From Neocallimastix lanati (nom. inval.) (Eukaryota; Neocallimastigomycota; Neocallimastigomycetes; Neocallimastigales; Neocallimastigaceae), in NCBI GenBank assembly GCA_016946835.1, contig JACVTC010000009.1:1712501-1772500 (forward strand): a stretch of 60,000 bases of DNA. Direction: 5' to 3'. Below, piece after piece: positions 1 to 60,000 of the stretch. The position numbers and the translations under genes are program-made. How positions within the stretch are numbered: the first letter of the stretch is position 1; every line of letters begins with the position of its first letter. The notes under the pieces were generated by a model, which was not told the DNA's origin, searched no databases, and worked only from the letters and a program-made list of their open reading frames with translations.

Positions 1-299
1 AAGTAGGTGATGAAATTCAACAAACAAAGTTAGAGTTCTTAAAGATTTACAAGGTTCAGCATTCCATTTTTCCATTTTTTTTTTCTTTTCCTATATTATG
101 AAATTATCGCATGAAAAGTATTTATTTTATAAAAGGAATTAAAAAAATTTTTTTTAAAAAACTTTGAAGTGATTTATCTAATCTTTCAAGCATTCTGTAG
201 TCTCTCCAAAGAATATAGGGTTCTTTCTGATTGTAATCATTAGTATTAAAGAGGATTATTAGGATTATTAAATATACAATTTTTTTTTATTTTAAGTTC

Positions 300-698
300 A
301 TTCCATCGGCTAATGTTTCTTAAAAAATGACGCTCAAACGTGGTTGGTCTGGACTTAAGAAAATTTCTCTAAACCTTCTTTCTCACCTTCCCAATCATCC
401 TTGTGTACATTAATTAAAGATAAAGTAGGTAATGCTCTTAGTACCTCAAGAAGATCAACTCAACCGTTTTTCAGAATAGTATGAAGAACTTGCTTCTGAT
501 ACTACCGGCAACAGTCTTAATGAAAATTATTGGAAAGGAATACCAAACTATTCTTCTTCTCCTCAGAAATCATGGAACATTAATCAACCCAATGAATTTT
601 AATGTCAGAAATTCACAATTCACTATACTTTTTTCTTTTAATGAAAAATAGCAGAGCACCTGGTCTTGATGATATGGCATACCAACAGAAATTTTTAA

Positions 699-735
<37 letters not shown>

Positions 736-1870
736 ATAAGAGTAGCACTTCTTCTCAGAATGATCGTAATCAAGAAGTTACTTAATTCTGATTGTGTAAA
801 TATATCTATTTTTTATTATTTAATAAAATATGGGTTGATGACTTCCCTGATGAATGGAATTCTCTATCTATTGCTTTTCATAATCTAAGAAAAGGTGAAT
901 CTTTCCGATTGTAATCATTATCATGATATTTTCCCTTATCAATGTAGAATTAAAGATTCTGTCCTTAGAAAAAACAAAAAAAGCTTATGATTCCGTTCCA
1001 ATTTATAATATACTTATAAAACTTAATAATATTGGTATTTGTGGTAAATGTCTTCACTTCATTGCTAATCTATTCCTTACTTTAAAAAAAGTTCATATAA
1101 TCTTTAAATGATAAACTTTCAAAGGAAATTTTTTGAAAAAACATCATGGTATTTTTTAAATTTGCTTAAATAAAAAGCAAACTGGTGTCAGAAGATTGCC
1201 TAGCATGTTGTTCTTGTTGTAGTGAACTGAAAGTAATAGCATTTACCTAGTTGTACACACTTGGATACTTTTATGTCCTAAATTGTATGAATTTAGGTAA
1301 CAATTTACACAATTTGTTAATGAAAATTTTTTTATTAATTTTTCTCTGATTGTTCATGAGATCTCATTGAACATTCCAGATGATAAAGAGAATGATTTTT
1401 GATGATAGTATTAATTTTATTTTTTTTTCTTTACTTTTTTAAGTAATATGTCACCTTTTTGGAGGAAAAGAAGTATATGGAATCTTAAAAATTGATTCTG
1501 GGGGTATAGAAGTCGTTTTATTAATAATATCTTTCAAATTACCTTCACGAGACAGTCTTATTTCCAGATTTTGTATTTTTTTTTTAGGCTTGGGGAATTC
1601 CTTAGGAATGCTATACCTATTGTTGGGAATAATGACTTTTTACATCATAATCAATTTGAATACCCATTAGATCCTGCCATTTGTTAAATTAAGAGTGTCG
1701 ATGCCAAAACGATAAAGCATAAAAAAATTTTTGATACAAATTCGAATGATAATTTTAATACACATTCATGGAGTTATCATCGATGAATGAGAAGAATTAG
1801 AGACCATTTCATTCTCGAAACTTAAATGTAGTTTTTCAATATTAATGTACAAAATTTCATGTATTTTATT
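300..1870 (+). pseudogene. LINE (non-LTR retrotransposon) relic, linker and reverse transcriptase
   Basis: Broken plus-strand remains of a non-LTR retrotransposon polyprotein. Around 480-600 the frame reads a piece like ASDTTGNSLNENYWKG then SWNINQPNEF, which resembles the segment between endonuclease and RT in these elements. Near 650 a degraded APGLDDM matches the RT motif usually written APGPDGIP. At 923-1111 an open stretch contains KTKKAYDSVPIYN and a GI.GK..HFI.NLF pattern, the conserved RT block A region (KAYDSV, catalytic Asp). Stops and frameshifts are frequent, so the copy is dead. Up to about 1870 weak similarity to the C-terminal part continues. Bases 1-299 show no gene. Related fragments lie at 10.44, 45.9 and 56.7 kb. 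Family assignment is by motif, not by alignment. Confidence 0.7.
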
Positions 1871-2034
1871 TTGTGTATTTCATTTTCATAAAATTTTATT
1901 TTATTTTTTTTTTTTTTGTTTTTTTAATAAATATAATATATTCATATATACATATATTTAATAATTAATAAATTATAATAATGAAAAGTATATTCTCTTG
2001 TCAAAAAAAAATTTTTTTTTATTTAATTTATTTA

Positions 2035-2341
<307 letters not shown>

Positions 2342-2920
2342 TAGCATAAAAAGTATAAAATAGTATATATATAATGAGACATGAAGGTATATATATAATG
2401 TTCATATGAATATTTATATATATATATGATATAAAAATAGCATATAAAGTAAATTTAGTATATATATATATGTTTATGATATAGTTATAATATTTTAAAA
2501 TTGCAGCATAAATATGTAAGTAAAAACAAATGTATTTTTTTTATCTTTTGAACATCATTTATATTAAAGTAATAAAAAAAAAAAAAAACTGTATTCTTTC
2601 TCATCAATAATTTCCATTTGTTTAATACTACGTTGTTGTGTAGACACATACTTCATGTTCGTATAGTCAGTATGCTTAATACTAGAATACTGCTAAGTTT
2701 TCTCACATAAAATTAGATATTTCGTAAAAAAAAAAAAATTCATAAATTTATATATATAAATAGAGAGTAGTACAAATTTTATATATACTATTTTAAATTA
2801 TTAACAGTACATTAAAAAAATTTTTTTTTTCTTAAAGTTCATATTTATAAATTAAATATATAAATATATATTATATATATTTTAATTATTGAATTTTATT
2901 TAATAAAATATATAATATAT
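2342..2920. other. A+T-rich spacer, no gene seen
   Basis: Stretch of TATA-type dinucleotide runs and A/T homopolymers between the TAA microsatellite and the first LTR. No recognisable protein or RNA gene on either strand. Confidence 0.7.
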
Positions 2921-3169
2921 TTTTAGATAAGCCTGGCTATAATAGCTCAATTCGTACAAAAATAATTTTATATAAACTTTATTTATTATAAAATTTATTA
3001 TTTATTAAAATAATAAATTGATTTACACTAAAATGAAAATTTTTCTTTTGTTTACTTTTTTATTTATTTAAAATACCATTTTGAAAATAAAAATTTTTCC
3101 CTTTTTTTTTTTTTTTTTTAAAATCCTAAACTAAACTCTCTTAAAAAAATATAAAATTATTTTTATTTT

Positions 3170-3251
<82 letters not shown>

Positions 3252-3280
3252 CATACTATATTTGTATTAATGACTAATTA

Positions 3281-3313
<33 letters not shown>

Positions 3314-3523
3314 TTTTTTAATATTGTTATATTAACATACTCTTCTGTTTACTTCCTTTTATTGGAAGGGCTCTTTAAATTAATTTAATATAAATCAATA
3401 TTTAATTTAATTAATATTAGATAATAATTTTAAGAAGATTATGTAATAATAATTTCATACATTCGTACGAAAAAAAAATTTTTGTAATTTTGATGAAAGG
3501 AATTTTAGTTTGAAAATCTAACA
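2921..3523 (-). repeat. 3' LTR of minus-strand Ty1/copia element
   Basis: About 603 bp. On the minus strand it starts TGTTAGATTTTCAAAC at 3523, directly after a polypurine tract (minus-strand GAGGGGGGAG, 3524-3533), and ends ...GGCTTATCTAAAA at 2921. The left-hand 390 bp recur almost identically, in the same orientation, at 4919-5317, and the whole repeat recurs inverted at 6202-6837. The end was fixed by the start of the primer-binding site in the other copy. The terminal dinucleotide is not the usual CA. Confidence 0.85.
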
Positions 3524-3573
3524 CTCCCCCCTCAAAGTGAAATTACTTTAAGCAAAATAACAAAAAACTAAAA

Positions 3574-4839
3574 TTAGTAATAGAAAGTGTTGTCAATAAA
3601 ATAATTAAAAGATTCCTTGTTGATTTTTTTTGTTAAGATATCAGCAAGCATATTATTAGAATTAATGTGTGGAACATTAATAAATACCTTCTTTATATTA
3701 TTCATTACAAGTGCGAAATCGCCTATTCCCCTTTTTGAATTGTTTAACCATATAAATCTTTTAATAAAGTCAGTTGTTATATTAAATATAGTTTCATTAG
3801 TGCTTCTAGCTATGGATTTTCGTCTTTTTGATTTCCGATGAATAGGTGCACTTCCTATGTACATTTTTTGCCTACTGGTTGATTTTGCATTATCATCATT
3901 ATCCTTTAGTTCAAAATTTATATCTAAATATACAATTTTATTTAAATTATCATTACCAGGTTCTCTTAAACTATTGTTAATTAATAACTTGTTTTCGTTT
4001 TTCTCTATTATAGAATATTTAGTTTTTTCTTCAATCAAAAATGATTCCTTATTAGTAGCTTCAGTTGGAACTTCATTATTAAGAGTAGTAGTTTCATTTT
4101 CTTCTTCTTCCTCTTTTACTTTTTCATATTCCTTTTCATTAGCTGCAATGGTTTCTGCAGTAATAGTGGTTTCTTTAGTTGAAATTTTTCCATCAAGGGT
4201 AGTAAATTTTTCAGTAGAAGTTTCTCCATCAAAAGTAGTAGATTCTTCTTCCTCTTTTACTTTTTCATATTCTTTTTCATTAGCTGCAATGGTTTCTGCA
4301 GTAGTATTGGTTTCTTTAGTTGAAATTTTTCCATCAAGGGTAGTAAATTTTTCAGTTGAAGTTTCTCCATCAAAAGTAGTAGATTCTTCTTCCTCTTTTA
4401 CTTTTTTATATTCTTTTTCATTAGCTGCAATGGTTTCTATAGTAGTAGTGGTTTCTTTAGTTGAAATTTTTCCATCAAGGGTAGTAAATTTTTCAGTTGA
4501 AGTTTCTCCATCAAAAGTATTAGATTCTTCTTCTTCAGTTTCAGAATAACGAGCCTTTAAATAATCCCATAATTCAAAGGCTGTATCAATATCATCCACA
4601 TTTTCCCATGTATCTTCACTTATGTGAAGGTATATAATTCTTCTGGCTTTACTATCATCTTTTGCTGTTACAGTTTTTAAATTTAACGTTTTTTCTTCTG
4701 TTTCTTCAGTAGCATTATTATTTGAAACAATGGTATGACCAAGGTTAGCATCTTCTAACTTGCTCATTATAAAATGGCTCCATATTTTATAGTTTAATTC
4801 ATTAAGGATTATTCTATCCATTTTTATGTTTAATTGCAA
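3574..4839 (-). CDS. Gag-RNase H fusion protein of an internally deleted copia element
   Basis: Intact 421-codon ORF. Residues 7-100 look like a copia Gag N-terminal (UBN2-type) region: LNELNYKIWSHFIM and AFELWDYLKARY match the usual N..NY..W and ..LWD.L...Y motifs. Residues 106-246 are three perfect-length 47-residue repeats (3 x 141 bp, 4102-4524), rich in Thr, Glu and Lys. Residues 295-421 correspond to the copia RNase H C-terminus (AKSTSRQ.., RSTNETIFN.., NNMLADILTKK). Protease, integrase and RT are absent, so Gag is joined in frame to the end of Pol. The RNase H acidic residues are largely lost: YSDAS and TTEAEF in the plus-strand sister at 5.4-6.1 kb are YLDIN and STNETIFN here. The ORF is probably a non-autonomous relic that happens to be open, or a retained Gag-like protein. 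Flanking LTRs share its orientation. Confidence 0.7.
   Translation of the reverse strand: MQLNIKMDRIILNELNYKIWSHFIMSKLEDANLGHTIVSNNNATEETEEKTLNLKTVTAKDDSKARRIIYLHISEDTWENVDDIDTAFELWDYLKARYSETEEEESNTFDGETSTEKFTTLDGKISTKETTTTIETIAANEKEYKKVKEEEESTTFDGETSTEKFTTLDGKISTKETNTTAETIAANEKEYEKVKEEEESTTFDGETSTEKFTTLDGKISTKETTITAETIAANEKEYEKVKEEEEENETTTLNNEVPTEATNKESFLIEEKTKYSIIEKNENKLLINNSLREPGNDNLNKIVYLDINFELKDNDDNAKSTSRQKMYIGSAPIHRKSKRRKSIARSTNETIFNITTDFIKRFIWLNNSKRGIGDFALVMNNIKKVFINVPHINSNNMLADILTKKINKESFNYFIDNTFYY
4102..4524 (-). repeat. Three 141-bp in-frame tandem repeats
   Basis: Three direct copies of a 141-bp unit inside the Gag-RNase H ORF, each encoding 47 residues that begin with (S)(N/T)TFDGETSTEKF and end with a run of Glu. 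Copies differ at a handful of positions only, so the expansion is recent. Because 141 is divisible by 3, copy-number changes keep the frame. Confidence 0.95.
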
Positions 4840-4904
4840 TGATAAATATCTTTTTTATTAGAATTTGTTTTATTTTATGTTTATTATAATTATTTTTGTA
4901 CGGC

Positions 4905-4918
4905 TGAGACTCTTAATC
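4905..4918 (-). promoter_or_regulatory. Primer-binding site, tRNA-Lys(CUU) anticodon-arm type
   Basis: Minus-strand GATTAAGAGTCTCA sits immediately inside the 5' LTR. The plus strand here, TGAGACTCTTAATC, is identical to the conserved anticodon arm of eukaryotic tRNA-Lys(CUU) (anticodon CTT). The same 14-mer follows the 5' LTR of the element at 25.3 kb. This suggests priming by the 5' half of a cleaved tRNA, as known for Drosophila copia, which uses a half initiator-Met tRNA. The tRNA identity is inferred from memory of the family. Confidence 0.65.
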
Positions 4919-5166
4919 TTTTAGATAAGCCTGGCTATAATAGCTCAATTCGTACAAAAATAATTTTATATAAACTTTATTTATTATAAAATTTATTATT
5001 TATTAAAATAATAAATTGATTTACACTAAAATGAAAATTTTTCTTTTGTTTACTTTTTTATTTATTTAAAATACCATTTTGAAAATAAAAATTTTTCCCT
5101 TTTTTTTTTTTTTTTTAAAATCCTAAACTAAACTCTCTTAAAAAAATATAAAATTATTTTTATTTT

Positions 5167-5241
<75 letters not shown>

Positions 5242-5275
5242 CATACTATATTTGTATTAATGACTAATTAATATA

Positions 5276-5309
<34 letters not shown>

Positions 5310-5317
5310 TTTTTTTT
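4919..5317 (-). repeat. Truncated 5' LTR of the minus-strand copia element
   Basis: Direct repeat of 2921 onward, starting with the same TTTTAGATAAGCCTGG and running through the TA- and T-rich tracts. It stops in a poly-T tract at about 5317, lacking the outer 200 bp that would carry the TGTTAGA terminus. It abuts a plus-strand copia pol fragment at 5318. Confidence 0.85.
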
Positions 5318-6151
5318 GAAATTAACTATATCTTAGGTATAAAAATTACAAAAACAACTGAAGGAGAATACACTATGGATCAATCCAAGTATATTCAAAA
5401 CAAACTAGATGAATATAATATTACTGGAGAAAAGGACAACCCTTACTCGGAAATATCTGATAATGAGAAGAACAATATTGAAATTGATCCTACTAAATAT
5501 AGATCAGCTATAGGGTCACTAATACACTTAGCAAGATGTACAAGACCTGATATTAGTGAAACAATTAGTAAATTATCTACCAGAAGGAATAATCCTACTG
5601 TAAGGGATTGGAAAATGATAATAAATGTTTTATTATACTTAAATAAAACAAAAAATTACTTTCTAAAATTTAATAATAAAGAAGACATAGTTGCATACTC
5701 AGATGCTAGCTTTGGACCAAAGAATAATGATTATGGGGCGAAATCAACTACCGGTTATATAATATATATTGGATGCGCCCCAATCTGTTGGAAATCAAAA
5801 AAACAGAAATTCACTGCAAGAAGTACAACTGAAGCTGAATTTAATGCAACTGCCGATTTGATTGAAAAAATCATTTGGCTAAATAACTTAAATAAAGAAA
5901 TTGAAGGAAAAGTTTTATTATTCCAAATATATTGTGATAGCCTTAGTAATATTAAAATATTAACTAATGAAAAAAGAACAAACTCATCAAGACATTTTGA
6001 TATAGATTATTCATTTGTCATGGATTATATGAAAGAAGATTTCATTAATATTTCACACATTAATTCTAATAATATGCTTGCTGATATCTTAACAAAAAAA
6101 ATCAACAAGGAATCTTTTAATTATTTTATTGACAACACTTCCTATTACTAA
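5318..6151 (+). pseudogene. Ty1/copia Pol C-terminal fragment (RT end plus RNase H)
   Basis: The frame is open from 5318, where the poly-T junction cuts it, through the first Met codon at 5375 to the stop at 6151. Upstream of that Met the frame reads EINYILGIKITKTTEGEYT, the end of a copia RT. Then follow KYRSAIGSLIHLARCTRPDI (RT/RNase H connection) and RNase H with YSDASF (Asp110 counted from Met 5375), STTEAEF (Glu153), YCDSLSN (Asp188), RHFDIDY and NNMLADILTKK. The catalytic acidic residues remain, so the source element decayed recently or was active recently. Gag, protease, integrase and most of RT are missing. A 3' LTR follows at 6202 after a polypurine tract. Not expected to be functional alone. 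Confidence 0.85.
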
Positions 6152-6190
6152 TTTTAGTTTTTTGTTATTTTGCTTAAAGTAATTTCACTT

Positions 6191-6201
6191 TGAGGGGGGA
6201 G
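6191..6201 (+). promoter_or_regulatory. Polypurine tract
   Basis: TGAGGGGGGAG lies immediately upstream of the LTR start TGTTAGA. This is the expected plus-strand primer site of an LTR retrotransposon. Its inverted twin is at 3524-3533. Confidence 0.8.
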
Positions 6202-6420
6202 TGTTAGATTTTCAAACTAAAATTCCTTTCATCAAAATTACAAAAATTTTTTTTTCGTACGAATGTATGAAATTATTATTACATAATCTTCTTAAAATTA
6301 TTATCTAATATTAATTAAATTAAATATTGATTTATATTAAATTAATTTAAAGAGCCCTTCCAATAAAAGGAAGTAAACAGAAGAGTATGTTAATATAACA
6401 ATATTAAAAAAAAAAAGAAA

Positions 6421-6459
<39 letters not shown>

Positions 6460-6492
6460 TTAGTCATTAATACAAATATAGTATGATTAAAA

Positions 6493-6549
<57 letters not shown>

Positions 6550-6837
6550 AAAATAAAAAAAAAATAAAAATAATTTTATTTTTTTTAAGAGAGTAGTTTA
6601 GGATTTTTAAAAAAAAAAAAAAAAAAAAAAGGGGGAAAATTTTTTATTTTAAAAAAAATAACAAGAAGGTGTTATATTCATAATAATTGTTTTAATAAAT
6701 AAAAAAAGTAAACAAAATAAATTTTTTGTGTAATTAAATTTATTATTTCAGATAAATAATAAATTTCTCTATTAAATAAAGTTTATATTAAAATATTTTC
6801 GTACATCACTGAGCATTATTAGTTGGGCTTATTAAAA
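6202..6837 (+). repeat. 3' LTR of plus-strand copia fragment
   Basis: Starts TGTTAGATTTTCAAAC and is the reverse-complement relative of 2921-3523 (identical over the first 200 bp or so, then increasingly diverged). It ends near ...GGGCTTATTAAAA at 6837. The LTR pair thus forms an inverted repeat around 2.9-6.8 kb. Confidence 0.8.
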
Positions 6838-7339
6838 TATATTATGTATGGCAATATACTTTTTAATTGTTTCATATTATAAAAAAATAAAAATATATTT
6901 TTCATATATATTTTCATTATTTTAAGATTGTTCTTATATAATTATTGTTACAGTTTTATTAATATATATATGTATTATAAAATATAATTTATTTAGTATA
7001 TATATATATATATAATTATTATTTTTTTTTTTAAAAAAAAAAAAAAGATAAAAAATATATTATCATTATATATATTATACATCATGTATTTTTAAATAAT
7101 AACAAAATAAATATAATATGATGAAAAAAATTATAAAATGTTTATATTGTATTTAAAAGCCAATGGAAAAAAAATTTTTTTTAAAAGTTTTTAAAATGTA
7201 ATTTGAATTATATATATATTTTAATTATAGAACAAAATTGATCTGATCAAATTTCAATTTTCTTATTATTATTTTATTTTTTAATAATACTTTTTTATTA
7301 ATATATTTACATATAATTTTTTTTTTAAAATAAAAAAGA
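6838..7339. other. A+T-rich spacer, no gene seen
   Basis: TA runs, A/T homopolymers and no protein motif on either strand. Confidence 0.7.
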
Positions 7340-7477
7340 TTAACTATAAAATTTGACATAATGTATAAAATAATAAAATATGTATAATATTCAATATTTA
7401 TTTTAGAATGTGTGAAATAAATTTATTTAATTATTTATTTATTTTTTTTTTATTTTAAAATGTTTGAATTAAACTTA

Positions 7478-7509
<32 letters not shown>

Positions 7510-8330
7510 AATCATATATTATTATTATATTATTATATGTAAAACTTTAATTTATCTGTATACATATATTTGATGATGATATATTATGATATATTAATAT
7601 ATACATAATGTAATATGAATAGATAATTATTGCATCATTAAAATCAAAAAATAAATAAAATCATTTATTGTTATATATTATATATATATATTTTGGAATC
7701 ATTGATTAAATGTCCATCTTAGTCTTTTATTTTTTTTGCTTAGCTTAGTTTTGTTAATTAATTATATATGTATATTAAAGGATAACTTGTAAAATAATAT
7801 TTAAATTTCAAGAATAATAAATGCTATTTAATAAATGATAACAGTAATAATAATAATAGTAAATAATAATATCATTAATAATGTAATATAAATAATAATA
7901 ATAATAACAATAATTAAAATAATAATAATAATAAAATAAAAATAAAAATATATATTTTTATATCTTTTATTTTACTATATTTTATTTCATTTAATTTTTT
8001 TTTTTTCTTTATTTCTATTTTTCCAAAATAAAAGCGGTATACTTTCCACTTTTCCTTATTTAAAATGATTATTATTATTAGTATAATTATATTACGTATT
8101 GATTAATAATTGAATAATTTTTATATATAATTAATGTTATATAAATATATTTAATAATTTAAAAAAAAAAAAGGTTTAATTGAAAAAAAATTTTTTTTCA
8201 ATTAATTATTGTACATTTTTAATACATTAATTTATATATAATATATATATTTCATATATATTTTATATATAATTTATATTTAATCAAAACAAATTAAAAA
8301 TGTATCATACATTATTGTTTAATTAAAAAA
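7340..8330 (+). repeat. Segmental direct repeat, copy A
   Basis: About 1 kb that recurs in the same order at about 10,800-11,950. Shared landmarks include GAATAGATAATTATTGCATC, TTTTGCTTAGCTTAG, CCAAAATAAAAGCGGTATAC and AAAATGTATCATACATTATT. There is no coding potential. The copies flank the flavodoxin gene. It may be a decayed transposon or a duplicated intergenic block. Confidence 0.75.
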
Positions 8331-8635
8331 GTATTTCATTTTATATATTTATATATTTATACATATATTTATTTATATATTTATATACATATTTTAATTT
8401 AATTAACAGGCTATAATTAATAATATATATATTATACAATAAAAAAAATTTTTTTTTTTCATATTTTTTAATTAATTTTTTAAATTTAAAATAATTGAAT
8501 AAATTTTAAATAAATTGAAATTTAACCTATTTTACATATTTTAATATAAATATTAGTTAATATCTTCTTTAAACATAACAAAAGGAATAAATTTTTTTTT
8601 ACTTCTTAATTAACTAAAATATTTTAAATTACAAA

Positions 8636-8648
8636 ATGTCTCTTAAAG
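8636..8648 (+). other. Possible tiny first exon of the flavodoxin gene
   Basis: ATGTCTCTTAAAG followed by GTAGGATAA. If spliced from a donor at 8649 to the AG at 9332-9333, the product would begin M-S-L-K-D-S-R-K in frame with the flavodoxin (intron 8649-9333, 685 nt). The unspliced ORF begins M-S-L-L-F-K-D-S-R-K, so both starts give nearly the same N-terminus. It could be coincidence or an old duplicated start. The donor GTAGGA is not the commonest fungal form. Confidence 0.35.
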
Positions 8649-9314
8649 GTAGGATAATTTAATAAATTAATTATTATTATTATTTTTTTTTTTGAATTAA
8701 ATATATATTAAGTATTTAGTATTTTTTTAAGAATAATAAATAATTTATTTATTTTATATTAAAATTTAAAATTTTATTATATAAAAGTTATTTAATGAAT
8801 AATTGGTAGATTATTTATTTAATATTTATTTAGTTTTATATATGATTAAAATAAGTAAAAATAATCAAAATATAGAAATTGATAATTAAAAAAAAAAAAA
8901 AAAAAAGGAAAAAGAATAAAGAATAAAGAATAAAGAATAAAGAAAAAGAATAAAAAAAAGAATGGAAAATTAATAAATAAATAAAAAAATAGTCAAGATT
9001 AATAGTTATTTATATAATTTATTTATATTTATTTTATTTTATTTTTTTTTTAATTAATATATTTAAAAATAAAAAAAGTTATTAAAAATAATATTCTATT
9101 TATAATAATATTTTTTACTAAATGATAATATACCAACCTTATATAAATTTAATTAAAATAAATAAAAAAAATAAAACATTAACAATATAATAATCGTTGC
9201 AAATTATAATAATAATAATAATAATAAAATAATTATATAATAAATAAATAAATAAATAAAGCACTAAGCAAACTTAATATTAATCATTCTTTATCAAAAT
9301 TTTTTTACTCAAAT

Positions 9315-9842
9315 ATGTCTTTATTATTTAAAGATTCTAGAAAAATTGTTATTACTTACTCTAGAGCTGATGAAAATTATCCATCTGTTCAACTTGAAGT
9401 TGGTAATACTGAAAGATTGGGTGATATGATTATTGAGTATACTCATGCAGATAAACATCATATTGAACCAGCTAAGCCATATCCAAAGGGTTATAAGCAA
9501 TGTTGTGACCAAGCATTAGAAGAAAAGAATCAAGGAGCTAGACCAGCTGTTGCTAATCAATTAGAAAATTTAGATAATTATGATACAATTTTCTTTGGAT
9601 ATCCAATTTGGTGGGGAGATTTACCAATGCCAGCTTATACGTTTATTGAAAAATTAAACTTTGAAGGTAAAACAGTTATTCCATTCTGTACTCATGAAGG
9701 TAGTGGAAATAGTAATACATTTAATAGCCTTAAGAGAAAGATGAAGGGTGCTAAATTCTTAAAGGGTATTGAAATTCAAGGTAATAGAGTAGATGGCTCT
9801 AAGGAAATGGTTAATAAATGGTTAAGTGCTATTGGTTTCTAA
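9315..9842 (+). CDS. Flavodoxin (flavodoxin_4-type, bacterial-like)
   Basis: 175 residues, a full-length short-chain flavodoxin that should bind FMN and act in electron transfer or quinone/nitro reduction. The N-terminal strand and phosphate loop are IVITYSRADENY...VGNTERLGDMI (residues 11-39), which is the flavodoxin_4 variant of the usual T-x-T-G-N-T loop. FGYPIWWGDLPMP (94-106) and FCTHEGSGNS (124-133) are the two FMN-ring-contacting loops. No signal peptide, so cytosolic or hydrogenosomal localisation is possible but not shown. The style of sequence is that of Firmicutes proteins, suggesting horizontal acquisition, which is common in rumen fungi. This start has a good A-rich context; an alternative spliced start lies at 8636. 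The gene stands alone between two copies of a 1-kb repeat, and codon use is A/T-ending like the other intact genes. Confidence 0.93.
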   Translation: MSLLFKDSRKIVITYSRADENYPSVQLEVGNTERLGDMIIEYTHADKHHIEPAKPYPKGYKQCCDQALEEKNQGARPAVANQLENLDNYDTIFFGYPIWWGDLPMPAYTFIEKLNFEGKTVIPFCTHEGSGNSNTFNSLKRKMKGAKFLKGIEIQGNRVDGSKEMVNKWLSAIGF

Positions 9843-10198
9843 AGAGTTTTTAATATCAATAAACAAACAAACAAACCAAAATCAAAAGTATATAATAAAT
9901 ATACAATTTTTTTTTAATCCAAAAGAAATATTATCAAAAAATAAATAAAAACAAATTAATAATAAATAAAAAACTAAATTAAAATATATATATATATATA
10001 TAATTATATAAATATTTTTATTATTAAAATTAATAAAAAACGTTAATTTTTTTTTAAATAAAAAAAAAAATTATTTGAAAATATTAAATAATAATAATAA
10101 ATAAATAATAATAATAAATAAATAATAATAATAAATGAATAAAACAGAGAAAAAATTTATATTCCATAAAGATCTTTTAATTACAAAAATCATAATAA

Positions 10199-10230
<32 letters not shown>

Positions 10231-10302
10231 AAAAAAAATTAATATATATATATAAATGAAGAATTGTTTTAATAGTGAATTAGTGAGAATAAATATGAAG
10301 AT

Positions 10303-10350
<48 letters not shown>

Positions 10351-10439
10351 AAATTATCAATTATCAATTAACAATTTCTGACTTTAAGTAAATAGAATGT
10401 AATAATAAGGGGAATTAACCAAGATATAAGCGATTCAGA
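9843..10439. other. 3' flank of flavodoxin, simple repeats
   Basis: Holds AAT/AAAT runs (10,080-10,135), an ATTTTT run (10,198-10,225) and a long poly-T (about 10,311-10,349). No gene seen. Confidence 0.7.
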
Positions 10440-10800
10440 ATGAAAAAAATTAATTAGGTAATCTCATCTACCCCTAACTATAAAGCATGTGGTCCCTGAT
10501 GGGATTCCAATGAAATTCTTCAATATTTTGGTTCCTGATAAAGATGATTCAGAAGAATCTGATGAACATAATAAAATAATATTTAATATAGATTTAAATT
10601 GTCTCAAAGCTTTAATCAATCGCACTTGGTTTGGTGATTTTTCTGAATCAGTGAATAATCCATTGATAGTTTCTATAACATAAAAAGGGATATCTATCAG
10701 ATTGTAATAACTATTGTGGCAAATCAATCAAGGTAAAGACTTATAAGAAAAATAAATTTGAGAAAATTAGAGACTACCAAAAGCTCAACTATAAATTTAT
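10440..10800 (+). pseudogene. LINE relic, N-terminal part of reverse transcriptase
   Basis: From 10,483 the frame reads K-A-C-G-P-D-G-I-P-M-K-F, the conserved LINE RT motif KAPGPDGIP. It then passes through D-D-S-E-E-S-D-E-H and N-P-L-I-V-S-I-T before a stop; a shifted frame gives K-G-I-S-I-R-L, corresponding to the usual KKGD..D..NYRGIS block. Around 10,735-10,790 the DNA jumps to a segment that also occurs near 57.7 kb and (inverted) 46.8 kb (lysine-rich piece followed by an LLKAQL-like stretch), so the middle of the element is deleted. Defective. Confidence 0.7.
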
Positions 10801-11346
10801 CATAATGTCTAAAATAATATAATATGTATAAAATTAAATATTTATTTTAAATTGTATGAACTAAGCTTATTTTTATTTTTTTTTTTTTTAAAAAAAAATT
10901 TTAATCTTTTATTATTATTATATTATTATATGTAAAACTTTAATTTATTTATTTGTAAACATATATTAATCATAATATTAATAGTAAAATATATTATATT
11001 AATTATAAATCATGAATTCAAATTATTTAATAAAATAAAAGAATAAATATTTAATAAATAAAATATACATTCTAACTTTATCATGAGGAATTCAAATCTA
11101 CCAACTTTTATATTCGTCGTTTTATGGATACAAAAAAAATACATTTCTATTAGTTAACATAAACTGTATAATCTATATATTTGATGATAATATATTAATA
11201 TATACATAGTGTAATATGAATAGATAATTATTGCATCATTAAAAACAAAAAATTAATAAAATTGTTTATTTTTATATATTATATATATATATTTATATAT
11301 ATATATTTTGGAATCATTATTGATTAATTATCCATCTTTTACTTAG

Positions 11347-11390
<44 letters not shown>

Positions 11391-11950
11391 TAGCTTAGCT
11401 TTGTAAATTAATATATATATATATATATATATATTGAAGGATAACTGTAAAATAGTATTTAAATTTCAAAAAAAAAAAAAAGTTATTTAATAAATAATAA
11501 TAATAATAATAATAATGATAATAATAATAATAGTAAATAATAATATCATTAATAATGATAATATTAATAATAATAACAATAATTAAAATTAAAATAATAA
11601 AATTAAAACAAAAATATATTTTTTTATATTTTTTATTTCACTATCTTTTATTTCTTTTTTTTTTTTTTCGTTTTTTTTTTTTTTTTTTTTTTTTTTTATT
11701 TTTCCAAAATAAAAGCGGTATACTTTTCCACTTTTCATTATTTAAATTGATTATTATTATTAGTAGTATAATTATATTATTGAAGTGATTAATAATTTTT
11801 ATATTTATGATATATATATATACTTTATAATACTTTATAATATAAAAAAAAAATTTTTTTTTTAATTATTGTACATTAATTTATATATATTTTATATTTA
11901 ATTAAAACAAATTAAAAATGTATCATACATTATTGTTTAATTAAAATCTA
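10800..11950 (+). repeat. Segmental direct repeat, copy B
   Basis: Second copy of the block at 7340-8330, beginning exactly where the LINE relic ends. It contains an extra 180-bp segment near 10,980-11,160 and longer T and TA tracts (11,348-11,387; 11,411-11,434). It also contains poly-T around 11,651-11,699 that creates a spurious Phe-rich ORF. Confidence 0.75.
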
Positions 11951-12139
11951 TTATATTTATATATATAATATAATATTTAAATATATAAAATGTTATTCCT
12001 AATAATTGTATATCTAATAGTATTCATCGATAAATTATATATTTTTATATAAAGAAAAATAGAAACAAATCCTATGTATTATCTCCAGCAGTACATTAGA
12101 CATAAACACGATCGGTGTTACAGGCATATTCTGGACCTC
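11951..12139. other. Short less A+T-rich island, possible gypsy integrase scrap
   Basis: Bases 12,060-12,140 are distinctly richer in G and C. The plus frame reads QYIRHKHDRCYRHILDLW, faintly like the Y-(V/I)-R-x-C-x-x-C zinc-binding part of a retroelement integrase. Too short for a firm call; it is cut off by the LTR-like repeat at 12,140. Confidence 0.25.
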
Positions 12140-12311
12140 TGGAACAATTTTGATAAATTATTTAAATAATAATTTATCCTTTATGAAAAGTTTACATAAA
12201 TTTATAATTAATTTTCATATACGTAAATCATAAATTTATGTTATTTTATTACATTAATTAATTATGTAATAATTAATTATTAAAGATTTTATTAAATCTT
12301 TACAGTGTAAA
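12140..12311 (-). repeat. LTR-like repeat G, truncated copy 1 (minus)
   Basis: Reverse-complement match to 18,931-19,080. On the minus strand it starts TGTAAAGATTTAATAAAATC at 12,310 and runs through ACATAAATTTATGATTTACG. It meets copy 2 head to head at 12,311/12,312. Confidence 0.7.
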
Positions 12312-13420
12312 GATATGGTCAATATCTTTAGCACATTAATTTATTGTAATTCACGTTTACAAAGTAATGCTAATACAATAAATTATGTAAAATATAAAAT
12401 ATATTAATTTATGAAATGAATTGATTTATACAAATTAATAATAAATTTACATTTTTACGATCTGTAAATTAATTTTTAAAAAACTTAAAATTTAATAATA
12501 AAATATTTTAATAATTTTAGTTTAGTTTAATTTTAGTATAGTTTAATAGTCATAAAATTAAATAGTAAATATATAATTAATAGTATTAATAATAAAATAA
12601 TAATAAATCAATAATAAATTAGCACTTATTCAATTTGAGTAAAAACAAATTAAATAAAAAGTTTATAGAATTAGTTTTAATTATTTAATTATTTTATAAC
12701 TTTATTTAATTTTAGATTAGTTTTTGTTTATTTTATATTGAATATATGTTTAAATAAATAGAAATAGTATGTTATAATATAATTAAGAAAAAATATAAAT
12801 GCATGTAAAATTATTTTATTTTTAAAGAAATGTAGTTGTTATTAACTATTTTACAGTTAATAACTAATAAAAGAATTTTTAATAAAGTGATATTAATAAA
12901 AAAAGAAGTTTTTTTTAATAAGACAAATTTAATTGTATATTTTTATTAATAGTATTTTTGTGTAATCGTTCTATAAGAAATCATTACATTAGTTAATTTA
13001 GTTTAGTTTATTTAATTTAGTTATTTTATTTAACTTCGTTAATTTAGTTTAATTAGTTTAAAATACTTTAAAATTAATTTCAGAGTAGTTTCAAATAGTT
13101 AAAATTAGTTTAAATAGTTTATAAAAATAATTTTGAATCAATAATATATAAACATTAATATTAATAAAATTTATATAATAAATAGATAATAAATGAGTCC
13201 TTATTGAATTTAATTATTGTTTAGTTTTAGTTAATTATTATTTAATAAATTTATTAATAAATGTTTTGTTTATAAATGAATAATAATATATGTAAATTAG
13301 ATAGGAACGATATATTATAATATAATCATGAAAAAATATAAATACATGTAAATTTCATTATTTAAATCGATGTATTAAACCTTAACCTTAATAAGTATTT
13401 ATTTTAAATTAATTACTATT
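12312..13420 (+). repeat. LTR-like repeat G, copy 2 (plus)
   Basis: Begins TGTAAAGATATGGTCAATAT. The body contains the TTTAGTTTAGTTTATTTAATTTAG-type pentamer/hexamer-rich segment (about 13,000-13,140) and ends around AAATACATGTAAATTTCATT (about 13,350-13,380), both shared with 18,931-19,470 and, inverted, with 22,385-23,062. A partial internal duplication of the same motif is visible at 12,760-12,840. Probably the long LTR of a gypsy-type element, but long terminal inverted repeats of a DNA element cannot be excluded. Confidence 0.55.
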
Positions 13421-14892
13421 TTTTTTATTTTTTTTAACACAAATAAGTATTTTCTAATTAATCTAACTTATTAAACTTATTCTATAAAATAATAAAATTT
13501 TCAATCCCTTTTCTTACTCTCTTCTTTTTAGTTGTATTTATATATATATTATATATATATATTATTGCCATTAAATCCTATTGGTTCAATTAATATATAA
13601 TTAATTTTCATTAATATTTTTGTATTATTCTAAATCTAATTATTATTATTTATATATAATTTTTTCTTATTTGATTTTACTAATGAATATTTAAGCTAAT
13701 GATTTTATAAATATTATATTTTTGTTTTTGCGACATAACAAAAATGGTTTATACTAATCTTCTTAATTTACAATATTAGATTTTATAAAAGTGAATTAAA
13801 GCAAAAATACAAAATAAAATGAAAGTTAAAAAAAATTTTAAATAAAAATGTTTTATTAAAAACACTAAAATTGTTTTATAAGAAAGTTTGATTTAATTTT
13901 AAAATTTTAAAATTTTATTTATTCAATTATTTAATTTTTATGCAAATTAATAATGAAAAATTGATTATTGAAACTAATAGGCTAATAAAATAAAATATTT
14001 ATTATTTATAATCTATTAAAAATTTTAGTAATAAAGAATAATTTTTTTAAGAAATTTTTTATATAATTTTTTTTATTTTTACTTGATTTTTAATTATTTA
14101 CATTTAGAAACAATAAATTAAATATAATAATTAACAGATAATAACTATAAATAAATATAAAAAAAATTGCGTTTTAATTATAATTTGCTTATAAAGTTAT
14201 TTTAATAATAACTAAAATTGAAATTGAGTTATAAAATAAATAAATATTAATTATTATAAAAAAATCAAAAGTAATTTAAAACTATTTAATTATGAAATTT
14301 TAGATTTTTGTATGTTAATAAGAATTGTTATTAAGAGTTATTTAAAAAAAAATTATTTATTAATTATTTACAAGTATATTATTTTTTTATTTAAATTTTA
14401 TTTAATTGAAAGAATATTAATTAATAAATTATTTTGGTTATAACTAAAATAGTTAATGATTAATTAAATTATTAATGATTTTATTTTAATTTACTTATAT
14501 TTAATTAAATTTTCATGGACTTCAGTTTTAAGAATAATTAATTTTTGGATTAAGTTTAATAAGAATTTGTTATTTATTAATTATTTTGATTTTATAATTT
14601 AATTATTTATCAAAATTGGAAGATCCAGGTTTCAAATAACACAAAAACATTAATACGAAGAGGCATATGTTTGACCTACTTAATTATATTTAATTTTTAT
14701 GTTTATTTAAAACCCGAATCTACCAAAATTGGAGAAGATATTGGGGAATCAACCTACTCTTGAAATTTATTTTTTTTTATTTGGAACCTATTTTTTGGAC
14801 CTACTTTTTTTTTTTTTTTGAAATCTACATGTGGGATCTACCTTTGAAACCTAACCTACTTGTGGAACTCACCTCTTGATTTTTCTGTAGAA

Positions 14893-14925
<33 letters not shown>

Positions 14926-17900
14926 GAAAAAAAAAACCTTACTTTGATTTTTACATTTATTATCACTATAAACAAAGAAAAAAATTTTTTTTATTAATAG
15001 TACGTTTGTTATAATAAATTAATATGATTTTGCCTGATCTTTCACGTACTTCAGGTAAACGTTTCAAACTAAAATAAACATTATAGATTTTTCTTTAATT
15101 CCAAGTGATTTAATCGAGTGTAAGGAGAAGGGCCGATTACTAACTAATTAATCCCCGATATCTCCACCAATTTTGGAAGTTTCGGGTTTCAAATAACACA
15201 AAAAAATTAAATATGCAGGTAGGGATATGTTCGACCTGCTAAATTATTTAATTTTTATTTTTTTTATTTTTATTAAATTTTTTATTCTTATTTTGTAATA
15301 ATCTTTTTTTTATTAACTTCTAATTTTTTTTTAAAATGAATTGTATTTATATTTTCTTTATAATTTAGCTATAATTAGTTGCTTAAGAGATTAAATAATT
15401 TTTAGAATTATCGAATTAATTTTATATCAATAATTCATTCTTTTTATTGATATATATATATCATAACATATAATTTAAAAATAATTTAATTAGAAATAAT
15501 TATAAAATATATATATATACAAAATAGCTTTACTACTTTCTTTGGCATTTTTAAGCTTATTAAAAAATATTTAAAGATTAATTTAACAATTAAATTGATT
15601 ATCATTAATTATTTTAAATTATAGTATTAAAAAATTTTTTTTTATATTTAATAATTTTTTATTATAATATTAACTTTATATTATTGCACTATTATTTATT
15701 TTTATTATAAATTAACCTTTAATTTTACATTATATTAATTCTTTAATTCAATTTATATATTACTTAAATAATTACTTAAAAATATTGGTATCCTAATAAT
15801 ACCCCTAGATATATTAATATTTATTTATTTTAAAATAATAATATTTTAATTAATCAGTTTAGATTATTTTAATATTTAGATTATTTATAAAGGTTAATTT
15901 AATTTATAGAGAAATAAATTATTTTCTTAATATAGTTTATTTCGTAAATATATTATACAGTATTTAAACATAAGGTTTTATGTTATTAAATTCATAATTT
16001 TTATTATTTTATAATTAAAAATATAGGAATGTACTATATAAAGTAAAGAATTAATAACTAAAATTTATAATAAAATAAAGGTTATTAATTCATGATTTAC
16101 CAAATTTCAAGAAATATTATTAGATATTGTTATTAGTAATTATAACTATTTAGGGTTTGACTTATACCTATTATTAATATTATTTTATAATTTTATTTTC
16201 AAACATCTAGAAGTTTCCTTGAAATTGAATTTCTTGATAGTTCTTATGTTTAATTAAATAATATTCATTCTATTTATTTTTGATTCTATAATTTTCTATT
16301 CTTTTTTGATAACTTAAACTTTTGAAAAAAAATATAAATATGAGTAAAATTCTTAATAAAAATATATTCTTTTCTTTATGTTTTTTATTTTAATTCCTTA
16401 TTTAATAATAAAACTTAAATTTTAATAAAACATTTTTTAAATATTACTATATCAAGCCCTGCAGCTTATGGTATTATAATAAATATAAAAAATAAAATAA
16501 AATAAAATAAAAAAGAAATTTTGTATTAGTGTTTTTATATATTCATTATAATATTTTGTTATATTTTATTAATAATTATTAAAATATACTTATCAATATT
16601 ATTTTACTAATATATTTTATATAGTTAATAAATATATATGTATTAAGATTAAATGCATTAATTAATTATATTATTAATAATTAACAGTATAATTAAAATT
16701 AGCATAGAAAGTAATTGAAATTTCAATATCTTATAATCTTTGTAAGATTATTAATAACATAACTTATTAAATTAATTATAGCAATGATATTAATTCTTAG
16801 TAATAATCTTAATAAAATTTATTATTGAGATATTAAATAAAAGATTATAATAAAACTTAATTCATTGATTATAAAAAATGTTCACATATCATTTAATTTC
16901 GTTTTTATAAATAATAGTAATAATAATTTTTATTATTTATTAATTTATTTAATAATACATTTATTTATTCATCTATTTTAACGAAACAATCATAATTTTC
17001 ACTTATAGAATCGTTTATATTTTTATAAATGCCTTTTATTTTTTTCTACGAGATCTATCAAAGTTACAGCGAAAAAAAAAAAGGTAAAATTTTATGATTG
17101 TGATGATGAAATCCATAAAGATCAGATTTGGATTACGCTTAATTCAAACCCCACCAAAAAGAGTCTTCTTAAAATGTGATTTATTTAAGTGCTCTGTCCT
17201 TCATTTGATCGATTATTTTTTTTGATTTATAATTTTATAATTATTATGGTTTACATTACCCTAACCCTAACATCGATAATTATAAAATAATTAAACATAG
17301 CTTTAATCCTTCTAATTTCTTTATTTAAATTATTGAATTAAATAATTTTTTTTCAATTAAATCGACTGTTGTACGTTGAATTCAGTTTCAGTTGAACTTC
17401 TCACTGTTAATTTTTTTTTTTTTTTTTTTTTTTTTTTTGATTTCCAACTGGAGTACATCCTTTGGATGTTATATATTCAGTGGTTGATTTTATATATTGA
17501 AACGAAAATATTACAATATATAATTTTAAACAAATCTAATATAAATTATAGAATTGTAATTTAAAAATAATTATAAAATTATATTAAAAAATATAATGTA
17601 ACAAATCAAATGAAAATAGAATAATTAATGTTTAAAAATTAATTAAAATAAAACAAATGTTAATTGAAGTTTTCTGATTGGAAAAAATAGGTTTTTATTC
17701 AATTAACATATGATCAATATTATTAATAATTGGTCATTAAACTTTTTAGGTTTTTCTCCCAAATCTTTTCCTAAAAAGTTATTTATTAAGATTTTGAATT
17801 TTACTATAAATAATTCTTGATTTTCCTTATTTTGAAAATCAAGAGTAATTATTATAAGAATATAATTATAATAATAAACAAAATTTAAAATTTAATTATA

Positions 17901-17977
17901 TATAAAATAAAAGAATTTTAAATAAAAATATTTCTAAATAAAAAAAAAAAAAAAAAATTTTATTATTAATAATATTC
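13421..17977. other. Long A+T-rich non-coding tract with decayed repeats
   Basis: No convincing gene on either strand over 4.5 kb. Notable contents: a roughly 95-bp unit repeated at about 14,611-14,705 and 15,168-15,262 (landmark TTTCAAATAACACAAAAA); a G/C-enriched patch at 14,630-14,890 with repeated 'CTAC' words; a telomere-like CCCTAACCCTAAC at 17,259-17,271; and poly-T at 17,411-17,438, which gives an unconvincing 62-codon ORF. Probably decayed internal and LTR sequence of the surrounding gypsy elements. Confidence 0.6.
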
Positions 17978-18930
17978 AAAAACTGTCGAAGAACATATCC
18001 AACACATAAAACAAGTATTTGCAATCTTCAAGGAACATAAATTAAAAATTAATTTTGAAAAATGTCATTTTATGCAAACTGAAGTTGAAGTTCTTGGTCA
18101 CAAGATTTCTACTAAGGGTCTTAGTTCTCAAAATAGCAAAATCGAAGTGATTAAAGCCTGGAAAGAACCCACTAATATACATGAATTAAGATCATTCTTA
18201 GGTGTTGTAGGATATTATAGGAACTTTATAAATGAATATGCTCAAACCTCAGCTCCTCTTTGTAAGCTATTAAGAAAAGGCGCAAAATATAAATGAAATA
18301 GTGAACAAGAACAAAGTTTTATCCAATTAAAAGAAAAATTAATTAATGCCCCTATTTTAAATATCCTTATTTCTCCAAAGAATTCATTATTCGTACAGAT
18401 GCATCATATGAAGGTATTGGAGTTTTATTGCAGAAAGAAGAGTCGGAAATAGAATACCCGATTCATTTCATTAGCTGTAGCTTAACCAAAGCAGAAAAGA
18501 ATTATGGAATAACCGGTTTATGGAGTTCCTCAAGTCATTATGGTTTGGTTGAAAATAGAAATAAAGAAATCGGTAAATTATTAAGACTTACATGGTTAGG
18601 AAAATAAAGACTGGGATGAGGTATTACCTTCGGCCTTGTGGGCCCTTAGAACTACAAAGAATTAGTTTATGGTCGTGAAGATCAATAGCCTTTCGACATT
18701 GCAGCTAAACCTACTAGAGGAGTGAATAAATCCTCAGATGAAATCCTTTTAGAAAAATTTATCTCGCATTATAGATGGACTTTAGAAACAGCTGAAAATG
18801 TAAGGAACGCAAGTAAATATTGGGAAAATCGAAGAGAAGAAAAAAGTAGTATGAAAAATTCCAAAAACATTAAAATTGGTGATTTAGTTCTGGTTCGAAA
18901 TTTTAGTCGTTCTAAATTGGAACCCTATTG
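17978..18930 (+). pseudogene. Ty3/gypsy Pol relic (RT, RNase H, integrase pieces)
   Basis: From 17,982 the plus frame reads TVEEHIQHIKQVF..., then INFEKCHFMQTEVEVLGHKIS (gypsy RT block after YxDD) and ELRSFLGVVGYYRNFI (RT thumb / RNase H connection). At 18,294 a TGA replaces the usual Trp before EQEQSFIQLKEKL. After a frameshift near 18,365 RNase H follows (EFIIRTDASYEGIGVLLQ, SCSLTKAEKNYGIT). Then an internal deletion jumps to an integrase C-terminal part (DWDEVLPSALWALRTTKN, YGRED, IKIGDLVLVRNFSRSKLEPY, to 18,930). It is interrupted at 18,931 by an LTR-like repeat. Multiple stops make it non-functional. Confidence 0.85.
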
Positions 18931-19470
18931 TAAAGATTTAATAAAATCTTTAATAATTAATTATATAATAATTAATTAATGTAATAAAATTACATAAATT
19001 TATGATTTACGTATATGAAAATTAATTATAAATTTAAGTAAACTTTTCATAAAGGATAAATTATTATTTAAATAATTTTGGATAATAAATTTAATCTAAA
19101 TAATTTATTTAAGTTAGTTAATTTAGTTTATTTAATTTAGCTATTTTATTTAACTTAGTTAATTTAGTTTAGTTAGTTTAAAATACTTTAAAATTAATTT
19201 CGGAATAGTTTTAAATAGTTAAAATTAGTTGAAAGTTTATTGAATTAATTATTGTTTAGTTTTAGTTAATTATTATTTAATAAAATTATTAATATTTTGT
19301 TTATAAAAATAGTAATATATGTATATTAAATAGGTTTGATATATTAAAATGAAATCATGAAAAAATATAAATACATGTAAAATTCATTATTTAAATCGAT
19401 GTATTATTGACTATCAACTAGTTAATAAGTGATTTGTTTTTATTAAGATTATTTTATTTAAAAAATAAAT
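18931..19470 (+). repeat. LTR-like repeat G, copy 3 (plus)
   Basis: Starts TGTAAAGATTTAATAAAATC exactly where the gypsy integrase reading breaks off. It shares its body with 12,312-13,420 and, as an inverted copy, with 22,385-23,062. The 3' end is approximate (near TTATTGACTATCAACTAG at 19,400-19,420). Confidence 0.65.
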
Positions 19471-20222
19471 TTTTATTACGTGTTTTAATTTTAGTGTTAA
19501 AATTTCGTTATTTGTAATCTGTTTCATTTAGAAATCATTACAGTGCCTCTATTACTTTACACAATAATTTTTATTTATTAATGTTTATCTTCTGATAAAG
19601 TTTTTTTTCCTATTATTTAAACAATCTGAATAATGATAAGATTTTACTTGAAATAAAAGTTTAATCCTTAATTAAATTTATAAACGTTAACCATTTAACG
19701 TTTTTTTTTTTATTTTTATTTTTTTTATTTATATTTTTTTTTTATATTTTTTTTATTTTTTTTTCCTCTATTGAATTCCAAATGAATCGCTCTATGTTTA
19801 CTAGTTTCTTCGCAACGACATAAATCATAATTTTTATTTTTTCCATGCCCTGAAATATTTCCTTTTATTTTAAGTGATTCTTCCATTTTTAGAAAATCTT
19901 TCGACGACATTCTAAAGCATTAACCCCTGGGTAACACATAACTTTTATTGGTTAGCTTAGTAATTGTGGATGTGTTACAATCCTTACAGGTTCTCAATGA
20001 GAATTTAAATGGTTTTCCATTTTATTATGGAAGAAAACTGAAATCATATCGTAAAAAAACCTATAAAGCTTAATAATTTTGTATGTTTTATCATTATCAG
20101 GTACTACTAAAATTATTTTTCTTATAAAAAGATCTCCTCCATTTTTTATATTTTGAATAATCCATTTTTATATAATAACGAGTTTTAAGATTATCTTTAC
20201 TCTTAAATTTTTTTTTTTTTTA

Positions 20223-20254
<32 letters not shown>

Positions 20255-22200
20255 CTAATTTCTATATTTTCATTTCGATTTCGAATAGTCTGGATGGGCC
20301 TTTATGCTGTAATTTACTTATGTATTTTTCATAAAGTTTGTTGGAAACTCAGTAAATTTCTGTACTGCCTCAGATTTAATGTTTTAAGTCAATAAACTGA
20401 GCATTTATTAATGTAATTTATTGATTAAAGCTATATTAATTTGTATCCACTAAATGATGGCGCAGGTGGTCCAATGATATCAGTATGTATAAATTACAAT
20501 GGTAATGCTTTCTTGTTTGCTTTGTTGATCCGTCTTTTTTTCTTTGTTTGAGTTTACTAATTTTTGCCATCTTTACCATTTATTTTATCATTCTTTTCTT
20601 ACTTAATGATATTGCTTTCTAAAAATGTTTTGAAGATTTTGATTGAAATGGTGATCTAATCAAGTATTTCGAGAGTTTTAGTTTTGAGTTATAATGATCA
20701 GGCTAAGATGTTTTATTAATTATAACAGTTAATTAAAATTATATAATTATTCACAAAATTTTATATTTTATTAAAATTTTTTATTTAATAAATTAATAAT
20801 AAATTTTTATAAAGATTAATACTAAGAAATAATACGCTTTTGTTATAATTAATTTGATAGGTTATGTTAGATTAGTTTTATATAAATCTAAAATTCTTTA
20901 AAAATCCGATATCTCATGTTCTAGTGGTCCAAATGAATTAAAATTAATATATGCCGTAGATCTTGTGCAAAGCTTTTCTAATCAATATAATTTCATTTTT
21001 AAATTCAACTGGAAAATCCCAATATTTGTGAAGTTATCGTTTTATCATTGTCAATTTTATGGGTTAGATTAAATCAAATTAACTATATTAAGATAGTCCA
21101 AACCCTTTGGTTTCTAAATATTAAATATTTAGAAACAAAAAAGGTGATTTGGAAATGTCAATTTTATAATTATCATTAGGTAAGAACTTCCAAAACTTTA
21201 TAAGGAGCATTCTTGCGTGGAGCAAGTATTTTGATTTTCAGTATTCATTAGTAGGAAAAGCTGAAGGGGCACTAATTCAAACTTTTTTGGTTTTCTTTTT
21301 TTTAATTCTGGAGGGACTATTCTTTTCTTGTCAGCTTGTCTTTTTTATTTATATAAGTTCTGTGGATGACGTAGCACTTCTTTAACTATAGGAAAGGTAT
21401 TACTCACATTTTGAATAAATTTAAATTATGAATTAGTACCATAATAAGAAAATATCATCGATTGATGGACTAAAACCTAAGTAAATAAAGGATGGAGTTT
21501 ATTTGGTAGATTCATAAATAGTATTATTATAAAAAAATTCTGTAAGATGTAACCATTAGACTACGTCATAATGATAAAAGGCTCTTGAATGTTATCTTAA
21601 ATATTGTTTAATGAATGAATTGTAAAGTTCTACTTGTCTAACGGTTTCATGATGATCGGAGGTAGCAATCTTTGGTTGAATCCAAAGTTTTTTCAATAAG
21701 TTCAAGTCATAATTCACCTGTAAATTATGAACTTCTATCAAGTGTATATATCTTCAGGTGATTCCTGTACTCTAAAAATATTTATTTATTTTTTTTTTTA
21801 TAAAAGTTTCAACTGTTTCTTCTGTATTTTAGTAGTTCCTTAAAAGGTATTAAGTGAATTATTTTTGAGAAACGATTAACAACAATCATAATCACTGTAT
21901 GTTTCTTAAATTCAGGAAGTCCACATAAGAAATCTATTTCAATTGATTTCTAAAGACTATTAGGAACAACTAAAGAATCTTAATAAGTAATATCTCATTG
22001 TGTCTACTAACTTTATTTTTTGCACATTGGTCACAGGAGTTAATAGATTTTGTTATATTTTCATGCCTCTTCAGCCATCAAAAGTTAAGATTAAATTGAG
22101 CTTCTCAAATTCAGTTTAATGGATATTTACATTTAATAAAGAAAACCAATATCTCTTTCTCCAATAAAACTAATATTCCTGAAGTCTCTAGTATTGGAGG
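19471..22200 (-). pseudogene. Highly degraded Ty3/gypsy integrase relic
   Basis: On the minus strand, pieces in three frames follow integrase order from right to left. INSCDQCAKNKVSRH (about 22,000-22,045) is the zinc-binding CxxC end. QLKXISYVDFLNL / SIEIDFLCGLPEF (about 21,900-21,960) matches the catalytic-core W.S..MDFI..LP. A segment like IMIVVNRFSK matches VVVDRFSK (about 21,870-21,900). Near 20,280-20,370 come EAVQKFTEFPTNFMKNT and AHPDYSK-like words, and at about 20,140 GGDLFIRKIILVV, the GDLV...-type C-terminal domain. The 61-codon ORF at 19,725-19,910 has no recognised family. Everything is frameshifted; boundaries are approximate. Confidence 0.55.
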
Positions 22201-22227
22201 CTTATAAATTATTCTTGGTGGTATTCT

Positions 22228-22370
22228 TCCTCCCTTATTTCTTTTTAATTACAATAATTATAAATGTAAGATTAAATTCTTAGTTGATGTGAATCCTTCT
22301 TCCTACTGTGATATTCTCGGTTCTGACTGTCTGTCAAGTTTTTCTTTTAAAGAATCAGATTATAACCATT
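22228..22370 (+). pseudogene. Retroelement aspartic-protease fragment
   Basis: Plus frame reads CKIKFLVDVNPSSYCDILGS then DCLSSFSFKES. C/Y-D-I-L-G-x-D-x-L is the conserved C-terminal motif of gypsy-type retropepsins. Only this end is visible. Orientation is opposite to the integrase relic on its left, indicating a junction between two elements at about 22.2 kb. Confidence 0.5.
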
Positions 22371-22384
22371 AAAAAAAAAAAACA

Positions 22385-23062
22385 TTAAATAAAAGGTTTA
22401 CTTTTTAATAAATCTTTTTATTATAAATACTTATTAAATTCTATTATGTCATTAACTATATAATAGGCAATAACTAATCCATTGATTTAAATAATAAAAT
22501 TTACATGTATTTATATTTGTTCATGATTACATTATAATATATCATTCCTATCTAATTTACATATATTACTATTAATTTATAAACAAAATATTTATTAATA
22601 ATTTTATTAAATAAATAAATTAACTAAAAACTAAAACAATAATTAATTCAATAAACTTTCAACTTATTTACGATAATAATTAAATTTTTATTTATTATAT
22701 AAATATTATTAATACTAATGTTTATATATTTACATCTCAAAACTATTTTTATAAACTATTTAAATTAATTTTTGACTATTTGAAACTTCTCCGAAATTAA
22801 TTTTAAAGTATTTTAAACTAACTAAACTAAATTAGCTAAGTTATATAAAATAACTAAAATTAAATGAACTAAACAAAATTAACTAATTTAAATAAATTAT
22901 TTAAATTAAATTTATTATCCAAAATTATTTAAATAATAAAATTTTTCCTTTGGAGGAGTTTATTCATAAATTTATAATAAATTTGCATATAAGTGAATCA
23001 TAAATTTATGTAATTTTATTACATTAATTAATTATTATATAATTAATTATCAAAAATTTTAT
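22385..23062 (-). repeat. LTR-like repeat G, copy 4 (minus)
   Basis: Reverse-complement relative of 18,931-19,470 and 12,312-13,420, with shared words such as TTAATTAATGTAATAAAATT and AAATACATGTAAATTTTATT read on the minus strand. With copy 3 it forms a long inverted repeat around the degraded integrase region. It lacks the clear TGTAAAG terminus. Confidence 0.65.
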
Positions 23063-23109
23063 TAAATAATTATATATATATATATATATATATTTTATAT
23101 CTTGGGGAA

Positions 23110-23800
23110 TTTAGTTATAATAATATAGTTCAAGAATCAAGGAAAAATTTCTCCCTTTTCATGTAAATTATGGTTTCAATCCAAGATATTCCCTTGAAAT
23201 CCCAAGTAATACCGATGTTCCTTGAGTTGACAAATTCGCTCAAGATTTTGCCAACTCATAGAAAATTTACAACAAGAAATAAAAAAGTAAAAAGGAATTC
23301 TCGGATAAACATAGAGTTGAAACCCCTCTAATTTCAAACTTGGTAATAAATTATTGGATTAACTTGCTCATTTATTATTCGCAATGGTAATAAAATAAAA
23401 TAATAAAAAACAAAAAAAAAAAACAAAAACAAAAACAAAAAATTAAAAACCAAGAAAGCTTGGTCCATTCAAAATAATTAAGAAAATTTATCATTAGTAT
23501 CCTATAAATTAGAATTATCAACGAAACTTAGAATACGCCCAGTCCTTCAGGTTTCTGAATTTGAACTATACTTTAAAGATCATTTTTAGAAGAAAACAAA
23601 AAACCACCTTCACCCATCTATAATTGTAAATGATGAAGAAGAATACAAAGTTGAAAAAAAAAACTTTATTATGGAAAAATAAAATATCTTATTAAATGGA
23701 AAGAATATCCATTATCTGAAGCAGCTTAGGAGTCTGAAACAAATTTAAATTGCTCTGAACTTTTTGAAGAATTTAACAAAAATAACTAAAGTAAAAACTT
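23110..23800 (+). pseudogene. Ty3/gypsy chromovirus integrase C-terminus and chromodomain relic
   Basis: Plus-strand pieces in order. NYGFNPRYSLEIPSNTDVP and VDKFAQDFANS (about 23,150-23,270) are the integrase C-terminal region. KKLGPFKIIKKI (about 23,450) and LELSTKLRIRPVLQVSEFEL (about 23,510-23,570) match the GPFKI...LP....IHPVFHVS.L.P box. EEEYKVEKKNFIMEK, KILLNGKNIHYL/IKWKEYPLSEA and LFEEFNKN (about 23,630-23,790) are a chromodomain, the diagnostic of chromoviruses. Frameshifts and stops occur throughout. Confidence 0.8.
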
Positions 23801-24079
23801 GAAAATGAATCTTTACTTTATTAATATTAAACATGTATTAATTTATCAATATCATTATTATTAAATTTTATTTTATATTATTGTTAAACATTAATATTCA
23901 TGTATTATTATTATATATTTTATTCATGTAACTTTATTAATATCATGTAATTTTATTTTAAAGTTCCTACTATAATATTGTTAATTAGTATTTTTTTATT
24001 TTAGATTAGTTTTAGCATACGTTTTGCCTAACTGTTAGATTCGTCTAGTATCTGAATTCTAGAGAAGGGATCAGGTAAC
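23801..24079. other. A+T-rich spacer
   Basis: No gene seen. The last 60 bases become less A+T-rich and lead into the tRNA-like sequence. Confidence 0.6.
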
Positions 24080-24145
24080 GAAGTCCTCAGTTAGTAAAGT
24101 TACCATGGCTTTGACCATAGGTTCATGGGTTCAAACACACACTTC
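24080..24145 (+). ncRNA. tRNA-Gln(UUG)-like sequence, probably a SINE head or pseudo-tRNA
   Basis: 66 nt bounded by GAAGT / ACTTC (5-bp outer stem). It contains a box-A-like TCAGTTAGTAAAG, an anticodon-arm-like ATGG CTTTGA CCAT (TTG in a loop one base too short) and a box-B-like GGGTTCAAAC. The T and outer stems are imperfect, so it is not a normal tRNA. A poly-A tract follows at about 24,158-24,170, as expected for a retroposed tRNA-derived element. Confidence 0.4.
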
Positions 24146-24499
24146 AACCCATTTTGCAAAAAAAAAAAAATATTTTATTAATTATTAATAATAACTTCTT
24201 TAATAATATTCTTTCTGTATAAATATTAATATCTTTCTAAATATTTCTTTAATATTATCAATACATTTTAAAACAGCATATTTTTTTTTTTAACAAAAGT
24301 ATAAATAATACGAACTTTGCAAATGAAAACATTTCTCTTTGTGTTTTTTATTAATTAACTAATAGTAGGTAATTTGAAATATTACATCTGTTAATTATTT
24401 AATTATTTATTATTATTATTATTATTATTATTTTTAATTTCTTAATATTAATAAAATTTATTTTTAATAAAAAATATTTTAATAAGACATATTTTTATC

Positions 24500-25283
24500 T
24501 CCCTCTATATGTACTTACCTATTGTGTCTATCCCTACGGTTACAATAAGTATGGTATGGAAATTAAATTATTTTGTATGTTTGGAGTGTAAAATACTTTG
24601 CCAATTGAAAAATTATTATTTTTACATGTTCCTTTGCACATACCCTTTTTGTAAATTTTATCAGGTTGTCCATTGGGGTATAGAATTTCTTTATTAGAAA
24701 ATTCTTCATAGTGCTGTTTGATAGTGCTTTTCATATATTTTTGGATAAGTTAATTCCTATTCCACTATCAATGATTCTCTGTTGCAATCTTCTTTATCAT
24801 TATTTTCTTCTTTTAGGATATAGACCTTTTTATTTTATTTACCTTTATGTTATTGAACTGCTATTATGATTGTCTTCTATAATATTAGTTATTATATTGA
24901 AACAGAAGTCAAATGATGGACATGTATCTAAATTTGAATTGCTTTGTTCTTCATAATTAACGTTATAAGATTTAAAGTTTCCTTTACTATTTTTTTTTTT
25001 TTAACTAAAAGATGTTTTATTCTTATTTTTATTTTTATTTCTTGGTTTATTATTATTGCTATTATTTTCTTCTTTGTAGTTATTCTTTGGTAAATTTAAT
25101 AGGGTTGAAAAAGCAGTTATCAGTAGTATGCCCATTTTTATGGCAATAAAAGCAGTATTTTCATTGTTATTTTTGATGAATTTGCCGCCTTTGCTGCCTT
25201 TGCTGTTTGTGTTGTATTTATTAAAGTTTCTGAAGACCTTCGTGTAGTTGTTAAATTTTCTAATTTAGTCATTAATTAATGTG
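24500..25283 (-). pseudogene. Ty1/copia Gag-protease relic
   Basis: Minus strand. Near 25,100-25,160 the frame reads YCFYCHKNGHTTDNCFFN, a CCHC zinc knuckle (C-x2-C-x4-H-x4-C). Further downstream (about 24,545-24,640) GKVFYTPNIQNNLISIPYLL matches the copia protease segment V.Y.PN...NLIS...L. Stops and frameshifts separate the parts. The cargo-bearing LTR element (25,289-29,780) is inserted upstream within this relic, whose Gag-like reading appears to resume weakly beyond 29,786. Confidence 0.65.
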
Positions 25284-25288
25284 ACTAT

Positions 25289-25505
25289 TGTTAGAATATG
25301 TGAAATATATAAAATAAGTGTCAAATGTATTTATAATGTATTGACACGTATTGTATTAAATTAAATGTATAAGCCACATATTATTCATATAAATACATGT
25401 AAGCTCATAGAATTATACATTGAGTAATTCTTGAGTTATTCTAGAGTATATAATATATTAATAAAGTTGACATAATCATTAACCATAAATTCCAGATTGT
25501 TAATA
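25289..25505 (+). repeat. 5' LTR of the cargo element
   Basis: Starts TGTTAGAATATGTGAAATAT and ends CAGATTGTTAATA. The boundary is fixed by the ACTAT target duplication on one side and by comparison with the 3' LTR on the other. The last two bases are TA, not the usual CA. Confidence 0.93.
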
Positions 25506-25519
25506 GATTAAGAGTCTCA
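25506..25519 (+). promoter_or_regulatory. Primer-binding site, tRNA-Lys(CUU) half type
   Basis: GATTAAGAGTCTCA, directly abutting the LTR. Its complement is the tRNA-Lys(CUU) anticodon arm. It is identical to the site of the copia element at 4905-4918. It can also fold with the adjoining bases: AGAGTC (25,511-25,516) pairs with GACTCT (25,523-25,528). Confidence 0.7.
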
Positions 25520-25543
25520 ATGGACTCTCAGTGACTTTCAAAG

Positions 25544-25565
25544 GGATTCTCTGAAAGAGAATTCC
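25544..25565 (+). promoter_or_regulatory. Leader hairpin
   Basis: GGATTCTC - TGAAA - GAGAATTCC: an 8-bp stem with one bulged T and a 5-nt loop, in the RNA leader just after the primer-binding site. This is the usual place for dimerisation or packaging signals; role inferred from position only. Confidence 0.5.
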
Positions 25566-26328
25566 TAAGCCGGACAAAACTTTATGTAAAAGAAAAAATT
25601 ATAGAAATTCTAATCCTTACAAATCAAGATTCAATTTAATTCTATTTCTACTATATGAAAATACTTTTGAGATCTGAAATTGAGATCTTGAAATTTCAAA
25701 ATTGAAATTTAAATTACAATATTAATTGAAAACTGAAAATTATGAAATATCAAATATCTAGATAAAATTAAATAAATTTTCCATTTGTTTAATTGAATTA
25801 TAAATAAATTTTAAATTCCGAATGAGAATTAAATTACATTCAATAATAATTTAAATTCAAAATTTCGAATTTAAATAAAATTTAAAATTAATTTAAATTT
25901 ATAGATTGAGAAATATAGTTTCGAATCCAAAATTCCACGATATTTAAGATATTGTTATTCTTGAAAATAAACAAATTTAGAATTTTAAAATAAATAAAAT
26001 ATTTTGGATTTAAGTAAAATGATTTTAAATCTGAAAATAACTATGGTAATCATTGTCAGGATGTAAACAAAGAATTTAAATTTAGAAGAAAACAAAGTAT
26101 CAAATTTCAAATTTTAAATTGATAATAAATAAACCACATTAGTATGCAAATAACATTTTAAGTCGAAACAAGCTTATTTACTCATGACCCCTATAATATA
26201 AATATTGAAAATCGTTATTGATACAATTAAATTTTAAATTCAAATAATAGATATACAATACAAATTATCAAATAATTCCAAATATCTTATTTTAAACATT
26301 ATTTTAATCATAAAACATAAATATTAAA

Positions 26329-27387
26329 ATGAAACAGTTATATTATACTTTAATTTATATTATTCTATTTTGCTTCGGTTCAAATGCTACTGAAAACCGT
26401 AAAGAATATTTTTTTGCGGTTGGATTTAGAGAAATTATTTATGTTAATAACATAAAAAATGGAGAACTTGATCAATTACATAAAATAGATATTCCACTTC
26501 ATGAACAATCTTGGGATTATATAGAATTTAACGACATTTTATTGCAAGAATTAGAAAAGGATGGTTATTATTATGAACATATTGATGTTATTAGTATAAA
26601 ACATGCTGGATTTTACATCGGTACTCAAATCGAAGGAAGGATATTTGAATTTAACCCAAATGGAATGCATTGGTCGGAATATAAAATGGGAATAGAAAGA
26701 TTTAAAGAGATCCCAGAAGACAAAAGCGATTGGAACTGGATATCCTTAGATCATACTGGATATACATATGTCTCACCTGAAATTTTGGAACAATCACTAA
26801 GAAAGTACATAAAAAATAACCATTATTTTAAACCTGGTTCATTCCATTATATATGTAATAATTCTTTTGATTTTGTATACTGGTGTCTAAATATACTAAA
26901 CGATAAGGATAATAGATTGACTAAAAATTATAGACTTAATACTAATTATACACCTCATGAATTCAAAGCTAAACCAAAAAATAATATTAAAAGTATAGTA
27001 TTAGTGCATACCTTAGAAAACATAAAAAGGGACGAATTACTTGATAAACTTTTTGAATTATATCCTCCACTTTTAAAATATATCAACGGAATAAGTGAAG
27101 TTACTACCGATTATTACATAAAAATGTCTAACATTAAACAGGATAATATGATCTGTATACCTTACGTTGGAAAAATTAGTACACCAAATCTCGTCACCAC
27201 AGATAGTGAAATTATGTTTGATTCTTTTAATAAGACATTTAATGCAATAACTGGAACAAAATCTATCGTACATAGTAAATTAAATGGATGTCATCCCAAA
27301 TACGGAAAATGTAAATATGCCAAAATTACTACAAAGGAAAAGGTTATAAAAAAGGTAGTTAAAATTCCCAAGAGTAAGAATAACTGA
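26329..27387 (+). CDS. Secreted protein with permuted-papain-like (PPPDE/LRAT-like) signature, LTR-element cargo
   Basis: 352 residues, intact. Residues 1-20 (MKQLYYTLIYIILFCFGSNA) are a clear signal peptide. Residues 85-120 (ISIKHAGFYIG..., His92) and 168-189 (SFHYICNNSFDFVYWCL) have the spacing and wording of permuted papain-fold proteins, in which a His strand (H-x-G-x-x-I) precedes an N-N-C-x-D-F helix. Here the usual Cys position is Ser179, with Cys176 three residues earlier, so the enzyme may be inactive or rearranged. The C-terminal 60 residues are Lys-rich, with CHPKYGKCKYAK at 321-332. There is no transmembrane anchor. It is the only ORF in a young LTR element. The start has an ATTAAAATG context. 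Fold assignment is by eye; the protein could instead be an unrelated secreted factor. Confidence 0.8.
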   Translation: MKQLYYTLIYIILFCFGSNATENRKEYFFAVGFREIIYVNNIKNGELDQLHKIDIPLHEQSWDYIEFNDILLQELEKDGYYYEHIDVISIKHAGFYIGTQIEGRIFEFNPNGMHWSEYKMGIERFKEIPEDKSDWNWISLDHTGYTYVSPEILEQSLRKYIKNNHYFKPGSFHYICNNSFDFVYWCLNILNDKDNRLTKNYRLNTNYTPHEFKAKPKNNIKSIVLVHTLENIKRDELLDKLFELYPPLLKYINGISEVTTDYYIKMSNIKQDNMICIPYVGKISTPNLVTTDSEIMFDSFNKTFNAITGTKSIVHSKLNGCHPKYGKCKYAKITTKEKVIKKVVKIPKSKNN

Positions 27388-28071
27388 AATATAAATTATC
27401 ATAATTATTTAACAAGAATTATCCATTATACCAATTTTCTATACAATAATGCAATTTCATAAATACTGAATTACATATTTTTCAATCATAATAGAGAAAT
27501 AAACATAAATAATAGAAGTTAATTGATTTGTTAAATAAATCTTTTAATTATTAAGATAAAAAATTAAATGAATATATTAATTATTAAGATGAAGAATATG
27601 ATTAAATTTTAATATTTATTATTTATTCATAAAGTATAAATAATATTAGAATTTTCATGTTTGTCTACTTTTCAAAGAATTACTCCTTATGTCACTTTAT
27701 AAAATAACCATTTAAATTTCCATATATTTAATTCAATAATCAAAACTATAAATACATGTGGACAAAGAAAAGAAACATAGAATATGTAAATATCATGTAT
27801 TAAAATATACAATAACATATATCTTTCTTATAGAAGTTAATCACACACGCACACATTAAAATATTCTTACATTTCTAAATAATAGAAGAATATACAACAT
27901 TTATTTATATTTAACATAGAATTAATATATAAGAAATTACTTATAAATGAAAGAAATTATAATTAACTTGAGGTTAATTATTCTCCCAAATTATTGCACT
28001 ATTATATAGTATTTTATTAAAAAGTGAAACACGTATACTTAAATTTTATCCGAATATACTTAATAGTTACT

Positions 28072-29112
28072 GCTTAACTACAAAGCGGATATTCGAAGGA
28101 AGATGTCACAAAGTACCAACATATATAATAATTGGTACATATTATTCATAAAATTAAATAGAAATGCTTAGCGTGAAATGAGCATATTCTACAATAATTA
28201 TAATAATTGATTACATAGGTATTTTCATTTAAATTTAATATAATATCATGATTTAACTTAGCGTGAAATGTGCTAAATCATAGATAATAATAATAGATGG
28301 TGTTAGACCTTCATTGAAAGGGCTCCATTTCATATATATTAGACACCTCATATTATCACTTAAAATAGTGAGTTTTAGCCGCCATTGGTACTTAACTTCC
28401 AATTAATCAAGCGGATATTTCATGTTTAAATATAATATTAAACTGATTTTTGAATTTTATATAATTTAGATTACTTTCATTAAAAGTATGGTGCAATTAA
28501 TCATTTAACTATTGCAAACAATTTAAAATTTTCATTTACAAATCTATATATTTATTTCAAAATATTTAGATTTGAGGGGGAATAGTGGTCACTGAAAATT
28601 TAAATTTATGTATAACTGACCAGAAAACGTATATCAAATTCTAGTTAATAATCTTCAACATATAAAGATATTATCCAGTAAAAATAAGAAAATTGAAATA
28701 TTCAAGAAATAGTTAAAGATTCAATACATGATAAGACTAATATTTCTTAAGATGCTATAATGACAAAATTATACATTTGCAAATTATAGAAGCCTAAGAG
28801 GGAAAAGTAGTGAAATTAACATACAAGAAAAATTAACTAAAATATGGAATCTCAATCAGATATAAGACAATTTATATTAATTTATTAATAAATTTAAATG
28901 TCTAAAATAACGCAATTAAAATATTAGATTAATTTAATTTTAATACTCCAAACAAAATTTACTTAATACACTTAATATATATAATAGTTAACGTTTATCT
29001 ACAAAACGATATTTTAATAGTTAATGCTAATCTATAAAGCAATATTTAATAGTTATCGCTAAAACTACAAAGCGAAATATATATATAAAAGTTAGCGCTA
29101 ATCTACAAAGCG
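28072..29112 (+). ncRNA. Array of small hairpins in the 3' non-coding part of the cargo element
   Basis: At least five short hairpins share a loop containing CTACA or CTATA but have different, complementary stems: GCTT/AAGC (28,072-28,086), CGTTT/AAACG (28,992-29,008), TGCT/AGCA (29,025-29,041), TCGCT/AGCGA (29,056-29,075) and CGCT/AGCG (29,096-29,112). The last four are spaced 31-40 nt apart. Stem changes are compensated, which is the mark of selected RNA structure. Two further hairpin-like motifs with a common TAGCGTGAAATG lie at 28,164-28,185 (stem ATGCT/AGCAT) and 28,259-28,270. Confidence 0.55.
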
Positions 29113-29554
29113 GATTATAATTAAAAGTGATGTAATTCCCAATATATAAGAGATATTCGGTATTCACATATTTTAGATGGTATAATATCACCCTTCAAGA
29201 GAAAGGTTTCCATCATATATAAATGGTATATTTAAACCATATAATTATTTTATATTAAAGATGACATAGATTCATATAATATTTATTAAAGGTGTAAAGA
29301 TATTAAATATTTAGTTTTAGGGGGAAATTATTAGATTAATAATATATTTAAGAAATTATTTTTGTAATATTTAAATTTAATTAAGGAATTAATATAATGT
29401 AAACTATTTTATTCATGTAAAATTAAAAGTTAGGTTTGAAAAGAAATAATTTATTATTTAATAGTATCAAGTGTATAATATTAGAGAATAGGATAATTTT
29501 ATATACACATATTCATCAGTAAACCAATTTATTCTTTACTGAATAATTAGGTTT

Positions 29555-29563
29555 AAGGGGGAA
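29555..29563 (+). promoter_or_regulatory. Polypurine tract of the cargo element
   Basis: AAGGGGGAA immediately before the 3' LTR start TGTTAGAATATG. Similar tracts inside the element, GAGGGGGAA at 28,574-28,582 and AGGGGGAAA at 29,319-29,327, may be extra plus-strand primer sites or remnants of older termini. Confidence 0.75.
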
Positions 29564-29780
29564 TGTTAGAATATGTGAAATATATAAAATAAGTGTCAAA
29601 TGTATTTATAATGTATTGACACGTATTGTATTAAATTAAATGTATAAGCCACATATTATTCATATAAATACATGTAAGCTCATAGAATTATACATTGAGT
29701 AATTCTTGAGTAATTCTAGAGTATATAATATATTAATAAAGTTGACATAATCATTAACCATAAATTCCAGACTGTTAATA
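29564..29780 (+). repeat. 3' LTR of the cargo element
   Basis: 217 bp. Matches the 5' LTR except T/A in TTGAG(T/A)(T/A)ATTC and T/C in CCAGA(T/C)TG. It is followed by the ACTAT duplication. Confidence 0.93.
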
Positions 29781-29785
29781 ACTAT

Positions 29786-31042
29786 TACTATTCCTTTATT
29801 TTTAATATTTAATGAATGTTTAATATTTAATATTTTGAATTTGATATTAATAATTCTTAATGAATTATTGAGTCAGTAAGGTGCTTAATCTGTTAAATAT
29901 AACACTTAAAAATAAGAAATGATACGTATATTTCATTTATTATATTATTTTTTTATATTAAGAAAGATCAAATTCATTTTAGAATAAGCCAATACATGTT
30001 ATTTATAATCATTTCTCTATAATAGAATAGAAATAATAGTCTTTACATTATTGGAAATATTTAGAGTTACACTGTATAATACTATCAAAAAAATATATTT
30101 TACACTTAATAATGTAGTATAATGTTCCTTAATAACGGTAGGTCTAATGGCATACATAATAAATTGAATCATTAGTATTATAGCTTAAAAATGTTTATAA
30201 AAAAATAATAAAAATAAAAAAAATAAAAACTACTAATCACAATATATGACATCCACAGTTTTATTATATAATTATAAAATATAAGATAAAAACAAAAACA
30301 AAAATAATATTATATATATATAATTTTTTTATATATTAAGAATTGTAATTATAACAATAATAGTTTATATATATATATTTATTTTTTATTTATAAAAAAA
30401 TTAATTATATTTATCCTATAAATAAATAAGTAAATGATAATTAGAATTATAAATAGAAATTTTTTTTTTTAAAAAAAAATATTAATATACTTTATTTCCT
30501 TTTATGGTATATATATAGTAAATTTATCAACAATTAATAACTAATTTAATTAACAAAATTTTTTTATAAATTTATTTTTTTTATTTTATTTTATTATATT
30601 TTATTTTATTTTATTTTATTTTTTTTTTTTTTATGTTTAAATTTTTATTGTTATCTAGAAATTCAATTTACTGCATATTAATTATTCTATAATATAAATA
30701 TATATATTTCTTCTTAAAATTTGAAATTTATCTATTATACATAAAAATTTAAAATAATTGTTAAAATAAACAAGTTTTTTTTTATTAAATTAAATATAAT
30801 ATGGGAAAAAAATTTTTTTTTATCTTATACTAATGATATTACTAATTATAATAATTAGTTTTATTTCTGCAAATAATTATTTTTATTTTATTTTAAATAT
30901 ATTAATGGATGAAATAAATATATTTATATTATATAGTATCATATAATATAAAATAAATATATTTTATATTATTAAAATAATTAAATGATTATATTTCAAA
31001 TATATATGTCTTTTTTTTTTTTTTTTTTGACCAATTTTTTTT
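29786..31042. other. A+T-rich spacer with weak copia Gag remnant
   Basis: 29,786-29,900 on the minus strand can be read as a copia-Gag-like continuation (LLTDSIIH) of the relic split by the cargo element. The rest holds TA and T/A tracts (for example TTTTA repeats at 30,572-30,632) and no gene. Confidence 0.5.
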
Positions 31043-32202
31043 TTATATTAAGGAAAATAATACTATAATTAAGAATGTTATGACACACAAGTAATGAGAA
31101 TAGTAAAGAGAATTACCATTATTTTCATCATCATCAAAAGTATTACCATCTCCTTTTAAAACAGTACCATCTGAATAGATTCTTTTAAAACGATTTTCTG
31201 GTGTACCACACAAAACTTCATTTATAATACATGGTTGATTATTTTCATATCCAAACAAACAAAAATCGGTTCCAGTTCCTTGAATATTACAACCATTACA
31301 GAATGGATGTCCTGATATTTTATGTTGTGGACAACGAGAAGTAATTATTCGACATTCTTCTCCATCCTCTGATCCCCACATAAGAGATTTTATTTTGTCT
31401 GTAACTTTTATACTATCACATGATTGACATATTCTTGAACCGTCAGACCCTCTGAGAACTGGTTTTTCTAATTTTCTTTTAATAACTTCTTTACACTTGA
31501 CATTATCAATTTTACAAGGCTATTTTTTTTTTTTTTTTTAATTATAATTCATATATAGCACGAATTAATAAATATTTTATAAAAAAAAAAAAAGTATGTA
31601 TATATAAATATAGATAAAAATTTTAATATTTATTGAAATTTAATTATACAATATATATATATATTTAAAAATTATTTTCATAAATCATTAATTTTCAATA
31701 AAATAATAATATAATAATTATATTATTATTATTGTGAAACTTTGATTTTAAATATATATATATAATTTTGTTATATATATAATTTCTTTTTATAATTCAA
31801 TATTATTTTTAAATTAAATTATTAAAAATTGATACTAACTCTATTGATTTCAGGTATATATCCCCAATATTCACCAATTTCATTATTTTCTGTTAAAATG
31901 GTACAATCAGGGCATGTAATTATATCAAGAGAAGTTATATTACTTGTTGAATTAGAATTGGTAGTATTACCAACATTTGAAATTAAATTAGAAGTAGTAT
32001 AATTAATTTCATTTTGTGAAGATTGATTATTTTCATTTTTACAGTTATTTTTATCAATAATACACCATTGATTATTTTCTTTTCCAATAGGTTTATCCTT
32101 ATATAACTGTTGCACATTACAACTTGAACAAGGAGGATATTCACCATTAATTCTATGCCATAATAATATAACAAATTGTAATAAAATAATTATTGATTTC
32201 AT
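31043..32202 (-). CDS. Secreted, membrane- or GPI-anchored protein with four dockerin/CBM10-like Cys modules (two exons)
   Basis: Predicted join 32,202-31,840 and 31,519-31,043; the 320-nt intron has minus-strand donor GTTAGT after AGA and acceptor TTTTTATAG, phase 0. The product is 279 residues. A signal peptide (1-20, MKSIIILLQFVILLWHRING) is followed by four modules of the form C-x2-C-x(18-22)-C-x6-C, with cysteines at 25/28/47/54, 97/100/123/130, 152/155/177/184 and 195/198/218/225, often with G-x-E-N-N-Q-x-C before the third Cys. Module 2 only completes, with exact C-x6-C spacing, when the exons are joined, which strongly supports the intron. The wording (GKENNQWC, GYENNQPC) resembles gut-fungal dockerins (GVENxxWC). 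A 20-residue hydrophobic C-terminus suggests a GPI signal or membrane anchor. An N/S/T-rich linker (55-90) is likely glycosylated. It may be a cell-surface binding or scaffold protein; function not proven. Confidence 0.75.
31520..31839 (-). other. Predicted intron
   Basis: 320 nt, minus-strand GTTAGT...TATAG, extremely A+T-rich with a pyrimidine run before the acceptor. Splicing keeps the frame (Arg121 | Pro122) and restores the third and fourth Cys of module 2. Confidence 0.7.
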
Positions 32203-33301
32203 TTTTATCCTTATTATTATATTATATTTTATTTATTTATTTTTTTATTTTTTTTTTTATATCCGCTTATAAATTAATGTTTAAATTTTTTTAATTTAAT
32301 TTAAATTTGAAATTTAATAATTAATATTATAAATAACAGGTTGTTTTTTTTTTTTTTTAATTTTTAAAATAATGAGTTTAAAAATATAATAGGTATATTG
32401 GTATATTGTTATTTATTTATTTATTAATTTATCTTATTTTATTTTTTTTTTAATTTTAATTATTTTATTATTCAATATCTATTATTTGAATATTTATTTA
32501 AAAAAATTTTAAATTATCATTATTTAATTTATATATATATATATTTATATTTTTTTTTTTTAAATGTTTTAAATTATAATAATATTGACATGTCTATTTT
32601 GACTAATTTAATTTTTCTTTTCTTAAAATTTTTATTTATATAATAACAATAAAAAAAAATGTTTTTTAAACATAATAAAAAAAAGAAGAAGAAAATATAT
32701 ACATATATATATAATTCAAACGATAAAAGAAATAATATTAAAAATAATATAAAAACTAAATAAAATAAAAACTAAAAAAAAAAAAAAATAAAATAAAAGA
32801 AAAATAAAAGAAATAAAATTTATAAAATTTAAATTATGGAATATAAATTAAAGAATATATAAAATTTGGAATATTAATTTTATGGAATATTGATATATTA
32901 AAAAAATCACAAAAACAAACGAATAAAAAAAAAAAAAAAAACCAATGATAAGGTAAATATTTTCATTTAATTTGTAATTAAGTTATAAACTTTATCCTAT
33001 ATTAAAAAATAAAAATAAAACAAATTATTAAAATGAATAAATTTATAATATATACTTTATTTCTTTTTTACTCTTTTTTTTTTTTTTTTTTATGAAGTGG
33101 TGAATCATTTTCATTATGTATTGGAATTTCTTTTTATATTTTTTTTATATTTCCTTAACAAAAATATTAAAGTTTATTAATAATAATTTTTAAAATATAA
33201 TAATAATTAAGATTTTATTATGTAATGAAACATATTGTTTTAATGTTACATAAATGTTTTAATATATATTAATAAAATTAAAAAATTAAAAAATTAAAAA
33301 T

Positions 33302-33336
<35 letters not shown>

Positions 33337-35395
33337 AATATTTAATATTTAATATTTAATATATATTATATTGTATAATATATATATAATATATATTAAT
33401 TTTTATTTTTTTAAAGTTTAAAATTAATTTTTTTTTTTTAAAAAAAAAAAAAAAAATCTAAAATAAAAAAATTTTGGTGGTTTAATCCTTTAACAAACCA
33501 TAACATTTTTTAATTTTATGTCATTTGTCATTTTAATTTATTTATACCAAATAAAGTTTTATAATAGTAGACCTCATTACAAAGTTAAAAAATTACTAAA
33601 ATTATCCTTTCTTTTTTAATAAAATTGAAGATGTTGATCTGTGTAACGTATTCATAACAAATTACATTAAAGAAAATTAATTTATTTATTTCACCTAAAA
33701 TTTATTTTTGAAACTTTTTTTTTGAATTTTGAAATCTTGAATTCTTTAATCATTTATATGAAAAATTCTTTAAACAAATATTTATAAATATAATAAAAAT
33801 ATATAGATAAATATAATAAAAAATATATAGATAAATAAATAAAAATATAAATACAAATATTTAATAAATAAATTAGTTATTTATATAAATATATAATAAA
33901 TAATAAATAAATAATATAGAAAGAGTATTTATTAATAATAAATATTAAATAATTAAATAATAAATAATAAATAATAAATAATAACTAATAACTAATAAAT
34001 AATAAATAATAAATGAACAAATGAAACTTTATTATAAATAATAAAGAGTTACCATTATGTTAACCTAAATTATGATATCTTTATTCAACTTTAAACCTTA
34101 TTTAATCTATAATCCAATTATGTATCAATTATATACCAGAATTTATTTAAATCTTATAGAAAATTGTTTCCACCTAACAAGGGAAAATATTTTTGCTATA
34201 CTTATAATGAAACAAGTCTAAATTTCTGTTAGCATTTAAAAATATTTAATATTAAATATTAAATATAAAATGTTAAATATTATAAAATATTTAAATATTT
34301 AAATATTTAAATATAAAATGTTAATTATTATAGAATAGTTAAATATTAAATGTTAAATATTTAAATAACAATAAAATATTTTTATTATATTCAAAATGGA
34401 TATAAAATTTTAATTTTTTGAAATCAACTCAAATCTTAATGAATTTTATAAATAATAAAATTATAATTAAAATCATAAATAATAAAATTATAATTAAAAT
34501 CATAATAAAATAATAAGAACATAAAACTATTAATTACTAAGTAGTAACAAATAACAAATAACAACTAAAATTACATAATAATAATAAATTCAAAAATATA
34601 TATATATATATATATTATTATTTATAAAATTTTAATTTTTTGAAATCCACTCAAATCTTTTTGAATTTTATAAATAAAAAAATTATAATTAAAAATTAAT
34701 AAGTAGTAACAAATAGCAACTAATATTACATAATAATAATAATTAAAAAATATTATTTATATTTCAATAAAAATGTAATATATGTAAATATACAAAAAAA
34801 TAACAATAAAGTATTGAATATTTAAATATTTTTTATTATATATATCATTATAATAAAAATAATCTATAGTTTGCAATAGTATATATATACTTATATTTTA
34901 ATTCTCAAAATAAAAATAAAAATAAAAAATATAAATAATTAATATTAAATATTTTATAATATTTAATATTATCATTTTTCATGATATAAATTATTTATAA
35001 TATTAATAATATTTTATAATATTTAATATTTAATATTATCATTTTTCATGATATAAAAAAAAATAAGTCATTCATTTTATTTAACCAATAAACTTCTAGT
35101 TTAATTAAATATTCATTACAAATAAAAATTTAAAATTTTTTTTATTTAAATTTTTAAATTTTATTAATTATCATAAAATCATATAATTTTATTTTATTTT
35201 ATTTTATTTTATTAGATATGATTTTTAAATTATTTTATTAAAGGATTAATTTTTAAATTTTTAAAAGATTAATTTTTAAATTTTTAAAATTTATTTTTTA
35301 ATTAATTTTATATTAATTTTCATATTGTGATGTACAACTCAAAAATTCGATGTTGGGATTTATTTGTTAAATTTATTAAAGTATTATTTATTTTT
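32203..35395. other. A+T-rich intergenic tract
   Basis: No gene seen on either strand. Contains poly-A (about 33,303-33,333) followed by ATATTTAAT repeats, AAT/AAAT runs (33,900-34,015) and a roughly 100-bp direct duplication (about 34,406-34,500 and 34,625-34,700, landmark TTTTAATTTTTTGAAATC). Confidence 0.65.
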
Positions 35396-35535
35396 TTAAT
35401 TTTATTATTGAAATTATATATATTTAAAAACTATCTAATAACTTTCTTATACTTTTAATTATACATTTAATTTTATTATTGAAATTACATATATTTAAAA
35501 ACTATCTAACAACTTTCTTATACTTTTAATTACAC
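35396..35535 (+). repeat. Two-copy tandem repeat, unit about 72 bp
   Basis: Two adjacent units, each with TTTAATTTTATTATTGAAAT through AACTTTCTTATACTTTTAAT, differing at a few bases. Non-coding. Confidence 0.85.
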
Positions 35536-35633
35536 ACTAACTTACATTACATTACTTACATTACAAACACTTCTCATAATTCAGAGAAATGTTTTATTTT
35601 TATGTTATTTATTGAACAATATTGCTAATTTTA

Positions 35634-35712
35634 GGCATTCAAATACAATGATATAGTTTTAGCATATATATTGATATAAACGATATAGGTTGTTTGATTG
35701 TATTTGTATGCC
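35634..35712. repeat. Inverted repeat, possible small MITE or hairpin
   Basis: GGCATTCAAATACAAT at the left pairs with ATTGTATTTGTATGCC at the right (one mismatch), leaving about 47 nt between. A third copy of the arm, GGCATACAAATACAATATCA, lies at 35,799-35,818, and ATAAACGATATAGG also recurs at about 35,848. Confidence 0.6.
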
Positions 35713-35820
35713 AAATATATGTAAATATCGTTCAAACTAGTATCAACTTAAACAATCATAATTTATATATATATTTTGATGAACAATTAATGCTAAATGG
35801 CATACAAATACAATATCAAC

Positions 35821-37090
35821 ATTTTAGACATTTATATTAATAAACGATATAGGGTTTTGATGCTAAAACTATGCTAAAACAGCTATCAAATTCATCAGAA
35901 AATAAATAAATTAAAAAAAAAAAATAAAATAAATAAAAAATGCAAATCATACACATGCCTAGTTTTAGCATAAATATAGTATAAAATAAATATATTAGCA
36001 ATATATGTTTATAATAGTTTATTAATATATAAAAGCTATATTGTTAATTAATTAAACATATGCATATATTGCTAATATATAACCATACCAGCTATATTGT
36101 TAATTGAATATATCAAAGCTATATTGTTAATTGAATATACAAAGCTATATTGTTTAATTAATATGCAAAGCTCTATTGTTAATTGATTAATTGTTTCTGT
36201 GATTAAAATAAACTATTGAATGAATATAAATTAATAATTATTATTTAAGGAAATATTTAATAACTATATAAATATAAAATAATAAGAATATAATTAAAAC
36301 ATTGATTTATGCTATATAATTTATTAATAATTATAAATATAATTAATATTAAATCAAGCCCACATTTTAAAAATATTATAAAATCATTAGATTTAGATTT
36401 GATTTATGACATCAATTTATGATTGAATAATAAAAACTATTTTATATTAATTAAGGTTTGAATATTTCATTTTATATCAATTGTTTTATATTGTTTAATT
36501 TTTTTTTTTTTTTTAAAAAAAAATATTTAATTATTAATGAAAAAAAAAAAAAAAAAAAGATTGAATAAAATAGTTAAATAATAATTAATAATAATTAATA
36601 ATTAAATAATAATAAAATAGCATGAAAAAATATTAATATTAAATATGAATTATTAAAATTTGATTAAAGAAATTAATTTTTTTTTATATAAATGGTTTAT
36701 TTTAAATTTTTTTAAAATTTTATTACAAAAAAGGTCAAATTCAATTCGAATTAAATATGAGAAAAAAAATTTTTTTTTATAGAAATGTTTTAAATAGGAT
36801 AATTATCATTGTAATTTACTTTTATTATATTCTTTGACTCAAGTAAAAGTTACACCTCTTAATGAGAATTGGAGAATTCATTTAAGAACTTTTTATTACT
36901 ATCAATGTAATTAATAATTATTATAATAATAAGAAAAAAAAAAAAAAAAAAAAACTTATATTAGTAAATTATTATTAAGAAAAATAAAATTTAAATAACA
37001 TTAATAATAGAACTTAAACAAACAAACAAAAAAAAAAAACGTACAATCTTATTATTATTTATTATTATTAGAAATATAATCTTTATATTA

Positions 37091-37131
<41 letters not shown>

Positions 37132-37651
37132 ATTATTATTATTATTATTATTATTAGGAAATTTTTTTTTATTTTTTTTATTATTTTATTATTTTTGTTG
37201 TTTTCATATAATTAAAAAAAAATTGATTAACTAATGAGTAGAAGACATACATTTTCAAGTTTAATGAAAAGCTTATAAATATGGATATACCAATAGGAAA
37301 AATTAATAATAATAATAATATAATAAAAGAAATGTGTACCGATTAGCAGGGTAACATTTCTATAATAGATTTCTTATAGAATTTTTTATTTATTATATTT
37401 ATTTACACAGAAAAAAAAAAAAAAAAAAGAAAAAGGAGAAGGAATATTTAAATGTGGTGTAATATTGTATCACTAAATAAATAAATTAGTTTCAGTAAAA
37501 AAAAAATTCATTTTAAATTAAACTGATTGGGTAAATGTAATAAATATGGATTAAATATAGAATAATTTGAGATTCAAAAATTATTAATAATTTATTATTT
37601 AGTTTGTGACTTTTTTTGTAAAAGTAGCTGTATTTATATATTTATTTATAT
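35821..37651. other. A+T-rich tract with short tandem repeats
   Basis: 36,010-36,190 contains four to five degenerate copies of an element with AAGCTATATTGTTAATTGAA. TTA runs are at 37,090-37,156. No gene seen. Confidence 0.65.
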
Positions 37652-37884
37652 GGGAGAGGTCCAAAACGCCAATTTTCACGTGATATATCAAACTTTGAGG
37701 CTTTTTAAATTAATAGTTATATGATACTATTATTAATTTGTAATTTTTTTTCTTAAATTTATTAAGTGAATAATTAAATAAATTATAATGGTTAGATAAA
37801 AATAAATATTTTTTTACAAAAAAAAAAAATAAATTAAAATATTCAAACAATTAAAAGGTTTATTTTTTGTAAAAAAAAAAAAAA

Positions 37885-38560
37885 AAAAAAAAAATATTAA
37901 TAAAATACTTTAACAATTATATAGATTTATTTATTTAAAAAAATATTAATAAAATACTTTAACAATTATATAGATTTATTTATTTAAAAAAAATGGGTGT
38001 GGGGCATTTCGCCAAATTGCATTTCGCCAAATTGCATTTCGCCAATTTTTTTGAAAGCATGTGGCGTAATAAAAAAATATGGAATTCCGCCAAATTGCAA
38101 TTCGCCAAGTCGCATTTCGCCAAATTGAAAATTATTAAATAAATAAATAAATCATTAAATAAAATTAATTATTATTAATATCGAATAAAAACAATTTTAA
38201 AAAAAATATATTTTGAATTAATATTTATTTATTTATTCATTTATTTATATCAATACTCTACTTGTCGAAATGCAACCCGGCGAAAAGCAACTTGGGGAAA
38301 TGCAACATTTTAATACTACGCCTCTTGGCGAAATGCAACCTGGCGAAATGCAATTTGGGGAAATGCAACTCTCCCAAAAAAAATATTAATAAAATACTTT
38401 AACAATTATATAGATTTATTTATTTAAAAAAATATTAATAAAATACTTTAACAATTATATAGATTTATTTATTTAAAAAATATTAAAATATTTAAACAAC
38501 TATTAATAAAATACTTTAGCAATTATATAGATTTATTTATTTAAAAAAAATATTAATAAA
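37885..38560 (+). repeat. 48-bp tandem repeats interrupted by a MITE
   Basis: Units of about 48 bp containing AATACTTTAACAATTATATA and GATTTATTTATTTAA: about two on the left (37,893-37,993) and about three to four on the right (38,376-38,560). The MITE splits the array. Confidence 0.85.
37995..38375. mobile_element. MULE-type MITE with 9-bp target duplication
   Basis: 381 bp. The ends are GGGTGTGGGGCATTTCGCC on the left and, inverted, GGGAGAGTTGCATTTCCCC on the right. AAAAAAAAT (9 bp) occurs directly before and after, the target-duplication size typical of MULEs. The arms are built from several copies of a 15-mer GCATTTCGCCAAATT, in opposite orientation in the two arms, so it can fold on itself. 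The GGG(A/T)G(A/T)G end resembles the left terminus of the surrounding MULE. Confidence 0.75.
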
Positions 38561-38869
38561 ATATTTAAACAATTATTAATAAAATTAATTATAAATATTA
38601 ATAATAAAATATAAAAATATAAAAATATATTATTAATATTAATAATAAAGTATAAAAATATAGGATTATTTATTTTAAAAAAAATATTAATAAAATATTT
38701 AAACAATTATTAATAAAATTAATTATAATAATAAAATTATAGAATACTTATTTAAAATACATAAATTTTATCAAGTATATAAACATTTTAACTTTTTAAT
38801 AATTATAAAATTTTAATTAATAAATTTAATTATAAGTTTTTGTATGAAAGAATTTTAATGATTTTTTCT

Positions 38870-40330
38870 TTTGGAAATTCCTCTGTCATTTCATAATTAT
38901 TTATTATAAAATAATATTTATAAAATAATATTTATAAAATATTATTTAAATTAGTTAAACATTCAGACCACAATTTAGTAAGATCACTTCTATCATATTT
39001 AATATCAATTAACTTGGCTTCTTTAATTTTTGTATTTTTCAATTAAGATATTAATTTCATCAGTTTTTGTTTTTATTTTTTTTCATTCTCCAAATTCCTT
39101 TTATTTTCATTTGGTAATCATAATATGATAAATATTCCTGTTCTTTTAATTTATTTATTAATTCATAAAAAATTTGGTTTCATTGGAAATAGTTTATTTA
39201 AAGAATTATTGAGTGATTCTGAAGCATTATTAGTTATATGTTCAATATTATTATAATAATTCCAACTTTTCATATCGTAACCAAATAAATATGTTTCATA
39301 AAAATATTCTAAAAATTTTAAAAATAGACAAGAATTTTTTTCAATGGATTTAGTTTTAATTAATGAAAAAAATATCCATTATGTATTCAGGGTTGATAAA
39401 TGGTAAGTTTGAAATTCCTTTGTAATAATTAAATATTTTTTCATCATCGTTCACTCCATTACAGCACAATTCATTTTTTTTAATTTCTAATAAATTTTTA
39501 TAATGCCAAATACAGTATTTAATATTTATATTAGGAAATATTTTTTTAACTGCTTTGGATATGCCTTTTTCAAAATCGCAATGTACATTTTTTGGTTCAG
39601 TTATAATATTATTATTAGAATTTTGTTTTAATTTATTGAATAATATTTTATATGTTTTTTGCTTTTTATTTATTAATATTGCATAAGAAGTAGTATAAAA
39701 ACTATTCAATTCTTTAACGTAAGTTCTAGTAATAAACACTTGTTGACTAAATTTAGGTGCGATATAAAAAGTACAATCCACAAATATATCATTATTATAT
39801 TTCTTAAATAATTTTGCTTGAAAAGGGGATTGAAAAATTACTAAATCAGAATTTTTGAATATCATAAAATCTTCATTTCGTTCAGTTTTATAATATTCAG
39901 ATTTATTAGGAATTTCATTAAAAGTTGTTACATTGGATGGTAGTTTTTTATTAATACTTCTTAATATTAGAGTTTTAACTGAAATATATTCTGGACACGG
40001 ATATATAAATCCTATTTCTTTAGAAATTTCATTATATAGTCTTTTTCGTTTTATATCAAAAGGATTTGAATGTTTTTTAATTTCATCTTTAATTTTATGT
40101 TTCATTACAGATAGGGATACACTGTATTCGTTTCCAGTGATTATGAAACTCTCATATTTTAAGATTTCTTTCTCATTATTTAAAAATAATAAAAGATTTA
40201 CATTTATTATTTTTTTTATATTCGGTACATTTATAAATTCTTGAATTATCTTTCCTTGAATGTGAAAAATTAAATTTATATTGTTTATTGTTTATTAATA
40301 ATGATTTGTTCTTCTCCTTTGTTATATTCA
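38870..40330 (-). pseudogene. MULE transposase (frameshifted)
   Basis: The central open part (39,356-40,105, 249 residues) contains NNDIFVDCTFYIAPKFSQQV (Asp110, first catalytic acid), NVHCDFEKGISKAVKKIFP (Asp177, second) and YCIWHYK (C-x2-H), the MULE DDE signature order. Upstream, at about 40,180-40,290, a shifted frame reads YKFNFSHSRKDNSRIYKC and KCKSFIIFK, compatible with a FLYWCH-type zinc finger that ends in a His-x-His piece after a frameshift. Downstream, at about 39,200-39,330, another frame reads WNYYNNIEHITNNASESLNN, which carries the third acidic residue (TNNASE). At least two frameshifts separate the parts, so the gene is broken. Confidence 0.8.
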
Positions 40331-40774
40331 CTTATATAAATAGTTATGTTTTCTTCCATTATAATTTTAATATATAATTTTTAATTATATCTTTTAAATC
40401 ATTATATTAATTATCTAAATATTATTTTTTAATATTAATTCTGAACAATTAAATATTCAATTTTTTTTAAAAGATAAAAAGTATTTTAATTATTTCTTTT
40501 TCTTTTAATTTTTTAAAAAAAAACAGATACATAAAGTATATATGAAAATATTTTTATTTTTATTATTTAAAAATAAATTATTTATTTAATGTATATAAAA
40601 AAATTTAATTATTTATTTATTCTAAATTAATATTAATTATTTTTTTTTAATATATATTAATAAAGAATTTATGAATTAATTAATTATTTTATTTATATAT
40701 TATAATCTAATTAAATTATTAACTTTTAAGTCTTTTTAAAACAACAAATATATATAGCATTTTTTAGCATATAA

Positions 40775-41240
40775 AGTAGAACTGGGCTTTCTACTGGTTG
40801 TTATGTGGCGGACTTAATAATCATCTGGTGTCCAGTCGACCCCTGCTTGTATCTATCCTTAATCTGATTTTCCCGATAGGGTTTGGAGAAAGGGTAAAGG
40901 GGTTATAATGGCACAATTTCAGGTAAGTATTAATTCCGCTCCTACCATTATTGGATTGCCACGTATTTAATCTCTATATTTGATCACCCATAGCATCCTA
41001 GTGTAGTTGTATAGCCTATACTGAGAGGGTTATGAGTTCAATTTCTATAGGATGGAATGGATGTTATTTGGCAAGACATGTCTACTGGAGCTACCTCTGC
41101 TTAGGAATTTGGAGCGCCGACGTCGTACTGATATAGTATAAGATATATATACCAAAGTATATATGCTCTTTACACGCCCATATATATAATATGGGATAGA
41201 CATGTGAATTCATATGTGTAAAAAACCTATTTATATATCT
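40775..41240 (+). other. Less A+T-rich island with tRNA-like core, SINE candidate
   Basis: About 450 bp markedly richer in G+C than its surroundings, without protein motifs. Bases 40,994-41,054 form a 61-nt tRNA-like core: CATCCTA and TAGGATG are a perfect 7-bp outer stem, a box-A-like AGTGTAGTTGTATAGC and a box-B-like TATGAGTTCAATTTC lie inside. It is shorter than a real tRNA and the anticodon arm is poor, so it is a tRNA-derived repeat rather than a working tRNA gene. Confidence 0.4.
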
Positions 41241-41786
41241 CTACAATACGGTTGCGGTAATATATAAATAGTAATTGAAATGTGAACAACAAATTTTAAT
41301 TTTTGAAATTTCAATTTACAGTTATAATTTAAATCTTATAAAAATATTATTTTGTAATTTTTATTTATATATAAATTATATATAAAATAAAAGGTTTAAT
41401 CCTATTATTAAGATGTTATAATAACAACTAAAGTTTTAGTTATAATATAAAAAATTAATATTTTAAATAATATAAATTTAAATATAAATTTATAAAATAT
41501 ATAAAAATAAGGTTATAAGGAAAATAATTATTTATCATTTTCCTTATAACATGATTGTCAAAAAAAAAAAAATTATATAAAAATATTTTATTTTTTAATG
41601 ACCTTTTTAATTTTTATTTATTTATTTATTTACTTATTTATATATACATTTATTTCTTTTTTACTTAAAATTATATTAAATTTTATGGAGTTATAATATA
41701 AATTTTAAAAGTCACAAATAAATAGATGACTTATTAAAATTTCAAAAAAAAAAAAAAAATTGGCGTTTTGGACCACATTCAATAAT

Positions 41787-43776
41787 TGTTAGAATAAATG
41801 TATAAAAAATAAGCTTCATATATATTGAAACATTTAGTGATGAAAATAATGTATAAGCCACAATGTATTAATATAAAACTGATCAAAATGATCAAGATTA
41901 CAAAATTGAAGAAACTCGTAAAATATAAAATAGTTGGAAAAAAAGGAAGTTATTGCATGTTAAATAAAGCTCCAAAAAATATAAAATTATTAATTTAATA
42001 GGGAAAAGCACACTTAAACGTATATAAAAGAAAATTATATATCTTCATACTTGAGACTTTTAATAGAAATTATAATTTGATATTTATAACAAATGAACTC
42101 TTGGCTATTTAGCAATGAAATATATCTGTAGATAAAGGAACCTACCATGTGATAAACTATTTCCATCCCATGAATATATAAAACCCAATTTAATAATAAA
42201 TATTATGGAGATTTAAACAATCCTATATTAGATAATGATTCTTTTTAAACAACAAAACACATTATTTAAAGTATAGTTATTTTAATGAGTATTTCTACAT
42301 TTCTACATATCAAACTCATATATATAAATATAAACTACAATAATGGAGGAGGTATATGTCAGAGATCCCATACAAAATAATTTAAACTATAATATCCCAA
42401 ATATTCAAGGGGAAAATATAATAGATTGGTAATTCCTAGAGTGAAATGGGTGCATTCTAACAATAATAGTATTATTAAAACCTAGCGTGCAATGGGTTTA
42501 GATCATTAACTAATTCAATATAAACATAATGCAAACCTTGGTGAAGAAAGGTATAATAAAATAATAAATATAACCATGAGTTATATACAAAATGGATGAT
42601 GATTATCCATCTACAAACTGTATTTATTGAATGCTAAGTATTTTAAAGTTATAATCATTAAACTTTTATCATTAATATTTTAATGTTGAGAAAATTTCAA
42701 ATATATAAAATCCATTTTAGAAATTTCGATTTTAGGGGAGAGTCGACATTAATAGAAATAAAGATAATATAATATTAAAGAAAAGTTACTTAACTGATTC
42801 TTTGAGCTGATTATTTTAAAAAAAAATAATTTATCTTGGAAAGGAATAAATAGCCTAATAGTGAAAATTAACAAAAAATTAACCTACAAAAAAAAAAAGA
42901 ATTAACTGAAATATTGAATCTTAATCAATTATGAAACAATATATAGTATTTACTAATAAGCTTAAATGACAAGAATAATACAATTAATTATAAATGCAAT
43001 CAATTTTAATACCCAAAGATTATGATTTATCAAGTACACTAATATATAATAATTAACAATTTATATTAATAGTTATTGCTAAAACTAATAAATCGAAAAT
43101 ATATAAAAGTTATTGCTTATCTTCAAAACGGATCATAAGTATAAGTGATGTAAAAACCAAATATATAAGAGGTATTCACATAAATTGAGATGGTATAATA
43201 TCACCCTTCAAAAGAAAGGTTTCTATCATACAAATGGTATATATATAAACTATATATAATAAGAGATATTATAAATACATCCAATATAAATGGTGTAAAA
43301 ATATTAAATACTTAGTTTTAGGAGGAAATTATTGGATTATAAATATATTTAAGAAATTATTTTAACAATATTTGAAAATTAAATTAAAGAATTAATATAA
43401 TATAAAATTACTATAATTCATATAAAATTAAAGGTTAATTTTGAATAGAAATAACTAATAGTTTAATAATATCAAGTATACAATATTATATAATAGAATA
43501 ATTTTATATACACATATTAACCAGTAAAACCAATTTATTCATTATAGAATAACTTGGTTTAAGGAGGAATGTTAGAATGATAAAAAGATGTGAAATGTAT
43601 GAAAAATAAGCTTCAAATGTATTGAAACATATTGTAAAATAAATAATGAAAGTCACAATGTATTAATATAAAAGCATTTAATTTAGAATAATTAAAAATT
43701 AGTAACTTTTTTCTATCATATAATATATTTAATAAAATTGACATAATTATAAACCATAAATTCCTGACTCTTAATC
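41787..43776 (+). mobile_element. Decayed relative of the cargo LTR element, no ORF
   Basis: 5' LTR start TGTTAGAATAAATG at 41,787 (LTR truncated near 41,880). The 3' LTR 43,570-43,776 starts TGTTAGAATGATAAAAAG after a purine tract GGAGGAA and ends near GACTCTTAATCA. The internal part aligns by eye with 27.7-29.56 kb of the cargo element: TAGAGTGAAATG and TAGCGTGCAATG motifs (42,437; 42,483), a segment with GGTATAATATCACCCTTCAA (about 43,192-43,211) and AGAAAGGTTTC. No ORF corresponding to the 352-residue protein is present. No target duplication recognised. Confidence 0.8.
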
Positions 43777-43960
43777 AATGGAGATATATGTAGGAATGTT
43801 AGGGAATACAGTCCTAAGCAGATGTATAATGACGTATGGAGGAGTAATGCTGTACTAGTATACCAGTTTGTCACATATCTGTTATGGTTATAATGGGAGA
43901 TGGGTACTCATCATGTGTTTCTAAATTTTTTTTTTCAAGACTCATAACAATAATAAAATA
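43777..43960. other. Unassigned less A+T-rich segment
   Basis: About 130 bp with relatively high G content between the LTR and the minisatellite. Short frames only; nothing recognised. Confidence 0.4.
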
Positions 43961-44210
43961 ATAAATAATAAATAATAAATAATAAATAATAAATAATAAA
44001 TAATAAATAATAAATAATAAATAATAAATAATAAATAATAAATAATAAATAATAAATAATAAATAATAAATAATAAATAATAAATAATAATAATAATAAT
44101 AAATAATAAATAATAAATAATAAATAATAAATAATAAATAATAAATAATAAATAATAAATAATAAATAATAAATAATAAATAATAAATAATAAATAATAA
44201 ATAATAAATT
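43961..44210. repeat. AATAAAT 7-bp minisatellite
   Basis: Roughly 35 tandem copies of the heptamer AATAAAT with one short interruption of pure AAT units near 44,085-44,100. Confidence 0.95.
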
Positions 44211-44825
44211 GAAATAATTAATATATCAAAACCATTAATTTAAAAATTTAAGATATCACTGAAGAAGAACAAACTAAAAATTTTATATATAAAGAATTAT
44301 ATTTAAATAATTGATATATAAAAAAAAATATATATATATATAATTTTGTATTGCATCAATTTTTATTGTTATAGTCTTTTTTTTTTACTTTTTTTTTTTT
44401 TTATTTTTATTTTTTAATTTTTATTATTTACTTTTTATTATTTTATAGGATTTTATTTTTCTATATTATTTTTACTTTTAGTATATTTTCATAATATGAC
44501 AATATTGAATCAATAATTAAAAATAAAATAAAAAAAAAAAATTTTTTTTTTTATTTTTATAAATATATAAATATTTATAATTTGTAAAAAAATATATATT
44601 AAAAGTTTTGTGATTAAATTATTATTTCTTTATAAAAAATAAAAAAAAAAAATCAAATTAACCCCCCCCCTCTGTGGTCTGTACCACATGGATTCGTTTG
44701 TTTAACTTTTATTAAAAGATAGATAGTGGATGTAAAGATTCCTATGTTTTTAATTTGAATGCTATATTTATTTAAGATAAAATCATCATACTATTATATA
44801 TATATATATTTTTTTATTTTTTTAC

Positions 44826-44856
<31 letters not shown>

Positions 44857-45770
44857 GCTATTTTATATTTGTTCCTTTTTCATTATTCATATCTATTGAA
44901 TGTAAATGTCATAGTTTCCATCAAGTTCTATCTTTTTTTATTTTATTTTTAGTTGTATTTTTTTTTTAATTTTTTTTTTTTTCAATGTTGTATTATAATA
45001 AAAGTTATTATTGTATTATTCTCATTAAAATTAATAATAATTTTAAAATTAGCTATATTATTAATTATATTCTTCATTTTTACTATTCATAAAAGAAATC
45101 ACAATCATTTTTATTTTATATTTTATTATATATATATATATATATATGTAACTTTAAATATCCATAATCCGTAATAAATAATATTAGAAAAATTAGTTGG
45201 AATTTATACTGAAATTATATTTATAAAATATCTGAAGTAATATCATATCATTAATTATTAAGATGGTTTAATTAATGATAAAAAAAAAAAAAAAAAAAAA
45301 AAAAGAAGAGTGTTGAATCTTAATCGTTAGTTGCTTTCGCTAAATATTAAAAATATAATCGATTAACATCATATTTTTTGAAGTCATTTGGAATAATAAT
45401 TAATCATACTTTGTTCTGATATTTAAGTTCTAACATAATTTGTAAAGATTTTTTTTTTGTTTTATAGCCGTAAATATTGTGTACTTTAACTTTATTTTTT
45501 TTTATTTATTAATTAAATATATTATTTTTTTATAAAAAAAATAACATAATTAATAAAAAAATAAAATAAAATAAAATAAAATATTATTTGTCCAAATTGA
45601 ATATCATAATTTTTTTAAATAGTAATATGAAAAACATAATTATTTTTTTAAATATAAAAGTAATATTTAAAAAAAAAAAGTGTATAAATAAATTAAGAAA
45701 AAAAAAAAAGTTCATAGACAACGAATCTCACCTCTAGATTATAAGATTTCTATTTAAAGGGAATTCTTAT
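44211..45770. other. A+T-rich spacer
   Basis: No gene seen. Includes a C9 run at 44,662-44,670, next to CTGTGGTCTGTACCACATGG (44,672-44,691), whose theme GTGG..GTACCAC recurs at about 55,640. A 73-codon ORF at 44,953-45,174 is made of T/A-rich low-complexity sequence and is rejected. Confidence 0.6.
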
Positions 45771-45776
45771 TCCAGA

Positions 45777-45851
45777 GTAGGGTTTGAACTGACAATCTGA
45801 AAAAAAAAATTAAGGTCTTCTTTTTCAGACCTTCAGAGGCTTTGGCCCTAC
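45777..45851 (-). ncRNA. tRNA-like sequence next to a LINE 3' end
   Basis: 75 nt on the minus strand bounded by GTAGGG / CCCTAC (6-bp outer stem). Upstream and inside are AAGTCAGTAGGGCCAAAGCC (box-A-like), an AAGGTCT...AGACCTT hairpin carrying TGAAAA and a box-B-like AGTTCAAACCC. Stems are incomplete, so a pseudo-tRNA or SINE piece is more likely than a working tRNA. Confidence 0.3.
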
Positions 45852-45854
45852 TGA

Positions 45855-47430
45855 CTTATTTTAACTCCATTTCCAGCGTTGACGCTCCTTGATTAAATTT
45901 GCGCCTATACCGTCGGAATAACAATCCTTTATTGAGTACTAGCCCCTTAGACAATAATTTCTATAAAAGAGAGCCTCAGATTACACCAAGAATGGCGTTT
46001 TTAGAATAATTACCAGAAATGATTTGGTTATCTATCAAAAAAAAAAAAAAAAAAAACATCCTATTCCTTTTTATTAATCTAAATTAATGATGTCTTCATC
46101 CCTTTCCATCAAGAAGGAAGTTAAATACTCAACTCTACGTCACATATATATATATATATTGACATATTCATTATTCAGTAAATTTAACTAATACTAATAC
46201 AATTTTCACTACAACTAATATTAATTTTCACATTATCACTTTCACTAATATTAATATTCTTATTTTCACTATCAATACTATTACTTTTATTAATAATGCT
46301 ATTGCTATTGTTATAATTATTATTATTAATATATATATAAACTTCATTACTATTATTGAAATCAAATACCTGATTCTACATTATTCATATCTGTGACAAC
46401 AGTATTTCCATTACTATTTGATGTTGGACAATATTTGATAATTACAAAAAAAAAAAAAAAAATTTTTTTTTTATAAAAAGAAAAAAATTCAATATCTATA
46501 AAATAGTTCATTCGAAATTCACAGAAAAGATAACATTTAAAAAACCCAATGTTCCCATCGAGGATGACTATTTCCTCGATAACAAACAAGGAAAGCGTTC
46601 TGAACAGTCTGGATAGTCGTTCTTCAATCATAATGGCGATTTTGGCAACACGAAACATCGTTTTTATATCCAGATGTACCCATCGAAAACCAATGTTATA
46701 TATTCAGCAGGATACATAAGGTTGAATTTTTAAGTAGTCTCTCGTTCTTTTTTCTTAAATTCAATTTTTCTTATAAGCTTTTAGCTTCAATCGATTTTCC
46801 TGCCATATTTCTATCTTAGTAAAAGTTTTTACAAATTAAAAAAAAAAGGAAAAACAGAGATAATACTACAATTTGATTTTTTCCTTTTTTTTTTTTTTAG
46901 GATGGAAATCTATCTAATTTGATCTGCTAAAAATTTTTTTTTTTTACTTTCTTTATCCTATTCATGACGTCAACAATGTGATAATTTCTCTCAAATTAAA
47001 AAAAAAAATCATCTTACCTGAGCAATCACAGATTTCGCCCCTCCGATAAAGGAGGAGGAATACTAAATTCCTTTTGAAACAAAAAAAAAGGGATGTAAAA
47101 GGAATGATTGCAATGGAAAATCTTTTCAATCCAAGTGTAATCCTATATTAACTAGTGTCTGTGTACCTTTTGTTCTTTCTTTGTTTGATCCAAGTAGCAG
47201 TGCATAATACGAAACTTGGCCAATTATTATAGCAGAAAATAGTAATGGTTTATGTAGGAAAGGAATATGAGAATTTCGAATGAAATCCTTTTTAATGGAA
47301 TTAAAGCGTCTTTCTAACTTTCTTTATGCATTCACTGTATGACGGGTTTCAGTTCTAAATTTATTTGAAAAATGGTACACCTAAGTAAGGTATAGTCATT
47401 CGTTTTAGGTAACTCTTTGTCTTGAAAGAT
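45855..47430 (-). pseudogene. LINE relic, C-terminal part and 3' end
   Basis: Minus-strand counterpart of 57.4-58.7 kb. From right to left: RQRVT / YLGVPFF (about 47,390-47,430), SAIIIGQVSYYALLLGSNKERTKG read as about 47,160-47,260, an Arg/Lys-rich joint, a segment containing RVAKIAIMIEERLSRLFRTL (46,362-46,658 ORF, ending YLFCEFRMNYF), an Asn/Ser-rich low-complexity segment (46,190-46,340 in reverse) and a conserved 3' tail (AACGCCATTCTTGGTG, GGGGCTAGTACTC, CAACGCTGGAAATG) that ends at about 45,855. Both this copy and the one at 58.7 kb stop at the same word (...TAAG), which fixes the 3' terminus of the family. Frames are broken. Confidence 0.75.
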
Positions 47431-47595
47431 AAAAATGTAGGGCCATTTATCGTTTATTAATAAATGAATATAAAATATAAAGTAACAAAATAAATATTTA
47501 TATATATACACATATTTATTTATTTTATTTTTATTGTTAATTACAACTATATATATAAATTTATAAAAGTAAAAAATGAATTATAAAAGTTTAAG

Positions 47596-47629
<34 letters not shown>

Positions 47630-47776
47630 AAACTAGGAAGAGAATACACTTCCATTACTTTAATTAATTAAATAATAAAAAAAGCATTAAAAATAATAAT
47701 TTGTTTTATATATATATATATATATTCTATTCAATGTAAATGAAAAAATATAATATAGAGAAAAATAAACAAAAAA

Positions 47777-47807
<31 letters not shown>

Positions 47808-48610
47808 AAATGTTTAAGAATAAAATTTTATAAAAAAAGTTATTGGCATACAATGAAAATAAAGTGTAAAAAAGAATAAAAAAAGTTTTTTTTATTTAAA
47901 GTTAATTATTGGGTATTAGGAGGTGAATTAAAATCATTTCAATTAAAAAAAATAAATAAAATAAAATAATATATATATATATTTAATAAATATAAAAAAA
48001 AAAAAAAATTCAAACATCAGTAGAATAAATGGTGTGACAAATATCAAATACTTCCTCGAACTCTTGAACCATGAGAAATAATATCAGGAGATTCAATTTC
48101 CAAAGATTTGTTGGGTGCAGATTATAAAAAATGTTTATTACCATTTGAATAATATATATATATATTCATTAAGATGCGACAGTAAAATATATTTTTTTAA
48201 AACGAATTTTCATTTTTATAAATAAATAAATAAATAAATAGATTAAAAGAATAATAATCTTCTATATATATTTATATTTATATTTATATATATTTAAAAC
48301 CAAAATTAAATATACTTCATATTTCATTTATATATATTAATACAAATATAGATATATTTTTCATATACATTTTTTTTTTTTTATTTTAATTTTAAAATTT
48401 CTTACTTTTTTTATTTTTTTTTTTTTCCTTTTAATTAATTTTTTTTTTAAATTATTTTTTGTACTTTTTTTTTCTCTTTTGACGTAATTGTCTAAAAAAA
48501 AAAAAATTATAGTAATAAATTAAAAAAAATATACATATATACATTTTCGAATTTTTTTTTATATATTTTTTTAAGAATTTATTTATTTATTATTATTATT
48601 ATTATTATTT
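47431..48610. other. Spacer 3' of the esterase gene
   Basis: Mostly A/T tracts and AAAT runs. Bases 48,010-48,150 are a distinct higher-complexity patch; on the minus strand it reads SAPNKSLEIESPDIISHGSR followed by a stop, with no recognised family. It could be an exon or gene fragment. Confidence 0.5.
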
Positions 48611-49735
48611 TTAATTTCTAATAATACACCAGTCACCATCTTCAATACCCCAACTACCATCATCATCAGTGTAGTAAACTTGCTTGGTTGATTTACAGCA
48701 TGGATAACCTTGAGCACCAACACAAACATTAGAATTACCAGTACTACAACCACACCATTCTTCATTTTCAACACCCCAAGTACCATCATTATCAGTGTAA
48801 ACGACTACACAATTCTTGGAACAACATTTGTAACCTTGTCTAGTAATATTAGAGGAACAAGCACTAAGTTCTTCTTGGCCATTACCGGTTTCATCTTCTT
48901 TACCATTGTTGCTGTCGTTTTTAATAGATTGAAGGTATTCATCGATAACTCCAGCCCAGAAATTACCAATTTTTTTGTAACCATTTCCACTTGGGTGAAG
49001 TCGATCACTACCTATATCAGACATACCGTTAAGACAACCATGAACATCAGCAAATCTAACATTCTTACCCTTATTAGCGTATTCGTCAGCAACCTTCTTA
49101 ACTGTACCATTGTAATTGGCAATTCTTTGAGCATTACCACCGTAAGCAGTAAATTCTGGAATAGAACCCATAAAGATAATACTATTGGCTGGCATATCTG
49201 CAAGCATATAATCTAAGAGAGCACGAAGATCATTGGCACAAGCATCCATTGAACGATTGGCAGTCATATCATTAGTACCAATGATAAGAAGAATGATATC
49301 TGGTTGAGATTGCTTAACAGCATTCTTACTCTTAAGTTTATTATATAAACTTCCTTCACCACCTTGTTGTTGACCCCAGCCTGGAATTTCTTTGATTTGG
49401 AATCCACTGTAACCAGCATTATTATCATCATATTGTATACCATTAGCTGAAGCACTGTTAGATCCTTCCGGACCTACCATATCAATTTTATAACCTTTTT
49501 GAGTTAAGGCACTGTAAAGATACTTTCTGTATCCACCTCTTTCACCTTCACCAAAGGTGATAGAATCACCAACAGGCATAATTTTAACAGTATCACCTGA
49601 TACAGCAACACCACCTCCATTGTTATTATTATTATTATAACCACCGAAATCACCAAAGCCTCCAAAACCTCCCCATTGGGCAAGAGTTAATGATGCAAAG
49701 GATAAAACAAAAGAAATTGAATTTAATAATTTCAT
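48611..49735 (-). CDS. Secreted SGNH/GDSL esterase with two C-terminal fungal dockerins (CE3-like)
   Basis: 374 residues. Signal peptide 1-19 (...LTLA|QW), a Gly/Phe/Asn-rich linker (20-42) with a poly-Asn run, then an SGNH hydrolase domain: block I IMPVGDSITFGEG (Ser58 nucleophile), a YSGFQIKEIPGW segment, block III IIGTND (Asn155) and block V SDRLHPSGNGY (Asp244, His247). The IMPVGDSIT...GGYR wording is typical of carbohydrate esterase family 3 acetylxylan esterases. Two dockerin/CBM10-like modules follow (about 293-330 and 338-371: GYKCCSKNCVVVYTDNDGTW, GYPCCKSTKQVYYTDDDGSW, each with WG(V/I)E(N/D)..WC). The product is expected to dock on the fungal cellulosome and deacetylate hemicellulose. 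Length and organisation are complete; a single exon is consistent with the bacterial-origin genes of these fungi. Strongly G/C-richer than its flanks. Confidence 0.96.
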   Translation of the reverse strand: MKLLNSISFVLSFASLTLAQWGGFGGFGDFGGYNNNNNNGGGVAVSGDTVKIMPVGDSITFGEGERGGYRKYLYSALTQKGYKIDMVGPEGSNSASANGIQYDDNNAGYSGFQIKEIPGWGQQQGGEGSLYNKLKSKNAVKQSQPDIILLIIGTNDMTANRSMDACANDLRALLDYMLADMPANSIIFMGSIPEFTAYGGNAQRIANYNGTVKKVADEYANKGKNVRFADVHGCLNGMSDIGSDRLHPSGNGYKKIGNFWAGVIDEYLQSIKNDSNNGKEDETGNGQEELSACSSNITRQGYKCCSKNCVVVYTDNDGTWGVENEEWCGCSTGNSNVCVGAQGYPCCKSTKQVYYTDDDGSWGIEDGDWCIIRN

Positions 49736-50574
49736 TTTTTTTTTTTTTTTATTTTAATTTCTAAAATTTTAAATTTCAAAAATAAAAAATAATATAAATA
49801 TATTTTTTTTTATATTTATTAATTTACTAATAATAATTTTTTTTTTTTTTGTTGCTGTTGTTTTTATTGTTGATTAATTCTTTTTTTTTTCAACCAGTGA
49901 AAATTTAAAATCGTTTTATTACTTTTAGTATTTACAACTAATAACTTTTTCCAAAAAGTTATATATATATATTTTTTTTTTATTTACAGGTTTAAAGTTT
50001 ATCAATAATTATTTTCTAATAAAACTAAAAAATAATTTTTGAATTTAAAAAATTGTTCCTTTAAAAAAAAATTTTAAAATATAAAAGATAGAGAGAAACT
50101 TTATACCTTTTATATAAAAAAACTTTTTATATTATTATTATCTTTATATATATGAATAATAATTACTTTGGAAAGATGACTATTAAACTTTAAATAGTAA
50201 TTGATTAGGTCAATAAATGTAGATTAATTAATTTAATAAATTAAAAATTTACTCATTTTCATTTTTTATTATATAATAAAATAAAAAATAATAATAAAAA
50301 TAATAAAAATTGAAAAATCACTAATCTTGATTAATATACTCATGATAATGGGAGATAAATAAAAATATATATACAATAAAAAAATATTCATATATATTAA
50401 CTTTATGGGTAAAAAATTTTTATTTTATTTTATTTTTATTTTATTCAATCTGTACTTTTTTTTTTTTATTTTTTTTTTTTTATTTTTAATATTATATATT
50501 TGTTTTATTACATATTATATTGATATTTTTTATATTTAATTATTAAAAAAAAATTTATAACAAAAGAATTGGGA

Positions 50575-50628
<54 letters not shown>

Positions 50629-51880
50629 AAATAATCAAGGATTTACAAAGAAAAAAAATTGAAAAAAAAGAAATATTTTTATTTAAATAAATATTCATGA
50701 ATATTTTATCAGAAAGTGTTGTTCTTTAGATAAAGAATAGAAATAATTTTTTTTTTTTTTTTTAAAAAGAATAATTTTATATTAATCAAATAATATAAAT
50801 AAAATTTTACTATCTACATATATCCATATTAAAAAAAAAATTGTTATTACAGACTTATAACTTTTTTTTTTTTAATTTTTCTATTTTTTTTTTTTTTTTT
50901 TTTTTTTTTAGACTTATTTCTTAATTGTTAATTCAATTATTTCTCCATTTTAATGCATGATGAAAAAGATTATCATTTTACGGCATTCTGTTTATTCTTT
51001 TAATAATATATATTATTAATATAATACAATTTTGTTCTTTTATATTATAATTAAATATTTGCTATGCTAATTAAAGAATGTATTTATAAAAATATATTTA
51101 ATTTTAATTTTCTCTCCTCGTAATGATATCCATCTTAAATATTACAATTTTATTATATATTTTATATATATATATTTTTTTTTTCTTCTTATTCTTCTTC
51201 TTCTTCTACTCATAGTAGTTTAATGATTTTTTCATCCTAAACATTTGCAATAATTGAGACTAAAAAAAAAAAAAAAAATCCTAAACATTATCATCCTTTT
51301 TTAATTTAAAAATTGTTACCCATACAAAAATTATATCTATATACTTAATTTTTGTAACATATAATTATATCACGTTACAGTCACATTAAATAATTTATTA
51401 CTAAATAAAGTTTTATATACATATATTTATTATATTTTTACATAAAAATGAGTCATCACCTATTAAAAAGATAATATATTTATAATAATATGAAAAATTA
51501 ATCCGTCTATTCATATTTTTTAATTTCTTAAATTAAATTATATTAAATTAAATTAAATTAATTTAAATAATATTAAATTAAATATATAATAAAATATTAT
51601 ATTATATAATAAATATTAAATTTAATTTATTTATTATATTTTATTTTATTTTTATAAATATTTTAAAATATTTTTTCAATATTTTATTTTATATTTATTT
51701 TTTTATACTCCTATTATAATAATTTATATTTATTTTCTACTAATTTATAATAATTTATAATTATTTTGTCATATATTAATTTGGGATGATATTTAATACA
51801 TTTTTCTTGTCATCTTTCCATAATTTTCTTCTTATTTAAAATCTTGTCTCAATTTATATCACTTCTATCTATACTTAATA
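49736..51880. other. 5' flank of the esterase gene, A+T-rich
   Basis: Presumably holds the esterase promoter immediately upstream of 49,735 (poly-T on the plus strand, i.e. poly-A before the ATG), but no specific element can be named. Long poly-T at 50,580-50,625. No other gene seen. Confidence 0.55.
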
Positions 51881-51886
51881 ATATAA

Positions 51887-51962
<76 letters not shown>
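51881..51962. repeat. AAAT tetranucleotide microsatellite
   Basis: About 19 near-perfect AAAT units. Confidence 0.95.
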
Positions 51963-53069
51963 AATAATTAATAATAATAATAATTAAAAAAAATGTTTTT
52001 ATTTATTATTTTTTTTTCTTCTTTTTTTAATAAAAGATGAATATTAATTAATAAAACCATATAAAGATTTTATTCATTTATATATTTATATTTATATTTA
52101 TTTTTCTTTTTTACTTATTATATATTAATTATTTTAATAATATCAAGTATTTTTAATATTCTATATGAATTTGTTCTAAAGCTTATAGAGTTTCTAAAAT
52201 AAATTCTATTGATTTAATGCATTAGCATTAATTGAATGAATGATATGATGCCAATAACAATTCTTTATTATATTGTTTCCCTAACTAATTTTCTAAAATA
52301 TAATATTATAAAAAAAAAAAAAAAAATAAAGAAATATTAATAATGTCAACATTTATAATTTAAAAAAGAACTTAATAAATATATATATGTTAATTTAATA
52401 ACATAATAAATAATACATTCGATTTTATTATTAATAATTATTAATTATATTTATAAATCTATATATATAATAATACTTTTTATTATTATTATTATTATTA
52501 TTTAACATAATGTTTTGAGTTTTTAATTATTATTATTATTATTATTAGTAGTAGTAGTAGTAGTAATAGTAGTAGTAGAAGTAGTAATAATAATATAAAA
52601 TAATATATGATAATTGATAACTCATCATTATGAATCAATGGTAAGAGTAATAGTAATTAAAAAAATAATAATAATAATAAAATGAAATTAAAGAATAAAT
52701 CTTTCATATTCTATTTATTATTAATTAATTTATCATTAAAAAGATTCATAAATTAATATTATAATAATATTATTTATTAATTAAAAAAATATATAATTTG
52801 TCATAAAATCATCACTTTTTTATTTATTAATTATTAATTAAATTTTTTTACACGTTTTATTAAATTTCTTTTCTTTCAATATTTCATCTCATATTAAACA
52901 ATTAATTTAATTTTTACATAAAATTATTTATAATATATTTATATTCTCTTTTTTTTTTTTTATATTTAATATTAAAATTATTTTTGTCTCATAAAATATT
53001 ATAAAAATAAATTATTGTTAAATAAAAAAAATTACTGGTAATTAACTATTTTATATAAAAAGTATAGAA
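51963..53069. other. A+T-rich spacer
   Basis: No gene. An AGT/AAT microsatellite lies at about 52,546-52,592, with TTA runs just before it. Confidence 0.7.
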
Positions 53070-53450
53070 TGTTAAATTGTAATATGCCGTTGATATAGCT
53101 TTGAATACCATCAAATTGGAGTTTGACCCATGTTGATTATAAAGACAATTGTGGATCTTTTTGTTTCTTTCATCACTACCTAAATCAACATCTGCATATA
53201 TACATTTAGATTTTTATATCATTTGTAAAATTTTAAGTCTATAATTTTTTTGTACTATTTAGATGTCTAAAAAATTTTAATGACATTTAACCATTCTTTG
53301 TATATAGGATTTTTATTCTTCCTTGAGGCTTTACTGGTAGTAAAAGAAATATCTGGCCTTTTACCCATTGCTAGATATATAACAAACTACCTACAACTTG
53401 CACTTCTCTCGTTGAATTAGACTTTCTTGGTGTAGTTGATGAATTATGTA
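53070..53450 (-). pseudogene. Ty1/copia Pol relic (RT end / RNase H start)
   Basis: Minus frames read VQVVGSLLYI, MGKRPDISFTTSKASRKNKN and YKEWLNVIKIFRHLNSTK, matching the copia connection Y...VGSLLYLA..TRPDI.......P...HW.....I.RYL..T. Compare KYRSAIGSLIHLARCTRPDI at 5.5 kb. Frameshifted and very short. Confidence 0.75.
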
Positions 53451-53986
53451 TTCATATTTTGTATTTAATGATATAAATAAAATAGTCATATGATATTATA
53501 TTTTTTTTTCTTATGATAATAAAAAAAACTTTAAAGCATTTAGTTTTAAAATGTATATTAATCAAATTAATGATACAAAATTATATTTATTTTTAATAAT
53601 GATAGTAGTTATTACAAAATTTTTAATCTATACTTATAATATTTATTTTTTTATTTACTAGTTTTTTTTTTTTTTTTTTTTTTTTTTTTATTTTTTATTT
53701 TTATTTTTTTTATAAACTATACAATCCACAAAATAAAAGTGCCCTTTTAAAAAATATTTATTATTTAATTATTTTATATATTTTTACCTTTTTTAACCAA
53801 GATTACTAAAATTGTTATAACAATATATTTTTTTCATATAATAAATTATAATAAATCTTTTTTAAATAATAATTTTTTTTTTTATATAATAAATTTTATA
53901 TATATATTAAATAAATTTTTTTTATAGAATAAAATATTTTAATAATACATAAATTCTTAAATATAGTTTAATACTAATATCTTAAA

Positions 53987-54031
<45 letters not shown>

Positions 54032-54538
54032 ATATATATAAAAATAGCTTAATAAAAACTGAGTCATCAAGATATTAATATACTGTATATTATAAATCTA
54101 AATAGTCATAATATGCACATTCTATTTTTTAATATTTTTATATATATTCTTAGGTTTAGTAATACTAAAACTATAGCAAATAATAAATAATAAAAATACC
54201 ATATAAAATAATAATTAATTATAGTTGAAATAATAAATCTTCATAATTATATAAAGATGGCTATCAATTGTATAAAGGAAATATTTTGAAAAAAAAAAAA
54301 GTGAAAATTAAGTTATCTTTTGGTAAAAATTAATTTTTTACATCTTTATCTTTATCTTTATCTTTATCTTTTTTTAAAAAACTGGGAAACCATAAGCAAA
54401 GAAAACAAAAAAAAATTTTTTTCCGAATTTTCTCTCCTTTTTTTTTTTTTCTAATAAAATTCGAAGTTTCTTATAATGTTGACTGCTTTGCTTCTTAAAC
54501 CATAATTCCCAATTTCATTTTGTCAAATTAGATTGAAA

Positions 54539-54571
<33 letters not shown>

Positions 54572-55263
54572 TAAAATAAAATAAAAAATAAAAAATAAAA
54601 AATAAAATAAAATAAAAAATAAAAAATAAAAAATAAAATAAAATAAAAAATAAAAAATAAAAAATAAAAAATAAAAAATAAAAATTATATCAAATTTTGA
54701 TCATTTTTACAATAAAAATCAAAATTTAATATAAAAGTAATATCTGATCTGTCACTTTTTTATTACTATTATTATTACTATTATTATTACTATTATTATT
54801 ACTATTATTATTACTATTATTATTACTGTTATTATTACTGTTATTATTACTGTTATTATTACTGTTATTAGTATTATACTTTTTTTTTGGATTATAAAAT
54901 TATATATTGATAATAAGGGTTATATGAATTGATTAATAAAATAATCATCGATGATATAAATATACAAATAAATAAATATATATTAAAATAATTATGATTT
55001 ATGATTTATTATTTAATTATTAATTTTTAATATTTTATAAGACAAAAATAGTTTTAATAATAAATATAAAAAATTTAATATTAAATAAAAAAAAAAGTGA
55101 ATAATAAATGTATTATAAAAATAAATTAGAATATATCCGAAAAAAAAAATTATGTAAAAATTAATTTTTAATATGAAATTAAAATATTGAAAGAAAAGAT
55201 ATTTAACGAAGTATGTGAAAATTTAATTAATAATTACTAAATAAAAGTAATTATTTTATGATA
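53451..55263. other. A+T-rich spacer with compound microsatellites
   Basis: Poly-T at 53,661-53,690 and 53,990-54,028; CTTTAT repeats at 54,341-54,370; an A/AAAAT compound tract at 54,541-54,690; a 12-bp repeat (ACTATTATTATT, about nine units, the last four with G for A) at about 54,763-54,870. The segment before 55,264 may be an LTR, since a primer-binding-site-like word follows. No gene seen. Confidence 0.6.
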
Positions 55264-55277
55264 GATTAAGAATCTCA
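55264..55277 (+). promoter_or_regulatory. Primer-binding-site-like sequence
   Basis: GATTAAGAATCTCA, one mismatch from the tRNA-Lys(CUU) site at 4905 and 25,506. It lies 220 bp before a copia-like Gag start, the expected layout. Confidence 0.5.
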
Positions 55278-55497
55278 AATGCTCTTAATTTTTTAAATTA
55301 ACACCTCTTTTTTTTTTTAATTAATTAATAAAATATTAAATGTTTTCTAATATATATTTTATATTCTACTACCGAACAATTAATTATGTTTATTAAATAG
55401 AACTAAAATTTAAATAATATTTTATAAAATAAAAAAAAAAAAAATAGAAGAAAAATTAAAAAATATATATATAAAAAAATATAAAAATGATATAAAA

Positions 55498-56240
55498 ATG
55501 AATAACGAGAGAAAAGATACTAAGGATATCCTAAATAACATTAATTTCAAATTATGGAAGCAAGAATTTTATCTTTTGTTTAAAGAGAAAAAATCATAAA
55601 ATAATATAATAGAAAAAAAAAAAAAAAAAAGAAACACATGTGGTTGGTACCACGGATATGTACTATGAGAAAAACATGTATGAAAATTTGATTCAAGGAG
55701 ATATCTCCCTATAAGAATATCTGATTAACAGTATTTCTAAGGAGCTAACGGAGAAATTTGATTTTATTATTACATTTAGCTGTCTATGAACTATTCAATT
55801 TAATATCTAAGTATGAATAAGAAAGATGATAATGATCTAATCGAAGAAATTAAAAAAATTCATTAAAATGAGAAAAAATATACCAGGAAAAGATACATTA
55901 TTATTATCAATTCTCATTTCAACAATGAAAAACAAAATATAAGGGTATTTAAACTCCCCATTAAAAGAACAGGAAAAAAAAAAGTTAATTATTTATATAA
56001 TAGAATTATCTGATGACCTAGTCTTAAGGTCAACGACAATAAATTTTCAAGGAGAATTTGACTCATTTGCAGAATCATTTATCAGAACAAATCAATGACC
56101 GAAAGAAGATTAAAGAATACACTTAATAACTAATCTAATAATACTGGTAACTCATCTACAGAGTACAATAATTCATATGGAAATGCTCATATATATTCTA
56201 ATGACATGAGGAATAGTGAAAGAAATATTGAATCAAATTT
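55498..56240 (+). pseudogene. Ty1/copia Gag relic
   Basis: Starts MNNERKDTKDILNNINFKLW then KQEFYLLFKEKKS and a stop, matching the copia Gag opening L...NF..WK..F. Further frames give LIIYIIELSDDLVLRS and GEFDSFAESFIRTNQ. Stops and frameshifts abound. No Pol follows before the LINE relic. Confidence 0.55.
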
Positions 56241-56333
56241 TTTATAAATCTCATGAAATTAATAATCATAGATATTACAAAAAAAAAATTTTTTTTCAAA
56301 AAAAATAAAAATTATCAAAATAAATTAATTTTA

Positions 56334-56373
<40 letters not shown>

Positions 56374-56689
56374 TGCAATAGAATCTTGAAATTATGGAAA
56401 GAGAGGTCAATATTCCTCAGCGTTGTAGGTATAAAAAAAGACTATTGAAAAAAAAAAATAATAATAAAAATGATAATAAAGAGGAGGCGATTCCCTAAAT
56501 ACTGAAGTTAAAGAAAATTATGAAGATAAACATATGAATATTTTATCAAATCAAATAATAATTCAATATTTCCATTTAATAAAAAGGAATACTTTACATA
56601 AAAAAATCTAAATAATGCAAATGAAGATTCTAAGATAAATAATAAATCATATTTTAAAAATATTTCCATGAACCCTAGATATAAATTGT

Positions 56690-57465
56690 AGTCATAAATC
56701 ATCTTTAATAGAATCTCTAAATATGGATATTGATAAAGAATTTATTAGATTGGAACAATTTGGATTTTATAACCGAGAGAAGAGTATAAAAGTCTTTACA
56801 CTTCATTAAGAATTATATGTCGGTGATGTAAAAATTTTGAAAATAAAGATTACTTCACTTGCTTTTTTTTTTTTAGGACCTTAAAAAAAAAGTGTATGAC
56901 TCAGATCCCCTTATTTTATATAATGTATTAAAATGAAAATTCGTCACTAAGGTATCAGAGGTTAAGTGTTATAATTTTATTGAAAATTTATACTTAACTT
57001 CGAAAGGCTTGTGTAAGGGTTGATAGACAATTATTGGATATCATTTAGTATTATTTAAGAAAGGTGTTGTTCGTCAAGGTTGTCCCTCGCTCACCAATTT
57101 TGTTTAACTTCTTTTATTAATGGCATTTTTAATAAATGTGATAAATAATTGGGTATCTCGATTGGTGATAAAACGCTGCTGTGTAGGCCTCTTTGCAGAT
57201 GACATTGTGTTTAGATGTGCTCCAACAAGATTTCAACATAGAAAATTGTTTAAAAATTAATCAGTTAATGAGGTTAGAAATAATGAAAAACAAAAAAAAA
57301 AATCAATTTTGTATCAATAAATGTGCAAATTTTAGTAGTATGAAGAGTGAGGGGGAGAAGTTTCCAAGTTTTTTTCTTAATAATAATATCCCTACCTTTT
57401 ATCTTTCAAGACAAGAGTTACAAGAGTTACCTAAAATGAATTGATATACCTACCTAGGTGTACCC

Positions 57466-57500
<35 letters not shown>

Positions 57501-58685
57501 AAATTTAGAATTGAAACCTATCCTACAGAGAATAAATAATAACAAAGTTAGAAAAAGCACTTTATTCTATTAAAAGGATATTCTTATGAATCCTCATATT
57601 CTTATCCTTTATAAACGAATGTTATCTTTCGATTTTTATTGGGATAAAAATATAGCCGGAAAAACAATCAAGGCCAAGGCTTATAAAATAAATTGAATTT
57701 GAGAAAAAAAACTAACTAGAGGATACTTAAAAGCTCAACTTTAAGTATTCTGCTGAATATAACAGTGGTTTTCGATGGGTACTTCGTGCCAAATTTGGAT
57801 ATAAATTGGATGCTCGTGTTGCCAAAGCTGCCAATATGATGGAAAACGACTGTTCAGACTGTCCATAATGCTGTCCTTATTTATTAAGAGAGAGAAGATA
57901 GAAAAGTAATTCTCGATTGGAACCATTGGGTTTTCTCTAAATGGTATCTTTTCTGTGAATTTCGAAATGAAATATTTTATGAATATTGAAATTCTTTATG
58001 AAAAAATTTTTTTTTTTTTTTTTTTTTTTTTTGTAATTACTAAATATTGTCCTATATCAAATCGTAATGTAAACAATATTATCATAGATATGAATAATGT
58101 AGAATCAAGTTCAGACTCCCTCCTATAGTAGTAACAAAGAGTATAATATTACTAATAAAAATAATAGTAGAAATAGTATTCTTAATTTTAATAGTATTAG
58201 TGATAAAGAAAATAGGAATATTAATATAAGTAACAGTGCAAATAATAGGATCGTTACTAATACTATAGTGAGTAGGTCAATTGGCGAAAATAGTGTTAAT
58301 ATTATAAGTAAATTTTTGAATCATGATTATGTAAATATATTGTAAAAATATATATATGACGTGGTACCGATGATATAACTTCTCTTCTTTCTTGGTGGAA
58401 GAGATGAAGACATTATTGATTTAGATTATTAAAAAGGTTAAGGATAAGGATGATTTTTGATTAATAACAAAATCGTTTCTATGGATTAAATAAAAAAAAA
58501 AAAAAAACGCCATTCTTTGGTGCGATCTCCGGGCTCTTTTTTTTTTTTTTTTTTTTTTTTATAGAAATTATGTCTTGGGGCTAGTACTCGACAAAGGAAT
58601 TGCTATTCCTCTGGTATAAGAGCAAACTTTAACCAATAAGGAACGACAACGCTGGAAATGCAGTTTATGTTGAAAATAAGAAAGA
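56690..58685 (+). pseudogene. LINE relic, reverse transcriptase to 3' end
   Basis: Pieces in order: FIRLEQFGFYNREKSIKVFT (about 56,740; RT E.QFGFR), LKKKVYDSDPLILYNVLK (about 56,885; KAYDSVPLYNVL), KVLFVKVVPR/RQGCPSLTNFV (about 57,065; GVRQGCPLSP), FADDIVFRC (about 57,190; catalytic [F/Y]ADD), FYLSRQELQELPKMN (57,400-57,444), IAGKTIKAKAYK, RVAKAANMMENDCSDCP and a YLFCEFRNE segment (57,640-57,980), an Asn/Ser-rich part (58,080-58,330) and the 3' tail (58,500-58,685). Many stops; the catalytic Asp pair survives but the frame does not. Confidence 0.85.
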
Positions 58686-58984
58686 GCAGATAGCTTTATT
58701 AAAGGGCATATAAAAATTAAATAAAAAAAGAGTTAACCTAATAAAATATTTGAAAAAAAAAAAAAAAGAGTTAACCTAATAAAATATTTGAAAAAAAAAT
58801 AAGAGTTAACCTAATTAAATAATTGGAAAAAAAAAAGGAAACGGGAGGTTTTAATGTTTATTCTTAAACATAATAAAATTTAATTTTTTTTAGATAGTGT
58901 AAAAGGAAAATTATATCATAATGTTTTTCCTTTTTCTGGAATTTATATATTTACAATAATTGATTTTTGAGGAAAAAAAAAAAA

Positions 58985-59317
58985 TTATTATTATAAAATT
59001 TAGTATAATATTATATAATCATGTAAATGTAAATATCACCTATTCACCATTAAATCAAATTCTTCTTTTAGAATAAATAAGGTTTAGAATAATGTGAACA
59101 TTATACAATACTAATTGGTATATTTTGTATAAAATGTAGTATAATGCATTGTAACAAAATTAATGTATAAGTCATAATGTTATAACAAATAATAAATAAA
59201 AAACCTTTTAATTTAATTTAATAATGAAATACTTGTGAACTATTTATCATAAAAAATATATATATATAAATAAAAGTTGACATAAATTAAGAACTATAAA
59301 GTAACCAACTCTTAACA
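58985..59317 (+). repeat. 3' end fragment (internal tail plus LTR) of the cargo-element family
   Basis: 58,985-59,082 resembles the last bases before the 3' LTR of the 25-kb element (TATTCACCATTAAATCAAAT region, then AATAAGGTTT). 59,083-59,317 resembles its LTR: start TTTAGAATAATGTGAAC, middle AATGTATAAGTCATAATGTT, end TTGACATAAATTAAGAACTA ... CTCTTAACA. The purine tract is lost at the junction. Confidence 0.6.
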
Positions 59318-59408
59318 TATTTAAAGTGATTAAAAATTAAATATTTATTCAATAAATTTATTCACATAAATCTATCTATATAATTATATATATATATATA
59401 TATAAAAC

Positions 59409-59788
59409 ATGAAATCCAATTCATTAGTATTTCAATCAGGTAAAGGTAAATTTGGTTATTTCGAAAATGTACTTCACCAAATGCAACATAATTTGGAAGG
59501 TAGGATTCCTGGAATATATTCTCAACAAATTTATATTGATAAATTTCTTAATTGGATAAAATTAAATATATTTCAAATAAATAGTACAACTCGAGATATA
59601 GATTAAATAAATTGTATTAATGTATACTTGCTTTACACCATTTTCAATATTAAAAAGCATATATATCCAGAATATAATGCTACTAATTTTTGTAATATGG
59701 AAGAAAATATTTTTAATGAGATTAATAAACTTTTCAAAAATACAATAAAGACATATAAAAATAATTATGAAGATTATCATTTTTGATA
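59409..59788 (+). pseudogene. Unrecognised ORF with one in-frame stop
   Basis: MKSNSLVFQSGKGKFGYFEN... runs 65 codons to a TAA at 59,604, then the same frame continues open for 59 more codons (INCINVYLL..., NATNFCNMEENIFNEI...) to TGA at about 59,785. Residue use is protein-like (mixed charges, Trp, Cys, His). I do not recognise a family. It lies just downstream of a cargo-family LTR fragment; it may be a decayed gene or cargo. Confidence 0.35.
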
Positions 59789-60000
59789 TTTAAAGATATT
59801 TAATTATCTATGATAATTTATCAAATAAAAAGTATATTCTAATTTAATTATTATTATTATAATTGTTAATATTATTTATATAATAATATATTTTCATATT
59901 AAAAAATTATCCTATCTTATTTTTAAAAAAATTCATATTATGAATCATTTAGCTATTTAAATTATTTTTATTATAATTAATTTGAAATTTTTTTTTTTTT

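Follow-up and report, generated by a model that had tools for sequence, protein, structure and literature searches.

Here we identify, within a 60,000-nucleotide stretch of the genome of the anaerobic gut fungus Neocallimastix lanati (the window), a young non-autonomous LTR retrotransposon of Ty1/copia-like type at positions 25289-29780, whose only long open reading frame encodes a probably secreted, non-retroviral protein. From comparison with sister elements in the same genome, we consider it likely that this element belongs to a non-autonomous copia-type family with exchangeable secreted-protein cassettes, which are probably host-derived and have been swapped between elements.

The element combines terminal repeats, a short target-site duplication, a tRNA primer site and a polypurine tract, with its features lying on the forward strand. 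Its 217-bp LTRs (5' LTR, 25289-25505, TGTTAGAATATG...TGTTAATA; 3' LTR, 29564-29780) are 99% identical, differing at two positions (25437/29712 and 25497/29772), and perfectly matching copies of ACTAT flank them at 25284-25288 and 29781-29785. The 5' LTR shares 94-98% identity with LTRs of C49, C96, C323, C135, C412 and C112, and the LTR ends in TA in the window copy as against CA in four sisters (C323, C49, C135 and C112). The first internal bases (25506-25519) form a primer-binding site of the half-tRNA type, GATTAAGAGTCTCA, whose 14 nt are a perfect complement of the tRNA-Lys(CUU) anticodon arm; ARAGORN called tRNA-Lys(ctt) at the primer-site match in both loci inspected from among 73 genome matches. 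The polypurine tract AAGGGGGAA (29555-29563) ends at the 3' LTR and is present with at most one change at all nine 3' LTRs compared. The repeats, duplication, primer site and purine tract reported in the first-pass annotation are thereby all confirmed. Between these termini lie a 5' leader common to sister elements (25520-25988, delimited by block identity to C323), a variable cassette without similarity to C323 (25989-27647), which comprises a leader of another type, the ORF and its own 3' untranslated part, and a long family-wide 3' non-coding backbone (27648-29554). This backbone is 93, 92 and 92% identical to C323, C49 and C96, respectively, and about 75-94% identical to other relatives in matched parts. 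It contains a conserved hairpin core, GATGGTATAATATCACCCTTCAAGAGAAAGGTTTCCATC (29176-29214), with 0-3 changes in all 24 rows passing the coverage filter, which may represent a cis-acting RNA signal; Rfam returned no match over 25000-30100, hairpin core included. The DNA is about 82% A+T.

The absence of a retroviral gene, also proposed in that annotation, agrees with our searches. Searched with tblastn at a cut-off of E 0.1, five retroelement protein queries (three gag-like and two ending in RNase H, as judged by eye) found no match in the window element, nor in C323, C49 or a related element at C752:69019-75207, around which a matching target-site duplication was looked for and none seen. As a control, the same queries yielded 32 alignments in 14 compared loci at 1e-5, source loci included. 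The connection to copia elements comes from a 22-nt junction of LTR and primer site, which has exactly 16 occurrences in the genome and from which the window copy deviates at one base. Five of these sites fall in the present family, and a gag-like ORF accompanies 6 of the 11 others, the one tested among those six being a copia-type gag (PF14223, 8e-12). With no gag or RNase-H match to indicate a copia-type gag-pol or reverse transcriptase within it, the window element is copia-like only through its primer site, LTR end and purine tract. The search turned up no autonomous copia element whose LTR is exactly this one, the primer site and LTR end being all that is shared.

The 352-aa ORF (26329-27387) is confirmed as the single intact frame of the element, the only other ATG ORF of at least 60 aa being one of 66 aa in antisense. 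By comparison, when the element was shuffled 300 times with its dinucleotides preserved, the longest ATG ORF had a median of 59 and a maximum of 114 codons. The frame is fully open and its composition is coding-like, with GC contents of 35, 26 and 20% at codon positions 1, 2 and 3 and 20% in the non-coding part of the element. What had been described as a strong signal peptide stands as a signal-peptide-like start, predicted from hydropathy only, and the product is probably secreted. This start is followed by a KHAGFYIG...CNNSFDFVYWCL domain and a C-terminal chitin-binding-like tail; no membrane anchor was seen, and neither Pfam nor NCBIfam gave a family match. The ORF is an internally shortened version of a database protein of 746 aa; it aligns with P0007 at 64% identity over residues 15-302 and 54% over 305-352, while P0007 residues 408-698 are missing and residues 1-113 are replaced by 14 others.

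In NlpC/P60 or LRAT-like proteins, the papain-fold motif consists of a strand bearing a histidine and then a helix with the catalytic cysteine. The ORF motifs KHAGFYIG and CNNSFDFVYWC resemble this pattern, with the cysteine replaced by serine in the window ORF, P0006 and P0007 and the histidine lost in P0006, and by these motifs the protein perhaps adopts a papain/NlpC-like fold that lacks the customary cysteine. Profile searches gave no match to NlpC/P60 or LRAT-like families, and the best PDB sequence match of the ORF profile had an E-value of 1.7. A fold assignment from a structure model based on eight sequences was set aside, its mean pLDDT being 44. No relatives of P0007 were confirmed in viral contigs, nor relatives of the window ORF in the prokaryote collection. 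An effector-like role for the protein is speculation.

Sister elements in the same genome possess the same LTR type with a related leader and 3' region, and a different ORF occupying the equivalent position. Two of these (C323:384363-388429 and C49:307012-311072) carry a 227-aa ORF unrelated to that of the window. A third (C112:1630278-1659865) carries a broken GH24 lysozyme, the start of which matches PF00959 above cut-off (E 2e-8), and in a fourth (C135:902602-917127) the cargo consists of broken pieces resembling an ADP-ribosyltransferase (ART), a label that relies on a match below threshold (E 0.14) and on motifs recognized by eye. Similar ART-like pieces occur near 600 kb of C101, of which the 3' region was seen and no LTR. 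A genome-wide scan with PF01129 gave no match, its controls being equally silent. A 315-aa ORF at C752:73499-74446 was considered as a clan-CD peptidase from its appearance by eye and rejected, Pfam and PDB sequence searches giving nothing convincing.

The limits of the exchanged segment were defined through the identity of 50-column blocks against C323. On the leader side, 14 blocks are 88-100% identical (13 of them 94-100%) up to about 25988; the next block falls to 68%, with short matches to 26103, and blocks inside the slot, at 30-68%, are unrelated. Beyond the slot, identity returns to 86-100% from about 27675, the BLAST match beginning at 27648. Because the backbone is 86-100% identical to C323 on both sides of a dissimilar slot, and sisters carry other ORFs, the comparison supports the view that the ORF is variable cargo in this element family, which strengthens the suggestion of the first-pass annotation that a family exists whose ORF may vary, since sisters with nearly identical ends have unrelated cargo. 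Furthermore, positions 25962-26260 are about 75-77% identical to the leader of C112, so that the window cassette appears to have brought a C112-type leader along. Positions 27388-27601 lie outside all scored matches, with weak matches (69-73%, 50-60 bits) in the compared loci. Large unmatched internal stretches in three sisters (about 25 kb in C112, 10 kb in C135 and 5 kb in C744) could be taken to mean that assembly artefacts or nested insertions merely mimic cargo exchange. We find this scarcely credible, given the compactness of the window element, C323 and C49, whose LTR pairs are 99.1, 100 and 98.6% identical and whose backbone is uninterrupted, and the agreement of C323 and C49 across the cassette.

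Several cassettes also share a C-terminal module. A common membrane anchor, ...SPWLWIGIGIGIF...CCC.H, stands behind different ectodomains in C112, C135 and C101 and, with changes, behind a decayed ectodomain near 1288 kb of C212; in C323 and C49 it follows the 227-aa ORF in the -1 frame. The succession in several sisters of a signal-peptide-like start, an ectodomain and a membrane anchor with a short Cys-rich tail is reminiscent of an envelope-like protein belonging to the element itself and serving its spread between cells. The ectodomains are completely different, however, one being a lysozyme domain, the window ORF has no visible anchor and gag-pol was not found, which makes an envelope very improbable.

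Within the window itself, the relative without an ORF noted at 41.8-43.8 kb is real (41787-43779, forward strand). It is an old member of a short TRIM-like family with a largely decayed left LTR and no ATG ORF above 52 aa, 73% identical to the 3' end of the window element and about 79-91% identical, in matched parts, to the short ORF-less family. The fragment reported at 59 kb is likewise present, as an old remnant of the short family's 3' end and LTR (58993-59362, forward strand) with weak matches of about 67-72%.

The earlier proposal to examine dN/dS among copies bears on whether the cargo is functional. The ORFs of C323 and C49 differ at 7 of 681 sites, six of which change the amino acid (dN 0.011, dS 0.007), so that young copies give no sign of purifying selection; for C490 and C115, dN is 0.024 and dS 0. 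Among deeper pairs, dN/dS is about 0.3-0.7 and dS reaches 1.9. These young pairs suit a functionless passenger that is open merely through the youth of the insertion, as do the many decayed sister cassettes, long open frames being seen in the window copy, C323/C49 and the relative at C752:69-75 kb, and the loss of the two P0007 segments from the window ORF. Such passivity is possible, if rather doubtful in our estimation: the shortened ORF has remained fully open and coding-like, the same protein is found in the database on 10 contigs and the 227-aa cargo as 17 member sequences on 1 contig, and dN/dS stays below 1 in deep pairs.

The source of the cargo is a separate matter. The first-pass annotation envisaged capture of a host gene, and an element that took up an ordinary host secreted-protein gene and now mobilizes it, in the manner of maize Bs1 or the retroduplicated pepper NLR genes, is a serious possibility to which we give slightly less than even weight; captured genes are common in LTR elements of plants, according to two reports (PMC3726574, PMC5664825). 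This alternative overlaps our preferred explanation with regard to first origin. Modules of the window ORF family recur in database proteins with the appearance of cellular secreted enzymes: P0002, P0003 and P0007 have chitin-binding-like tails (below cut-off), P0003 has SH3 domains, and P0008 has glucosaminidase, NlpC/P60 and chitin-binding domains. In addition, a single 666-codon open frame at C522:331500-333500 combines GH24, chitin-binding and NlpC/P60 domains, is 55% identical to P0008 over 264 aligned columns, and has no window-element match in 1.5 kb at its 3' end, the one side inspected. Host origin of the cargo modules is plausible because this C522 gene, with its lysozyme, chitin-binding and NlpC/P60 domains, looks free of the element. 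Against capture of the window gene as such, the seven matches to the ORF in this genome fall in six loci, all six within or adjacent to sequence from this family of elements, and no host paralogue was found here, whether with or without introns. A candidate at 72 kb of C752 was discarded once LTRs proved to surround it.

Our preferred explanation, of an element family with exchangeable cassettes, would operate as follows. The window element may be copied in trans by copia elements using the same half-tRNA-Lys(CUU) primer, and the family retains its LTRs, primer site, leader and 2-kb 3' region as a backbone surrounding a replaceable cassette. The cassettes are predicted to encode proteins with signal-peptide-like starts, followed in several cases by the shared membrane anchor, and host-type secreted-enzyme genes were probably their first source. 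Exchange between elements would most likely occur through template switching by reverse transcriptase on co-packaged element RNAs. The sequences compared here bear no decisive mark of template switching.

Gene capture by LTR elements has mostly been described for single genes or gene classes. Here several unrelated secreted proteins occur on the same recurring backbone, and the element therefore behaves like a cassette for expression and transfer. Provided that the proteins are made, retrotransposition would allow a gut fungus to multiply, reshuffle and perhaps exchange extracellular enzymes. As a conjecture that we think unlikely in its full extent, gut fungi might circulate secreted or membrane-anchored enzymes, some acting on bacterial cell walls, as an exchangeable retrotransposon cassette besides fixed loci, with a C-terminal anchor, accessible to one cargo type solely through the -1 frame, that would permit both secreted and anchored forms.

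Titles and opening abstract lines in the open-access literature yielded no description of such elements in anaerobic gut fungi, and the closest parallels are as follows. Maize Bs1 is an LTR element into which fragments of three host genes have been transduced (PMC13317346). It resembles the window element in holding non-retroviral coding sequence joined into one ORF, and differs in that the host-gene fragments are identified there, whereas here whole secreted-protein cassettes vary between sisters with one backbone, and this genome yielded no parental host gene for the window ORF, such as gene capture of the Bs1 or retroNLR type would lead one to expect. The pepper elements similarly have genes inside non-autonomous LTR retrotransposons lacking gag or pol (PMC5664825); they concern one class, NLR genes, in contrast to several unrelated secreted proteins in one slot, several of them with one anchor. 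Rice and sorghum, with 672 and 1,343 LTR-captured genes, respectively, provide many gene-carrying LTR elements, part of them decayed, whereas the accessible text of that survey describes no exchangeable cassette within one element family (PMC3726574). Short ORF-less relatives, such as C1:1553650-1555815 and window 41787-43779, resemble TRIMs, from which the window element differs in being 4.5 kb long and coding (PMC4717578, PMC6934838). The lack of gag-pol, a presumed mobilization in trans and a long non-coding internal region are shared with LARDs, from which an intact 352-codon ORF sets it apart (PMC6431247). Orchid gypsy elements bearing AlkB also have an extra non-retroviral ORF, although these are 25 kb long and contain one extra domain, an RNA demethylase (PMC9289625). 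LTR elements with captured genes are known in plants, and what is unusual in the system described here is that the slot is recurrent and exchangeable.

In this work we find that the window element (25289-29780) carries its single ORF in an exchangeable slot. Its anatomy agrees with the first-pass annotation: two near-identical 217-bp LTRs differing at two sites, a perfect ACTAT duplication on either side, a polypurine tract, a primer-binding site and one intact ORF of 352 codons, the length of which is far above chance expectation because 300 shuffles gave at most 114 codons. A similarity search of the element found no match to gag or RNase H. Immediately after the 5' LTR come 14 bases, GATTAAGAGTCTCA, that can pair with the anticodon arm of tRNA-Lys(CUU), which points to the 5' part of this tRNA as the putative primer; such half-tRNA priming has precedent in Drosophila copia and Ty5. 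Genome-wide there are 73 matches to the tRNA arm, TGAGACTCTTAATCTCA, against none in a reversed control, and a tRNA-Lys(ctt) lies at the match in both of the two loci inspected. On several small contigs (C188, C251, C353, C266 and others) these arm matches alternate strand every ~4.6-5.7 kb, as if the tRNA clusters were arranged in large inverted tandem arrays.

The 22 nt that span the junction between LTR end and primer site have 16 exact matches in the genome and 328 when up to one mismatch is allowed, the window copy itself having one mismatch. Five of the exact junctions belong to the element's own family (contigs C49, C112, C135, C323 and C744). The remaining 11 all share a leader of another type, six of them have gag-like ORFs, and the one such ORF tested is a copia-type gag (PF14223, E 8e-12). 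We therefore class the window element as copia-like and non-autonomous; no autonomous copy sharing its complete LTR was found in the genome.

Searching the 199-Mb genome with the LTR, 3' region and leader gave at least 40, 57 and 50 matches, respectively (lower bounds, as the best 40 candidates were scored per query), and three groups stand out in the family that had been proposed. The first shares the window LTR and includes two compact sisters, C323:384363-388429 (LTR pair 100%) and C49:307012-311072 (98.6%), three with large unmatched stretches inside (C112, C135, C744) and one seen in part (C96). The second combines other LTRs with the same primer site and a related 3' region, as at C207:37189-41343 (246-bp LTRs at 99.6%) and C752:69019-75207. 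The latter has long overlapping ORFs of 315 and 624 aa in different frames, the 315-aa ORF with DTHG and MASC motifs that look clan-CD peptidase-like by eye; its flanks gave no matching target-site duplication. The third is a short, ORF-less TRIM-like family (C1, C2, C47, C101, C323, C412), to which both the relative (window 41787-43779) and the 59-kb fragment recognized earlier belong. Close to the 3' end, a hairpin core (window 29176-29214) is almost unchanged in all 24 rows passing the filter, ORF-less elements among them, and may serve in packaging or as another cis signal; a second, similar hairpin was noted by eye around 28297-28350. The window copy is inserted at ACTATTACTATT, and four of six other insertions (C323, C49, C112, C135) lie in ATT or AAT trinucleotide runs, which are absent at C207 and at the single flank seen of C744; a target preference is possible.

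Comparison with the sister C323 in 50-column blocks delimits the slot: identity is 88-100% up to ~25988 (94-100% in 13 blocks and 88% in one within the LTR), falls to the 30-68% of unrelated sequence inside, and resumes at 86-100% from ~27675. Unrelated ORFs thus fill the same slot of sisters with closely matching ends, in line with the earlier suggestion of variable cargo. In the slot of C323 and C49, an ORF of 227 aa begins like a signal peptide and is directly followed by a -1-frame stretch of 66 residues, which includes a membrane anchor and aligns with the end of a 280-aa database relative (P0005). A lost base is the simplest reading of this arrangement, with a programmed frameshift joining the two parts a conceivable alternative. 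The continuation starts at the end of the 227-aa ORF (C323:386032, C49:309403); its 191 sites are identical in the two copies, and other parts differ by ~1-3%. The C112 slot opens with a signal-peptide-like start and continues through a Cys-rich stretch into the first part of a GH24 lysozyme (PF00959 above its cut-off, E 2e-8), which is broken before the same anchor appears. C135 and C101 (the latter seen with the 3' region and no LTR) combine the anchor with a broken protein whose motifs resemble ADP-ribosyltransferases and match Pfam only below threshold. Near C212:1287 kb, anchor and 3' region accompany a decayed protein related to the 227-aa one (28% identity). The 66-residue tail matched 17 places at E<=0.01, the weakest doubtful. 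A further 194-aa ORF with a signal-peptide-like start (C511:249676-250260), ~630 bp upstream of an LTR match, matches the EB module weakly (E 0.009, below cut-off) and is at most a putative element gene.

Sequence search with the window ORF retrieved its own cluster (P0001) and the database proteins P0002 and P0003, to which a profile search added P0006, P0007 and P0008. Identity to P0007 (746 aa) is 64% for residues 15-302 and 54% for 305-352. P0007 residues 1-113 and 408-698 have no counterpart in the window ORF, whose C-terminus is part of a chitin-binding-like module. P0008 shares with P0007 and C752 an N-terminal Cys module that the window ORF does not have; its tail is similar too, and glucosaminidase, NlpC/P60 and chitin-binding domains sit between the two or at the end. 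The central domain carries KHAGFYIG and CNN(C/S).DFVYWC motifs, which we take to be reminiscent of permuted NlpC/P60 or LRAT proteins. Against this likeness, the window ORF, P0006 and P0007 have Ser in place of the motif Cys, P0006 lacks the motif His, the structure model is poor, and profile searches gave no support for either identity.

The earlier proposal that the ORF was captured from a host gene found no parent in this genome. The ORF has seven matches in six loci, all lying in or beside element sequence, and therefore no host parent is shown. Both LTRs are at least partly seen at the window copy, C752:69-75 kb and C115:133-138 kb; C212 has one LTR and the 3' region, and C490 and C115:84 kb have one LTR-like match each and are 93-97% identical to each other or to the other C115 copy. 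The cassette leader (25962-26260) is ~75-77% identical to the C112 leader type, and this leader having come along with the cassette speaks for exchange between elements, for which template switching by reverse transcriptase would be the likely route (a process covered in passages of the review PMC13317346). A host origin of the modules themselves is plausible, given a 666-codon open frame at C522:331500-333500 with GH24, chitin-binding (9e-11) and NlpC/P60 (1e-8) domains, likely a host secreted peptidoglycan hydrolase. The 1.5 kb at its 3' end has no match to the window element and a single 145-bp match (73%) to the C212 element.

The dN/dS comparison among copies, proposed in the first-pass annotation, gave a divided outcome. 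Young pairs show no sign of constraint: the 227-aa ORFs of C323 and C49 differ at 7 of 681 sites, six of the differences altering the protein, and C490 against the C115 copies gives dN 0.024 with dS 0. Deep pairs give dN/dS of 0.69 (window-C212), 0.40 (window-C752), 0.31-0.32 (window-C490 and window-C115) and 0.31 (C490-C752), most of them at high dS; on these values the protein was probably under constraint in the past, any present-day function being putative.

The window as a whole (GC 18%) includes the gene of a GDSL esterase (48611-49735) whose two CBM_10 domains are of the fungal dockerin type, a make-up typical for anaerobic gut fungi, as well as an ORF with a MULE transposase domain (39356-40105; PF10551, E 8e-13) and a flavodoxin-like ORF (9315-9842; PF12682, E 1e-26). 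An opposite-strand pair of retroelement-like ORFs lies at 3574-6151, the second copia RNase H-like by eye and with no Pfam match at 1e-3.

Passages of a giant-transposon review describe that occasional ORFs can enter LTR elements, and that DNA caught between LTRs can give rise to large derivatives mobilised in trans (PMC6431247). What is new here is that a fungal element family combines a single backbone with a slot that recurs from copy to copy and in which secreted or anchored proteins are exchangeable.
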